From an uncultured Anaerovibrio sp. (GTDB lineage Bacteria > Bacillota > Negativicutes > Selenomonadales > Selenomonadaceae), in assembly GCF_947302755.1 (NCBI RefSeq), contig NZ_CAMYWM010000005.1, positions 1 through 49,931 of the forward strand: a stretch of DNA of 49,931 nt, given 5' to 3'. Below the pieces are notes generated by a model. It did not search any database and was not told the DNA's origin. It saw only the letters and a program-made list of their open reading frames with translations. The position numbers and the translations under genes were made by a program. Positions 1 to 49,931 of this stretch are shown here, one piece after another. Every line of letters starts with the position of its first letter. Within the stretch, counting starts at the first letter, position 1.

Positions 1-10
1 ATTCAACTAA

Positions 11-40
11 ATTCAGATGGAGTTAAAACTCCACCTGAAT
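11..40. repeat. Perfect hairpin, shared with the lpxC-fabZ spacer
   Basis: ATTCAG-A-TGGAGTT pairs with AACTCCA-C-CTGAAT around a 2-nt loop. The flank AAGTTATCATTTTA resembles the flank of the hairpin at 5413-5443 (AAGTCTCATTTTA). It could be the terminator of a gene to the left of the window, or one end of a small mobile or palindromic repeat. The shared flank favours a repeat. Nothing else is visible in 41-167. Confidence 0.5.
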
Positions 41-167
41 AAGTTATCATTTTATATGCCTGTATATGCTTTGGGATAGGACAAAAAAGCAGCCCCTGTC
101 CACCTTGAGAATATTGTTTAAAATTTTGCCAATTGAACAAAAGTTTATAAAGTTTTTTACATTTTTA

Positions 168-176
168 TGGTATAAT
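168..176 (+). promoter_or_regulatory. Extended -10 promoter for the phosphodiesterase gene
   Basis: TGGTATAAT is a perfect extended -10 (TGn-TATAAT), 33 nt before the start codon. No good -35 lies at 16-18 nt, as is usual for extended -10 promoters. A ribosome site AAGGGGG follows at about 197-203. Confidence 0.55.
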
Positions 177-209
177 ATACGCAGATTTAAATTTTAAGGG
201 GGAAATAAA

Positions 210-1352
210 ATGAAATTAAATCGTAAAAAAATTGCTATGGGGATTTTGGCAGCAGTATTGGCCACAGGGGCAGCCGGTATTGCCGATTTGCCACAGGCCG
301 AGGCAAAGGTTGATTTTGCAGGGGTTTTTGACTTTGAGCCTCATCGTGGCGGCCGGGATGCCCGTCCGGAGAATACCTTGTATTCTTATGCTTACGCTAT
401 CGAGAATGGCGCAACCTGCATCGAGTGCGATATGCAGTTCACCGGGGATGGTGATATTGTAATGAGCCACAACCCAATTCTGAATCACGAGATTACCCGT
501 GATGCCAATGGCAATTGGATTGAGAATGGTAAATATGATATCCGCAAGATGACTGTTGCCGAAATTCAGAAGTTTAACGTATCCAAGATTAATCCTAATG
601 TTGATTATTACAAGCTTCATGGTCAGACCAGAGTTGACCCAGAGTTTGCCCAAATTCCTACCCTGGAGCAGCTCTTCCAGCTGGTAAAGGCCTCCGGTAA
701 CGAGAATGTTAAGTTCAACATTGAGACCAAGTCCTATCCTGATCCATTGCAGGTTAAGGAGCATGCAGGCAATGCTGATAAGAAGGCCTTCCTCACCCGC
801 TTCAACGAGCTGGTTAAGAAGTATAACATGGAGGACCGGGTGGTTCTTCAGTCCTTCGACTGGGAAACCCTTATGATGGAAAAGAAGATGAATCCCAATA
901 TCACCCTTTCTGCCCTCATCGAGGAAGAGCCCTCCTGGGGCAAGTTTGCTGAGTCCCTGAGACCATTTGACAAGGAAAAATCTCCTTGGCTGGGTGGCCT
1001 GGATATTAAGGATTTCAAGGGTGACGCAGTAGCTGCCGCCCATTCCTTCGGTGCTGACATTGTTTCCCCATATTATGGTGAAGTCAGCAAGAATATGGTG
1101 GATGAGGCCCACAGCCTTGGTATGAAGGTGGTTCCTTGGACCGTTAACGATGTTAAGGACATGGAAATGATGTACGATATGGGCGTGGATGGCCTTATTT
1201 CCGATAAGCCATGGGTATTGCGTTCCTTCCTGGAAAAGAGGGGAGCCAAGCTCTATCCTAAGCATCCATTCAACTCCAAGTATCATCTGGAGCCGGACCA
1301 TGTAGAGGTACAGACGGCCAAGGTTACCGGCGGTGCCGATGCCTCCTACTGA
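210..1352 (+). CDS. Secreted glycerophosphodiester phosphodiesterase
   Basis: Hydrolyses glycerophosphodiesters from phospholipid breakdown to glycerol-3-phosphate and an alcohol, probably in the periplasm. The N-terminus is a clear signal peptide (KKIAMGILAAVLATGAAG, likely cleavage after AEA at about residue 32) with no lipobox cysteine. The GDPD TIM-barrel signatures are present: HRGG at 45-48, RPENT at 52-56, metal ligands in IECD (E72, D74), the second catalytic His in SHNP (H87), and NIETK in the middle. The length of 380 aa fits GlpQ-type secreted enzymes. It has its own promoter and is followed by a terminator, so it is probably monocistronic. The gene to the right is an LtaS-like enzyme that may act on glycerophospholipids, so a functional link is possible but only inferred. 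Confidence 0.9.
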   Translation: MKLNRKKIAMGILAAVLATGAAGIADLPQAEAKVDFAGVFDFEPHRGGRDARPENTLYSYAYAIENGATCIECDMQFTGDGDIVMSHNPILNHEITRDANGNWIENGKYDIRKMTVAEIQKFNVSKINPNVDYYKLHGQTRVDPEFAQIPTLEQLFQLVKASGNENVKFNIETKSYPDPLQVKEHAGNADKKAFLTRFNELVKKYNMEDRVVLQSFDWETLMMEKKMNPNITLSALIEEEPSWGKFAESLRPFDKEKSPWLGGLDIKDFKGDAVAAAHSFGADIVSPYYGEVSKNMVDEAHSLGMKVVPWTVNDVKDMEMMYDMGVDGLISDKPWVLRSFLEKRGAKLYPKHPFNSKYHLEPDHVEVQTAKVTGGADASY

Positions 1353-1389
1353 TATTTTTACCGACAAGCTAATTTATTAGTAAATTGAA

Positions 1390-1440
1390 AACTCACCTAA
1401 TTGCCATTTTAAATGCAGTTAGGTGAGTTATTTTTATTAT
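1390..1440 (+). terminator. Rho-independent terminator
   Basis: AACTCACCTAA (1390-1400) pairs perfectly with TTAGGTGAGTT (1419-1429), with further pairing in the loop (TGC/GCA and ATTT/AAAT), followed by ATTTTTATT. It ends transcription of the phosphodiesterase gene. Confidence 0.8.
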
Positions 1441-1515
1441 ATCTGTACATTATTATTACCTATAAGATGTCAAATGTGATAGAATGTTCCTATGTTTAAA
1501 AGTGGAGTGATTGAT

Positions 1516-3540
1516 TTGACATTGTTTGATGCTTTTTTTATGGGGTGGCAGCAGGATATTAAGATAGCCGTTCTGCCGCCTTTAATGTGTGCAATTTTCA
1601 GGTTGGCTTTTATTTTATATTTTGGTCCCAGGAAATTCAGTGAATGGGAGGGCAAAAGACTGTACCATTGCTTTAGATATGGCTTTTGGTGGGGAATGGA
1701 TTTTAATGCGTATGTTTACTTGATTTCTCTCGTTGTGGTCAGCATTCCGGGGGCGTTTTTCAGCCTGTATTTTGACCTAGGTGATACTGTGAGAGTAATG
1801 CTGGTAGTGTTATATTTGGTAGTGCTATATATCTTGTTCTGGACAAAAATGATTTTTTATTACCACTATCAGGATATTATTAATAAAAATATTTTATTTG
1901 GTAGGAATGCAGATAAAAAAAATTTGGCAGATATTTTCTTTAATCAAAATCATGGAGTCTGGATTTTGTTAAGCTTTATACCATATATTGCTGTATGTAT
2001 TTGGCTGACAAACACTGTGCTTGGTATTCCAAGGTATGGTTTTTTAGTAATGGAAAATGAGTATTGGCAGTATGCCTGCAATACCTTAATGTTTTTATCT
2101 TCAGTTGCAATTTTTTATTGGTTCCGGTTTGGCGGTACGTTCCGCCACAGGTTGAAGCCGGAGTGGGATGAGGTTCCGCAGATCGTCAAGGAGGATGTGT
2201 TTCTGGGTAAAGCAACTGTTGATGATTTGATAGCATTGGAATTGGTTCTTAAACATCCGGTTCCTGAGTTTGTCAAAAAAGATGACGATGAATCTAAAGC
2301 AAGTATAAATAAAATTTGCCCGGAATTTTCAGGTGAGACTGATAATCCGTTGCTGCATTTCAGGCATATCGCCAAGGGTCCGAGGATTAATAAGCCTAAA
2401 TATATTTTTTTCCTGTTAGGCGAAAGTCAGTGTCAGGCTCCCTTTGACAGCATTTATAATAAGCTTCACCTTATGGATGCCAGTAAGAAATTTCAACAGG
2501 AAAAGGGGACAGTTACATTAGCTAATTTTCAGCAGGCAGGTATGATTTCCCAGACAGCACTTGGAAGTATTTTGTTGGGAGTGTATGATTGTGATTTGGA
2601 GCTCAATGAAAATAAAGCCCTTTGGAATTGCGATATATCGAAAATACCAACAGCCATGGCTGTTCAGCTGAAAAAGCTTGGATACCATACAAGCTTTTGG
2701 TATGGTGGCAGTCTTAATTGGGGAAGCTTGATGCACTTTGTTCCCGGAGCAGGCTTCGATGAAGCTTACGGTGGCCCGGAGATATGTCCTGCCGGTTCTC
2801 CCTCCACCTGGCTTGGTGTGTATGATCATATTTTTTTAAAATCAGTGGGCGATATTATAAGGAAGAATGATGGCGATACACCACAATTTCATTTTATATA
2901 CACAACCTCTAATCATGGCCCTTATAATCTGCCTTATGGTGATTATGGTCTGGATATTGATGAGCTTATGCCGGAAATGCCGGATAAGCTTCGCCGTGAC
3001 ACTATGGAGGCCAGAAGGTTTATGGGGGTATGCTACGCTGACCGCTGTCTTATGAATTTTATTGAGGATATGCGAAAGCAATACCCGGATAGCTTATTTA
3101 TTGTTACCGGAGACCATTCGGCTGCTGTGCTTCCGTACGATAAGGGAATACTGCCACGCAATTATCAAACTATCAGGGAGAAAATGTTAACCTCCTTCTA
3201 CATCCATCACCCGGATTTGACCAAGGATATGTTGGCCAATAATGTTTTGGGTGAGCACCAGAATATTTTGCCTACTATAATGGAGCTTATTGCGCCAGAG
3301 GGCTTTGAGTATTATAGTATTAAGCCGTCTCTTACGGAGAAAATAGAGCATGTGGTAACCCCATATAGTTGGATGGATATAAAATTCATAGGTTCCTATT
3401 TGGAAAAAAACCGCCAGCAGCTGGCAGAATCCAGTGATCCGGTGGATACGAAAATCAACGTGGAAGAATACTTGGAGGAACGGGAAGCATTACAGGATAT
3501 CACCGGGTGGTTGGTGCGTCACCCCGAAATGGTGCAGTAG
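1516..3540 (+). CDS. LtaS-like membrane-anchored sulfatase-fold transferase
   Basis: Family of lipoteichoic acid synthase and related phosphoglycerol or phosphoethanolamine transferases. About five membrane segments fill the first ~215 residues, followed by an extracytoplasmic sulfatase-fold domain. Numbered from the ORF-track start (1492), the LtaS-type catalytic set is visible: GES with metal ligand E311, nucleophile T355 in ISQTALGS, SNHGPY with H475, and GDHS (D541, H542). The track start ATG 1492 has no ribosome site. TTG 1516 has GGAG 8 nt upstream and is preferred. True lipoteichoic acid is not expected in an LPS diderm, so the product may instead be an osmoregulated glycan or a lipid A/core decoration. 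Substrate unknown. Confidence 0.75.
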   Translation: MTLFDAFFMGWQQDIKIAVLPPLMCAIFRLAFILYFGPRKFSEWEGKRLYHCFRYGFWWGMDFNAYVYLISLVVVSIPGAFFSLYFDLGDTVRVMLVVLYLVVLYILFWTKMIFYYHYQDIINKNILFGRNADKKNLADIFFNQNHGVWILLSFIPYIAVCIWLTNTVLGIPRYGFLVMENEYWQYACNTLMFLSSVAIFYWFRFGGTFRHRLKPEWDEVPQIVKEDVFLGKATVDDLIALELVLKHPVPEFVKKDDDESKASINKICPEFSGETDNPLLHFRHIAKGPRINKPKYIFFLLGESQCQAPFDSIYNKLHLMDASKKFQQEKGTVTLANFQQAGMISQTALGSILLGVYDCDLELNENKALWNCDISKIPTAMAVQLKKLGYHTSFWYGGSLNWGSLMHFVPGAGFDEAYGGPEICPAGSPSTWLGVYDHIFLKSVGDIIRKNDGDTPQFHFIYTTSNHGPYNLPYGDYGLDIDELMPEMPDKLRRDTMEARRFMGVCYADRCLMNFIEDMRKQYPDSLFIVTGDHSAAVLPYDKGILPRNYQTIREKMLTSFYIHHPDLTKDMLANNVLGEHQNILPTIMELIAPEGFEYYSIKPSLTEKIEHVVTPYSWMDIKFIGSYLEKNRQQLAESSDPVDTKINVEEYLEEREALQDITGWLVRHPEMVQ

Positions 3541-3566
3541 AATTTCGTCAAGGAGTATTGGTTATA

Positions 3567-4445
3567 ATGGCATACTATATCATGAAATTTTTTAGCTGGC
3601 TGGCCTGTCAGTTTTCCATGGAAAGCTGCAACAGCTTTGGTAAATTTTTGGGAAGACTGACCTGGGCAGTGGTACCCCACAGGCGAAAAAGGCTGGCCTA
3701 TGACAATATTGTCCGTTGCCTGAAGGTAGATGACAGGGAGGCGGAGCGTATCGCCAAGTCCTCCTGGGTGCAGTTTGGCCCCATGCTTATGGAGGTTTTG
3801 CGCTATCCGGAGCTGATAAAGGATGATTATATAAAAAAATATGTCACCATTGACGGACTGGAATATTTGCAGGAGGCTATTGATAAGCAGCAGGGGGCTG
3901 TAATTGCCACCTCCCACAGCGATAGCTGGGAATTGATGGGAGCGGCCCTGGCCCAGTATGGCGTGCCCCTGGTGGGGGTGGCCAGAAAGCAGAAGGATGG
4001 TGCCATGGACCGGTTCATTAACGAATACCGTACTCTGGTGGGGATGCATATTACCTATACCAGCGGGGTCAGGGAAATGTTCCAGATGATTAAGGAGGGC
4101 TGGATGATTGGCCTTATTACCGATCAGGATCCAAGCCTGCGGGATGGTATTATTCTGGATTTTTTTGACAGGAAGACAAATTGCTTTACCGGGCCGGCCA
4201 CCATTGCCCGGTCCCAGGGGGCACCGATTTTTCATGGACAGATAACCCATCGGCTTGATGGGGGACATCATATAACCATATATCCGCCTATTTACGTGGA
4301 GCGTTCCAAGGACAAAAAGGGAGATATCAGAAAGGCCACCCAGGAGGTTATGGACTTGCTGGAAGGCCATATAAGAAGCCATCCCGAGGATTGGTTCTGG
4401 CTACATGACCGGTGGAAATCCGTGCGGGAAACCGGTCTGGATTAG
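3567..4445 (+). CDS. LpxL/HtrB-type lysophospholipid acyltransferase (first copy)
   Basis: Lipid A late acyltransferase family. Members transfer an acyl chain from acyl-ACP to Kdo-lipid A at the inner membrane. An N-terminal hydrophobic helix (MKFFSWLACQF) is followed by the HX4E catalytic motif as HSDSWE (H117, E122), then TDQDPS and a C-terminal WFWLHDRWK block, all typical of LpxL/LpxM. Start ATG 3567 has AGGAG about 11 nt upstream. The longer ORF-track start at 3507 would run into the previous gene and has no ribosome site. A second paralogue lies at 16646-17560, so the two may add secondary acyl chains at different positions. Which one is LpxL and which LpxM cannot be told from here. Confidence 0.8.
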   Translation: MAYYIMKFFSWLACQFSMESCNSFGKFLGRLTWAVVPHRRKRLAYDNIVRCLKVDDREAERIAKSSWVQFGPMLMEVLRYPELIKDDYIKKYVTIDGLEYLQEAIDKQQGAVIATSHSDSWELMGAALAQYGVPLVGVARKQKDGAMDRFINEYRTLVGMHITYTSGVREMFQMIKEGWMIGLITDQDPSLRDGIILDFFDRKTNCFTGPATIARSQGAPIFHGQITHRLDGGHHITIYPPIYVERSKDKKGDIRKATQEVMDLLEGHIRSHPEDWFWLHDRWKSVRETGLD

Positions 4446-4513
4446 CCCTTTTGCACTATGGTTAAAGATTTTGTATAATTAAACTTGAGATGATAAGTCA
4501 AGGAGGGCTGAAT

Positions 4514-5371
4514 TTGAGTAATCAGACTACCCTTAACTCCGAAATAAGCTATGTGGGAGTGGGGCTGCATTCCGGTGTAGAGGTTCATTTGACTCTGCAG
4601 CCGGCTGAGGCGGATACGGGAATTGTGTTTGTGCGGCAGGATTTGCCGGGTACCCCTCAGGTGGAGGCCAGGGCGGAAAATGTTACATCTACTCTTAGGG
4701 CAACTACGATTGAAGCTAATGGCATCAAGCTGTTCACCATTGAGCATATGATGTCTGCGTTTAATGCAATGAAGATAGATAATTGCCGGGTAATTATCGA
4801 TGCTGAGGAACCGCCTGTGGCCGATGGCAGCAGCCAGGTGTTCTGTGAGCTGATTAAAGAGGCCGGTGTCCGGGAGCTGGAGGCTCCGCGGCGGGAAATC
4901 ATTATTGACAGGCTGTATCGGGTGGATGATGGTGACAAATTTATTTTGGCAGTGCCCTATGATGGCTTTCGGGTAAGCTTCACCTCCATTAACCCCCATC
5001 CCCTGATTGGTATTCAGTATGGGGACTATGAAATTTCCCCGGAGGAATATACCAGGGAAGTGGGGAAAGCCCGCACTATTGCCTATGAGGCTGAGGTGGA
5101 AGCCCTGCGGAAGATGGGGCTGGGCCTGGGCGGCACCATGGAAAATGTTATTGTGTACAATGATCAGGGGTGGATGAATGAACTGCGCTATCCTGATGAG
5201 CTGGTGCGCCATAAGATTTTGGATATCGTTGGTGACCTGCGGCTGGCCGGCTTTGTCCGGGGACATTTTATTGCGGTAAAATCCGGTCATGCCCTGAACA
5301 CCACCATGGCCAAGCTGCTGGCCAGGGAATTTGACCCCACGCTGACTGGTGGCAAGTCTCTTCCCTCTTAG
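4514..5371 (+). CDS. lpxC: UDP-3-O-acyl-N-acetylglucosamine deacetylase
   Basis: Zinc enzyme catalysing the committed step of lipid A synthesis, deacetylation of UDP-3-O-acyl-GlcNAc in the cytoplasm. Visible active-site elements: GLHSG near the N-terminus, IEHMMSAF (catalytic E77, zinc ligand H78), RHKILDIVGD (zinc ligands H233 and D237) and SGHALN (H259). The start is TTG 4514 with AAGGAGGG 6 nt upstream. The track start at 4490 lacks a site. The length of 286 aa is normal for short LpxC forms. It opens the lipid A cluster. lpxD, and the bamA/skp genes often found before lpxC in Negativicutes, are not upstream here. Confidence 0.95.
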   Translation: MSNQTTLNSEISYVGVGLHSGVEVHLTLQPAEADTGIVFVRQDLPGTPQVEARAENVTSTLRATTIEANGIKLFTIEHMMSAFNAMKIDNCRVIIDAEEPPVADGSSQVFCELIKEAGVRELEAPRREIIIDRLYRVDDGDKFILAVPYDGFRVSFTSINPHPLIGIQYGDYEISPEEYTREVGKARTIAYEAEVEALRKMGLGLGGTMENVIVYNDQGWMNELRYPDELVRHKILDIVGDLRLAGFVRGHFIAVKSGHALNTTMAKLLAREFDPTLTGGKSLPS

Positions 5372-5412
5372 GCAGGAGACGAGCCCCCATAGCTCTTGAT
5401 TAATTAGGCTGT

Positions 5413-5443
5413 ATTCAGCGGGGGGATAAATCTCCCACTGAAT
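5413..5443. repeat. Hairpin in the lpxC-fabZ spacer, related to 11-40
   Basis: ATTCAG...GGGGGA / TCTCCC...CTGAAT with a TAAA loop. Both the outer stem and the flanking AAGT..CATTTTA match the hairpin at 11-40. No T-run follows directly, so it is a poor terminator. It may be a repeat relic lying inside the lipid A operon. Confidence 0.5.
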
Positions 5444-5508
5444 AAGTCTCATTTTACAAGTAAGGTGACAGATAATATACAGTAGTAGAACAGGAAGAAG
5501 GTATTTAA

Positions 5509-5949
5509 ATGGTATTGGAAGTTGATGAGATTAAGAAGATTTTGCCCCACCGTGCCCCATTTTTGCTGGTGGATCGGATTATTGAAATCGATCCCTTTAA
5601 GTCAGCTACAGGCATTAAAAATGTAACCTATAATGAACCACAGTTCCATGGTCATTTTCCCCACCAGGCCATTATGCCCGGTGTGCTGATCCTGGAGGCC
5701 ATGGCCCAGGTTGGTGGCATAGCCATGCTTTATCCTGAGGAAAACCGGGGCAAGATTGCTCTGTTTGGCGGTATGGACAATATCAAGTTCAAGAAGCCGG
5801 TGGTTCCCGGTGATCAGCTTATTATGAAGGCCGAGCTGGTGAAGGTTCATGGGGACTATGGCCGCCTGCACGCGGAATCCTTTGTGGATGGCGTTTTTGC
5901 TGCCCAGGGGGATTTTACCTTTGCTTTACAGCAGCCTGTAAATAAGTAA
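5509..5949 (+). CDS. fabZ: 3-hydroxyacyl-ACP dehydratase FabZ
   Basis: Hot-dog-fold dehydratase of type II fatty acid synthesis (3-hydroxyacyl-ACP to trans-2-enoyl-ACP). The signature HGHFPHQAIMPG holds the catalytic His (H49), and E63 lies in LILEAMAQ. HRAPFLLVDRI at the N-terminus is also typical. 146 aa is the usual length. AGAAGG lies upstream of ATG 5509. Its place between lpxC and lpxA is the classic arrangement: it competes with LpxA for 3-hydroxyacyl-ACP and so helps balance phospholipid and lipid A synthesis. Confidence 0.97.
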   Translation: MVLEVDEIKKILPHRAPFLLVDRIIEIDPFKSATGIKNVTYNEPQFHGHFPHQAIMPGVLILEAMAQVGGIAMLYPEENRGKIALFGGMDNIKFKKPVVPGDQLIMKAELVKVHGDYGRLHAESFVDGVFAAQGDFTFALQQPVNK

Positions 5950-5983
5950 TTAGGGCGAAAAGTGGAGGAAAACGAAGGAAAAT

Positions 5984-6108
5984 TTAGTATTTGCCCGCTA
6001 AATGGTCAAAAATGAGGTAAAAAGCCATGTAGTCAATTTGTGATGTTTGATGACTTATAAATTATGGCGTTAGTTATGGATTGTTACAAATCCCTACGGG
6101 CATACTAA
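5984..6108. repeat. Nested palindrome in the fabZ-lpxA spacer
   Basis: Three nested stems: TTAGTATTTGCCCG (5984-5997) with CGGGCATACTAA (6097-6108), GCCAT (6024-6028) with ATGGC (6064-6068), and AGTCA (6031-6035) with TGACT (6051-6055). The whole 175-nt spacer holds no ORF. The nested layout resembles the long palindromes at 22914 and 39451, but the conserved loop motif of those is absent. Confidence 0.5.
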
Positions 6109-6124
6109 AGGAGTGTAAGGTTAT

Positions 6125-6964
6125 ATGACAGATAATAATAATTCTGTTGCTGATATACATAAGTTTTCCGTGGTTCACCCCAATGCCAAATTAGGTAAAA
6201 ACGTACAAATCGGACCATTTACGGTTATTGGGGAGAATGTGGAGATTGGTGACGGCACGGTGGTGGGGCCCAATGTGGTAATTACCGGTTGGACCAGGAT
6301 CGGTCAGGATTGCCATATTTTTCAGGGGGCATCCATTGGTGAGGAGCCTCAGGATCTGAAATTTAAGGGCGAGCGCAGCTTTGTGGAGATTGGCAACCGT
6401 ACCAAAATTCATGAATTTTGTACTATTCATCGGGCCTGTGGCGAGGATGAGGTTACCCGTATAGGTGACGACTGTCTGCTGATGGCCTATGTACATGTGG
6501 CCCATAATTGTATATTGGGCAATAATATCGTCATGGCCAATGCGGCTATGGTGGCCGGTCATGTGGTAGTGGAGGACAGGGCAGTGATTGGCGGTATGGC
6601 CGGCGTTCATCAGTTCGTCCGCATCGGACGCAATGCCATGGTCAGCGGCATGTCCCGCAATATCCACGATATTGTGCCCTTTACCATTGTGGATGGTTCA
6701 CCGGCCCGGGCCTGTGGCCTTAATAGTGTGGGTATGTCCAGGGCGGGTATTACGGCGGAGAACCGCAGCAAAATCAAGCAGGCCTATAAATTTCTGTATC
6801 GGTCCGGTCTCCGGTTGCCTGAGGCAATCGCGGCCATTGAGGAGCAGGTGGATTCCTGCGAGGAAATCGAGCATTTGCTGGGCTTCCTCAGAAATGCCGA
6901 TCGGGGCATTTGTCGGCCAAATATAAAGCACAGCTCCAAAAACGGAGATGGGGCTGAGGAGTAA
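6125..6964 (+). CDS. lpxA: UDP-N-acetylglucosamine O-acyltransferase
   Basis: First enzyme of lipid A synthesis: transfers a 3-hydroxyacyl chain from ACP to the 3-OH of UDP-GlcNAc. The sequence is a left-handed beta-helix of hexapeptide repeats (VQIGPFTVIGENVEIGDGT and later) with the catalytic His in VHVAHN (H127, equivalent to E. coli H125) and a C-terminal helical tail. ATG 6125 follows AAAGGAG. The length of 279 aa is slightly longer than E. coli LpxA (262 aa), with an extra C-terminal tail. lpxI follows after a 12-15 nt gap. Confidence 0.95.
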   Translation: MTDNNNSVADIHKFSVVHPNAKLGKNVQIGPFTVIGENVEIGDGTVVGPNVVITGWTRIGQDCHIFQGASIGEEPQDLKFKGERSFVEIGNRTKIHEFCTIHRACGEDEVTRIGDDCLLMAYVHVAHNCILGNNIVMANAAMVAGHVVVEDRAVIGGMAGVHQFVRIGRNAMVSGMSRNIHDIVPFTIVDGSPARACGLNSVGMSRAGITAENRSKIKQAYKFLYRSGLRLPEAIAAIEEQVDSCEEIEHLLGFLRNADRGICRPNIKHSSKNGDGAEE

Positions 6965-6979
6965 CAGCGGAGGATAATG

Positions 6980-7789
6980 ATGGAAAAAATTGGTCTGTTG
7001 GCTGGTGTGGGCCGCTTGCCGGTGGAATGTGCCATGGCGGCCAAGGCTATGGGCTATGAAGTATATTGTGTGGGCCTGGTTCCGGGAGTGGATGAGGAGC
7101 TTAAGAGCTGCACCGCCGGCTACAAGGACATTAATGTGGCCCAGCTGCAGGCGATAATTGACTACCTTAAGGAAAAGGGTGTACAGAAGGTAACCATGAT
7201 TGGCAAGGTTACCAAGGAAATTCTGTACAGCGGTCAGCATGTTCAGCCGGATTTGCGGATGCTGTCCCTGATATTCACCCTGCCGGACCGCAAGGATGAC
7301 ACCTTGATGCTGGCCTTTATTAAGGAGTTGGCCAAGGATAATCTGGAGGCCTTTGATCAAACTGCCCTGATAAAATCCCTGATACCTCAGGTGGGGGTGC
7401 TTACCAAGCGTCAGCCTACAGAGGAGGAGCTGAAGGATATGCGGTTTGGTATGGAGATGGCCAGGGAAATTGGCCGTCTTGATGTGGGACAGACTGCGGT
7501 GGTGAAGCAGCTGGGGGTTATGGCCCTGGAGGCCATTGAGGGTACTGATGCCTGCATTCGCCGGGGCGGTGAGCTGGCCCGTGGTGGGGCGGTGGTGGCC
7601 AAGGTGGCCAAGCCCAATCAGGATTTGCGGTTTGATGTACCGGCAGTTGGTACCAAAACCATTGAAAGCATGATTGCCGTAGGCGCCAAGGGACTGGTCC
7701 TTGAGGCCGGCCGAACCCTGCTGGTGGATCGGGCAAAGGTTATAGGGTTGGCTGATGCCAATGATATTACCATTGCCGTTATGGAATAA
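6980..7789 (+). CDS. lpxI: UDP-2,3-diacylglucosamine pyrophosphatase LpxI
   Basis: Cleaves UDP-2,3-diacylglucosamine to lipid X and UMP. LpxI replaces LpxH in alphaproteobacteria, Negativicutes and others. The sequence begins KIGLLAGVGRLPVECA, a conserved N-terminal pattern of the DUF1009/LpxI family, and ends with the conserved block GTKTIESM..GAKGLVLEAGRTLLVD. About 270 aa is the family length. Two ATGs occur in tandem (6977 and 6980). GGAGG at 6969-6973 is better spaced (6 nt) for 6980. It sits between lpxA and lpxB in pathway order. Confidence 0.93.
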   Translation: MEKIGLLAGVGRLPVECAMAAKAMGYEVYCVGLVPGVDEELKSCTAGYKDINVAQLQAIIDYLKEKGVQKVTMIGKVTKEILYSGQHVQPDLRMLSLIFTLPDRKDDTLMLAFIKELAKDNLEAFDQTALIKSLIPQVGVLTKRQPTEEELKDMRFGMEMAREIGRLDVGQTAVVKQLGVMALEAIEGTDACIRRGGELARGGAVVAKVAKPNQDLRFDVPAVGTKTIESMIAVGAKGLVLEAGRTLLVDRAKVIGLADANDITIAVME

Positions 7790-7810
7790 CATATTGTGCA
7801 GAATATTTTA

Positions 7811-7838
7811 GGGACTGGAAGATTTCGGTCCCTTTTGT
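7811..7838 (+). terminator. Weak terminator/attenuator after lpxI
   Basis: GGGACTG (7811-7817) pairs with CGGTCCC (7826-7832, one G-T pair), followed by TTTTGTGTTG. A promoter-like sequence follows at once, so the lipid A cluster may be divided here into two transcription units. Confidence 0.5.
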
Positions 7839-7839
7839 G

Positions 7840-7868
7840 TTGTATGTAAGAATAAAATATGCGATAAT
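7840..7868 (+). promoter_or_regulatory. Promoter candidate for lpxB-msbA
   Basis: TTGTAT (7840-7845), a 17-nt spacer and GATAAT (7863-7868) fit a sigma-70 type promoter. It is 57 nt before lpxB and lies directly behind the hairpin at 7811-7832. Confidence 0.5.
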
Positions 7869-7924
7869 ATATTGTAATGCTTTTTTAATGGAATTTTATG
7901 CGATTTTTACGGAGGGGGTCTACA

Positions 7925-9085
7925 ATGAAAATAATGTTTTCTGCAGGAGAGCCCTCCGGAGATGTACACGGGGCCAGCCTGGCCCGGGCCGTGCTGGAAC
8001 GCTGCCGGGAGGCTGAACTGATTGGCTTTGGCGGCCCCAAGATGGCCGAGGCCGGGGTGCGTCTCTGCTCTGATATGCGGGAATACAGCATTATGGGGGT
8101 CTGGGAGGTTATTAAGAACCTGCATCGGATATTTGCCCTGCTGAATAAGCTGGAGTCCTTTATGCGGTAGGAGAAGCCGGATATATTGGTGCTCATCGAT
8201 TATCCTGACTTTAATTGGCGATTGGCCAAAAAAGCCAAGGCGATGGGCATACCCGTGTTTTCCTATATTCCCCCCTCTGCCTGGGCCTGGCGCAAGGGGC
8301 GGGCCAAAAAATGTGCGGCCATTGCCGATGAATTTGCGGCCATATTTCCCTTTGAGCTGCCGGTATATAAGGCGGCAGGAGCTAATATTTCCTTCAATGG
8401 CAATCCCCTGGTGGATACGGTGAAGCCTACCATGACGGTGGATGAGGCAAGACGCTATTTTAAGGTGGAGTCTGATAAGCAGCCGGTTATATTGCTGCCG
8501 GGGAGTCGTAAGCAGGAAATAACAATGTTGCTGCCGGCTATGCTGGCGGCGGCGGAGCTGCTGCAGCAGGATAATGGAGCCCTGACATTTTATTTGCCGG
8601 TGGCACCGGGGATTGACAAGGCACTTATTGAAGGGATTGTGGCCCACTATCAGGTAGGGGTCCATTACACCACAGATAACAATTACGATTTAATGAATAT
8701 CGGCACCTTTGCTCTGGCTGCCTCGGGAACGGTGGTTTTGGAGGCGGCCCTGCTGGGACTGCCCTGTGTGTGCCTTTATCGGATGGGCAGACTTAATTAT
8801 GCTATTGGCAAATTGCTGGTGGATATCGAATTTTTTACCCTGCCCAATATTCTGGCTGGCCGTCAGGTGCAGCGGGAGCTGTTGCAGGATGAGGTTACAG
8901 CCCGGAATATATATGAGGAGGCCAGGCGGTTTTATGCTGATGGGGATTACCGGGGAAGGGTAGTCGCCGGCCTTAATGAAGCAACAGCCACCCTGGGGGG
9001 GCCGGGAGCGGCGGGCCGGGTGGCAGAAAAAATTTTGGCGGCGGCGAAGCGGTATGGAAAAGACGGCCGGGAGGTTGGAAATTAA
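7925..9085 (+). pseudogene. lpxB: Lipid-A-disaccharide synthase, interrupted by an in-frame TAG
   Basis: LpxB joins lipid X and UDP-diacylglucosamine into the lipid A disaccharide. The frame runs from ATG 7925 (GGAGGGGG upstream) to 9085 and would give about 385 residues with one interruption, matching the usual LpxB length of about 382. The conserved parts are intact on both sides: FSAGEPSGDVHGA, YSIMGVWEV, then IDYPDFN, PPSAWAWRKGR, LLPGSRKQE, LAASGTVVLEA. At 8168-8170 a TAG replaces one residue in FMR-stop-EKPD. In E. coli LpxB the aligned stretch reads through (GELKPD) with Glu at that place, so GAG or CAG to TAG is a likely origin. No frameshift is needed. AGGAG overlaps the stop, with TTG 8186 12 nt on, so restart into a second polypeptide is conceivable. 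It could be a sequencing error, a real nonsense mutation, or a split gene. Confidence 0.85.
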
Positions 9086-10816
9086 ATGAAAAATTATAAG
9101 CGTTTGCTTATGTATATAAAGCCATACATTAAGCGATTGGTGGCGGCGGTATTTTGTATAATTATGGCGGCTGGGGCCAACCTGTACCTTCCATGGATTA
9201 TCAAGGATATGATTGACAAGGTGCTTATGGACAGGGATATGTATATGCTGAACCTGATTGCCGTAGGTATTTTGGTGGTAATGTTCCTGCGAGGGGTCTT
9301 TTATTACGGTCAGAGCTATTTGGTGTCCTATGTGGGAGAAAAGGTTATAATTGATGTGCGGGGAATTCTTTTCCGCAAATTTCAGCGAATGCCCCTGTCC
9401 TACTATGACAAGCAGCAGACCGGTACGGTAATGAGCTATATTACCAATGATGTGAGTGCCATGCAGAGTGCCATTGTAAATAACCTGATTGAGATGGTTA
9501 CCGAGGCCTCTATTTTGGTGGGTTCCCTGGTGATGATGGTGTATCTTGATTGGCGGCTGAGCCTGCTGACCCTGATGACTATTCCCCTGGTGGGCTATGC
9601 CATGAAGATTTTTGGCCGGAAGCTGAAAAGCTCCGGTACGGTCATTCAGGAGCGGATGGCGGATATTACCTCCATGCTGCAGGAAAGCATTGCGGCTATT
9701 CGGGTGGTAAAGTCCTTTGTGCGGGAGGCTTACGAGATTAAGCGTTTTGACCGGCAAAATGTGCTGAATTTCCAGGCGGCCATGAAAAACGTTAAGCTCA
9801 TGAGCCTACTTACCCCGACGGTGGAGTTTTTGGCGGCTGTGGCCGTAACCTTTATTGTGTGGTTTGGCGGCTACGAGGTGGTCAATGAGACTATTACCGC
9901 CGGTGAGCTGGTGGCCTTTCTTACCTACGCCGTTAATTTGGCCAATCCGGTAAAGCGGTTAAGCCGGGTGTATGGGGCAATCCAGAAGGCCATGGCCGCT
10001 GCCGAGCGCGTGTTTGGTATAATGGATTTGGATGAGCAGATTAAGGATAAGCCTGGTGCCAAGCTTCTTCCTAAGATAGAGGGCAAGGTGGTATTTGATA
10101 ATGTGACCTTCTCCTATTCCGACAGTCAGGCGGCCCTGTCCAATGTAAGCATGACGGCGGAGCCGGGGCAGATGATTGCCCTGGTAGGACCCAGTGGCAG
10201 CGGTAAATCGACAATTGCCAATCTGATACCACGCTTTTACGATATAGATTCCGGTTCTATTTCCATAGATGGCTATGATGTGCGGGAGGTTACCACGGAT
10301 TCCCTCAGGGAGCAGATCGGTCTGGTGCCCCAGGAAACCATGCTGTTCAGCACCAGCGTTATGGAGAACATCCGCTATGGCCGGCTGGATGCCACCGATG
10401 AAGAGATTATTGAGGCCGCCAAGGCCGCCAACGCCGATGAGTTTATTCGGGAGCTGCCGGAGGGCTATGATACCAAAATCGGCGAGCGGGGACTGAATCT
10501 GTCCGGCGGTCAGCGTCAGCGCCTGGCCATTGCCCGAGCTATTTTGAAAAATCCCCGGGTGCTTATTCTGGATGAGGCCACCTCGGCTCTCGATACAGAA
10601 AGTGAAAAAATTGTTCAGGATGCCCTGGACAAGCTGATGGTCGGCCGGACCTCCTTCGTTATTGCCCATCGCCTGTCGACGATTTTTAATGCGGATCAGA
10701 TTTACGTGGTGGAAAATGGCCATGTCATTGAGCATGGTACCCATGAGGAGTTATTAGCCAACAATGGGCTGTATAGCAATCTGTACAATATTCAGTTCCG
10801 CAGCAGTAATCCGTAA
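9086..10816 (+). CDS. msbA: MsbA-type lipid A flippase (ABC exporter)
   Basis: Homodimeric half-size ABC exporter that flips Kdo-lipid A across the inner membrane using ATP. An N-terminal transmembrane domain (about residues 1-300, six helices) is fused to an ATPase domain with Walker A GPSGSGKST (about 368-376), signature LSGGQRQR (about 472) and Walker B LILDEATSALD (about 493-503). The length of 576 aa matches MsbA. The start codon follows directly on the lpxB stop (TAAATG), so translation is probably coupled. Position between lpxB and waaA/lpxK supports MsbA rather than a drug exporter of the same fold. Confidence 0.93.
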   Translation: MKNYKRLLMYIKPYIKRLVAAVFCIIMAAGANLYLPWIIKDMIDKVLMDRDMYMLNLIAVGILVVMFLRGVFYYGQSYLVSYVGEKVIIDVRGILFRKFQRMPLSYYDKQQTGTVMSYITNDVSAMQSAIVNNLIEMVTEASILVGSLVMMVYLDWRLSLLTLMTIPLVGYAMKIFGRKLKSSGTVIQERMADITSMLQESIAAIRVVKSFVREAYEIKRFDRQNVLNFQAAMKNVKLMSLLTPTVEFLAAVAVTFIVWFGGYEVVNETITAGELVAFLTYAVNLANPVKRLSRVYGAIQKAMAAAERVFGIMDLDEQIKDKPGAKLLPKIEGKVVFDNVTFSYSDSQAALSNVSMTAEPGQMIALVGPSGSGKSTIANLIPRFYDIDSGSISIDGYDVREVTTDSLREQIGLVPQETMLFSTSVMENIRYGRLDATDEEIIEAAKAANADEFIRELPEGYDTKIGERGLNLSGGQRQRLAIARAILKNPRVLILDEATSALDTESEKIVQDALDKLMVGRTSFVIAHRLSTIFNADQIYVVENGHVIEHGTHEELLANNGLYSNLYNIQFRSSNP

Positions 10817-10847
10817 AATATTGGTTGTTTGAGGAGAAAATAATTCT

Positions 10848-13346
10848 ATGCTCCATTTAGTGTACAATGTTGTAGGTATACTGATTGTCATTTTAATGAT
10901 ACCGGTATTCTGCATTCGGGCAGTCCGGGAAAAGGGCTTCGTGGAACGAATCAAGCAGCAGCTGGGCTTTCTGCCCAAGCATGCCCTGGATAAGGTGGCC
11001 CGCAAAAATTGTATATGGGTTCATGCAGCCTCCGTCGGTGAAATTGTGGCGGCCAGTCCGTTGATTAAGGAATTCCACAAGGAATTTCCCCAGAGCCCCA
11101 TTTTGGTCTCGGTGTTTACCAACAGCGGCTATGAGATGGCTAACCGCATCATAAAGGATGCGGACAGTATAATTCATTTTCCCTTTGATTTGCCCTGGCT
11201 GTCAGCAAATTTGCTGTATCGGGTCCGTCCCCGGGTGTTTATGCCGGTGGAGACGGAGCTTTGGCCCAATTTCCTGCGGGCCTGCAAGAAGCTGGATATT
11301 CCTGTTCTCATGGTAAATGGCCGCATCAGCGACAAAAGTGCCAAAAGCTATCGCTATATGATGGGGCTGTGGGACGAAATCCTCAGCTCCATAAAGGTAT
11401 TTGCCATGCAGTCCAACGTGGATGCAGAAAATATATTGAAGCTGGGGGCGGATCCCGACCTGGTTACCGTAACGGGCAATACCAAGTTTGACCAGACCTA
11501 TACGGATGTAAGTCCGGAGGAAAAGCACAATCTTTTATTGGAGCTGGGGCTGGAGGATAATCAGGGGGTGCTGTTGGCCGGTTCTACCCACAAGGGAGAA
11601 GAGGAGTACGTCATAAGGGCCTTCAATGAAATCCGCCGGATATACCCCAAGGCCAAGCTGGTAATTGCCCCCCGGGCCATTTTGCGCACTAATGCCATAT
11701 TGGAAATTTGTGATCAATACTGCTTTAAGGCTGTTACCAGAACCCAGCTGCAGGAGAAGTTTTCCACGGACCATGATGTGGTTATTCTCAATACCATTGG
11801 CGAATTAGGCAAGATGTACAGCGTGGGTGATGTTATTTTTGTGGGGGGTACCCTTATTCCCCACGGCGGACACAATATATTGGAGCCGGCCGCCCACGGC
11901 AAGGCCATTATCGTGGGCGAAAATATGCAGAATTTTAAGGACACCCACCTGCTGTTTAAAAACCGCAATGCGGTAATAACCGTTAAATCAGGTGAAGAAT
12001 TGGCGGTGGAGGCCCTGCACCTGTTCAGGGATGATGGGGAGCGTCATCGCATGGAGGCCGAAACCCTGGCTATCTGTCAGGAAAACAAGGGAGCCGCCCA
12101 TCGGACAGCAATTATCCTTAATGATCTCCTGACCAAGGTGGAAATGAACAAGGTAAAGGCCACGGATAAATTGGAGAATTTCCAGACCTATTTCATGCAG
12201 ATTATTCATAATAAGGAACCACAGGGCTTTTTTAACCGCTGTGTAATGGCCATTTTGTTTATTCTGTCCAAGGTGTACAGTATGCTGGTAAACCTGAAGC
12301 TGGACAGCTATAAATTCGGTATTTTGCCGACCAACAGGCTGGACTGCTTTGTCATAAGCCTGGGTAATATCACTGTAGGCGGCACAGGCAAAACCCCTAC
12401 AGCGCAACGGCTGGCCAAATATATCCGGGATATGGGCTACAAGGTGGTTATCCTGAACCGGGGCTATAGGGCCAAGTGGCAGGGGGAGGTTGGCCTGGTA
12501 TCTGATGGCAATCATATTTATATGGAAGCGGATCAGGCCGGTGATGAGGCCTATATGTTGGCCAAGCATCTGCGGGAGGTTCCGGTATTGATTGGCCGGG
12601 ACCGGTATAAGACCGGCCAGTATGCCGTGGAGCACTTCGGGGCCGAGGTGGCCATTCTGGATGATGGCTTCCAGCATTGGAAGCTGGCCAGGGATTTGGA
12701 TGTGGTTCTCATTGATTCCGTTAACCTGTTTGGTAATGGCTACGTATTGCCAAGGGGGACCCTGCGGGAGCCCATTACCCATCTGGAGCGGGCTGATGTG
12801 TGTCTTATGACCAAGGTGGACCAGGGCCAGCCGGGCTTTAATAAGTACATCAGGGATCAGATTGCCAAATATGGCAGCAATCCTACGGTGGTGGAAAGCA
12901 TTCATCACCCCCAGTCCTGCATTGAGCTGTGTGATTGGAAACGGAATGTGGCCAGTGAGGGCATGTCAATTTCCGTCATAAAGGGGAAAAAGGTGGTGGC
13001 CCTGTCCGCCATCGGCAACCCCTCCTCCTTTGAGCAGACCGTGGCCAGTGCCGGAGCGGATATTATCGAAAGCTTCCGGTTCCCGGACCATCACGAATAT
13101 ACCCAGGAGGAAATGGTGGATGCCATGGAGCAGGCCGTCCGTCAGGGGGCTGAGGCCATAGTAACCACCGAAAAGGATGCGGTAAAGCTGCCGATGGAAT
13201 TTTTGGCAGCGGTGCCGGATGACAAGGCTATTCCGGTATTGATCCTCACCGTAGAGGTGGTATTGCAGAATGGCAAGGAAGAATTTCAAGCATTGCTGCA
13301 GAAAAAAATTGCTGAAAAGCTGGGGCAGCAACAGGTTAAAGAATAA
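10848..13346 (+). CDS. waaA-lpxK: Fused Kdo transferase (WaaA) and lipid A 4'-kinase (LpxK)
   Basis: A single 832-residue ORF carries two enzymes usually made separately. Residues about 1-440 are WaaA/KdtA: an N-terminal membrane anchor, catalytic Glu in HAASVGEI (E65), ETELWPN and the GT-B C-terminal half with GGTLIPHGGHNILEPAAHGK. Residues about 455-832 are LpxK, the tetraacyldisaccharide 4'-kinase: a second hydrophobic helix, then SLGNITVGGTGKTPT (Walker A, about 508-516), LNRGY and DDGFQHWKL. No stop or frameshift separates the halves. LpxK makes lipid IVA and WaaA then adds Kdo, so the fusion joins consecutive steps. The linker region is about residues 420-460. Confidence 0.93.
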   Translation: MLHLVYNVVGILIVILMIPVFCIRAVREKGFVERIKQQLGFLPKHALDKVARKNCIWVHAASVGEIVAASPLIKEFHKEFPQSPILVSVFTNSGYEMANRIIKDADSIIHFPFDLPWLSANLLYRVRPRVFMPVETELWPNFLRACKKLDIPVLMVNGRISDKSAKSYRYMMGLWDEILSSIKVFAMQSNVDAENILKLGADPDLVTVTGNTKFDQTYTDVSPEEKHNLLLELGLEDNQGVLLAGSTHKGEEEYVIRAFNEIRRIYPKAKLVIAPRAILRTNAILEICDQYCFKAVTRTQLQEKFSTDHDVVILNTIGELGKMYSVGDVIFVGGTLIPHGGHNILEPAAHGKAIIVGENMQNFKDTHLLFKNRNAVITVKSGEELAVEALHLFRDDGERHRMEAETLAICQENKGAAHRTAIILNDLLTKVEMNKVKATDKLENFQTYFMQIIHNKEPQGFFNRCVMAILFILSKVYSMLVNLKLDSYKFGILPTNRLDCFVISLGNITVGGTGKTPTAQRLAKYIRDMGYKVVILNRGYRAKWQGEVGLVSDGNHIYMEADQAGDEAYMLAKHLREVPVLIGRDRYKTGQYAVEHFGAEVAILDDGFQHWKLARDLDVVLIDSVNLFGNGYVLPRGTLREPITHLERADVCLMTKVDQGQPGFNKYIRDQIAKYGSNPTVVESIHHPQSCIELCDWKRNVASEGMSISVIKGKKVVALSAIGNPSSFEQTVASAGADIIESFRFPDHHEYTQEEMVDAMEQAVRQGAEAIVTTEKDAVKLPMEFLAAVPDDKAIPVLILTVEVVLQNGKEEFQALLQKKIAEKLGQQQVKE

Positions 13347-13358
13347 AGAGAGGCTGAT

Positions 13359-14111
13359 ATGTCAATGAATACACTTTGTGTAATTCCGGCGCGGTTTGCA
13401 TCTACCCGCCTGCCAGGGAAGCCCCTGGCAGATATTTGCGGGAAGCCGATGATATCCCGGGTTTATGAGCAGGCAGCCAAGGCAAAACGCCTGACAGGGG
13501 TAATTGCCGCGGTAGATGATGAGCGGGTTTATAAAGCGGTGGTGGACAACGGTGGTCAGGCCATGATGACGGCCAAGGACCATCCCACGGGCACCGACCG
13601 GCTGGCTGAGGTGGCGGCAGCCCACCCGGAGGCAGAGCTGATTATCAATGTACAGGGTGATGAGCCCATGATTGAGCCGGCACTTATTGATGAATTGGCG
13701 GCAGCCTTTGATGATGACCCGGATTTGCAGATGGCCACGGTGAAGTCGCCGATTACTGATCCGGCGGATATGAATAATCCCAATAACGTAAAGGTAGTTA
13801 CTGACCGGCAGGGCTATGCTCTGTATTTTTCCCGCAGCCTTTTACCCTATCCCCGGGAAAATACCGGGGTAACGGTGTATAAGCACATTGGCATTTACGC
13901 CTACAAGCGGGATTTCCTGTTAAATTATGCCAGGATGGAGCCTACGCCTCTGGAGACCACCGAGTCCCTGGAGCAGCTGCGTGCTCTGGAAAATGGTTAT
14001 AAGATAAAGGTTATAACCACTGATTTCCATTTTGTCGGGGTGGATACCCGGGAGGATTTGGAAGCGGTGAATATAGCATATAAACAGCGTTTAAATGGGC
14101 AGAATGCCTAA
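13359..14111 (+). CDS. kdsB: 3-deoxy-manno-octulosonate cytidylyltransferase
   Basis: Activates Kdo to CMP-Kdo for WaaA. The nucleotidyltransferase signature VIPARFASTRLPGKPL opens the protein, followed by INVQGDEPMIEP (metal and sugar site), KHIGIYAYKRDFL and the C-terminal GVDTREDLEAV. 250 aa is the normal size. It starts 12 nt after the waaA-lpxK fusion, with AGAGAGG upstream, and is followed 21 nt later by kdsA, so it lies in the same operon. Confidence 0.96.
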   Translation: MSMNTLCVIPARFASTRLPGKPLADICGKPMISRVYEQAAKAKRLTGVIAAVDDERVYKAVVDNGGQAMMTAKDHPTGTDRLAEVAAAHPEAELIINVQGDEPMIEPALIDELAAAFDDDPDLQMATVKSPITDPADMNNPNNVKVVTDRQGYALYFSRSLLPYPRENTGVTVYKHIGIYAYKRDFLLNYARMEPTPLETTESLEQLRALENGYKIKVITTDFHFVGVDTREDLEAVNIAYKQRLNGQNA

Positions 14112-14132
14112 CGAAGAAGGGTGGTACGCATT

Positions 14133-14957
14133 ATGAATACTGTTCAGGTGGGTAATTTTGAAATCGGCAATGGCAAGCCGCTGGCACTGCTGGCTGGTCC
14201 ATGCGTCCTGGAGGAAATGGACCGTTGTCTGCTGATTGGCCGCACGATTAAGGAAATATGCGGCAGGCTGGGCATACCATATATTTTCAAAGCGTCCTTT
14301 GATAAGGCCAACCGTTCTTCCTTTAACGGATTTCGTGGCCCTGGTCTGAAGAAGGGACTGGAAATGCTGCAGCACATCAAGGATGAGCTGCAGGTACCAA
14401 TTGTTACCGATGTTCACACCGAGGAGCAGGTGAAGCCTGTGGCCAAGGTGGCTGATATTGTCCAAATTCCGGCCTTTCTGTGCCGTCAGACGGATCTGTT
14501 GTATGCAGCGGCCAAAAGCGGTGCCGTGGTAAATGTCAAGAAGGGGCAGTTTATGGCACCGGCGGATATGCGTAATGTGGTGGATAAGCTCCATGAGGGG
14601 GGCTGCTCCCAGATTATGCTTACCGAGCGGGGAGCAACCTTTGGCTATAATAATCTGGTGGTGGATATGCGGGCCTTCCCGATAATGCGTTCCTTTGGTT
14701 ATCCGGTGGTATTTGACGGAACCCACAGCGTTCAGCTGCCTGGTGGAGCCGGTACATGTTCCGCAGGCAACCGGGAATATGTTCCAAATCTGGTCCGGGC
14801 CGCAGTAGGAGCCGGTGTGGACGCCCTCTTTATGGAGGTGCATGATAATCCTGAGGAAGCCTTGTGCGATGGACCTAACATGATTTATCTGGATAAGCTG
14901 GAGGATCTGTTGAAGGATGCCATTGCCATTCATGATATTGTGAGAAAACAGTTGTGA
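14133..14957 (+). CDS. kdsA: Kdo-8-phosphate synthase (metal-dependent type)
   Basis: Condenses arabinose-5-phosphate and phosphoenolpyruvate to Kdo-8-phosphate. DAHP-synthase-like TIM barrel with [21 protein letters not shown] and [10 protein letters not shown]. The N-terminal motif is AGPCVLE with Cys24, the metal-binding Cys of class II enzymes such as Aquifex KdsA. E. coli has Asn there. A metal-dependent enzyme is therefore inferred. ATG 14133 is preferred over the upstream GTG 14121 because AAGGGTGG lies 8-9 nt before it. 274 aa. Confidence 0.95.
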
Positions 14958-14982
14958 TTTGTGTTGTGAGGCATACAGTATA

Positions 14983-15951
14983 ATGATTAAAGATTCTGCA
15001 ATAGAAACGCTGCGAATAGAAGCGGACTCAGTGATGAAGCTGATTGAACATGTGGATGAGGAATTTGTCCGGGCCGTTCAGTGCATTTTGGAATGTAAGG
15101 CCCGGGTTATCGTTACCGGTATGGGCAAGTCCGGCCATGTGGGCCGCAAGATTGCCGCCAGTCTGGCCAGCACCGGAACACCGTCCTTCTTCATGCATCC
15201 CGCCGAGGCCTTTCATGGTGATTTGGGTATGGTAACGGCGGCTGATGTGGTCATAGCCATATCCAACAGCGGTGAAAGCACTGAGGTAGTAAATATTCTG
15301 CCGGTGGTTAAGCGCATCGGAGCGAAAATTATCGCCATGTCCGGCCGCCGGGATTCGGCGTTGGGACGCAATGCTGATTTCTTTATTGATGTGAGTGTGG
15401 AAAAGGAGGCCTGCCCTTTGGGATTGGCTCCTACCGCCAGTACGACAGCCACCTTGGCCATGGGGGATGCCATTACCGTGGCCTTGCTGGAAGCCAGGAA
15501 TTTTACCCGTCAGGATTTTGCCCTGTTTCACCCCGGTGGCTCCTTGGGCCGCCGCCTGCTGCTGACTGTGGAAAATGTTATGCATAGCGGGGAGGACAAT
15601 CCGATTATTCACTATAGCGCCACCGCCAAGGAAGCCCTCTTTATGATGACGGACAAGGGACTGGGAGCCACCTCCGTGGTGGACGATGACGGGAATTTTA
15701 TTGGCCTGGTGACCGATGGCGATATTCGCCGCTGTCTGGCCAAGGGCAGCCAGTTCCTGGACGAGCCGGTGGAGGAGCTGATGACCAGAACTCCACAGAC
15801 CATTACCCAGGAGAAGCTGGCGGCCTCGGCATTGAGTATTATGGAAAAGCACAAGCCACGGCCTATTACCGTATTGCCGGTGGTTAGTGCCGATAATAAG
15901 CCGGTGGGGATTGTGCATTTGACAGATCTTTTGCGTCAAGGAGTTGTATGA
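14983..15951 (+). CDS. kdsD: Arabinose-5-phosphate isomerase
   Basis: Interconverts ribulose-5-phosphate and arabinose-5-phosphate, the first step of Kdo synthesis. An N-terminal SIS domain (GMGKSGHVGRKIAASL, ISNSGESTE, HPGGSLGRRL) is followed by a pair of CBS domains (about residues 205-322). The length is about 322 aa, near the E. coli value of 328. ATG 14983 is the best start. The track start at 14959 would add eight residues without a clear ribosome site. The stop overlaps the kdsC start (ATGA). Confidence 0.94.
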   Translation: MIKDSAIETLRIEADSVMKLIEHVDEEFVRAVQCILECKARVIVTGMGKSGHVGRKIAASLASTGTPSFFMHPAEAFHGDLGMVTAADVVIAISNSGESTEVVNILPVVKRIGAKIIAMSGRRDSALGRNADFFIDVSVEKEACPLGLAPTASTTATLAMGDAITVALLEARNFTRQDFALFHPGGSLGRRLLLTVENVMHSGEDNPIIHYSATAKEALFMMTDKGLGATSVVDDDGNFIGLVTDGDIRRCLAKGSQFLDEPVEELMTRTPQTITQEKLAASALSIMEKHKPRPITVLPVVSADNKPVGIVHLTDLLRQGVV

Positions 15952-16493
15952 TTATGAAAGCTGCTAATGGGGCATCGGATATTGCCAAGAAAATTAAGCT
16001 GATTATTTTTGATGTGGATGGTACCCTGACGGATGGACGGATTTATATGGGGCCGGAGGGGGAGGCCATGAAGGCCTTTTCGGCCAGGGATGGTATGGGA
16101 ATAGCCATGGCCCATAAGGCAGGGCTGAAAAGTGCGGTCATCACCGGCCGCAGCTCCCGGATCATGACCAGGCGGGCCAAGGAGCTGAAGATAGATGCCC
16201 TTTATCAGGGCTTTATTGATAAGCGGGGGGCCTACGAGGAGCTTAAGCTGAAGTACTCCCTGGCGGATGAGGAAATTGCCTATGTGGGGGATGACTTAAA
16301 TGATATTCCCCTTATAATCCAGGCCGGCCTGGGCTGCTGTGTGGGGGACGGGGTACCTGAGGTCAGGGAGCTGGCCCAGGTGACAGCCGAGCTGCCGGGC
16401 GGCGGCGGAGCCGTCCGGGAAATTATTGAATTTATATTAAAGGAGCAGGGGAAGTGGTCTTCCCTTGTGGGAACCTTTACCAGGAAATCTTAG
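15948..16493 (+). CDS. kdsC: Kdo-8-phosphate phosphatase
   Basis: HAD-superfamily phosphatase releasing Kdo from Kdo-8-phosphate. Motif I IFDVDGTLTDG, motif II ITGRSS, and motif III/IV GDDLNDIPLI are present. 181 aa and the absence of a cap domain are typical of KdsC tetramers. AAGGAG lies 5 nt before ATG 15948, which overlaps the kdsD stop by 4 nt. The last codons and the TAG stop lie inside the hairpin that begins at 16482, so the 3' end of the gene is part of an RNA structure. Confidence 0.95.
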   Translation: MIMKAANGASDIAKKIKLIIFDVDGTLTDGRIYMGPEGEAMKAFSARDGMGIAMAHKAGLKSAVITGRSSRIMTRRAKELKIDALYQGFIDKRGAYEELKLKYSLADEEIAYVGDDLNDIPLIIQAGLGCCVGDGVPEVRELAQVTAELPGGGGAVREIIEFILKEQGKWSSLVGTFTRKS

Positions 16494-16534
16494 TGAATCG
16501 AATCTGAAGGATGAAGATGAACTTTAGATTTCCT
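16482..16534. repeat. Structured repeat over the kdsC 3' end
   Basis: AGGAAATCT (16482-16490) pairs with AGATTTCCT (16526-16534), with AGT/ACT pairing inside. A related element is at 27606-27652. There the outer arms are AAATCT/AGATTT and the inner pair is AGC/GCT, a compensatory change. The shared central text is GAAGGATG-AGATGA-CTTTAGATTT. Confidence 0.55.
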
Positions 16535-16543
16535 GTAAGGGCT

Positions 16544-16567
16544 GATGAAAGCCCGTATGCTTTCATC
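16544..16567 (+). terminator. Hairpin after kdsC, possible weak terminator
   Basis: GATGAAAGC pairs perfectly with GCTTTCATC around CCGTAT. Only a short T content follows (TTGCTTACC), so termination would be weak. Nearly the same text (GACGAAAGCCCCTATACTTTCATCTTGCTTA) occurs at 23121-23151 with a partly decayed stem, so this is also a repeat. Confidence 0.45.
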
Positions 16568-16645
16568 TTGCTTACCGGTAAAAAACCAGTTGACGGTATG
16601 AGTCAATAATTATATTCTTTCTAGGGATAGGAGATTTGGATTTTT

Positions 16646-17560
16646 ATGGTATACAAACTTCTGATGTTTCTGAGCTGGGTGTCATGCAGAACCCCATATA
16701 GCTGGCTGCTGGCCGCCGGTAAGGTCTTGGGTATCCTGTATTACAAATTAATAAAGAAACAGAGAAATCTGGCGATAAAGCAGATGAGGGAATCCTTGAA
16801 AATATCTCAGGAAGAGGCTGAGAAAATGGTTCGGGCGTCCTTTATCAATATGGGCCGGAATTTCTTTGAAGTGCTGTATATGCCTGCCCTGAACAAGGAG
16901 AATTTTAAGAAGCACATTGAAATTGACCATTTGGAGCGTATGGAGGCTGCCCTGGCAGAGAAGCATGGGGTAGTAGTTCTCACCGGTCATGTGGGGAACT
17001 GGGAGTGGCTGTCAGCCGCCTTTACCATGAACGACATGCCGGTCAGTGCCATTGCCAAGCAGCAGCCCAATATGGATTATACCAATGCCTTAAACGATTT
17101 GCGGGCAACGATTAATGTTGAGATTTTCTCCCGGGGGACCAGTGAGCTGCTGTCGGCAGCCAAGGCCCTGAAGAAGGGGAGAATTTTGGGCTTTTTGGCC
17201 GATCAGGATGCTGGTCCTGGTGGTGCCTTTATTGAATTTTTGGGTAAAACGGCCTCTACCCCTATGGGGGCGGCGGTATTTGCCCGAAAATTCAATTCCC
17301 CAATTTTGCCAGCCTTTATACTTCGTCAGCCGGATGGCCATCACAAGGTAGTGATTGGCGAGATCCTCCGCTATGAGGATACCGGTGACAGCGACCGGGA
17401 TCTGTATAATCTTACCTACAAGATGACCAAGATCCTGGAAAAAATTATTATTGAAAATCCGACTCAGTGGCTGTGGTTCCAAAAACGGTGGAACACGGCT
17501 CCTGAGCAACAGGTGCATAAGCACCATATAGTTAAAACAGAGGTAGCTGACAATGAATAA
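16646..17560 (+). CDS. lpxL: LpxL/HtrB-type lipid A acyltransferase (second copy)
   Basis: Late acyltransferase adding a secondary acyl chain to Kdo-lipid A from acyl-ACP at the inner membrane. N-terminal hydrophobic helix, catalytic HX4E as HVGNWE (H115, E120), FLADQDAGPGG, and C-terminal QWLWFQKRW. 304 aa is the normal family length. AGGAG lies upstream of ATG 16646. Its end overlaps lptC by 8 nt, which places it in the lpt operon. It is the more likely housekeeping LpxL of the two copies in the window because of this context. Confidence 0.9.
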   Translation: MVYKLLMFLSWVSCRTPYSWLLAAGKVLGILYYKLIKKQRNLAIKQMRESLKISQEEAEKMVRASFINMGRNFFEVLYMPALNKENFKKHIEIDHLERMEAALAEKHGVVVLTGHVGNWEWLSAAFTMNDMPVSAIAKQQPNMDYTNALNDLRATINVEIFSRGTSELLSAAKALKKGRILGFLADQDAGPGGAFIEFLGKTASTPMGAAVFARKFNSPILPAFILRQPDGHHKVVIGEILRYEDTGDSDRDLYNLTYKMTKILEKIIIENPTQWLWFQKRWNTAPEQQVHKHHIVKTEVADNE

Positions 17561-18101
17561 AACAGGAAAGGCCCTGGTGGGGGTTACCCTGCTCCTGCTG
17601 GCGGCTCTTATTGTATGGGCGGTAAACAGTATACCGGAACCGCCGGAGGATAGCGGCACCGGTCCGGAGCAGCGTATTGTGGATTTTGACGGCAATACCA
17701 TAAGTGAGGAAAGAAATGGTAAAATTATCTGGACAGTTACTGCCGAAGATATGAAAATGGATATTGATACCAGAGATGTTTCCCTTACCAATGTTAAGGT
17801 TACATACAATTTTGACGATGGCCTGACCTTGGTGCTGAAGGCTCCACAGGCTACCTATACGGACAGTACCCATCACTTGGTGATTGTAAACGGAGTGGAG
17901 GGGGAGTCCAGCGATGGCGGCCGGTTCTCCTGCAAGGAAATGGAATGGCTTTCCGATCAGGATATGTTGGCTATGAAGGGCGACGCCAGGATAGAATATG
18001 ATAAGGAGCAGCTGAAGGTGTATGGTGACCGGATCGAAAGCACCAATGGCTTTACAAAATATAAGGCCGTTGGCAATGCTCATCTGGAAAAGGGCAATTG
18101 A
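17553..18101 (+). CDS. lptC: LPS export protein LptC
   Basis: Bitopic inner-membrane protein that takes LPS from the LptB2FG transporter and passes it to LptA. An N-terminal membrane helix (residues about 8-26, ALVGVTLLLLAALIVWAV) is followed by a periplasmic beta-jellyroll domain recognisable by pattern (repeated short strands, LVLKAPQATYTDSTHHLVIVNG). 182 aa matches LptC. It overlaps the acyltransferase upstream and runs almost directly into lptA. The gene order lptC-lptA-lptB is itself strong evidence. Confidence 0.88.
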   Translation: MNKTGKALVGVTLLLLAALIVWAVNSIPEPPEDSGTGPEQRIVDFDGNTISEERNGKIIWTVTAEDMKMDIDTRDVSLTNVKVTYNFDDGLTLVLKAPQATYTDSTHHLVIVNGVEGESSDGGRFSCKEMEWLSDQDMLAMKGDARIEYDKEQLKVYGDRIESTNGFTKYKAVGNAHLEKGN

Positions 18102-18118
18102 GAATAGGAGATAGGGCT

Positions 18119-18814
18119 ATGAGCATAAAATTAAACATAAAAAAAGCAATTGTAATGGCCGGTATTGCTACAATGGCTGTGTCCGGTACCATTTATGCGG
18201 CTGATAATAATGAACCGGCAACCCTGGATGCCGAAGAGGTTGAATACGATATGAACACCGGATTGGCCAGTGCCAGGGGCAATGTGGTCATGACCAAGGG
18301 CGATGCCACTGTTACGGGAAATTATGCTGAGTATAACGCCAAGACCAAGGAGGGCAAGGTAAGCGGTGACGTGGTGGCCACCAAGGAGGATATGCGGGTA
18401 ACGGCGGATTTGGTAACCACTGACGGGCCTGACCACATGATTGCTGTTGGGTCAGTAAATGGTACAAAGGCAGATAATCACTTTATGGGACCAAGGGTGG
18501 AATATTTCCAGGAGGATGAACACCTGCTGATTCCAAGCGGAGGAAGCATTACATCGCCGGAGGGGACCTTTACTGCTGATTTCATCCATGGCTATTTACG
18601 GGACAAGCATATTGTGGGAAATGGCAATATACACCTGGTAAGTCCTAAAAATAATATGGAGGTCGGCGGCGACCAGATGGATTATTGGGGCGAGGAAAAT
18701 GGTAAGGCGGTTATTACCGGCAATGCCTGGGCTGTTCAGGACAATAATACCCTGAAAAGCAAGAAATTGACCGTGTATTTGGCTGATGACGGTAAGGCAT
18801 CGGTGAAGCAGTAG
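18119..18814 (+). CDS. lptA: Periplasmic LPS-binding protein LptA
   Basis: OstA/LptA-family periplasmic protein forming the bridge that carries LPS to the outer membrane. Signal peptide [20 protein letters not shown], cleaved near residue 25, is followed by beta-strand repeats such as [13 protein letters not shown] and [16 protein letters not shown]. The start is ATG 18119 with AGGAG 8 nt upstream. The ORF-track start at 18098 overlaps the lptC stop and lacks a site. The length of about 231 aa is longer than E. coli LptA (185 aa), suggesting extra jellyroll strands. No lptD is in the window. Confidence 0.9.
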
Positions 18815-18827
18815 GAGGTCTGCGGCA

Positions 18828-19547
18828 TTGAATATTGAGGCCAGAAACTTAGTTAAGACATATAAAAAGCGCAATGTGGTGGATGGGATTTCCCTCAGTG
18901 TGAATAAGGGGGAAATCGTGGGCCTGCTGGGGCCCAATGGAGCCGGAAAGACCACCACCTTCTATATGATTGTGGGCCTGGAAAAGCCCACCCGTGGTGA
19001 GGTTTATTTATCTGATATCCCCATTGGGGATATGCCTATGTACAAGCGGTCCCGGCTGGGTATCAGCTACCTGGCCCAGGAGGCATCCATATTCCGCAAT
19101 CTGACCGTCGAGGAAAATATCATGTCCATTTTGGAGGGCACCATAAAGGACAAGGCCACCCGGCGGAAAAAGGTTCAGGAGCTGCTGGAGGAATTCCACG
19201 TATCCCACGTCATAGATCGGTTGGGAACGGAGCTGTCCGGCGGTGAGCGGCGACGGGTGGAAATCGCCCGGTGCCTTGCCCTGGAGCCCCAGTTTATCCT
19301 GTTGGATGAGCCCTTTGCAGGAGTTGACCCCTTGGCTGTAGCTGATATTCAGGGAATTATTAAATACCTTCAGGAGCGGGGGATGGGAATTCTTATAACC
19401 GACCACAATGTCAGGGAGACCCTGCATATAGTTGATCGGGCCTATATCCTCAACAACGGTAAAATCCTCCTGGAGGGGGACAGTAATACAATAGCAAACA
19501 GTGAATTGGCCAAGCGGTTCTATCTTGGTAATGATTTTACTTTATAA
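18828..19547 (+). CDS. lptB: LPS export ATPase LptB
   Basis: Cytoplasmic ATPase of the LptB2FG transporter that extracts LPS from the inner membrane. Walker [24 protein letters not shown] signature, Walker [14 protein letters not shown] and the H-loop TDHNVRET are all present. 239 aa is standard. The start codon is TTG 18828, 9 nt after AGGAGG. It sits between lptA and the LptF-type permease. Confidence 0.95.
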
Positions 19548-19560
19548 TAGGGGTAAGAGG

Positions 19561-20652
19561 ATGCAGATTAGAATTTTAGATAAATACATATTTAAAGAGG
19601 TTTTTAAGACCTTTATATTTGGTATATGTGCATTTTCTGCCGTATTCATCGGTTCAGGAACATTGTTCCGTATTGCACAATATATTACGGAGTACGGTGC
19701 ATCCCTGGCGTCTGTGGCCAAGATTTTCGTATTGAGCCTACCAGGGGTTATTATTTGGACCTTTCCCATGTCCATGCTGCTGTCGGGGCTGCTGACCATT
19801 GGCCGCCTGTCCGGTAACAGTGAAATCACCGCCATGAAGTCCTGCGGTATCAGCTTTTATCGGATTGCGGCTCCGGCCGTTATTTTGGGAGCCTTTGTCA
19901 GCGTGTTTGCTGTTTATTTCAGCGAATACATTGTACCCTGGTCCAATGAGGCCTACAGCTACGTTCTTAATTACGAAATAAGGGGGAATTTGGCCCCCCA
20001 GTCCCAGGAGCATATTATTATAAAGGACATAAAAAACGGTAATATTGAAAATCTTATTTATGCCCGTAAGTACGACGCCATCAGCAACAAGATGCTGGGC
20101 ATCACCATGCAGTCCTTTGAAAAAGGGGTGCTGAGCCATGTGGAGAATGCCGAATACGCTGATTGGCAGAATAATCAGTGGACCATGCATCAGGGCATTA
20201 TCTATGATGTATCCAGCGGGGAAGCCAGTCATACCATGCACTTTGAGACCCAGGTGCTGCCGGTCAGCGAAAGTCCAAAGGAAATTATCCGCGAACAGAA
20301 GAAGCCGGAGGAAATGTCCATGACTGAGCTGACGGCCCAGATTGAAATCATGAAAAGCCAGTATGTAAATACGGCCAAGCTGGAAACCGAGCTGTATCAG
20401 CGGATTACCATTCCGATGGCCAGCCTGATTTTCACTTTGGTGGCCGTTCCTCTGGGGATGCAGCCCAACAGAAACAGCTCCTCCCGGGGATTTGTAATAA
20501 GTATTATTATTATCTTCATTTACTACAGCCTGATGACCATGGCCGGGGCCATTGCCCAGGGCGGAACTATTCCACCGATTATTGCGGTATGGCTGCCTAA
20601 TATTGTGGGACTTATTGCCGGCAGCTGGCTTATGTACAGGGCGGCAAAGTAA
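19561..20652 (+). CDS. lptF: LptF/LptG-family LPS transport permease
   Basis: YjgP/YjgQ permease that works with LptB. Six membrane helices are expected: three near the N-terminus (IFKEVFKTFIFGICAFSAVF..., LSLPGVIIWTFPMSMLLSGLL, AAPAVILGAFVSVFAVYF) and three at the C-terminus (ITIPMASLIFTLVAVPLGM onward), flanking a periplasmic beta-jellyroll. The start ATG 19561 is preferred. The track start at 19501 lies inside lptB. Only one permease gene is present, so it may form a homodimer or its partner lies elsewhere. F versus G cannot be decided. Confidence 0.87.
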   Translation: MQIRILDKYIFKEVFKTFIFGICAFSAVFIGSGTLFRIAQYITEYGASLASVAKIFVLSLPGVIIWTFPMSMLLSGLLTIGRLSGNSEITAMKSCGISFYRIAAPAVILGAFVSVFAVYFSEYIVPWSNEAYSYVLNYEIRGNLAPQSQEHIIIKDIKNGNIENLIYARKYDAISNKMLGITMQSFEKGVLSHVENAEYADWQNNQWTMHQGIIYDVSSGEASHTMHFETQVLPVSESPKEIIREQKKPEEMSMTELTAQIEIMKSQYVNTAKLETELYQRITIPMASLIFTLVAVPLGMQPNRNSSSRGFVISIIIIFIYYSLMTMAGAIAQGGTIPPIIAVWLPNIVGLIAGSWLMYRAAK

Positions 20653-20695
20653 TGGACAGTATTCAGTTTATTTTATGGAAGGAAGTGACTTCGTC

Positions 20696-21904
20696 GTGTA
20701 TGGCCTGTTTTTAATAGTGGTTCTGGTAATCGTGGGCGGAGCCATAGCCTTCATTGGTGACAGATTGGGGTCCAGGGTAGGTAAGAAGAAGCTGACGATT
20801 TTCGGCCTTAGACCAAGGCATACCTCCATATTGGTGACTATACTTACGGGAATAAGCATTACTACCATGACCCTGGCCGTAATGGCCACTGTGTCGGAAA
20901 ACGTGCGCACGGCCCTGTTTGGCATGGAGCAGCTGCGTCATAATATGGGGGAAATGGAAAACCGTCTGGCCTATGCCTCCCAGGAGTTGGAGAAGGCCAA
21001 GGGGGAGCAGGCCAAGACCGATGAAACTCTGCTGAAGACCCGCAGTGATCTGGAGCAGCTCATGGATCAGCGGCGTGAGCTGGAGCAGCGGGCTGATGAG
21101 CTGCAACGGGGCAATGATGCCCTTGAAGCCGCCAAAGCGGAGCTGATGACGGAAAACAGCAGTCTGACCCTTCTAAATCAGGATTTGGAGGAGGATAATG
21201 CCAAGCTGGCAGGTACCAATCGCCAATTGGAGGAGCGGAATGACAGTCTGACTGCCGGTATTCAAATAATGCGGGAGGGGGATATTGCTTTCCGGGCCGG
21301 TGAGGTCCTGTCCAGCGGGGTGGTACAGTGTGGCCGCACCCAGGAGGAGACCATGAAGGATCTCCGTGCGCTGACGGATATCGCCAGGGAAAATATTGCA
21401 GCCCGGCTGGGGGACAAGGCTTCGGAGCAGGAGAAGCAGATTTGGGTTTTGGAGTCCGACTATGAATATGCCTCCAAGGTTATTTCCGAAAGCAAGGTTG
21501 ATATGGTGGTACGGGTTGCCTCCATTGGCAATCTGGTTCGTGGTGAGGATGTGCGGACGGTGCTGCAGCTATATCGAAACAAACGGGTATTTAATGATGG
21601 AGAGCTGATTGCTACTAAAGCCGTTCATATCAATGTGAATAAGGAAAATGAATTGAATGAGGCAATGACCGGCTTTTTGCGTAATATTAACCTGTTGGCC
21701 ACCCAAAGAGGGGTGTTGGCTGATCCGATTTCCGGCAACGTGGGAACCGTCGAAGGGGAAGAAATATACGATGCCATTGATGCCCTGCGGACAGCCCGTG
21801 GCAATGCCACAATTTACGCCTATGCCAAGGGAACCTGTGACGTATTGGGTCCTTTGCGGATAAAGCTGAAAATTATTGCATCCGGTGTAGTGGGGGCTTT
21901 TTAG
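20696..21904 (+). CDS. DUF3084-family membrane coiled-coil protein
   Basis: Unknown function. The start GTG 20696 gives the family-like N-terminus VYGLFLIVVLVIVGGAIAFIGDRLGSRVGKKKLTIFG, with AAGGAAG about 10 nt upstream. The ORF-track start at 20552 lies inside lptF. Two membrane helices (about residues 4-20 and 40-62) precede a long heptad-rich coiled coil (about 75-205, LEQLMDQRRELEQRADEL...), then a mixed alpha/beta C-terminal domain (about 205-402). The name DUF3084 is from memory of the family pattern. The place directly after the lpt genes, and its membrane coiled coil, suggest a role in the cell envelope, but this is inference. Confidence 0.7.
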   Translation: MYGLFLIVVLVIVGGAIAFIGDRLGSRVGKKKLTIFGLRPRHTSILVTILTGISITTMTLAVMATVSENVRTALFGMEQLRHNMGEMENRLAYASQELEKAKGEQAKTDETLLKTRSDLEQLMDQRRELEQRADELQRGNDALEAAKAELMTENSSLTLLNQDLEEDNAKLAGTNRQLEERNDSLTAGIQIMREGDIAFRAGEVLSSGVVQCGRTQEETMKDLRALTDIARENIAARLGDKASEQEKQIWVLESDYEYASKVISESKVDMVVRVASIGNLVRGEDVRTVLQLYRNKRVFNDGELIATKAVHINVNKENELNEAMTGFLRNINLLATQRGVLADPISGNVGTVEGEEIYDAIDALRTARGNATIYAYAKGTCDVLGPLRIKLKIIASGVVGAF

Positions 21905-21924
21905 TATACTGACAGATGTTCAAT

Positions 21925-21977
21925 AAGGTAGAGACTGATTGTCTTAACGCTTGGCGAAGGACAGCAGTCTCTACCTT
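21925..21977 (+). terminator. Long hairpin between the DUF3084 gene and the next ORF
   Basis: AAGGTAGAGACTG (21925-21937) pairs perfectly with CAGTCTCTACCTT (21965-21977), with GTC/GAC pairing inside. Only CTTTGATTG follows, so it may be a processing site or attenuator rather than an efficient terminator. Confidence 0.45.
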
Positions 21978-22002
21978 TGATTGATATACAGGAGTATTTA
22001 TT

Positions 22003-22422
22003 GTGAGTGGGCAGATATTAGTAAATAGTATTTTGGCGGTGGATCCCGGGCGGGATAAATGTGGGGTGGCGGCTGTGTCCGGCAATGGTGAAGTGCTGTA
22101 CCGGCAGGTGACAGAAACGGCCTCATTACCCGCTATAATCCGCAATTTAAAGGGGGAATACGGGGCTGATATACTGGTAATCGGCAACGGAACTACCAGC
22201 GGGGAAGCCCAGAGGCGGATAAAGGCTGAATGTCCGGAGCTGCAGCTGGTGGAGGTGGACGAATACTTTACCACCCAGCTGGCCCGCCGGGAATATTGGC
22301 AGGCAAATCCACCCCGTGGCTGGCGGCGGCTGCTGCCCACCAGTATGCAGGTACCGCCGGAGCCGGTGGATGATTTTGTGGCGGTTATTTTAGCCAGACG
22401 ATATTTGGATAGTATGCATTAG
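22003..22422 (+). CDS. RNase H-fold protein (YqgF/RuvX-like)
   Basis: Small protein with the start of a resolvase-like RNase H fold: ILAVDPGRDKCGVAAVSG (first acidic strand, D at about residue 14), LVIGNGTTSGEAQRRI (second strand) and EVDEYFTT (Glu/Asp strand), ending VDDFVAVILARRYL. This order (D...E..D...D) resembles YqgF/RuvX and RuvC nucleases. The true YqgF of the genome is probably elsewhere, so this would be a paralogue. GTG 22003 has CAGGAG 8 nt upstream. The substrate is unknown. It sits between the DUF3084 gene and dCMP deaminase. Confidence 0.6.
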   Translation: MSGQILVNSILAVDPGRDKCGVAAVSGNGEVLYRQVTETASLPAIIRNLKGEYGADILVIGNGTTSGEAQRRIKAECPELQLVEVDEYFTTQLARREYWQANPPRGWRRLLPTSMQVPPEPVDDFVAVILARRYLDSMH

Positions 22423-22447
22423 AGTAAGGACCAGAGGGGGAGAAAAT

Positions 22448-22906
22448 ATGGCTGATGCAGTAAAACGACCGGAGTGGAATGAATATTTTCTGGATATTTC
22501 CAAGGCTGTGGGGAAGCGGTCTACCTGCCTGAGACGGAAGTATGGGGCAATTATTGTGAAGGACAGGATTATTGTCAGCACCGGCTATAATGGGGCCCCC
22601 AGGGGGGAGGCCAACTGTATTGATACGGGCTTGTGCGAGCGCCAGCGCCTGGGCATTAAGCCAGGGCAGAATTACGAGCTGTGCGTGGCAGTTCATGCCG
22701 AGCAGAATGCCATTATCAACGGTGATCCGGAGAAAATGAAGGGGGCCACAGCCTATATTGTGGGCTACAATGCAGATGGTACCCTGGCCAGCGGCAAGCC
22801 ATGCCTCCTGTGCCGCCGCATGCTCCGCAATGCCATGCTGGACAAGGTGATTTATCTGGAGTCAGACGGGTCAGTGGTGGAGGTAGAACCGAAGGATATC
22901 AAGTGA
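22448..22906 (+). CDS. dCMP deaminase family protein
   Basis: Zinc cytidine-deaminase fold enzyme converting dCMP to dUMP for thymidylate supply. The family is also annotated as ComE operon protein 2. The zinc and proton-shuttle motif HAEQN and the second motif PCLLCRRML are present, and SGYNGAPRG-like text (STGYNGAPRG) is typical of dCMP rather than cytosine deaminases. 152 aa is normal. A strong AGAGGGGGAG site precedes ATG 22448. The long palindrome 22914-23090 begins 8 nt after its stop. Confidence 0.88.
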   Translation: MADAVKRPEWNEYFLDISKAVGKRSTCLRRKYGAIIVKDRIIVSTGYNGAPRGEANCIDTGLCERQRLGIKPGQNYELCVAVHAEQNAIINGDPEKMKGATAYIVGYNADGTLASGKPCLLCRRMLRNAMLDKVIYLESDGSVVEVEPKDIK

Positions 22907-22913
22907 TAAACAG

Positions 22914-23090
22914 ATGGTCATACTTAGTGTCACGACGGTCATGAGTCTAAAGCTGTTTGTCCGATTTATATAGTGAAAAAAATCATAACTCGCTTCGCTC
23001 AAACAAATGATTTTTTTCACTAATATTAAGGTGCGGACAAAAGGGCTTCTTAACGACTCATGCCCTAAGTGTTCCACTAAGTATGACCAT
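22914..23090. repeat. Long nested palindrome with conserved loop (copy 1)
   Basis: Four nested stems: ATGGTCATACTTAGTG (22914-22929) with its exact complement at 23075-23090, CATGAGTC (22940-22947) with GACTCATG (23055-23062), TTTGTCCG (22956-22963) with CGGACAAA (23034-23041), and TAGTGAAAAAAATCAT (22971-22986) with ATGATTTTTTTCACTA (23007-23022). The 20-nt loop is AACTCGCTTCGCTCAAACAA. It fills most of the 313-nt spacer between dCMP deaminase and wecA. No ORF is seen there. A decayed copy of the 16544 hairpin lies at 23121-23151. Confidence 0.9.
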
Positions 23091-23219
23091 TTAATTTTAC
23101 CTATATACCCGTTAATATCGGACGAAAGCCCCTATACTTTCATCTTGCTTATCTGGTTGACATAGTTTATTTAGTGGAGTAAAATTGGTTTGTTCTAAAG
23201 AAAGCAGGTGACCTTTTGT

Positions 23220-24257
23220 ATGCCAAATTTTATTTGGGCATTGTTGATTGCCCTGGTGGTATCCCTTGTTATTACCCCGGTGGTTATCCTTTTTGCAGAT
23301 AAAACCGGTGCCATGGATGCACCTGATGCCAGAAAAGTTCATAAAAAGCCTATTCCCCGCATCGGCGGCTTGGGCATTTATATTGCCTTTATGACAGGAG
23401 TCTTGGGTACTCTGCAGCTTGATTTGCTGCCGGAGGATGTACAGTCCGGCGTTATCGGCTTATTGGTGGGGGCAACCCTGATTGTTATTCTTGGCTTAAT
23501 CGACGATTACAAAAATCTGCCGCCCAAGGTGAAGCTCCTGGGGCAGATTGTGGCAGCAGGGGTTCTGGTAGCTTTTGGCGTACAGATTGATTTCGTGGCA
23601 GATCCCTTTGGCGATTATTTTTATCTGGAATATTTTGCGGTTCCGGCCACCCTATTTTGGATTGTGGGGCTGACCAATACCGTCAATTTAATAGATGGCC
23701 TGGATGGACTGGCGGCCGGTGTAGCAACCATTGCTTCCATTACTATTCTGCTGGTGGCCATTCAGAACTCCTTTGTGCTGGTGACCATTGTTACTGCAGC
23801 CTTGGCAGGAGCCGCCATTGGCTTCCTGTGGTATAACTTTAATCCGGCAAAGATTTTTATGGGAGATACGGGCAGTATGTTCCTAGGCTTTGTATTGGCC
23901 GGAATTTCTGTAATAGGGGCAGTCAAGAGTGCAGCTACCATTGCCCTTATAGTGCCAATTTTGGCTTTGGGTGTGCCTATCATGGATACCTCCTTTGCCA
24001 TTATTCGCCGTTATCGTGGCGGTGTGCCAATCTTCAAGCCTGACAAGGGCCATCTTCATCATCGCCTGCTGGACATGGGCTTTAATCAGCGTCAGGCCGT
24101 ATTGCTGATGTATGTAATCAGTGCCATGCTGGGCATGAGTGCAGTGCTTCTCAATGAGGTATCCGGCGGTATTGCTGTTGCCATCGTTGTGGCAGTGCTG
24201 CTGGTGGTGTTTGTTGGTGCGAAAAAGCTGGGGATTCTCAGAATGAAGAATCCGTGA
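23220..24257 (+). CDS. wecA: Undecaprenyl-phosphate N-acetylglucosaminyl-1-phosphate transferase
   Basis: WecA/TagO/MraY-family polytopic enzyme that moves GlcNAc-1-phosphate from UDP-GlcNAc to undecaprenyl phosphate, starting O-antigen or other surface-glycan synthesis. About ten or eleven hydrophobic helices. Conserved cytoplasmic loops: [25 protein letters not shown] (Mg-binding Asp pair), [21 protein letters not shown] and HLHHRL. The length is 346 aa. ATG 23220 has AGGTGA 8 nt upstream. The track start GTG 23208 lies in that site and is unlikely. It is followed 47 nt later by wecB. Confidence 0.88.
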
Positions 24258-24304
24258 TTGCCAGTAATTTATAATTAGTATATTGTATGTGGAAGGGGAT
24301 TATG

Positions 24305-25465
24305 ATGGGTAAAAAAATTAAAGTTATGACCGTGTTTGGTACCCGCCCAGAAGCAATTAAAATGGCTCCGGTAGTGTTGGAGCTGGCTAAACATCCTGAA
24401 GAAATTCAACCGGTGGTGGCGGTTACTGCCCAGCATCGTGATATGCTGGATCAGGTGTTGAATTTGTTCCATATCAGGCCGGATTATGATTTGGATATTA
24501 TGGCTGCCGGTCAGACCTTATTTGATATTACCTCCCGGGCTATGATGGGCCTGGATAAGGTGTTGCAGAAGGAAAAGCCCGATATTGTGCTGGTACATGG
24601 TGATACTACCACCACCTTTGCCGGTGCACTGGCCGCCTATTATCATCAGACGGCAGTGGGCCATGTGGAGGCTGGGCTGAGAACCCACAATAAATATTCG
24701 CCATTCCCGGAGGAAATGAACCGCAGGCTTACCGGCTCCATTGCGGATATGCATTTTGCCCCTACCAATACCTCCGAGAGCAACCTTTTGGCAGAATCCA
24801 TCAATAAGGAAAGCATTTTTGTTACCGGCAACACGGTTATTGATGCTCTGCATAAAACTGTCCGGGAGGATTTTGTTTTTGAGAACGATACCCTTCAGAG
24901 CATTGACTACAGAAATAAGCGGATAATTCTTGTTACCACCCACCGCCGCGAAAATCTGGGTGAACCCATGCGCAACGTATACAAGGCTCTGCGTCAGCTC
25001 ACTGAGGAATTTGAGGATGTGGAGATTGTCTTCCCGGTTCATAAGAACCCGAAGGTTCGTGAGGTAGTTAAGGAAGAATTGGGGGGCCATGACAAGGTTT
25101 ACCTCATTGATCCCTTGGATTACGAGCCCTTTGCCAATTTGATGCACAGGGCCTATATGATTCTCACTGACTCCGGTGGCGTTCAGGAGGAGGCCCCAGC
25201 CCTTGGCAAGCCGGTGCTGGTGCTGCGTGATACCACAGAGCGGCCTGAGGCCGTGGAGGCTGGTACCGTTAAGCTCATTGGTACTGATGAAGGGGTGGTA
25301 TATGAGGAAGCCAAGAAGCTGCTGACGGATAGGCAGGAATATAACAGCATGGCTGAGGCCTGCAATCCATATGGTGACGGCCAGGCATCCCGTCGTATTG
25401 TGGAGGCTATTCTCCATAAGTATGGAAAGGGTCATGCCAAGCCAGACCGCTTTGTGGCCAAATAA
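24305..25465 (+). CDS. wecB: UDP-N-acetylglucosamine 2-epimerase (non-hydrolysing)
   Basis: Converts UDP-GlcNAc to UDP-ManNAc for surface polysaccharide precursors. GT-B-like fold with the N-terminal signature FGTRPEAIKMAPV, VHGDTTTTFAGALAAYY, VEAGLRT, HRRENLG and DSGGVQEEAP. About 386 aa, normal. ATG 24305, the second of two tandem ATGs, is best spaced after GGAAGGGG and gives the family-typical MGKKIKVMTVFGTRPEA. The pairing with wecA points to an undecaprenyl-linked glycan. The rest of that pathway is not in the window. Confidence 0.94.
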   Translation: MGKKIKVMTVFGTRPEAIKMAPVVLELAKHPEEIQPVVAVTAQHRDMLDQVLNLFHIRPDYDLDIMAAGQTLFDITSRAMMGLDKVLQKEKPDIVLVHGDTTTTFAGALAAYYHQTAVGHVEAGLRTHNKYSPFPEEMNRRLTGSIADMHFAPTNTSESNLLAESINKESIFVTGNTVIDALHKTVREDFVFENDTLQSIDYRNKRIILVTTHRRENLGEPMRNVYKALRQLTEEFEDVEIVFPVHKNPKVREVVKEELGGHDKVYLIDPLDYEPFANLMHRAYMILTDSGGVQEEAPALGKPVLVLRDTTERPEAVEAGTVKLIGTDEGVVYEEAKKLLTDRQEYNSMAEACNPYGDGQASRRIVEAILHKYGKGHAKPDRFVAK

Positions 25466-25478
25466 TTTCATGATGTTG

Positions 25479-25508
25479 AGGACTGCGTTATCCGTGGTCC
25501 TTTTTTTA
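25479..25508 (+). terminator. Terminator after wecB
   Basis: AGGAC (25479-25483) pairs with GTCCT (25497-25501), followed by TTTTTTTATTT. It ends the wecA-wecB unit. Confidence 0.65.
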
Positions 25509-25530
25509 TTTGTTACAATGTGGGTCCTGT

Positions 25531-25719
25531 CATGGAATAGGCCATTCATTTGCTTCGCTAGTGCCACATCAATTTATTTATCGGCTTAAAGATGGTATGG
25601 ACGGACTTAGTAACCGTCCGCCACATCACAGTGGCTTCGATGAGTTTATTACAGATGTGTCATTTTTGAGCTTCGCATGCTTCATGTCCTTATTCCATGC
25701 CACCCACAGTTATTGCACA
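25531..25719. repeat. Complex palindromic region, gene-free
   Basis: Several stems are visible: CATGGAATA (25531-25539) with TATTCCATG (25691-25699), CACATC with GATGTG inside, GGACGG-ACTTAGTAA-CCGTCC as a perfect small hairpin near 25608-25628, and TGTCCTTAT with ATAAGGACA near 25686-25728. The stems partly exclude each other. With the next element this explains the ~590-nt gap before the ATP synthase operon. The 70-aa ORF on the track here is an accident of the repeats. Confidence 0.55.
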
Positions 25720-25734
25720 TAAGGACAGGGGGGC

Positions 25735-25889
25735 TTACTGGAGCACTTAGGTCATTAATCCCTAAGAAAGGCTTTTTGTCCGTACATCAATTTTAGTGAA
25801 AAATTTCATTTGTCTGAGGGAAGGGTGTTATGATTTTTTCACTATTTAAAGGGGACAAAAAATTAGGGCCATGACCGTCGCGACAGTAA
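25735..25889. repeat. Long nested palindrome, inverted relative of copy 1
   Basis: Stems: TTACTG (25735-25740) with CAGTAA (25884-25889), GGTCAT (25750-25755) with ATGACC (25871-25876), CCTAA (25761-25765) with TTAGG (25863-25867), TTTTTGTCC (25773-25781) with GGACAAAAA (25853-25861), and TAGTGAAAAA..CAT (25794-25809) with ATGATTTTTTCACTA (25830-25844). The loop TTGTCTGAGGGAAGGGTGTT is the complement of the conserved loop with four changes. Right-hand text (GGACAAA.., CATGACCGTCG) matches the complement of the copy-1 left arm, so this is copy 1's relative in opposite orientation. Confidence 0.8.
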
Positions 25890-25977
25890 CCACCACCTGC
25901 CCCTTTACATGAGAACCATAAATAGAAATTATGAGAATATTAATATGAAATTATTTTCATAAATTTAGTAGAATTGT

Positions 25978-26005
25978 TTCACAAATAAAGGAAATTTGCT
26001 ATAAT
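25978..26005 (+). promoter_or_regulatory. Promoter for the ATP synthase region
   Basis: TTCACA (25978-25983), a 16-nt spacer and TATAAT (26000-26005) preceded by TGC (extended -10). It lies 55 nt upstream of the first small atp gene. One of the best promoter matches in the window. Confidence 0.65.
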
Positions 26006-26059
26006 TTCAAGTGTTGCAAATTGTACAGATATTTCAATTGGCAAAGGCAGGTGAAAACC

Positions 26060-26314
26060 ATGAAGACGGCGAATAACCATAGTAGTGAGAATAAGGGTCG
26101 GGAAGCCGGGGGCTTGTCCCAGGCGTTGAAGGCCTTTGGCGTCCTGGGGGGCATAGGTATTTTCTTTGCAGTAGTTATAGGGATTTGTATTTTCATGGGT
26201 TCCCTTGCAGATGACCTTCTGGGATTGGCCTATGGTGGGAAGCTGGTTGGCATTATTCTGGGGGTTCCTGTGGCCTTTTATTTAACCTACAAGCAGCTTA
26301 AAGGCATAATTTAG
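26060..26314 (+). CDS. AtpZ/AtpI-like small membrane protein
   Basis: 84 residues with two membrane helices (about ALKAFGVLGGIGIFFAVVIGICIFMG and LVGIILGVPVAFYLTYKQL) separated by SLADDLLGLAYGG. This pattern is that of the AtpZ/'F0F1-ATPase subunit' family found just before atpI in many Firmicutes, thought to help Mg2+ supply or c-ring assembly. The start ATG 26060 has CAGGTG 6 nt upstream. The track start at 26021 has no site. It is separated from atpI by 150 nt that carry another promoter. Confidence 0.7.
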   Translation: MKTANNHSSENKGREAGGLSQALKAFGVLGGIGIFFAVVIGICIFMGSLADDLLGLAYGGKLVGIILGVPVAFYLTYKQLKGII

Positions 26315-26369
26315 GCTTTATTTCCTGCTTTTCATCGTATGAAAATTAGGTGAATACGCTAATTACTTA

Positions 26370-26378
26370 TGCTATAAT
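26370..26378 (+). promoter_or_regulatory. Extended -10 promoter before atpI
   Basis: TGCTATAAT, a perfect extended -10, 87 nt before atpI. The -35 region (GTGAAT at 17 nt) is poor. It probably drives atpIBEFHAGDC. Confidence 0.5.
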
Positions 26379-26464
26379 TATAGTTATCTTATGTTGGTTT
26401 TTTGCCGGCATAGAATAATATTATATTCAACGAAGACGGGTAATGTACTTGTCGGAGGAGGAAT

Positions 26465-26842
26465 ATGCGGGAAGTTATATCGACTAACGTCCTAAGGATG
26501 TTAAGAATACTGGGAGTGCTGACGGCCATAATGGCAGTTTATCTTCTGGTATATGGGCAGATAATTTTGCTTTGCGGGGTAGCAGCCGGTTATATTATGG
26601 GTATTGCCTGGTATGGTATTATGCTGGGACGGTTGTGGCGCAGTGCGGATATGACTGCAGCCCAGGCAAAGAGTACCATGGCAATGGGACTTATTTTGCG
26701 TCTGTTACTGCTGGGGGCTGTATTTGCCGTGGCTATCCATATGGGGATGGATCAGTTTGTGGCAGTGGTCACAGGCTTTGCCATCGTTTATCTATTGGGT
26801 ATGGTCCTGTTGATACAGACCAACTACAGCAGATATCTGTAA
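26465..26842 (+). CDS. atpI: ATP synthase subunit I
   Basis: Small polytopic protein (125 aa, four hydrophobic helices) that assists c-ring assembly. The sequence has low similarity by nature. The call rests on the helix layout (RILGVLTAIMAVYLLVYG, IILLCGVAAGYIMGIAWYGIML, MGLILRLLLLGAVFAVAI, FVAVVTGFAIVYLLGMVLL), length, and place directly before atpB. A strong GGAGGAGG site precedes ATG 26465. Confidence 0.78.
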   Translation: MREVISTNVLRMLRILGVLTAIMAVYLLVYGQIILLCGVAAGYIMGIAWYGIMLGRLWRSADMTAAQAKSTMAMGLILRLLLLGAVFAVAIHMGMDQFVAVVTGFAIVYLLGMVLLIQTNYSRYL

Positions 26843-26909
26843 GTGAGTCGATGTAAATTCTCATGTTGTGTCCGGCATGGTCCGGATACATTAGAAGGGG
26901 GTATAGGTT

Positions 26910-27578
26910 ATGCATGAAATCGGTGTTCGCGAAACAGTGCAGTTTGCCGGCCTGACCTTCAATTGGGAGACACTGGTGATGACCTGGATAAGTATGGCCA
27001 TTGTTTTATTAATAGCTATACTTGCCACCAGGAACCTCAAAATGGTACCAACTGGTGCCCAGAACATTGTTGAGGGACTCATCGTGTGGCTTAGGGAGCA
27101 GACGCTTACCAGTCTTGGTCCAAAGGGAGAATTCCTTTGTCCATTGATTGTGACATTGTTCCTTTTCCTGATTGTAGCCAATTGGCTTGGTCTGGTGCCT
27201 ACTATGGCATCGCCGACAAATGATCTGAACACCACCTTGGGCCTGGCACTTTTCATTATCGTTATGGTACACACTTTGGGCGTATACATGAAGGGAATGC
27301 ATTATATTAAGCATTTCTTCCAGCCGTTCCCAATATTTGTTATCATTAACGTTATTGAGGAAATCGCCAAGCCAATCACACTGGCCTTCCGTCTATTTGG
27401 TAACATTCTGGCAGGTGAGATTCTCATCATTATTTTGCTTATGCTGGCTAAATGGGCAATTCTCCCATCTGTAGCATGGCTGGCTTTCAGTTTGTTTATC
27501 GGCGGAGTACAGGCATTTATCTTCACCAGCCTTTCCCTGGCTTATTTGGCCAATGCAGTAAAGGACAGTGAGGAGTAG
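26910..27578 (+). CDS. atpB: ATP synthase subunit a
   Basis: Membrane subunit forming the two proton half-channels against the c-ring. 222 aa with five or six helices. The essential Arg lies in ITLAFRLFGNILAGE, preceded by the conserved INVIEEIAKP. FIGGVQAFIFTSLSLAYLANA is the conserved last helix. AGAAGGGGG lies upstream of ATG 26910. A 167-nt spacer with hairpins follows before atpE. Confidence 0.95.
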   Translation: MHEIGVRETVQFAGLTFNWETLVMTWISMAIVLLIAILATRNLKMVPTGAQNIVEGLIVWLREQTLTSLGPKGEFLCPLIVTLFLFLIVANWLGLVPTMASPTNDLNTTLGLALFIIVMVHTLGVYMKGMHYIKHFFQPFPIFVIINVIEEIAKPITLAFRLFGNILAGEILIIILLMLAKWAILPSVAWLAFSLFIGGVQAFIFTSLSLAYLANAVKDSEE

Positions 27579-27605
27579 GAACGTTTTCTCGTTATTTTTA
27601 CTATG

Positions 27606-27652
27606 AAATCTTAGCGAAGCAAATCCGAAGGATGCAGATGAGCTTTAGATTT
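27606..27652. repeat. Structured repeat in the atpB-atpE spacer
   Basis: AAATCT (27606-27611) pairs with AGATTT (27647-27652) and AGC with GCT inside. The text between (GAAGGATG-AGATGAGCTTTAGATTT) matches the element at 16482-16534, with compensating arm changes. An outer imperfect pair GTTTTCTCGT (from about 27583) with ACGACGAAAAC (to about 27709) encloses both this and the next hairpin. Confidence 0.55.
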
Positions 27653-27666
27653 TGTGTAAGAGCGTA

Positions 27667-27687
27667 GTGCAAAATATTATTTTGCAC
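27667..27687. repeat. Perfect hairpin before atpE
   Basis: GTGCAAAAT pairs with ATTTTGCAC around a 3-nt loop, 59 nt before the atpE start. A hairpin upstream of the strongly expressed c subunit is often a processing or stability element. That role is an inference here. Confidence 0.6.
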
Positions 27688-27745
27688 GGAGTTTATCACG
27701 ACGAAAACAGAAAAAATCGTTATTTATTTTAAGGAGGATTATCTA

Positions 27746-27997
27746 ATGGAACATTCAGTTATGGTAGCGGCAGCTATGATCGGTGTAGGTATTATTATGG
27801 GTTTGGCAGCAGTTGGTGCAGCTTTAGGTGATGCACTGGTAACCAGTAAGTTTATTGAGGGCTTGACCCGTCAGCCAGAGGCAAAGAACGCACTCTTCAC
27901 TAACACCCTGATTTCCGTAGGTCTGATCGAGGCAATGTGTATTATCGCCACCGTTATTGCCCTGATTATTCTCTACGCTAATCCGCTCATCAAGTAA
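27746..27997 (+). CDS. atpE: ATP synthase subunit c
   Basis: Ion-carrying ring subunit, 83 aa hairpin of two helices with the polar loop EGLTRQPEAKN (RQP). The helix-2 carboxylate is E62 in GLIEAMCIIATVIAL. It is followed by Ala, not Ser/Thr, so the standard Na+ motif is incomplete. Helix 1 carries an extra acid, D29 in ALGDALV, at the place corresponding to Q32 of the Ilyobacter Na+ enzyme and I28 of E. coli. The coupling ion cannot be read with certainty. AAGGAGG lies upstream of ATG 27746. Confidence 0.96.
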   Translation: MEHSVMVAAAMIGVGIIMGLAAVGAALGDALVTSKFIEGLTRQPEAKNALFTNTLISVGLIEAMCIIATVIALIILYANPLIK

Positions 27998-28040
27998 TTA
28001 ACGCTGCCGATGAGTCTATTAAGTAGAGGGGGCAATAGAA

Positions 28041-28544
28041 TTGATTGATATTAACGCAACATTAATTGCGCAGATGCTGAACTTCTTGGTTCTTGTTGTT
28101 CTTCTCCGTATTTTTGCGTACAAGCCTATTGTTAAGATGTTAAAAGAGCGTGAGGAAAGAATCGCCGGCAGTATTAAGAAGGCTGACGACGATGCAGCAG
28201 CTGCTGAAGCTACCCTGAAGCAGTATCAGGAACAGCTGGCAGGTGCCCGTGTAAAGGCTCAGGAGATCATTGACAAGGCAGAAAAGCGCACTCGTGAAGA
28301 TCATGAGGCCAGCATGCAGACAACCAAAGCTGAGATCGATCAGATGAAGCATGCTGCCCAGCAGGAGATTCAGAGGGAACGCGCTCTGGCAGTTGAAAAG
28401 CTCAAGGGACAGGTTGCTGCACTTTCCATTGCCGCAGCTGAGAAAATCGTTTCCAAGAATATTGATGCTGCTGAGAATGAAGCACTTATCAAGGAGTTTA
28501 TCGACCAGCTCGATAAGGACAAGATTGGTGATTTGCCATGTTAA
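28041..28544 (+). CDS. atpF: ATP synthase subunit b
   Basis: Peripheral stalk subunit: one N-terminal membrane helix (LIAQMLNFLVLVVLLRIFAY) and a long charged helix (about residues 40-150, rich in Ala/Glu/Lys) that dimerises and reaches F1. 167 aa is normal. The start is TTG 28041 with GAGGGGG upstream. Its end overlaps atpH by 7 nt. Confidence 0.93.
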   Translation: MIDINATLIAQMLNFLVLVVLLRIFAYKPIVKMLKEREERIAGSIKKADDDAAAAEATLKQYQEQLAGARVKAQEIIDKAEKRTREDHEASMQTTKAEIDQMKHAAQQEIQRERALAVEKLKGQVAALSIAAAEKIVSKNIDAAENEALIKEFIDQLDKDKIGDLPC

Positions 28545-29080
28545 ATATACAGCTTGCCCGTAAATACGGGGTTGCAATCTTTGAGATTGCCAAAGAGGAA
28601 AATCAGCTTGAAAAGTACGGCAAGGAGCTTGCCCAGGTAAGCCATGACCTCTTTTCCCAGGCTGATCTTAAAGGCTTCCTGACCAACCCGCAGGTACAGC
28701 CTCAAGCCAAGAAGGAACTTATTACCAAGCTTTTAAAGGGTGAGGTTTCTGACTTGATGTTCAAGTTTTTGCTGCTTCTGGTGGACAAGCGGCGCATCGT
28801 GCTGCTGGAGGCCATTAACGAGTGTTATCAGGAACTGTCCAATAAAGCACAGGGCATTGTAATCGCTGATGTAACCAGTGCCTTTGATTTAAAGTCAGAG
28901 CTTAAGGCAAGTCTTGGCCGCAAATTGGAAGAAGTGACCGGCAAAAGGGTACAGCTGCGCATGCATGAGGACAAGAAAATCATCGGCGGCGTAGTTGTAA
29001 AAATCGGTGACAGGCGCATCGATGGCAGTGTCACCGGTCGTTTGCAGGCCCTGAAGGCTGAATTAATGGCAAGTAATTGA
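28538..29080 (+). CDS. atpH: ATP synthase subunit delta
   Basis: Links F1 to the b stalk (OSCP-like). 180 aa. The N-terminal helical domain starts ARKYGVAIFEIAKEENQ, and the C-terminal region carries the family signature GKRVQLRMHEDKKIIGGVVVKIGDRRIDGSVTGRLQAL. It overlaps atpF by 7 nt, consistent with translational coupling. Confidence 0.94.
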   Translation: MLNIQLARKYGVAIFEIAKEENQLEKYGKELAQVSHDLFSQADLKGFLTNPQVQPQAKKELITKLLKGEVSDLMFKFLLLLVDKRRIVLLEAINECYQELSNKAQGIVIADVTSAFDLKSELKASLGRKLEEVTGKRVQLRMHEDKKIIGGVVVKIGDRRIDGSVTGRLQALKAELMASN

Positions 29081-29102
29081 GAAAATGGGGTGACAGCGAA
29101 GT

Positions 29103-30620
29103 ATGAAAATGAATCCGGAAGAAATAACAGCCATTATCAAGGATCAAATCAAGAATTATAATGTTGATTTGAATGTTGATGATGTAGGCACTGTTATCGA
29201 AATCGGTGATGGTATCGCCCATGTTCACGGCCTCAGCAAGGCTATGGCAGGCGAGCTGCTGGATTTCGGTAACGATATATATGGTCTTGTTCTTAATCTG
29301 GAGCAGGACAACGTTGGTGCAGTTATTCTTGGTGGCGATACTGCCATCAAGGAGGGAGATACGGTAAAGCGTACCGGCACCATCATGCAGGTTCCTGTAG
29401 GTGAAGCCATGGTTGGCCGTGTAGTAGATGCACTGGGCCGCCCGGTAGATGGCAAGGGACCTATCAATACAACCGAATATCGTCCGGTGGAGTATAAGGC
29501 TCCTGGTATCGCTGACAGAAAGTCAGTACATGAGCCGCTCCAGACTGGTCTTAAGGCAATTGATGCCTTGGTACCAATTGGCCGTGGTCAGCGTGAGCTG
29601 ATTATCGGTGACCGCGGTACCGGCAAGACGGCCATTGCCGTAGATACCATTCTGAACCAGAAGGGCCAGAACTGTACCTGCGTTTATGTGGCCATTGGTC
29701 AGAAGGCCTCCACCGTTGCCCGTGTAGTAAAAACCCTGGAGGATGCCGGGGCTATGGAATACACCATCGTAGTTGTTGCTACAGCCTCCGACAGTGCTCC
29801 GCTTCAGTATCTGGCTCCTTATTCCGGCGTTGCCATGGCCGAGTATTTCATGTACAAGGGCGGACACTGCCTCTGCGTATATGATGACCTTACCAAGCAT
29901 GCTGCCGCATATCGTGCCATGTCTCTGCTGCTCCGTCGTCCACCAGGACGTGAGGCATATCCTGGCGATGTATTCTATCTGCATTCCCGTCTGCTGGAGC
30001 GCGCAGCCAAGCTTTCCGATAATTTAGGTGCCGGTTCCATTACCGCCCTGCCAATTATCGAGACCCTGGCCGGCGACGTTTCTGCATATATTCCTACCAA
30101 CGTAATCTCCATCACCGATGGTCAGATAATGCTGGAAACTGATGCCTTTTATTCCGGTATCCGTCCGGCAATCAGCGTGGGTCTTTCCGTATCCCGTGTA
30201 GGCGGCAGTGCCCAGATTAAGGCTATGAAGCAGGTAGCTGGTACCATGCGTCTGGATTTGGCCCAGTATCGTGAGCTGGCAGCCTTTGCCCAGTTCGCCT
30301 CCGATTTGGATAAGGCTACAAAGGCCCAGCTGGATCGCGGTGCCCGCATGGTTGAGACCTTGAAGCAGGCCCAGTATTCTCCGCTGGCCGTAGAGGAGCA
30401 GGTGGTTGTAATCTTCTCCGCCGTTCGTGGCTTCCTGACGGATATTCCTGTGGCCAAGGTGGTTCCTTTCCAGGCCGATTTGTTGAAGTTCATGCACAAT
30501 GAGCACGAGGCTGTTCTTCAGAAGATTGCGGATCAGAAAAAGCTGGATGATGCTTTGGAGACCGAGATTTCCAAGGCTATTGAGGAATTTAAGGAAACTG
30601 TAACCTATAAGATGGCATAA
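29103..30620 (+). CDS. atpA: ATP synthase subunit alpha
   Basis: Non-catalytic nucleotide-binding subunit of F1. 505 aa. It begins [14 protein letters not shown], with the Walker [12 protein letters not shown] (about residues 169-179), [12 protein letters not shown], and the C-terminal [17 protein letters not shown] containing the conserved alpha-subunit Ser/Arg region. Ribosome site GGGGTGACAG lies upstream of ATG 29103. Confidence 0.98.
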
Positions 30621-30639
30621 GGCTGCGAGGTGATTTTAT

Positions 30640-31497
30640 TTGGCTAGTTTACAGGACATACGCCGTCGTATTAAGAGCGTAAAGAGTATACAGCAAATCA
30701 CAAATGCCATGAACATGGTAGCAACCTCCCGGCTTCGTCAGGCCAAGGAGGCGGCTGTTGCCAATAAGCCTTATGCAGAAAAAATGGCTCAGGTCGTATC
30801 TGATGTTGCCGCAAATGTGACTGATTTCAGTCATCCCCTTTTGGAACATTATCCAGGGGGCAAGCGCCTCATTTTGGTAATGGCTTCTGATAAGGGCCTT
30901 GCTGGAGCCTATTCCAGTAATGCCATTAAAGAGGCTGTGGCCCAGGTGGCGGATAAGGGCAATACCCAGCTTATAACTGTAGGCCGTAAAGCGAGGGATT
31001 ATTTTTCCAACCGTAGCTATGATGTTTCCGGCGAGTACATTGGTATCAGCGAACGCCCTAAGTTTGAAAATGCCAAGGAGATAGCTGAGGACATTATTGA
31101 GCGTTTTAAGTCCGGGGAAATTGAAGAGGTGTTCATGGTATATACCAGGTTCGTTTCGGCAATTAACTGTGTACCTGAAACCGTTAAGCTGCTGCCCTTC
31201 GGCAATCTTGCCGCGGAGGAGGGCGAAAAGAAAATTCGTACAGAATACATCTATGAGCCAAATGCAGCGGAGGTGCTGGGGTATCTGCTGCCGCAGTACT
31301 TAGTTACCACTATTTATGCGGCACTGCTTCAGGCTTCGGCCAGCGAGCTCAGTTCCCGTATGAATGCCATGAGTAATGCTACGGATAATGCTCAGGAGCT
31401 TATCGCAAAACTTGATTTGCACTATAATAAAGTTCGTCAGGCCGGCATAACCCGCGAGATCACAGAGATCGTGGGCGGTGCTGAGGCACTTAAATAA
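30640..31497 (+). CDS. atpG: ATP synthase subunit gamma
   Basis: Central rotor shaft. 285 aa. N-terminal helix SLQDIRRRIKSVKSIQQITNAMNMVATSRL and C-terminal helix ELSSRMNAMSNATDNAQELIAKL..YNKVRQAGITREITEIVGGAEAL are the typical coiled-coil pair. Start TTG 30640 with GAGGTGA upstream. Confidence 0.97.
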   Translation: MASLQDIRRRIKSVKSIQQITNAMNMVATSRLRQAKEAAVANKPYAEKMAQVVSDVAANVTDFSHPLLEHYPGGKRLILVMASDKGLAGAYSSNAIKEAVAQVADKGNTQLITVGRKARDYFSNRSYDVSGEYIGISERPKFENAKEIAEDIIERFKSGEIEEVFMVYTRFVSAINCVPETVKLLPFGNLAAEEGEKKIRTEYIYEPNAAEVLGYLLPQYLVTTIYAALLQASASELSSRMNAMSNATDNAQELIAKLDLHYNKVRQAGITREITEIVGGAEALK

Positions 31498-32922
<1,425 letters not shown>

Positions 32923-32925
32923 TCC

Positions 32926-33354
32926 ATGGCTACAATAAAGCTAGAGATTGTATCTCCGGATAAGGTGGTTTATTCTGCCGATATTGATATGCTGATTGTC
33001 CGTTCCACTGATGGTGAGCTGGGTATTTTGCCCCACCATGCTCCATTGGTAACCGGTCTGGTGCCCCATGCCATGCGGGTAAAGCTGGAAGGTACCGAGA
33101 AGCTGGTGGCAGTAGGCGGTGGCTTTATGGAGGTTCAGCCGGAAAAAATTTCCGTGTTGGCGTCTGTGGCAGAGCTGCCAGAGGAAATTGATGAAGCCCG
33201 TGCCCGTAAGTCCATGGAGCGTGCCAAGCAGCGTATCCATGATTATAAGGCGGGAGGCGAGGCCAGAGGGGATATTAATCTCCTGCGGGCTGAGGCATCC
33301 CTCCAGCGTGCATTGGCACGGCTTAAGGCTCTTGGAACCAAGGGCGAGGCATAA
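32926..33354 (+). CDS. atpC: ATP synthase subunit epsilon
   Basis: Rotor subunit and inhibitor of ATP hydrolysis. The N-terminal beta-sandwich (IVSPDKVVYSADIDMLIVRSTDGELGILPHHAPLVTGL) is followed by the C-terminal helical hairpin (EIDEARARKSMERAKQRI). 142 aa. It starts 3 nt after the atpD stop and closes the operon. Confidence 0.96.
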   Translation: MATIKLEIVSPDKVVYSADIDMLIVRSTDGELGILPHHAPLVTGLVPHAMRVKLEGTEKLVAVGGGFMEVQPEKISVLASVAELPEEIDEARARKSMERAKQRIHDYKAGGEARGDINLLRAEASLQRALARLKALGTKGEA

Positions 33355-33369
33355 AATGATAATACAGTT

Positions 33370-33397
33370 GGACTGGTCTTCTGACCAGTCCTTTTTT
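33370..33397 (+). terminator. Strong terminator of the ATP synthase operon
   Basis: GGACTGGTC (33370-33378), TTCT loop, GACCAGTCC (33383-33391), then TTTTTT. Perfect 9-bp stem. Confidence 0.92.
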
Positions 33398-33472
33398 ATG
33401 GGTGTGTTCAAAAAATTATAGCCGTCCTAATCTAAATTCTCCCCTGCCCATCTATGGCAGTATCGTAAAATA

Positions 33473-33481
33473 TGGTATAAA
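33473..33481 (+). promoter_or_regulatory. Promoter candidate for the STAS-condensation/MATE unit
   Basis: TGGTATAAA resembles an extended -10, 37 nt before ATG 33518. The -35 is not obvious. The ribosome site GAGGTGAAG follows at 33505-33513. Confidence 0.4.
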
Positions 33482-33517
33482 GAAACAATATATTTTTGTG
33501 CTATGAGGTGAAGCTGT

Positions 33518-33590
33518 ATGGAACTCACTGTTGATATAATCAGGAAGTAGGCAGATTGCAGAATAATTGTTATGAAGCTGGGGGGCGGCT
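33518..33590 (+). pseudogene. Out-of-frame remnant of the STAS N-terminus
   Basis: From ATG 33518 (site GAGGTGAAG) the frame reads MELTVDIIRK-TAG-ADCRIIVMKLGG. This is what the first two strands of a STAS domain look like, and it would join RLDANTV of the main ORF if the six-G run at 33580-33585 had one more G. So two lesions separate it: TAG at 33548-33550 and a one-base shift at the G run. Alternatively it is a 10-codon leader peptide ahead of the ORF that begins at TTG 33556. Confidence 0.5.
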
Positions 33591-35121
33591 GGATGCCAAT
33601 ACGGTCAGCTGCTTAAATGAACGGATGGACAGCTTGTCGACGGATTTTGATGAGCTGCATTTTAATTTGTCCAAGCTGAATTATTTGTCATCAGCGGGCC
33701 TGCGTATGGTGCTGGCCGCCCACAAGTGGGCTGATAAGGAAAATATCAAATTTAAGGTGGTCAATCCCAATGCTGATGTCAGCGATGTCTTTGAAATGAC
33801 CGGCTTTAACCGTTTCGTTGATATTATCCATACTGAAGAGGACAGTGAGGATGGCACCATGTCCGACAGTATGGAGGATTTTTACCCGCTGCGGCCAATC
33901 CAGCGGTGGATGCTGGATACTCATTTGCAGAAGGCCAAATCCACCATGATGAATGCCGGAGGTCTGGCTAGATTGGATGATTCCATTGACATGGAGCGAT
34001 TGGCGGATGCCCTTAATGGTACCCTGGCGGCCCATGACATTTTTCGGTGCCGGTTATTGTTTCACCCGGAAACCGGGGATTTGTGCCAACGGTTTGACGG
34101 CAGCCTGTCCAAGGTGCGGCTTGAGACCATGTCCGAGGAGGAATTTCAGCGGCGCAAGCAGGAGCTGAAAAAGCCATATCAGATTATTGACAGGCCCCTG
34201 TTTCGCATTTATTTAATGATTACTCCATCGGGAAAATATCTTTACACTGATTTTTACCATGTGATCATGGATGGTGTGGCGGTGTCCATGCTGTTCTTCC
34301 GGGAGGTGGATCTCCGCTATAGGGGAAAACCGGTTAAGCAGGAGGCCTATAGCTATGCGGAGTATGTTCGTCAGGAGGCGGATAAAGCCAAGGATGAGGC
34401 GGGAATAGCCTACTGGCGCACTATGCTGAAGGATTTTGCGGAGGAAAAGCACCTGCCACCAATTGACAAATCAGATGGAAACTGGAAGTTCGATGCCCAT
34501 TTGGCAACTTTACAAAATATCAGCAAGGATTTTTTCCGGGAAAGCGGGTATGCTGAACAAACCTTTTTAATGGCCGGGGTAATGCTGGCCATGGCCAAGT
34601 CGGCGGGCAGCAGGGAAACTATTATGAGCTATGTGCATAATGGCCGTGCCAACCGAATGGAAATGCGACTTATGGGCCTGATGCTTATCCAAATACCCGT
34701 CCGTTATGACTATAATCGGGATATGACCGTAGATGAGTATATCCATGATTTGGACGCCAAGCTGACTGAGGGCTTCCAATATCGGGACAGCTTAGGGACA
34801 GTCTATAGCGAGGGGCTGGAGGATGATTGCGCCAGCTTTATTTTGCAAAAGGGGAATATCATGGGCAATGCCAGCGGAGAGATTTCATTGTTCGGTACTA
34901 AGGCCGTTATTCAGGATCTGCCGCAAAATAAGGCATCTGCTGTAGAGAATTCTCTGGATATTCATGTTATTATCGAGGATGATGACAGCTATCGCCTGAA
35001 GCTGGAATACGACGCCAGCCGCTATTCTGAGGAGGCTATGGGCAGATTTGCCCAGCTGGTGGATGACATGATGAAGGGCCTGCAGCAAAAGGATAAATCC
35101 GTATTGGAGCTGCTGGCATGA
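33556..35121 (+). CDS. STAS domain fused to an NRPS-type condensation domain
   Basis: The first ~95 residues are a STAS (anti-sigma-factor antagonist, SpoIIAA-like) domain: GRLDANTVSCLNERM, then LNYLSSAGLRMVL, where S46 matches the Ser that is phosphorylated in SpoIIAA-type proteins. From about residue 105 (MEDFYPLRPIQRWML) to the end it is a condensation/acyltransferase-like domain of the NRPS fold with YHVIMDG (H235, D239, G240; the HHxxxDG motif with the first His replaced by Tyr). No adenylation or carrier domain is present. The STAS N-terminal strand is missing in this frame. TTG 33556 does have AGGAAG 8 nt upstream. It overlaps the next gene (ATGA). The biochemical function is unknown. 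A regulated acyl or peptide transfer is one guess. Confidence 0.75.
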   Translation: MQNNCYEAGGRLDANTVSCLNERMDSLSTDFDELHFNLSKLNYLSSAGLRMVLAAHKWADKENIKFKVVNPNADVSDVFEMTGFNRFVDIIHTEEDSEDGTMSDSMEDFYPLRPIQRWMLDTHLQKAKSTMMNAGGLARLDDSIDMERLADALNGTLAAHDIFRCRLLFHPETGDLCQRFDGSLSKVRLETMSEEEFQRRKQELKKPYQIIDRPLFRIYLMITPSGKYLYTDFYHVIMDGVAVSMLFFREVDLRYRGKPVKQEAYSYAEYVRQEADKAKDEAGIAYWRTMLKDFAEEKHLPPIDKSDGNWKFDAHLATLQNISKDFFRESGYAEQTFLMAGVMLAMAKSAGSRETIMSYVHNGRANRMEMRLMGLMLIQIPVRYDYNRDMTVDEYIHDLDAKLTEGFQYRDSLGTVYSEGLEDDCASFILQKGNIMGNASGEISLFGTKAVIQDLPQNKASAVENSLDIHVIIEDDDSYRLKLEYDASRYSEEAMGRFAQLVDDMMKGLQQKDKSVLELLA

Positions 35122-36878
35122 GCTTTTTGTCTGCTTTTCGTCAAAAAACGGTTATATCCAGCCGATTTCGTTCCGTGTTTGTCTCGGCCATGATATCCAT
35201 GACTCTGTCCTACATTCTTATGCTTACGGACAATGTGGTGGCTGGTCAATTTATTGGCGACGAGGCTGTGGCGGCCATGTCCCTGATTTTCCCCTTGGTC
35301 ACCACCCTGTTTTTTATCAGCTATCTTATAGCTGACGGATTAGGTATGATGGCAGCCTACGCCCAGGGCCGGGAGGACCGTCAGGAGGTTAATCGCCTGT
35401 TCAGCCAGGGTATAATTCTGTCTCTGGGCCTGGGTATTGTGCTGGTGGGGCTTTTGCATATATTTCAGGATAGCTTGCTGTCCTATTGGCAGATCTCACC
35501 GGAATATATGGCCCATGCCCGGGGATATTATGATGGGTTGAAATGGCTGCCGCCCATTGTATTTTTCAATATATTTGTGTATACCTTTCTCATACAGGAG
35601 GGGGAGGAGCAGATTTGCCTAAGGGCCTCTGCCATTGCCTTTGTGTCCAATGTGGTGTTGGATATTCTGCTGTGCCAGATATTTGGTACAATGGGTATCG
35701 GCCTGGCTACGGTGCTGGGTACCGGCATATCATGTTTGGTGCAATGCTTTTTCCTGTTTTCCCCCAAAAGCAGGCTGGCTTTTCACTGGTGCCTTAATAT
35801 CAGGCAGATATGCCGAGGGGTGTATCTTAGTTTTTATCATTCCGTGGACACTCTTTTCCTGTCCCTGCTGCCGGTGGTATTGTCCTCCTATGTTATTGCC
35901 CGCTGGGGGGAGAACCATATTATCGTGGTAACGATTATTACCAATATATTGGTGTTGGCCCTGGCCCTGTATACCGGTGTGGTGGATTGCCTGCAGCCTA
36001 TGGTGTGTCAATACCATTCTGAGGGGAGCTTTGGCAGTATTCAAAAGACCATGGATTTGGGGATAGCGCATACGGTGGGCATAAGCCTGGCTGTAGCCTT
36101 GGGGGCCGGTGTTTTTGGGGAGCTTATACCCCTGCTCTTTGGGGTGGAGGATGGCCCCTTGCTTCAGGAGGCGGCGGCCTGTCTGAGAATTTTTTTGTTA
36201 TTTCTGGTATTTTTGGGCACCACCCTCATATACAGCAATTATTATATTTACATTGAGCAGCGCAATTATGGCCTGCTGGTTAAAACCATGCTGCTTATCC
36301 TTTGTCCCGTATTGGGAATGGTTGCAGGAGCCCGCGCCGGTATGGAAGGACTGTGGCTGGGGGTAGGAGCCGGCTATGCCTTGGCGTTTATCCTTAATGC
36401 GTTGGTGGTCAGGCTGTGGTACAGCACCGATAATTTTCTCCTGATCACCCGGGAAATGATGGAGGGCCAGTGCTCCTATGATGTAGATTCCGTCAAGGGG
36501 GAGATCATGGATTTATCCCACCACATTGGAGAATATTTAAGGAAGTGGGAGCTGACATCAGAGCAGCTGCTAAACCTCAGACTGCTGGTGGAGGAAATCG
36601 GTATGCATGCTGTGGAACGGTGCCAGGGGAAGCCCTTTCACATGGAATTCTCCTTTATGCTGAAGCCGGGGAAGCGTAAATCCGTAAAGGTTATTGTGCG
36701 GGATAATGGCAGCCCATATGATATATTAATGGCAGTCAATGGGGGAAAATATACACTGCGGGAATATTTTATTGAGTCAATTACCAATAATTTTCCGGAA
36801 CGCCATTATTTGTCGGCGGGGGATGAAAATAAGCTGGTTTTGGAAGTGAGTCAGCCTATGCCTATTGGGGATATTTAG
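35118..36878 (+). CDS. MATE-family transporter fused to a HATPase-like domain
   Basis: Residues about 15-450 are a polytopic MATE/MatE exporter (twelve hydrophobic segments expected, SYILMLTDNVVAGQFIGDEAVAAMSL). Residues about 460-586 look like a SpoIIAB/RsbW-type histidine-kinase-fold ATPase: helix LLVEEIGMHAVERC (E492/E493, with the Mg-binding Asn of the N box replaced by H497) and VIVRDNGSPYD (D529, G box). The start overlaps the STAS-condensation stop (ATGA), so the two are translationally coupled. Anti-sigma ATPases partner STAS proteins, so the pair may interact through these domains. The exported compound is unknown. ATP binding may be weak because of the Asn loss. Confidence 0.75.
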   Translation: MSFLSAFRQKTVISSRFRSVFVSAMISMTLSYILMLTDNVVAGQFIGDEAVAAMSLIFPLVTTLFFISYLIADGLGMMAAYAQGREDRQEVNRLFSQGIILSLGLGIVLVGLLHIFQDSLLSYWQISPEYMAHARGYYDGLKWLPPIVFFNIFVYTFLIQEGEEQICLRASAIAFVSNVVLDILLCQIFGTMGIGLATVLGTGISCLVQCFFLFSPKSRLAFHWCLNIRQICRGVYLSFYHSVDTLFLSLLPVVLSSYVIARWGENHIIVVTIITNILVLALALYTGVVDCLQPMVCQYHSEGSFGSIQKTMDLGIAHTVGISLAVALGAGVFGELIPLLFGVEDGPLLQEAAACLRIFLLFLVFLGTTLIYSNYYIYIEQRNYGLLVKTMLLILCPVLGMVAGARAGMEGLWLGVGAGYALAFILNALVVRLWYSTDNFLLITREMMEGQCSYDVDSVKGEIMDLSHHIGEYLRKWELTSEQLLNLRLLVEEIGMHAVERCQGKPFHMEFSFMLKPGKRKSVKVIVRDNGSPYDILMAVNGGKYTLREYFIESITNNFPERHYLSAGDENKLVLEVSQPMPIGDI

Positions 36879-36884
36879 CAACAA

Positions 36885-36915
36885 AAAAACAGGAGCTGAA
36901 GGGCTCCTGTTTTCA
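36885..36915. terminator. Bidirectional terminator between convergent genes
   Basis: AAAACAGGAGC (36886-36896) pairs with GCTCCTGTTTT (36903-36913), with A-run and T-run on the two sides. It can serve the MATE gene on + and the small membrane protein gene on -. Confidence 0.88.
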
Positions 36916-36931
36916 TTTTTGTCAATGGGAA

Positions 36932-37270
36932 TTATGCAAAGTATTGCATATATACACTTAGTCCCAACAGTACGATGGAAGAGAAAAGGGTTCCCATGCT
37001 GACCCAGATGAGTATTCTGTGGACCTGGTCAGTGAAGCTGCCATGACGATTAATGTATGTCAATACCATACCGATTGTCAGGCAGGTATACATGGCCACA
37101 CCAAGCTGATCCAGGGTCTGCCAGCCCAAGGCCATGATAAACACGGTTAGGGCAATCATGATAAGCAGCAGCATATCCCTGGAGGCCTTTGGTTTCATAT
37201 TTGATTTTTCCTTATCAATGCCAATGGCGGCAGCATTTTTCTTTTGGATTTTCTTATATTGAGTAGACAT
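36932..37270 (-). CDS. Small membrane protein, unknown function
   Basis: The only clear minus-strand gene. 112 residues: a basic, lysine-rich cytoplasmic N-terminus (about 1-30) and three hydrophobic segments (MLLLIMIALTVFIMALGW, LGVAMYTCLTIGMVLTYI, ILIWVSMGTLFSSIVLLGLSVYM). The ribosome site GGTGG lies about 9 nt before the ATG at 37270. I recognise no family. It is divergent from the AcoR-like regulator gene, whose product might control it, but nothing proves this. Confidence 0.7.
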   Translation of the reverse strand: MSTQYKKIQKKNAAAIGIDKEKSNMKPKASRDMLLLIMIALTVFIMALGWQTLDQLGVAMYTCLTIGMVLTYINRHGSFTDQVHRILIWVSMGTLFSSIVLLGLSVYMQYFA

Positions 37271-37321
37271 TTATAAACCACCAATCTATAAAATTTTGCA
37301 CATCTACGTACAGATATAGAG

Positions 37322-37330
37322 ATTATATCA
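37322..37330 (-). promoter_or_regulatory. Extended -10 promoter for the minus-strand gene
   Basis: On the minus strand the sequence reads TGATATAAT, a perfect extended -10, about 52 nt before the start codon. The -35 is weak. Confidence 0.5.
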
Positions 37331-37398
37331 TAATCCCAGCTCTTTAAAAAGGAACAAGAAAAAATATTACATTATATAGGGTAAAATGTGGTATCAAC

Positions 37399-37447
37399 TG
37401 TAACTTTTAGGCCAGAAAATTTGCAGAGAAAAATCACTGATGTTACA
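37399..37447. promoter_or_regulatory. Inverted TGTAAC/GTTACA pair in the divergent spacer
   Basis: TGTAAC at 37399-37404 and GTTACA at 37442-37447 are inverted and centred 43 nt apart, in the 254-nt spacer between the divergent genes. It is a candidate binding site for the adjacent regulator. This is weak, since 6-mers pair easily by chance. Confidence 0.25.
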
Positions 37448-37524
37448 ATTAGAGTATATGCAAAGCTATAGAAACATTTATTTTTTAAATAGCAAAATAA
37501 AATAGATGGGAGCGTGAAGGTTTT

Positions 37525-39441
37525 ATGATCAGAGAACGTCGAAGCAGGGAAAAGCTTGAAGCATATTATCATAGATTTATAGATACCGGGGAAATAGACC
37601 CCAATGTTCACCCCTGGGTAGCCAAATCCTGGGAGAAAAGTGCCAACCTGCAGGTTCCATCGGATAAGATGTCCACGGAGAACCGCTTGTCAGCCTCTGA
37701 ATTGAAGGAGCTCCAGCAGCTCCATGAACCGGCGATTAAATATCTGGAAAACATCAGTGGCAATGTCCGTGAATTTTTTCAGAAATATAATATCAGCCTG
37801 CTTATTTTGGATGCCAACTGCAGGGTATTAAAAAGCTATTCCATGCCCTTTTATCAGATGACTCCCGGTGAGATAGAGGGGGTTCGGGTTGGCATGGAGG
37901 AGGTGGGAACCTCCAGTATCAGCATTGCCTATGAGCATCGGGCACCCTTCTGGCTCTTTGGTCCGGAAATGTGGGCAGAGGAATGCCAGCAAAGTGATGC
38001 CTGCTCAGCACCTATTATTGTGGATAACGAGCTGCAATATGTCATTTCCCTGGTGGCGGTGGAGCAGACTGATATGCCCCAGGATGCGATTATTGCCATG
38101 CTACTGACCATAAAGGAGTCCCTGGAGGTTTACCTTCATCAGTTTACCCGCATTAAGGCCCAGGAGGCCATTTTGGATGCCACGCCCTTTGCGGTATACC
38201 ATGTTATGGCCGGGGATGAGGTGGCCTATGCCAATAAACTGGGCATGAGCCGCCTGATGGGAATTGGGGCCAAGCCACAGGATAACAATGAGGTTAAGAC
38301 CAATCTCAATGAGGTGATAATGAATTATCGCCATACCCCTATTTACCGGGGCTTCAAGGGGGTACCCTCTTACAACAAGGAGGTTACCTGGATTACCCAG
38401 GCCAAGACCTACGAGGATATTACCACAGTAGTTCCCCTGGATTATAACGGGGACGAGACGGTACACAGCGTGGTGGCCGTATCCATGCCCATTGAGGATT
38501 TGCGGACTCTGGTGGCCCATGCAGCCGGCTTTACGGCCAAATATAGCCTGAGCTCCTTGGTAAGCGGCGGCACTAACTTTAGCTCCATTAAGGACAAGGC
38601 ACTGCGCGTTGCCAGAAATAAGCATCATATGCTGATTCAGGGGGAAGCCGGTACGGGAAAACAGCGGATGGCCCACGGTATTCATCAGGCCAGTCCACGG
38701 GCGGCGGGGCCGCTTATTACCATTCATTGTGGTGATACTACCCCGGAAATTTTGGAGCAGGAGATATTTGGCGTGGCCCTTAATGCGGATATCAGTCATC
38801 CGGGGAAGCTGGAGCTGGCCTCCGGCGGCACGCTGTTCATTGATGAAATAGAGAAAATGCCCAAAAATATTGCCGTGGAGCTGGCGGCGGCCCTTAATAC
38901 CAGTCAGTCCAACCGGGTAGGGGAGGACGTGGAACGGTCCATAGACGTGCGGATTGTGGGGGCCTGTGACAGTGATTTGAAACGGCTTACGGAAAGAGGC
39001 TTGTTTGCAAGGGAATTATATGATATTATTTCGAGAAGTGTAATTCGTATACCGTCCCTGCGCAATCGGCGGGAGGATATACGGGATTTGGCCGTTCATA
39101 TTGTCAATGAGCTGGCCAGTCAGCACCAGATGCCACAGAAAACCATTTCGGACGAAACGGTCAAGCTCCTTACCAATTATGATTGGCCGGGGAATATAAA
39201 GCAGCTTCAGGGGGTCCTGGAGGTGGCCTTCTTTAAAACTGCCGATGGGGTTATCCGCCCGGAGGATATAAATCTGATGGGAGATGTGAAGCCGGACAAC
39301 AAGTGGAAGGAAGATAAGGATATTTTTGTGAAGGCCTGGAAGGCGGCGGGAGGCAATGTGTCCCGTATGGCAAATCTCCTTCACGTAAGCCGTGTTACCC
39401 TGTACCGCTATCTAAAAAAGTATGGCTTTGAGAAAAAGTAA
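37525..39441 (+). CDS. AcoR/DhaR-like transcriptional regulator without GAFTGA
   Basis: 638 aa with enhancer-binding-protein layout: GAF-like sensor (about 85-210, VGMEEVGTSSISIAYEHRAPFWLFG, as in AcoR/DhaR), a PAS-like segment (about 210-330), an AAA+ ATPase domain (about 350-580) with Walker A GEAGTGKQ (373-380) and TLFIDEIEKMP as Walker B, and a C-terminal Fis-type helix-turn-helix (NVSRMANLLHVSRVTLYRYLKKYG). The GAFTGA loop that contacts sigma-54 is missing: the region reads EIFGVALNADISHPGKLELA. As in DhaR or TyrR it may therefore act with sigma-70. Effector unknown. It is preceded by GGGAGCGTGAAGG. Confidence 0.8.
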   Translation: MIRERRSREKLEAYYHRFIDTGEIDPNVHPWVAKSWEKSANLQVPSDKMSTENRLSASELKELQQLHEPAIKYLENISGNVREFFQKYNISLLILDANCRVLKSYSMPFYQMTPGEIEGVRVGMEEVGTSSISIAYEHRAPFWLFGPEMWAEECQQSDACSAPIIVDNELQYVISLVAVEQTDMPQDAIIAMLLTIKESLEVYLHQFTRIKAQEAILDATPFAVYHVMAGDEVAYANKLGMSRLMGIGAKPQDNNEVKTNLNEVIMNYRHTPIYRGFKGVPSYNKEVTWITQAKTYEDITTVVPLDYNGDETVHSVVAVSMPIEDLRTLVAHAAGFTAKYSLSSLVSGGTNFSSIKDKALRVARNKHHMLIQGEAGTGKQRMAHGIHQASPRAAGPLITIHCGDTTPEILEQEIFGVALNADISHPGKLELASGGTLFIDEIEKMPKNIAVELAAALNTSQSNRVGEDVERSIDVRIVGACDSDLKRLTERGLFARELYDIISRSVIRIPSLRNRREDIRDLAVHIVNELASQHQMPQKTISDETVKLLTNYDWPGNIKQLQGVLEVAFFKTADGVIRPEDINLMGDVKPDNKWKEDKDIFVKAWKAAGGNVSRMANLLHVSRVTLYRYLKKYGFEKK

Positions 39442-39450
39442 AATGTTATA

Positions 39451-39626
39451 TAGTGGCATTTGATTTTCGCTCGGTTTCGCTGCTAAAACTATTTTTTATT
39501 TTTAATTAGCATTGGTAAAAATCCAAACTCGCTACGCTCAAACAATGGATATTTTCCCAATGTGCAGGATTAAAAAAATAGTTTATTTACGCATCGAAAT
39601 CTAATGCTCAAATCAATTTGCCACTA
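39451..39626. repeat. Long nested palindrome with conserved loop (copy 3)
   Basis: Stems: TAGTGGCATTTGATT (39451-39465) with AATCAATTTGCCACTA (39611-39626, one bulge), CTATTTTTT (39489-39497) with AAAAAATAG (39573-39581), and CATTGGTAAAAATCCA (39510-39525) with TGGATATTTTCCCAATG (39546-39562). The loop at 39526-39545 is AACTCGCTACGCTCAAACAA, one base different from copy 1. It fills the 215-nt spacer between the regulator and trmB. Confidence 0.85.
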
Positions 39627-39656
39627 CAATACTATATTTGAATAGGAGCGATAAGT

Positions 39657-40307
39657 TTGCGTTTACGTAGGAAGCCTTGGGTGGACCAGGCTATTCATAA
39701 CTTTGATGATTTTGTATTCCCAAAGGATAATCCGGCCTCCGATGACCAAAAGGGCCGGTGGGATCAGGTATTTGGCCGCAAGGCCCCTCTCCACGTGGAG
39801 CTGGGTACCGGCAAGGGGGATTTTATTAGCCAGATGGCCCTGGGACATCCTGATATAAATTTCATTGGCATTGAGGCCCAGCAGGATGTGCTGTACATGG
39901 CTGCCAAGAAAATTCGGGAGCTGGAAATTACCAATGTAAGATTATTGGTATTTGATATTAACCATATTGAAGAGATTTTTGACCATGGTGAGGTGGACCA
40001 GTTCTATATAAATTTCTGTGACCCATGGCCCAAGGCCCGGCATGCCAAGCGCCGACTGACCCATGTGGGCTTTCTGCGGCGTTATTCAGTGCTGCTGAAG
40101 CATCCGGGGAAGCTGGAATTTAAGACCGATAATCGTCCCCTCTTTGATTTTTCCCTGGAACAGTTTCAGGAGGCCGGCCTTAAGGTGGAGGATGTGTCCT
40201 ATGACCTACATGCTGAACACCGACCGGACAATATCATGACGGAATATGAGCGCAAGTTTAGTGGATTTGGTGAAAAAATTAATCGTTGCGAGGTAATCTT
40301 TCCTTGA
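39657..40307 (+). CDS. trmB: tRNA (guanine-N7-)-methyltransferase
   Basis: Adds the m7G46 methyl group to tRNA using S-adenosylmethionine. SAM-binding ELGTGKGDF, GIEAQQDVLY, and the TrmB signature NFCDPWPKARHAKRRL are clear. 216 aa is normal. The start is TTG 39657 with AGGAG 8 nt upstream. The stop overlaps the TTG start of the SEDS gene (TTGA). Confidence 0.96.
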   Translation: MRLRRKPWVDQAIHNFDDFVFPKDNPASDDQKGRWDQVFGRKAPLHVELGTGKGDFISQMALGHPDINFIGIEAQQDVLYMAAKKIRELEITNVRLLVFDINHIEEIFDHGEVDQFYINFCDPWPKARHAKRRLTHVGFLRRYSVLLKHPGKLEFKTDNRPLFDFSLEQFQEAGLKVEDVSYDLHAEHRPDNIMTEYERKFSGFGEKINRCEVIFP

Positions 40308-41536
40308 ATAAAGTAGAACCACTTGAACGTAAAGTAGAACCACTTGAACGCCGTCGGCGGGTAAAGATATGGAAAAATAATCATGAGGCCATCATAGCCC
40401 TGGTGATAATATTGCTTATTGCCGGAACCTTTAATGTGTTCAGTGCCACCTTTGTTATGGCGGAGCGGGACTATGGGACTCCCTATGCCTTTTTGGCCAA
40501 GCACATGGTCAGCATGGCCTTGGGAATAGCCTGCTGCTTTTTGGGGAGCCGGGTTGACTATCATAAGTGGAGGTCGTTGATTATTCCGGTAACGGCAATA
40601 CTGATAGTTTGTCTTTTGGTGGTATTGCTGTTTACGGATCCGGTCAATGGTGCCCGCCGCTGGATTCCCTTGCCGGGCTTTTCCTTTCAGCCGGCGGAAT
40701 TTGCCAAGCTGGTGACTATCATGCTGGCCGGCTATTACATATCCTACAGAAACGGCAAGGGCAAGGAGCTGAATTTGTTTAACCGCCAGCTGGCGGTAAT
40801 CGGTGTCCTGGCTCTCCTGGTTTATGTGGAGCCGGATATGGGTACTGCCTGTATTGTTATGGGTATTCCGGTTATTATGCTGGCCGTGGGCGGCCTTAAA
40901 TTAAGCAAGCTGAAGTGGCTGGTGCTGGGCGGATGTGCCCTGATTTGCCTTATGATTTACATGCAGCCCTATCGAATGGAGCGTCTGATGGTTACCTATG
41001 ACCCGTGGCCATATGAGAATGACCAGGGGTATCAGACGGTACGATCCCTGATGTCCATTGGTTCCGGCGGTCTGTTTGGTATGGGCATCGGCGAGGGCCT
41101 CAGCAAGTATGATTACCTGCCGGAGGCTCATACGGACTTTGCCTTTGCCGTATTCAGCCAGGAAATGGGCTTTATTATGGTGGTGGCCATTTTAATGGTA
41201 TATATGCTGTTCTGCGGCTATGCGGCCCGCATTGCCAAGCAGGCCCAGGATTCCTATGGACAGATGCTGGCGGTGGGGATCCTGCTGCTGATAGGCGGTC
41301 AGGCTGTGTCCAACGTGATTATGGTAAGCGGTATGATTCCCGTTGTTGGTGTTCCGCTGCCCTTTATCAGCTATGGTGGTACCTCCCTGATTATGTCCCT
41401 GTTTGCTGTGGGGATTTTGGTGAATATCAGCCGGCAGGCCACCAAGGAGAAGGAAAAGAGGCTTATCCAGGAGGCCCTTAGCAGGGATCCAAAGCTCAGG
41501 AAGCGGGTGGCACCGTATCTTAGACGGGTTAAATAA
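40304..41536 (+). CDS. SEDS-family peptidoglycan polymerase (FtsW/RodA/SpoVE)
   Basis: Polytopic glycosyltransferase that polymerises lipid II for cell division or elongation. About ten hydrophobic helices. Family blocks: GFSFQPAEFAKLVTI, AHTDFAFAVFSQEMGF and the C-terminal PLPFISYGGTSLIM. About 410 aa. TTG 40304 overlaps the trmB stop, with AGGT 9 nt before. The cytoplasmic N-terminus carries a perfect seven-residue duplication (KVEPLER twice) from a 20-21 bp tandem repeat at 40310-40350. FtsW versus RodA cannot be decided without comparison, and no penicillin-binding protein gene is adjacent. Confidence 0.88.
   Translation: MNKVEPLERKVEPLERRRRVKIWKNNHEAIIALVIILLIAGTFNVFSATFVMAERDYGTPYAFLAKHMVSMALGIACCFLGSRVDYHKWRSLIIPVTAILIVCLLVVLLFTDPVNGARRWIPLPGFSFQPAEFAKLVTIMLAGYYISYRNGKGKELNLFNRQLAVIGVLALLVYVEPDMGTACIVMGIPVIMLAVGGLKLSKLKWLVLGGCALICLMIYMQPYRMERLMVTYDPWPYENDQGYQTVRSLMSIGSGGLFGMGIGEGLSKYDYLPEAHTDFAFAVFSQEMGFIMVVAILMVYMLFCGYAARIAKQAQDSYGQMLAVGILLLIGGQAVSNVIMVSGMIPVVGVPLPFISYGGTSLIMSLFAVGILVNISRQATKEKEKRLIQEALSRDPKLRKRVAPYLRRVK
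40310..40350 (+). repeat. 21-bp in-frame tandem duplication
   Basis: AAAGTAGAACCACTTGAACG occurs twice (40310-40329 and 40331-40350), separated by one T, giving a 21-bp period. The copies are identical, so the duplication is recent or unstable. It encodes KVEPLER twice at the N-terminus of the SEDS protein. Confidence 0.95.
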
Positions 41537-41567
41537 TTGTGGGTACAGATGATAGAGGACGATTTTG

Positions 41568-42395
41568 ATGAAACGACAGAAGCGCATAGCGTTGGTTAAT
41601 GATATAACAGGCTTTGGCCGGTGTTCAGTTACGGTGGAGCTGCCATTGATTTCAGCAATGAAAATACAGGCCTGTCCCCTGCCAACGGCCATATTATCCG
41701 TGCATACCGGGTTTGAGCATCCCTTTATAGATGATTATACCCGGCATATGACCCCCTATATGGACAGCTGGGCACAGCACAAAATAGAATTTGATGGAAT
41801 TTGCACAGGCTTTTTGGGCAGCCTGGGTCAGATAACCCTGGTGGAGGAGTTCATTCACCGCTTTAAGGGGGAGAATACCAGGGTAATGGTGGATCCGGTA
41901 ATGGGGGATTATGGGCGGCTGTATTCCTCCTATACCCCGGAAATGTGCCGGGAAATGCGCCGCCTTTTGAAATGGGCGGATTTGGTAACGCCTAATCTCA
42001 CTGAGGCCTGTCAGCTTTTGGATGTGGAATATCCTGAGGGGGGCAGAATCAGGGAGGAGGAATTGGCAAAAATGGCCAAGGGCCTTGGGGAACGGGGCCC
42101 GGAGCAGGTGGTTATTACCGGCCTCAGTGATGATAAGCACATCAAGAATTATGTTTACGAAAAAAACGGAGTTCAGCGGATTATTCAAAGGGACAAGGTG
42201 GGGGACGACCGGTCCGGTACCGGTGATGCCTTTGCAGCCATTGTGGCCGGCAGTCTGGTAAATGGCGAGTCCCTGGAGGCGGCAGTTATCAAGGCGGCGG
42301 ATTTTATTAACAGGGTGCTGGAATATACCTGTGAGCTGGATTTGCCCTGGAATTACGGTCTGGCCTTTGAGGAGTTTTTGACTGAGCTGAGATAA
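41568..42395 (+). CDS. Pyridoxal/pyridoxamine kinase
   Basis: Ribokinase-fold kinase of vitamin B6 salvage, phosphorylating pyridoxal, pyridoxamine or pyridoxine. N-terminal ALVNDITGFGRCSVTVELP, DPVMGDYGRLY and the ATP/anion-hole motif DDRSGTGDAFAAIVAG are typical of the PdxK/PdxY group. 276 aa. ATG 41568 has GAGGA 8 nt upstream. The earlier in-frame TTG 41565 is less well placed. Confidence 0.87.
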   Translation: MKRQKRIALVNDITGFGRCSVTVELPLISAMKIQACPLPTAILSVHTGFEHPFIDDYTRHMTPYMDSWAQHKIEFDGICTGFLGSLGQITLVEEFIHRFKGENTRVMVDPVMGDYGRLYSSYTPEMCREMRRLLKWADLVTPNLTEACQLLDVEYPEGGRIREEELAKMAKGLGERGPEQVVITGLSDDKHIKNYVYEKNGVQRIIQRDKVGDDRSGTGDAFAAIVAGSLVNGESLEAAVIKAADFINRVLEYTCELDLPWNYGLAFEEFLTELR

Positions 42396-42417
42396 GAGTT
42401 ATATATGGGGTGGCAAT

Positions 42418-43080
42418 ATGATAGTTTATGCAACTCATGCCGGCGGCCGGTATTTGCCGGTGGCCGACAGTCTACGGGAGCAGCCGGAGGGCAAACGGAG
42501 TATTTATGTAAATCTTACCAACAGGTGCAACTGTGCCTGTACCTTTTGTCTGCGCAATATGAAGGAAATGGCCGAGGAAAGCAGCCTGTGGCTCAAGGAG
42601 GAGCCTTCGGTGGATGAGGTGAAGTCACTTCTGGATGAGCTTCCCTGGGATAAGGTGTCGGAGATAGTCTTTTGCGGCTTCGGTGAGCCCACCAGCCGTA
42701 TTGATGCAGTGGTGAAGCTTTTAAAATACGTTAAGGACACTCACCCGGAGGTAAAAACCCGCCTTAATACCAACGGCCTGTCTGATCTTATGTACGGACG
42801 CAGTACAGCCAGTGATTTTTCCGGGGGAATTTTGGACACCATTTCCATAAGCCTGAATGCCTCCAATAAGGAACGTTATCTGGAGCTGACCAGGGCCAAA
42901 TACGGTATAGAGTCCTTTGAGGCCATGCTGAAATTTGCTGTGGACTGCAAGGAATATGTTCCTGAGGTGGTCATGACCGTGGTGGAAAAGGTGGAAAATC
43001 AGCAGGAGATAGACCGTTGTCAGAAGCTGTGTGATGAACGGGGATTGCGGCTTCGGGTTCGTATATATGAGGATAGCTAG
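42418..43080 (+). CDS. TatD-associated radical SAM protein
   Basis: Short (220 aa) radical SAM enzyme. The 4Fe-4S motif CX3CX2C is CNCACTFC (C37, C41, C44), followed by FCGFGEPT and the N-terminal NLTNRC. The size and these blocks match the family usually found beside tatD genes. No tatD is in the window. Function unknown. It lies 22 nt after the pyridoxal kinase and 2 nt before the YqeB-like gene, suggesting an operon. Confidence 0.75.
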   Translation: MIVYATHAGGRYLPVADSLREQPEGKRSIYVNLTNRCNCACTFCLRNMKEMAEESSLWLKEEPSVDEVKSLLDELPWDKVSEIVFCGFGEPTSRIDAVVKLLKYVKDTHPEVKTRLNTNGLSDLMYGRSTASDFSGGILDTISISLNASNKERYLELTRAKYGIESFEAMLKFAVDCKEYVPEVVMTVVEKVENQQEIDRCQKLCDERGLRLRVRIYEDS

Positions 43081-43082
43081 AA

Positions 43083-43928
43083 ATGAAACAATTTGTAATG
43101 ATAAGGGGCGGTGGCGAGCTGGCCACCGGTATTGCCCATCGGTTGTATAATTGCGGTTACAAGGTTTTGATGCTGGAGAAGCAGTTTCCCTCAGCCATTC
43201 GCCGGAATATTGTTTTTTCTGAGGCAATTTACGACGGGGAGGCCACGGTGGAACGGGTGACCTGCTATAAGGCGGCTGATGCCAAGGAAGCAGCCAAAAT
43301 GCTGAAGGACGGGAAGCTGGTTATTATGGTGGATCCGGACCTGGAAAGCCTGGATATTTTTAAACCGGAAATATTGGTGGATGCGATTTATGCCAAGCGT
43401 AATCTGGGCACCAATAAAAATATGGCCCCCCTCACCATAGGCATCGGGCCGGGCTTTGTGGCAGGCCAGGATGTTACCTGTGTTATTGAGACGGCCCGAG
43501 GCCACAATCTCGGCCGTATATTGCGGGACGGCATTGCCCTGCCGGAACGGGATACAGCAGAGGCCCGGGCCATTATGCGGGAGTCCCATTCCATAAATTC
43601 CCCCTGTGATGGTTATTTGGAGGCGGGGCATCCCACTGCTTATGTAATAGACAAGGATGAGCTCATTGGACGGCTCCACGTGGAAGGCGGCCATGTAATG
43701 GATATAAGGACGCCAATTGCCGGTGTCTTGCGGGGCATGCTGCACGATGATTGTCCGGTACGGACCGGGCTGAAGATTGCGGAGATTGACCCAAGCACCA
43801 AGCCGGCCAACTGCATAAGTATTTCAGCCAAGACCAGGTGCGTGTCCGGCTCCGTGCTGGAGGTTATTGTGGGGTGGGAGCATACTAACGTGAAGAAGTC
43901 ACGGCTGCTGCCATGGAAGAAGAAATGA
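43083..43928 (+). CDS. yqeB: YqeB/EF2563-like selenium-dependent molybdenum hydroxylase accessory protein
   Basis: 281 aa. N-terminal Rossmann-like start FVMIRGGGELATGIAHRLYNCGYKVLMLE, then AIRRNIVFSEAIYDG, TIGIGPGFVAGQDVTCVIETARGHNLG, and INSPCDGYLE. This is the pattern of YqeB proteins, which are tied to selenium-dependent molybdenum hydroxylases. No xdh, ygfK, yqeC or selD gene is nearby, so the partner system must lie elsewhere or be absent. The start lies 2 nt after the preceding stop. Confidence 0.75.
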   Translation: MKQFVMIRGGGELATGIAHRLYNCGYKVLMLEKQFPSAIRRNIVFSEAIYDGEATVERVTCYKAADAKEAAKMLKDGKLVIMVDPDLESLDIFKPEILVDAIYAKRNLGTNKNMAPLTIGIGPGFVAGQDVTCVIETARGHNLGRILRDGIALPERDTAEARAIMRESHSINSPCDGYLEAGHPTAYVIDKDELIGRLHVEGGHVMDIRTPIAGVLRGMLHDDCPVRTGLKIAEIDPSTKPANCISISAKTRCVSGSVLEVIVGWEHTNVKKSRLLPWKKK

Positions 43929-43938
43929 GGAGGAAACA

Positions 43939-44304
43939 TTGGCCTATATAGTGACGAAGCTGCTGACTACGGAAAATAGTACAGATTTCTTTTTGATAGG
44001 CAGCTTTTCTGATATGAAGCAGGCAGCTGCCGCTGCCACAGATGAATACAGGGAGTACAATAAACAGGCCTCCTTTATTAATCTGGAGATGATTAATGAA
44101 TGGCTCAGTACCAGAGGGGAATATTCCTTCCGCAGGGACAGAAATAACCGCATTCAGCTGGATATAAGTATTGCTGAGGAAAATCAGATAATTCCGGCAG
44201 AGCATCAGAAAATTTTTTCCTTTACCCCTGCCGACAGGGAATTTGTTAAGCTAAGTGGCGCATTGGTGTCTGACGGCGAGAAAAAAGCCCAGTTGCCGGG
44301 GTGA
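43939..44304 (+). CDS. Hypothetical small protein
   Basis: 121 residues, no signal peptide or membrane helix, mixed alpha/beta (AYIVTKLLTTENSTDFFLIGSFSDMKQAAAAATDEYREY). I recognise no family. The TTG start at 43939 has a strong GAGGAGGAAAC ribosome site, and the gene follows the yqeB-like gene by 10 nt, so it is probably real and in the same operon. It ends 67 nt before the tRNA. Confidence 0.65.
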   Translation: MAYIVTKLLTTENSTDFFLIGSFSDMKQAAAAATDEYREYNKQASFINLEMINEWLSTRGEYSFRRDRNNRIQLDISIAEENQIIPAEHQKIFSFTPADREFVKLSGALVSDGEKKAQLPG

Positions 44305-44311
44305 AAAAATA

Positions 44312-44340
44312 TTGACAAATATATTTTATTGTGATAACAT
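44312..44340 (+). promoter_or_regulatory. Promoter of tRNA-Arg
   Basis: TTGACA (44312-44317, perfect -35), 17-nt spacer, TAACAT (44335-44340). It lies 31 nt before the tRNA. Confidence 0.65.
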
Positions 44341-44370
44341 ATTTTTGTTGGTTATTTAAGGCCAGCCAAT

Positions 44371-44448
44371 GACTCAGTAGCTCAGCTGGATTAGAGTACT
44401 TGACTACGAATCAAGGGGTCGGGGGTTCGAGTCCCTCCTGGGTCACCA
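44371..44448 (+). tRNA. tRNA-Arg (anticodon ACG)
   Basis: Acceptor arms GACTCAG and CTGGGTC pair in full (one G-T). The D arm contains AGCTGGATTAGAG. The anticodon stem CTTGA/TCAAG encloses CTACGAA, so the anticodon is ACG (read as ICG). The T arm contains GGTTCGAGTCC. Discriminator A and an encoded CCA end at 44448. Confidence 0.97.
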
Positions 44449-44457
44449 TTGTATATT

Positions 44458-44490
44458 AAGCGCGAAGCACTTGCTTCGCGCTTTTATTTT
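44458..44490 (+). terminator. Terminator of tRNA-Arg
   Basis: AAGCGCGAAGC (44458-44468) pairs with GCTTCGCGCTT (44473-44483), followed by TTATTTT. Eleven-bp perfect stem. Confidence 0.92.
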
Positions 44491-44579
44491 GTGATATACT
44501 TAGAAAGCTGTTAAAAAGTGAATTGGATTCATTTTACTCATAGCGTGGGTATTAAACATGGATCCGTGGAGGTAGTATC

Positions 44580-45242
44580 ATGGCTGGACATCCAATTACA
44601 TCGGACAGGACAGATATAATGGCAAATAATGAGGAAAATAATGAAGAAAGGCTGGGGCGTCGTGAGCTGAAAAAAATCAAGGCCCGCAATGACATATTAA
44701 ATGCGGCGGTGGAGCAGTTCAGTAAAAAGGGGTTTCAGTCCACCTCCATTGCTGATATTATGAATGCGGCAGATATGGGCCTGGGAACCTTTTATAATTA
44801 TTTTAATTCCAAGGAGGACATTCTCATCAATCTCCTTAACAGGTTCGCCGGGGTGATGTCGGAGGAGCTGCACAGCCTGATGATAAATCAACCGGGCTAC
44901 GGGGTTATCCTGCGGGAAATGGTAATGCTTACCGCCAAGCTGGTGAGCGAAAACAGATATCTGCTGCCATTGCTCTTTACGGGAGCCATGAGCCAGTCCA
45001 ATCCCCGTGGCGGTCACCGGGTGGACATGCCGGCCCCGGAGTTTATGGGAAGGTTTTTGGAGCTGCTGAAGGCCGGCCAGGCCAGTGGGGAATTCAGGGA
45101 TGATATATCGCCGGAGATTATGGCGGAAATGTTTCATTCCATGTTTCAGGCGGCAGCCTTCAGCCATATTCCGGTATCCTTTGAAAGGAATATAGAAATG
45201 AAGCTTACCCTGCTGCTGGCGGGTATTGGCCGCAAGGAATAA
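44580..45242 (+). CDS. TetR-family transcriptional regulator
   Basis: 220 aa. The N-terminal helix-turn-helix is clear: ILNAAVEQFSKKGFQSTSIADIMNAADMGLGTFYNYFNSKEDILINLL (about residues 38-85). The C-terminal ligand domain is not recognisable to a specific group. GGAGG lies 9 nt before ATG 44580. A later ATG at 44619 is in frame but has no good site. It lies 37 nt upstream of the heme genes in the same direction, so it may share their transcript and control them or an efflux system. This is inferred from position only. Confidence 0.87.
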   Translation: MAGHPITSDRTDIMANNEENNEERLGRRELKKIKARNDILNAAVEQFSKKGFQSTSIADIMNAADMGLGTFYNYFNSKEDILINLLNRFAGVMSEELHSLMINQPGYGVILREMVMLTAKLVSENRYLLPLLFTGAMSQSNPRGGHRVDMPAPEFMGRFLELLKAGQASGEFRDDISPEIMAEMFHSMFQAAAFSHIPVSFERNIEMKLTLLLAGIGRKE

Positions 45243-45279
45243 GTGTGTGAGTAATAGGGGTATATTTAGGTGATGGAAA

Positions 45280-46470
45280 ATGATTAGTGTTACAAAGTTA
45301 TTATTTAAGCGGGAATATTATGGTGATTCCCTGCGTTATACCAAGGGGGCCCATGCCCAGAAAAACGGTGCCGGCGAGGGTATGGGACCGGTGGTGGTGT
45401 GGAATTCCACCAAGACCTGTAATTTAAAATGCCGCCATTGTTACATGAGCTCGGATAATAAAAAATATCAAAATGAGCTTACCACTGAGGAGGCCAAGAG
45501 CTTTATTGATGATTTGGCGGATTTCCGGGTTCCTGTACTGTTATTTTCCGGCGGCGAACCACTTATTCGCCCTGATTTTTTTGAGCTGGCAGAATACGCC
45601 CAGAAGAAGGGGGTTCGCCCCACCCTTTCCACCAACGGTACCCTTATAACCCGTGAGGTGGCCCAGCGTATCAAGGACATCGGGGTGGGCTATGTGGGGA
45701 TTTCCCTGGATGGCTTAAAGGATGTAAATGATAAATTCCGTGGGGTTGACGGGGCCTATGAAAAGGCAATGCAGGGGATTCAGAACTGTGTGGCGGTAGG
45801 CCAGCGTGTAGGCCTTCGCTTTACCATAAATCATCACAATATTCAGGAGCTGGATAATATTTTCGATTTTATTGAGCGTGAAAATATTAACCGGGTATGC
45901 TTCTATCATCTCGTGTATTCCGGCCGGGGCAATGCCATGATGGATGAGGATGTGACTCCGGAGGAATCCCGTGGGGCCATGGATATCATTATCCGCCGCA
46001 CCAGGGATTTTGAGGAACGGGGCTTGGAGAAGGAAATTCTCACTGTGGATAACCACTGTGATGGTGTGTACATGTACCTGAAGGCACTGGCGGCAGGCGA
46101 TGACCAGCTGGCGGCCCAGATAAAGGAATTTATATCCATGAATGGCGGCAACCGCTCCGGCATTGCCTTCGGTGAGGTGGATCCCTTTGGTTACGTTCAC
46201 CCTGACCAGTTTACCCAGCATCATACCTTTGGTAATGTGCGTGATAGGAAATTCAGCGAAATCTGGACCGATACTGGTCATCCGATAATGGCCGGTCTGA
46301 AGGATAGAAAGCCTCTCTTAAAGGGACGCTGCAGCAGGTGCAAATTCCTTGATAATTGCAACGGAAATTTCAGAACCCGTGCAGAGGCCCGTACCGGGGA
46401 TTTCTGGGAATCTGATCCTGCCTGCTACCTTACGGATGAAGAAATTGGCCTTAGCGGAGGTAATAAATAA
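45280..46470 (+). CDS. ahbC: AhbC/NirJ1-like radical SAM protein (heme pathway)
   Basis: Likely removes the acetate side chains of 12,18-didecarboxysiroheme to give Fe-coproporphyrin III in the siroheme-dependent heme pathway. The radical SAM CX3CX2C is CNLKCRHC (C47, C51, C54), with LLFSGGEPLIRPDFF, GISLDGL and a C-terminal SPASM-like Cys cluster (CSRCKFLDNCNG). 396 aa, as in the NirJ1 group. AGGTGATGG precedes ATG 45280. The stop overlaps the next start by one base. Identification as NirJ1/AhbC relies on its pairing with the gene that follows. Related SPASM enzymes have other substrates. Confidence 0.8.
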   Translation: MISVTKLLFKREYYGDSLRYTKGAHAQKNGAGEGMGPVVVWNSTKTCNLKCRHCYMSSDNKKYQNELTTEEAKSFIDDLADFRVPVLLFSGGEPLIRPDFFELAEYAQKKGVRPTLSTNGTLITREVAQRIKDIGVGYVGISLDGLKDVNDKFRGVDGAYEKAMQGIQNCVAVGQRVGLRFTINHHNIQELDNIFDFIERENINRVCFYHLVYSGRGNAMMDEDVTPEESRGAMDIIIRRTRDFEERGLEKEILTVDNHCDGVYMYLKALAAGDDQLAAQIKEFISMNGGNRSGIAFGEVDPFGYVHPDQFTQHHTFGNVRDRKFSEIWTDTGHPIMAGLKDRKPLLKGRCSRCKFLDNCNGNFRTRAEARTGDFWESDPACYLTDEEIGLSGGNK

Positions 46471-47462
46471 TGATAGTTTCCTGGAACGTAACAAATGCCT
46501 GTAATATGTTTTGTGACCATTGCTACCGGGAGGCGGGCTGCAAGGCGGAGGAGGAGCTTTCCACCAGTGAGGCCAAGACCCTGCTGGAGCAGATTGCCAA
46601 GGCAGGCTTTAAGATAATGATCTTTTCTGGCGGTGAGCCCCTTACCCGACCGGATATTTTGGAGCTGGTGTCCTATGCCACCTCCCTGGGCCTTCGCAGT
46701 GTATTTGGTACCAACGGTACCCTGATAACCCTGGAAATGGCCCGGAAGCTGAAGGAGGCCGGAGCCATGGGTATGGGAATTTCCCTGGATTCCATGGACA
46801 AGAAAAAGCACAATGAGTTCCGTAAGTTTGAAGGGGCCTGGGAAGGCGCCGTTCAGGGCATGAGAAATTGCCGCGCAGTGGGACTGCCATTTCAGATTCA
46901 TACCACTGTAATGGACTGGAATAACCACGAGCTGGAGGCCATCACGGACTTTGCTGTGGCAGAGGGGGCGGTGGCCCATCATTTCTTCTTCCTTGTGCCA
47001 ACGGGCCGGGCCAAGACCATTGAGGCTGAGTCCCTGCGGGCCGAGCAGTATGAGGAAACCCTTACCCGCATTATGAAGAAGCAGACTGAGGTGGACATTG
47101 AGCTGAAGCCTACCTGTGCTCCCCAGTTTATGCGTATTGCGGCCCAGATGGGGATAAAGACCCGCTTCCGCCGGGGCTGCCTGGCCGGTACGGCCTACTG
47201 TATTATCAGCCCACGGGGTAAGGTTCAGCCATGTGCATACCTTAACATGGAGCTGGGGGATGTGCGGGAGATGCCCTTTGACGAGATTTGGAGGAATAAT
47301 GAGGTGCTGAACACCCTGCGGACCCTGGAATATAAGGATGGCTGCGGAGAATGCGAGTTCAAGCGAGCCTGCGGCGGATGCCGGGCAAGGGCCGCCTTTT
47401 ATAACGACGGGGACTATATGGCCGAGGAGCCATGGTGTCTGTATCATGGACGTAAAGGGTAA
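46470..47462 (+). CDS. ahbD: AhbD/NirJ2-like radical SAM heme synthase
   Basis: Likely oxidatively decarboxylates the propionates of Fe-coproporphyrin III to heme b. CX3CX2C is CNMFCDHC (C11, C15, C18), followed by MIFSGGEPLTRPDIL and a C-terminal cluster GCGECEFKRACGGCRARA typical of the second Fe-S site. 330 aa. It starts one base inside the preceding stop (TAATG), so the pair is translationally coupled. The upstream enzymes (AhbA/B, siroheme synthesis) are not in the window. NirJ2 is the older name of this group. Confidence 0.82.
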   Translation: MIVSWNVTNACNMFCDHCYREAGCKAEEELSTSEAKTLLEQIAKAGFKIMIFSGGEPLTRPDILELVSYATSLGLRSVFGTNGTLITLEMARKLKEAGAMGMGISLDSMDKKKHNEFRKFEGAWEGAVQGMRNCRAVGLPFQIHTTVMDWNNHELEAITDFAVAEGAVAHHFFFLVPTGRAKTIEAESLRAEQYEETLTRIMKKQTEVDIELKPTCAPQFMRIAAQMGIKTRFRRGCLAGTAYCIISPRGKVQPCAYLNMELGDVREMPFDEIWRNNEVLNTLRTLEYKDGCGECEFKRACGGCRARAAFYNDGDYMAEEPWCLYHGRKG

Positions 47463-47465
47463 TTA

Positions 47466-47561
47466 AATAATAAAAGGCAGGGACTACTGTCTGTAGCGTC
47501 GGTCATGAACCTAAAACATGTCCTAAATGCTACATCCAGTAGTTCCTGCCATTCTATTATT
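47466..47561. repeat. Nested palindrome after ahbD (copy 4)
   Basis: Stems: AATAATA (47466-47472) with TATTATT (47555-47561), GGCAGGGACTACTG (47476-47489) with CAGTAGTTCCTGCC (47537-47550, one G-T), TGTAGC (47492-47497) with GCTACA (47529-47534), and CATG with CATG at the tip. Part of its text (CGGTCATGA..CTAAA) is shared with copy 1. It may also end the ahb transcript, though no long T-run follows. Confidence 0.75.
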
Positions 47562-47581
47562 GCAATATCTTATAAAAAAAG

Positions 47582-47766
47582 GGGCAGAGGCAGATTGTCT
47601 TTCACACGGTCACGCTGCTAAAACTTTTTCTTGCTCTATTAAATAGCGAAAAAAGTCGAAACTCGCTACGCTCAAACATCGACTTTTTTCACTAAAGCGT
47701 AGTATACCAAGAAAAAGATTTCTTCACGCAGCGATGCCGTACGTTCAAGCCCATCTACCTCTGCCC
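47582..47766. repeat. Long nested palindrome with conserved loop (copy 5)
   Basis: Stems: GGGCAGAGG (47582-47590) with CCTCTGCCC (47758-47766), CGCTGC (47613-47618) with GCAGCG (47728-47733), CTTTTTCTTG (47624-47633) with CAAGAAAAAG (47708-47717), and GAAAAAAGTCGA (47648-47659) with TCGACTTTTTTC (47679-47690). The loop is AACTCGCTACGCTCAAACA. It is in the ~600-nt gene-free spacer between ahbD and the HAD gene. Confidence 0.88.
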
Positions 47767-47790
47767 ACTTTTAGATATTTCATTAATAAT

Positions 47791-47998
47791 AGGTCAGTGA
47801 CTGTTGACTGAAGCATTAGGGCGAAGGGCGTTAATGAACTCTTTTTTGCCATACTGGAATTAGCAGGAAAAATCAATTGTTTGAGCGAGTCCTGAAAGGA
47901 CGTAGCGAGTTTTGATTTTTCCTGCTATGTAATTAATAGGCAAAAAAGTTCTAGCCCTGAGACCCGAGCTGAAGTCAACAGTCACTGACCTTTTTTTG
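47791..47998. repeat. Long nested palindrome, inverted loop, ending in a T-run (copy 6)
   Basis: The outer arms AGGTCAGTGACTGTTGACT (47791-47809) and 47973-47991 are exact complements over 19 bp, followed by TTTTTTT. Inner stems: AGGGC with GCCCT, TTTTTTGCC with GGCAAAAAA, and AGCAGGAAAAATCAA (47862-47876) with TTGATTTTTCCTGCT (47912-47926). The 35-nt loop has TTTGAGCG..GTAGCGAGTT, the complement of the conserved loop, split by a small GTCCT-GAA-AGGAC hairpin. The T-run makes it a plausible terminator on +. Confidence 0.88.
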
Positions 47999-48069
47999 TG
48001 TTGAAATAACCTTATTACCTGCTATAATGTAAAGTAATATTGGTAATTTGCTTGTTTACGGGAGATTTT

Positions 48070-48867
48070 ATGATAAGGATTATTTTTTCGGATATGGATG
48101 GTACCCTGCTGGATGACAATGGGGAGCTGCCAGGGGAATTTCCGGAGGTCATGGCAGAGCTTAAAAGGCGCGGCGTTATCTTTGCCCCTACCAGTGGCCG
48201 TCAGTATTTTGCCCTTTTGGAGCAAATGGGGGAGTATAAAGATGATTTTATGTTCCTGGCGGAAAATGGGGCCTTTAATATGTATCGGGGAAGGGAAATT
48301 TGTTCCAGCGTTTTGGACCTGGATCTGGTACATCGGGTAATCGCCGAGGCGGATAAACATGGTATTTATGCCATATTGTGCGGCAAAAAGCACGCCTATG
48401 TGCGTAGAGAGTGGAAGCCATATATCCATGAGGCCCGCCGTTTCTTTACCCACAGCGAATTTGTGGACAGCTTTGATGATGTGGAGGATGAATTCGTCAA
48501 AATGGCCTTTGCGGACTGTGAGGGGCTGGATGCAGAGCGCAATCTTATGCCGGTATTAACACAGTTTGAGCCGGAGCAGCAGGTGTCACTTAGCAGCAAC
48601 TACTGGGTGGATATACTCAATCCCGGTATCAACAAGGGCTGGGCCATCAACCATGTTCAGGAGGAATTTGGCTTCAGGCCGGAGGAATGTGCGGCCTTTG
48701 GGGATTATATGAACGATTATGAAATGATGCAATCGGTGTATTACAGCTACGCCATGGAAAATGCCCATCCGGAGCTGAAGAAGGTGGCGCGGTTTACTGC
48801 CGGGAGCAACGAAGACCACGGCGTTATGCACCAAATCAAGGAATTTATTAAGCAGGGTTTGATTTAG
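48070..48867 (+). CDS. HAD-family (Cof-type) sugar phosphatase
   Basis: Class IIB HAD hydrolase. Motif I IIFSDMDGTLLDD, motif II PTSGRQY, a cap domain in the middle (about 85-190), and motif III/IV KGWAINHV...AAFGDYMNDYEMM. 265 aa. Such Cof enzymes dephosphorylate small sugar phosphates or cofactors. The substrate cannot be read. ATG 48070 has GGGAG about 5 nt upstream. The track start at 48040 has no site. Confidence 0.85.
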   Translation: MIRIIFSDMDGTLLDDNGELPGEFPEVMAELKRRGVIFAPTSGRQYFALLEQMGEYKDDFMFLAENGAFNMYRGREICSSVLDLDLVHRVIAEADKHGIYAILCGKKHAYVRREWKPYIHEARRFFTHSEFVDSFDDVEDEFVKMAFADCEGLDAERNLMPVLTQFEPEQQVSLSSNYWVDILNPGINKGWAINHVQEEFGFRPEECAAFGDYMNDYEMMQSVYYSYAMENAHPELKKVARFTAGSNEDHGVMHQIKEFIKQGLI

Positions 48868-48911
48868 GCAATTTTTACCATAGGTTATTTTGGGGTAGAG
48901 GAGATCAGTAT

Positions 48912-49763
48912 ATGAAATTTGACTATCATATGCATTTTGAAAAAGGCGACTATGATGTGGACTGGGCCAAGGGCTTCTTTGAGGCTGCTGCCATGCGGGG
49001 CCTGGATGAAATCGGTATTTCGGAACACAGCCACACCTTTCCGGAGTTTAAGCAGCTTTATTATGATGATTTGATTTTGGATGAGTCCTTTGTGGGAAAA
49101 TTCCAGCAGCAGTGGCTGAAATCCAACAAGTTCAAGCACACTCTGGATGATTATTTTGAATTTATGGAAAAACTGAAATCGGCGGGCTACAAGGCCAAAA
49201 CCGGCATAGAGGTGTGCAATTTCCAAAATCAGGAGCAGGTAGCGGAAATATTGAAGGAATACGATTTTGATTATATTATTGGCTCCATTCACTTTATTCG
49301 GGGCTGGGCCTATGATTCCGAGGAAATAATGTCCGAGTGGAACCATCATACCCTGGATGATATTTATGATGCCTATACCCGGGAAATAGAGCATATGGTG
49401 GCCAGCGGACTTTATGATGTGCTGGGTCATCCTTACAATATCCGCCTCTACAGGATTATTCCATCCTTTGATGCCACGCCATATTTGGAGCGGGCCATAG
49501 CTGCCCTGAAAAAGGCCAATATGTGCGTTGATGTGAATACGGGTACGGTTTACCGTTATCCAATTGCGGAAATAACCCCATATTATAAGTTCATGAAGCT
49601 GGCCGCCAAGGCTGATTTGCCAATAATAACCAGCTCCGATGCCCACAAGCCGGAGGATTGCGGCAGCTATATCGACGAAGCCATTGATTATGTGGGGCGC
49701 TATGGCTACACCCAGGGTGTCATGTTTGACAAGCGCAAACGGACACTGGTAGACCTGGGATAA
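48912..49763 (+). CDS. PHP-domain phosphatase, histidinol-phosphatase-like
   Basis: PHP-fold metallo-phosphoesterase of the HisK/HisJ type. Metal motifs: DYHMHFE (HxH), ISEHSH, IEVCNF (Glu ligand), GSIHFI, VLGHPYNI and SSDAHKPED. 283 aa is near the usual 265-280. No other his gene is near, so the function could be histidinol phosphate phosphatase at a separate locus, as in Bacillus, or another small-molecule phosphatase. GTAGAGGAGA precedes ATG 48912. Confidence 0.82.
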   Translation: MKFDYHMHFEKGDYDVDWAKGFFEAAAMRGLDEIGISEHSHTFPEFKQLYYDDLILDESFVGKFQQQWLKSNKFKHTLDDYFEFMEKLKSAGYKAKTGIEVCNFQNQEQVAEILKEYDFDYIIGSIHFIRGWAYDSEEIMSEWNHHTLDDIYDAYTREIEHMVASGLYDVLGHPYNIRLYRIIPSFDATPYLERAIAALKKANMCVDVNTGTVYRYPIAEITPYYKFMKLAAKADLPIITSSDAHKPEDCGSYIDEAIDYVGRYGYTQGVMFDKRKRTLVDLG

Positions 49764-49788
49764 GAACAAGTATTTTTTACAACAAACA

Positions 49789-49842
49789 AAAAAGCTGTTG
49801 CACCTGGATAGCATATGGCTTCCTTGTGCAGCAGCTTTTTGC
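49789..49842 (+). terminator. Terminator after the PHP gene
   Basis: AAAAAGCTGTTGCAC (49789-49803) pairs with GTGCAGCAGCTTTTT (49826-49840, one G-T), ending in a T-run. Confidence 0.85.
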
Positions 49843-49874
49843 GTGTGATAGTAATATAACGAGCTTTAAGATGT

Positions 49875-49896
49875 CTCCCACCTCTTTAGGTGGGGG
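49875..49896. repeat. CCCACCT/AGGTGGG hairpin at the window end
   Basis: CTCCCACCT-CTTT-AGGTGGGGG is a tight hairpin, followed by CAAACTACAACAGCTGGCGAGCATATCTCCC up to the window edge. It resembles the subterminal hairpins of IS200/IS605-type elements, and an element may begin here and continue beyond the window. No transposase is visible, so this is only a suspicion. Confidence 0.35.
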
Positions 49897-49931
49897 AAAA
49901 CAAACTACAACAGCTGGCGAGCATATCTCCC

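Follow-up and report, generated by a model that had tools for sequence, protein, structure and literature searches.

Partner switching is known mainly as a means of controlling sigma factors, a few outputs in secretion and biofilm formation apart, and RsbW and SpoIIAB are anti-sigma factors. The described systems closest to the locus considered here are RsbU-RsbV-RsbW and SpoIIE-SpoIIAA-SpoIIAB of Bacillus, which share with it a STAS protein with a conserved Ser and a partner of the GHKL fold, and with its relatives a SpoIIE-type phosphatase, and which provide the best matches in both sequence and structure; here, however, the STAS domain is fused to a condensation enzyme, and a MATE exporter bears the RsbW-like domain. 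Outputs other than a simple sigma factor have been described for BtrU/V/W (Bordetella type III secretion), which acts on a secretion process, and for SypE/SypA (Vibrio fischeri biofilm), although the sections of the review on which we draw cover stand-alone STAS proteins and mention none that is joined to an exporter or a biosynthetic enzyme (PMC8256260). SulP/SLC26 transporters with a STAS tail also bear one half of a STAS/HATPase pair, but the STAS domain is on the transporter there and the opposite partner is on it here. A SulP-STAS protein is present in L290. No earlier description of a STAS-condensation (STAS-C)/MATE-HATPase system was found in the open-access papers searched, and the suggestion of a sequence-only reading that the system is undescribed holds to that extent only.

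The stretch of DNA that we have analyzed, referred to in what follows as the window, comprises 49,931 nucleotides from an uncultured Anaerovibrio sp., and all features below are given on its + strand. Two genes, the 3' end of the first overlapping the start of the second by 4 bases, encode a STAS-C protein of 521 residues whose N-terminus is truncated in this copy (33556-35121) and a 586-residue MATE exporter with a C-terminal HATPase domain (35118-36878; Pfam MatE, 1.6e-26). The first protein had been read as a fusion of STAS and NRPS-like condensation domains with the active HxxxDG motif kept, and this is borne out by Pfam matches to STAS (E=1.4e-11, residues 6-96) and Condensation (E=2.6e-39, residues 107-509, corresponding to 33874-35082) as well as by the catalytic motif itself, H235-V-I-M-D239-G240 (34258-34275), in which H, D and G do not vary among the 33 STAS-C proteins compared. 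Identity to intact orthologues amounts to 68-71%. The best PDB sequence match of the condensation (C) domain is bacitracin synthase 3 (9rde), and in its fold the orthologue of A. lipolyticus matches C domains of NRPSs, among them that of Txo2 (6p1j, Foldseek 5e-25). Fold and motif are thus those of NRPS condensation domains, including stand-alone ones, from which the present protein differs in its N-terminal STAS domain and in that the unit of the window is devoid of A and T domains, while an A-T-C gene adjoins in Succiniclasticum and Selenomonas. The STAS half matches RsbV (6m36_B) and SpoIIAA (1th8_B); Ser46 (codon 33691-33693), the S59 of the family alignment that is found in 33/33 STAS-C proteins, occupies what we take to be the position of the phosphorylatable Ser of RsbV/SpoIIAA.

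The second protein scores 93 bits against MatE (Pfam cut-off 24.9), in two stretches, as expected of an exporter with a pair of MatE repeats in a membrane part of about 400 residues, though it remains below the NCBIfam matE cut-off (TIGR00797, 108.4 vs 147.4). HATPase_c_2 is matched with E=0.01 only, under the Pfam cut-off, and a chance match was considered; it is ruled out by a family profile of the domain, for which RsbW (6m36_A) is the first match (4.2e-5) and SpoIIAB the next, including 1th8_A among the structures matched, and by the predicted fold. An AlphaFold model of residues 423-586 (pLDDT 83) gives Foldseek top matches that include SpoIIAB 1tid_A (5.8e-8) and RsbW 6m37_C (5.4e-7), the SpoIIAB and RsbW structures found in this way being mostly complexed with STAS partners. 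The domain of SpoIIAB/RsbW fold extends over 36435-36845, so that the earlier description of a MATE exporter with an RsbW/SpoIIAB-like ATPase domain, which had been made to depend on the fold, survives modeling of the HATPase part. MatE is shared with the MATE family at large and the SpoIIAB-like C-terminal domain sets this protein apart; as routine annotation would show a plain MATE, the MATE-HATPase architecture provides a handle for searches.

The STAS and HATPase halves match both partners of the same solved complexes (6m36 and 1th8), which supports the proposal, held by us with moderate confidence, that the pair forms the heart of a modular system of rumen anaerobes in which partner-switch domains wire synthesis to export and docking is controlled by a sensor. 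The STAS domain is borne by the condensation enzyme, whose place is taken in sister operons by a different biosynthetic enzyme, and the RsbW/SpoIIAB-like tail by the MATE, presumably the exporter of the product. In the most likely mechanism a SpoIIE phosphatase with a membrane sensor (dCache-HAMP), encoded upstream in full operons, would act together with a kinase to determine whether the STAS serine is phosphorylated; once dephosphorylated, the STAS domain would dock on the exporter's HATPase domain and either bring enzyme and product to the exporter or open it. The domains, their folds, the pairing of the genes, the make-up of the operons, the conserved serine and catalytic residues and the recurrence with other enzymes are observed, and from these we infer that STAS binds HATPase and is phosphorylated, how transport would be affected, and that there is a product. 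Because both halves of the putative switch are built into an enzyme and an exporter, regulated docking is directly testable with two proteins.

In a survey of genomes a MATE gene was the direct neighbor of 19 out of 32 STAS-C genes and was separated by a single NRPS gene from another 12, which makes 31 in all, the locus of the 32nd being cut by a contig end, so that the MATE neighbors STAS-C nearly everywhere STAS-C occurs and the pairing does not turn out to be rare, as it might have. The great majority of the hosts belong to the Negativicutes and Lachnospiraceae of the rumen. In Schwartzia, Succiniclasticum and Selenomonas the unit is immediately preceded by a gene for a dCache-HAMP-SpoIIE phosphatase, and in the latter two a fuller operon encodes this phosphatase, STAS-C, an A-T-C NRPS and MATE-HATPase. 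SpoIIE phosphatases and carrier proteins had both been anticipated as neighbors and are both found in relatives, the adenylation/carrier (A-T-C) genes between the members of the pair; neither adjoins the pair in the window, where RND and DUF6056 genes, located downstream in relatives, are absent as well. Elsewhere in the window genome there are 9 SpoIIE matches and another NRPS (L062), with no adenylation/carrier gene next to the pair. Naming a product from the pocket residues of the A domains was judged too rough, as these residues were taken via motif anchors, and anti-phage defense was set aside after the PADLOC models matched none of seven proteins encoded in these operons.

The enzyme varies between operons. 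In paralogous operons the MATE-HATPase is kept and STAS-APH, GT2-GH3 or A-T-C is found in place of the enzyme, and in sister operons STAS is fused to an APH-type kinase beside MATE-HATPase or is encoded separately beside an NRPS or GH3. A wider view that we put forward tentatively is that partner-switch domains would act as a signal-controlled plug and socket assembling biosynthetic enzymes on their own exporter, a general design whose parts (NRPS, GH3/GT2, APH kinases) can be exchanged. It would be used by Negativicutes and Lachnospiraceae of the rumen and would give partner switching a new class of output without a transcription step. The separate STAS genes of ∼105 aa beside NRPS and MATE-HATPase in several operons (L286, L288; compare L065) show that the pairing does not require a tethered enzyme, and they favor a scheme in which the HATPase tail is a valve of the exporter that is opened or closed by STAS, free or on an enzyme, the fusion to the C domain serving merely co-expression or the sensing of enzyme abundance and synthesis not being tethered to export. 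The repeated fusion of STAS to an enzyme (C or APH) and of HATPase to the exporter is, however, an economical tether, and we consider gating by itself unlikely.

It might also be argued that domains have been shuffled by chance and that the two proteins are functionally uncoupled, since Quinella-type loci have C and MATE-HATPase without STAS and three Lachnospiraceae loci (L132, L154, L155) have STAS-C beside a MATE that lacks the HATPase domain. A reverse survey with the HATPase domain alone as query, a neighborhood of 5 genes and 19 plain MATEs as controls bears on this point. A STAS gene is present within 5 genes in 18/41 MATE-HATPase loci and near 0/19 plain MATEs (Fisher p=2e-4, genome relatedness ignored), a biosynthetic enzyme near 31/41 and 0/19, respectively (Fisher p=1e-8, again ignoring relatedness), and SpoIIE near 7/41 and 0/19; in the remaining 23 of the 41 loci STAS is absent from this neighborhood, and these, like the Quinella-type loci and the three Lachnospiraceae loci, weigh against the docking proposal as well. 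With the controls free of STAS and the pairing seen in several families and combined with more than one kind of enzyme, an uncoupled pair is very improbable. The loci described by the preferred docking proposal mark an extensive set of operons for small molecules in rumen bacteria that is apparently undescribed, and their dCache sensors might report what the cells sense.

A further difference from the Bacillus systems is that the N-box Asn, a Mg-binding residue, is often missing. It is replaced by His497 in the window (36606-36608), for which reason kinase activity of this HATPase is doubtful, and is retained in A. lipolyticus; among 95 family members Asn is found in 38 and His in 16, and it is kept in only 5/26 MATE-HATPases with SpoIIE nearby. 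These tails may therefore not be kinases, to judge by their motifs. The Ser-kinase/ATP motif set (N-box Glu and Asn, G1 Asp) is incomplete in the window domain, and in much of the STAS-C clade Asn has given way to His, Val or Leu and the G2 Gly is lost. Such changes favor a reading in which the HATPase of this clade is without Mg/ATP chemistry and is a fixed scaffold or vestigial, the window pair being in decay, as do the occurrence of MATE-HATPase without STAS-C in G004 and the missing RND and DUF6056 genes of the window. Against this, the N-box Glu (89/95) and G1 Asp (86/95) are conserved across MATE-HATPases, both also in the window, and the STAS Ser is invariant; we regard lost signaling as rather unlikely. 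Classical switching driven by phosphorylation by this domain is nevertheless doubtful, since its kinase residues are gone or on the way out in the clade.

As RsbW and SpoIIAB hold sigma factors, the MATE tail could in principle be a membrane anti-sigma factor from which STAS-C releases its target, tying transcription to biosynthesis. No sigma-B/F/G factor was found above the curated TIGR02980 cut-off in 12 genomes, a contrast to the Bacillus systems on which a sigma-factor output was rejected; the output is therefore probably not a sigma factor and this scheme is extremely unlikely. The earlier idea that partner switching couples synthesis to export gains from the partner genes of relatives and loses from the broken STAS of the window and from kinase residues that are lost or being lost.

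Alignment with five relatives places the homologous start of STAS-C at ATG 33518, from where ten codons lead to a TAG at 33548-33550 (remnant of the true 5' end, 33518-33550), followed by a change of frame in a G-run near 33580. The first STAS strands are therefore lost in the window copy. The alignment rules out TTG 33556 as the true start and indicates that it is a by-product of the damage. The N-terminus is intact in the other 32 STAS-C proteins compared, and the intact A. lipolyticus STAS passes the NCBIfam TIGR00377 cut-off of 53.45 with 61.0, while that of the window, at 49.4, stays below. With its N-terminus broken, the N-box Asn lost and the downstream RND/DUF6056 genes missing the window copy is probably impaired. 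The broken N-terminus is in keeping with decay of the pair; faster decay of the remaining STAS-C is, however, not seen, the identity of its C domain to an outgroup being normal (54.7%, relatives 54.0-55.0%), and this speaks against the reading of lost signaling.

The unit had been placed directly after a strong terminator and looked like an accessory insertion, and both statements agree with what is found. The atpC gene ends at 33354 and just 3' of it lies the Rho-independent terminator of the atp operon, a 9-bp GC-rich stem followed by TTTTTT (33370-33391), which forms the upstream boundary. In four relatives with the closest atpC (G007, G012, G013, G015; 91-96% identity) a DUF2975-like gene directly follows atpC, whereas in the window this gene is downstream of the pair; these empty sites support the reading of the window unit as an insertion or accessory element. 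A 12-bp hairpin at 36886-36913, 3' of the pair, is a probable terminator on both strands.

The plus-strand ORF at 33556-35121 has domain matches to a STAS domain and an NRPS condensation (C) domain (STAS-C), and the ORF at 35118-36878, overlapping it by 4 bases, to a MATE transporter whose C-terminus carries a HATPase-like domain. Because the Pfam HATPase score is weak (E=0.01) we have examined this tail separately by profile and predicted fold. A profile made from 28 tails places RsbW (6m36_A) first and SpoIIAB second in the PDB, and an AlphaFold model of the window's tail (pLDDT 83) matches SpoIIAB (1tid, 1th8, 1til), RsbW (6m36/6m37) and UsfX (8ih8), mostly crystals of complexes with STAS partners. 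The STAS part of the STAS-C orthologue family matches SpoIIAA and RsbV from those same crystals, and for the Anaerovibrio lipolyticus orthologue the predicted fold matches NRPS C domains. All 33 STAS-C proteins compared keep the catalytic H and the DG of the HxxxDG motif, and likewise the Ser aligned to the phosphorylatable Ser of RsbV/SpoIIAA.

The window's own STAS-C gene is damaged at its start. The homologous ATG of relatives aligns with position 33518, from which the window frame runs ten codons to a TAG at 33548-33550, and a frame change follows in a G-run near 33580. The TTG at 33556 is thus, on this alignment, best read as a by-product of the damage and not the original start, and the product predicted from it would be without the first STAS strands; fittingly, the window STAS scores under the NCBIfam antagonist cut-off, which an intact orthologue exceeds. 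Two lesions within ∼60 bases would be more than a single sequencing slip, and the remainder of the frame is open with no fast evolution. The window (G000:C5) belongs to an incomplete genome of 2.66 Mb in 214 contigs, and its host is most likely an uncultured Anaerovibrio from the rumen, with genus-mates that include A. lipolyticus, Anaerovibrio sp. RM50 and Anaerovibrio sp. JC8.

Four relatives with an atpC 91-96% identical to the window's (G007, G012, G013, G015) carry a DUF2975-like gene and a DhaR-like regulator gene directly after atpC, two genes which the window has on the far side of the pair; in G012, G013 and G015 the unit is present elsewhere in the genome. Two further genomes (G008, G004) have the unit at the window's site, with an RND pump (assigned by NCBIfam) and two DUF6056 proteins (assigned by Pfam) after MATE-HATPase, the G004 unit being without STAS-C; the window unit has neither RND nor DUF6056. 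Since the pair is absent after atpC in the four relatives and its location varies by species, the unit is accessory, as the sequence-only reading had proposed. Most Anaerovibrio units have an RND permease and two DUF6056 membrane proteins after MATE-HATPase (locus L055, 2570-8670; equivalents in L059, L066, L067 and L068), and in S. ruminantium such genes lie upstream of STAS-C.

Scanning 85,462 species genomes with the STAS-C alignment gave 65 loci, nearly all from Negativicutes and Lachnospiraceae and, going by record titles, of ruminant origin in most cases. With genes in relatives called mechanically as longest non-overlapping ORFs, MATE directly follows 19 of 32 STAS-C genes and is separated by one NRPS gene in 12/32; in 1/32 a contig end cuts the locus. 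Three Lachnospiraceae STAS-C loci have a MATE without HATPase, and at Quinella-type loci the C domain carries no STAS; several of these C genes adjoin a MATE-HATPase that is without the G2 motif. In Lachnospiraceae bacterium MA2020 BMC-domain (microcompartment shell) genes lie just upstream of the STAS-C operon (L155, 8421-9616). Fuller operons are found in Succiniclasticum and Selenomonas strain S137, in the order dCache-HAMP-SpoIIE, STAS-C, A-T-C NRPS (about 1210 aa; adenylation-carrier-condensation), MATE-HATPase, and in Schwartzia, in the order SpoIIE, STAS-C, MATE-HATPase. Judged from their predicted domains, the full operons hold all three partner-switch components, an assembly line and an exporter.

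A search with the tail only gave matches in 114/189 Selenomonadaceae genomes. Within five genes of MATE-HATPase, in 41 loci fully read, we find STAS in 18, SpoIIE in 7 and a biosynthetic enzyme in 31, as against 0/19 for each around control MATEs without the tail, which were picked from matches of one search (Fisher p=2.4e-4 for STAS and 1e-8 for enzymes, uncorrected for the relatedness of the genomes, some contigs of which are short). Domain calls for these loci, the sister operons and the Lachnospiraceae loci come from purpose-built profiles, with a Pfam check on selected proteins only. The enzymes vary. Two A-T-C genes and a STAS-APH accompany MATE-HATPase in L051 and L166; the operon (L051 4886-18698, L166, L185) further includes an A-T gene and a ∼460-aa protein with zero Pfam or NCBIfam matches. 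A GT2-GH3 fusion adjoins MATE-HATPase in L052 (7246-12806), L053 (5232-12194), L173, L178 and L180, with STAS-APH in the first three; the match of its APH part to NCBIfam TIGR02172 falls under cut-off. An ATP-grasp ligase lies next to a MATE with a divergent tail in L057 (5440-8711) and L070 (7392-10859), with no STAS nearby. In the family to which Lachnospiraceae bacterium MA2020 belongs, 200 genomes searched again show tails commonly on proteins of about 600 aa. Their neighbours include SpoIIE, STAS as a gene of its own, a PPTase and NRPSs of 3000 aa in L286, L288 and L291, with GH3 instead of the NRPS in L281. A second conserved Anaerovibrio operon (L065 on G015:C6, L054 on G008:C9 and L062 on contig C89 of the window genome) has a stand-alone STAS, a 2030-2040-aa NRPS of two A-T-C modules, a MATE without HATPase and a dCache-HAMP-SpoIIE phosphatase.

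With domains, folds, pairing, operon parts and the conserved Ser and catalytic residues established, we infer that the enzyme-borne STAS domain would dock on the exporter's tail, with the sensor-phosphatase setting the timing. Docking could gate the pump, channel the product or do both. In RsbW/SpoIIAB the N-box Asn is required for Mg-ATP. The kinase may thus be a protein other than the tail, because this Asn is retained in only 38/95 tails and in 5/26 of those with SpoIIE nearby; the N-box Glu is retained in 89/95 and the G1 Asp in 86/95. STAS could be phosphorylated by RsbW-like proteins that these loci encode separately, or by their fusions of SpoIIE with HATPase (L205, L281, L284, L286). 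A sigma-factor output appears unlikely, since 12 genomes yield no sigma-B/F/G member above cut-off.

Partner switching with outputs beyond a simple sigma switch is described, in PMC8256260, for BtrU/V/W and SypE/A, and the kind of system is therefore already known. The open-access literature searched gave no paper in which one partner is fused to a biosynthetic enzyme and the other to the enzyme's exporter, and we set the pair apart from sigma-type partner switching.

Elsewhere in the window, a YqeB selenium-dependent molybdenum cofactor protein (43083-43925; TIGR03309, above cut-off) lies beside a TatD-linked radical SAM protein (42418-43077), and a NirJ1-type radical SAM protein (45280-46467; TIGR04054, above cut-off) is putatively involved in heme d1 or related haem biosynthesis.
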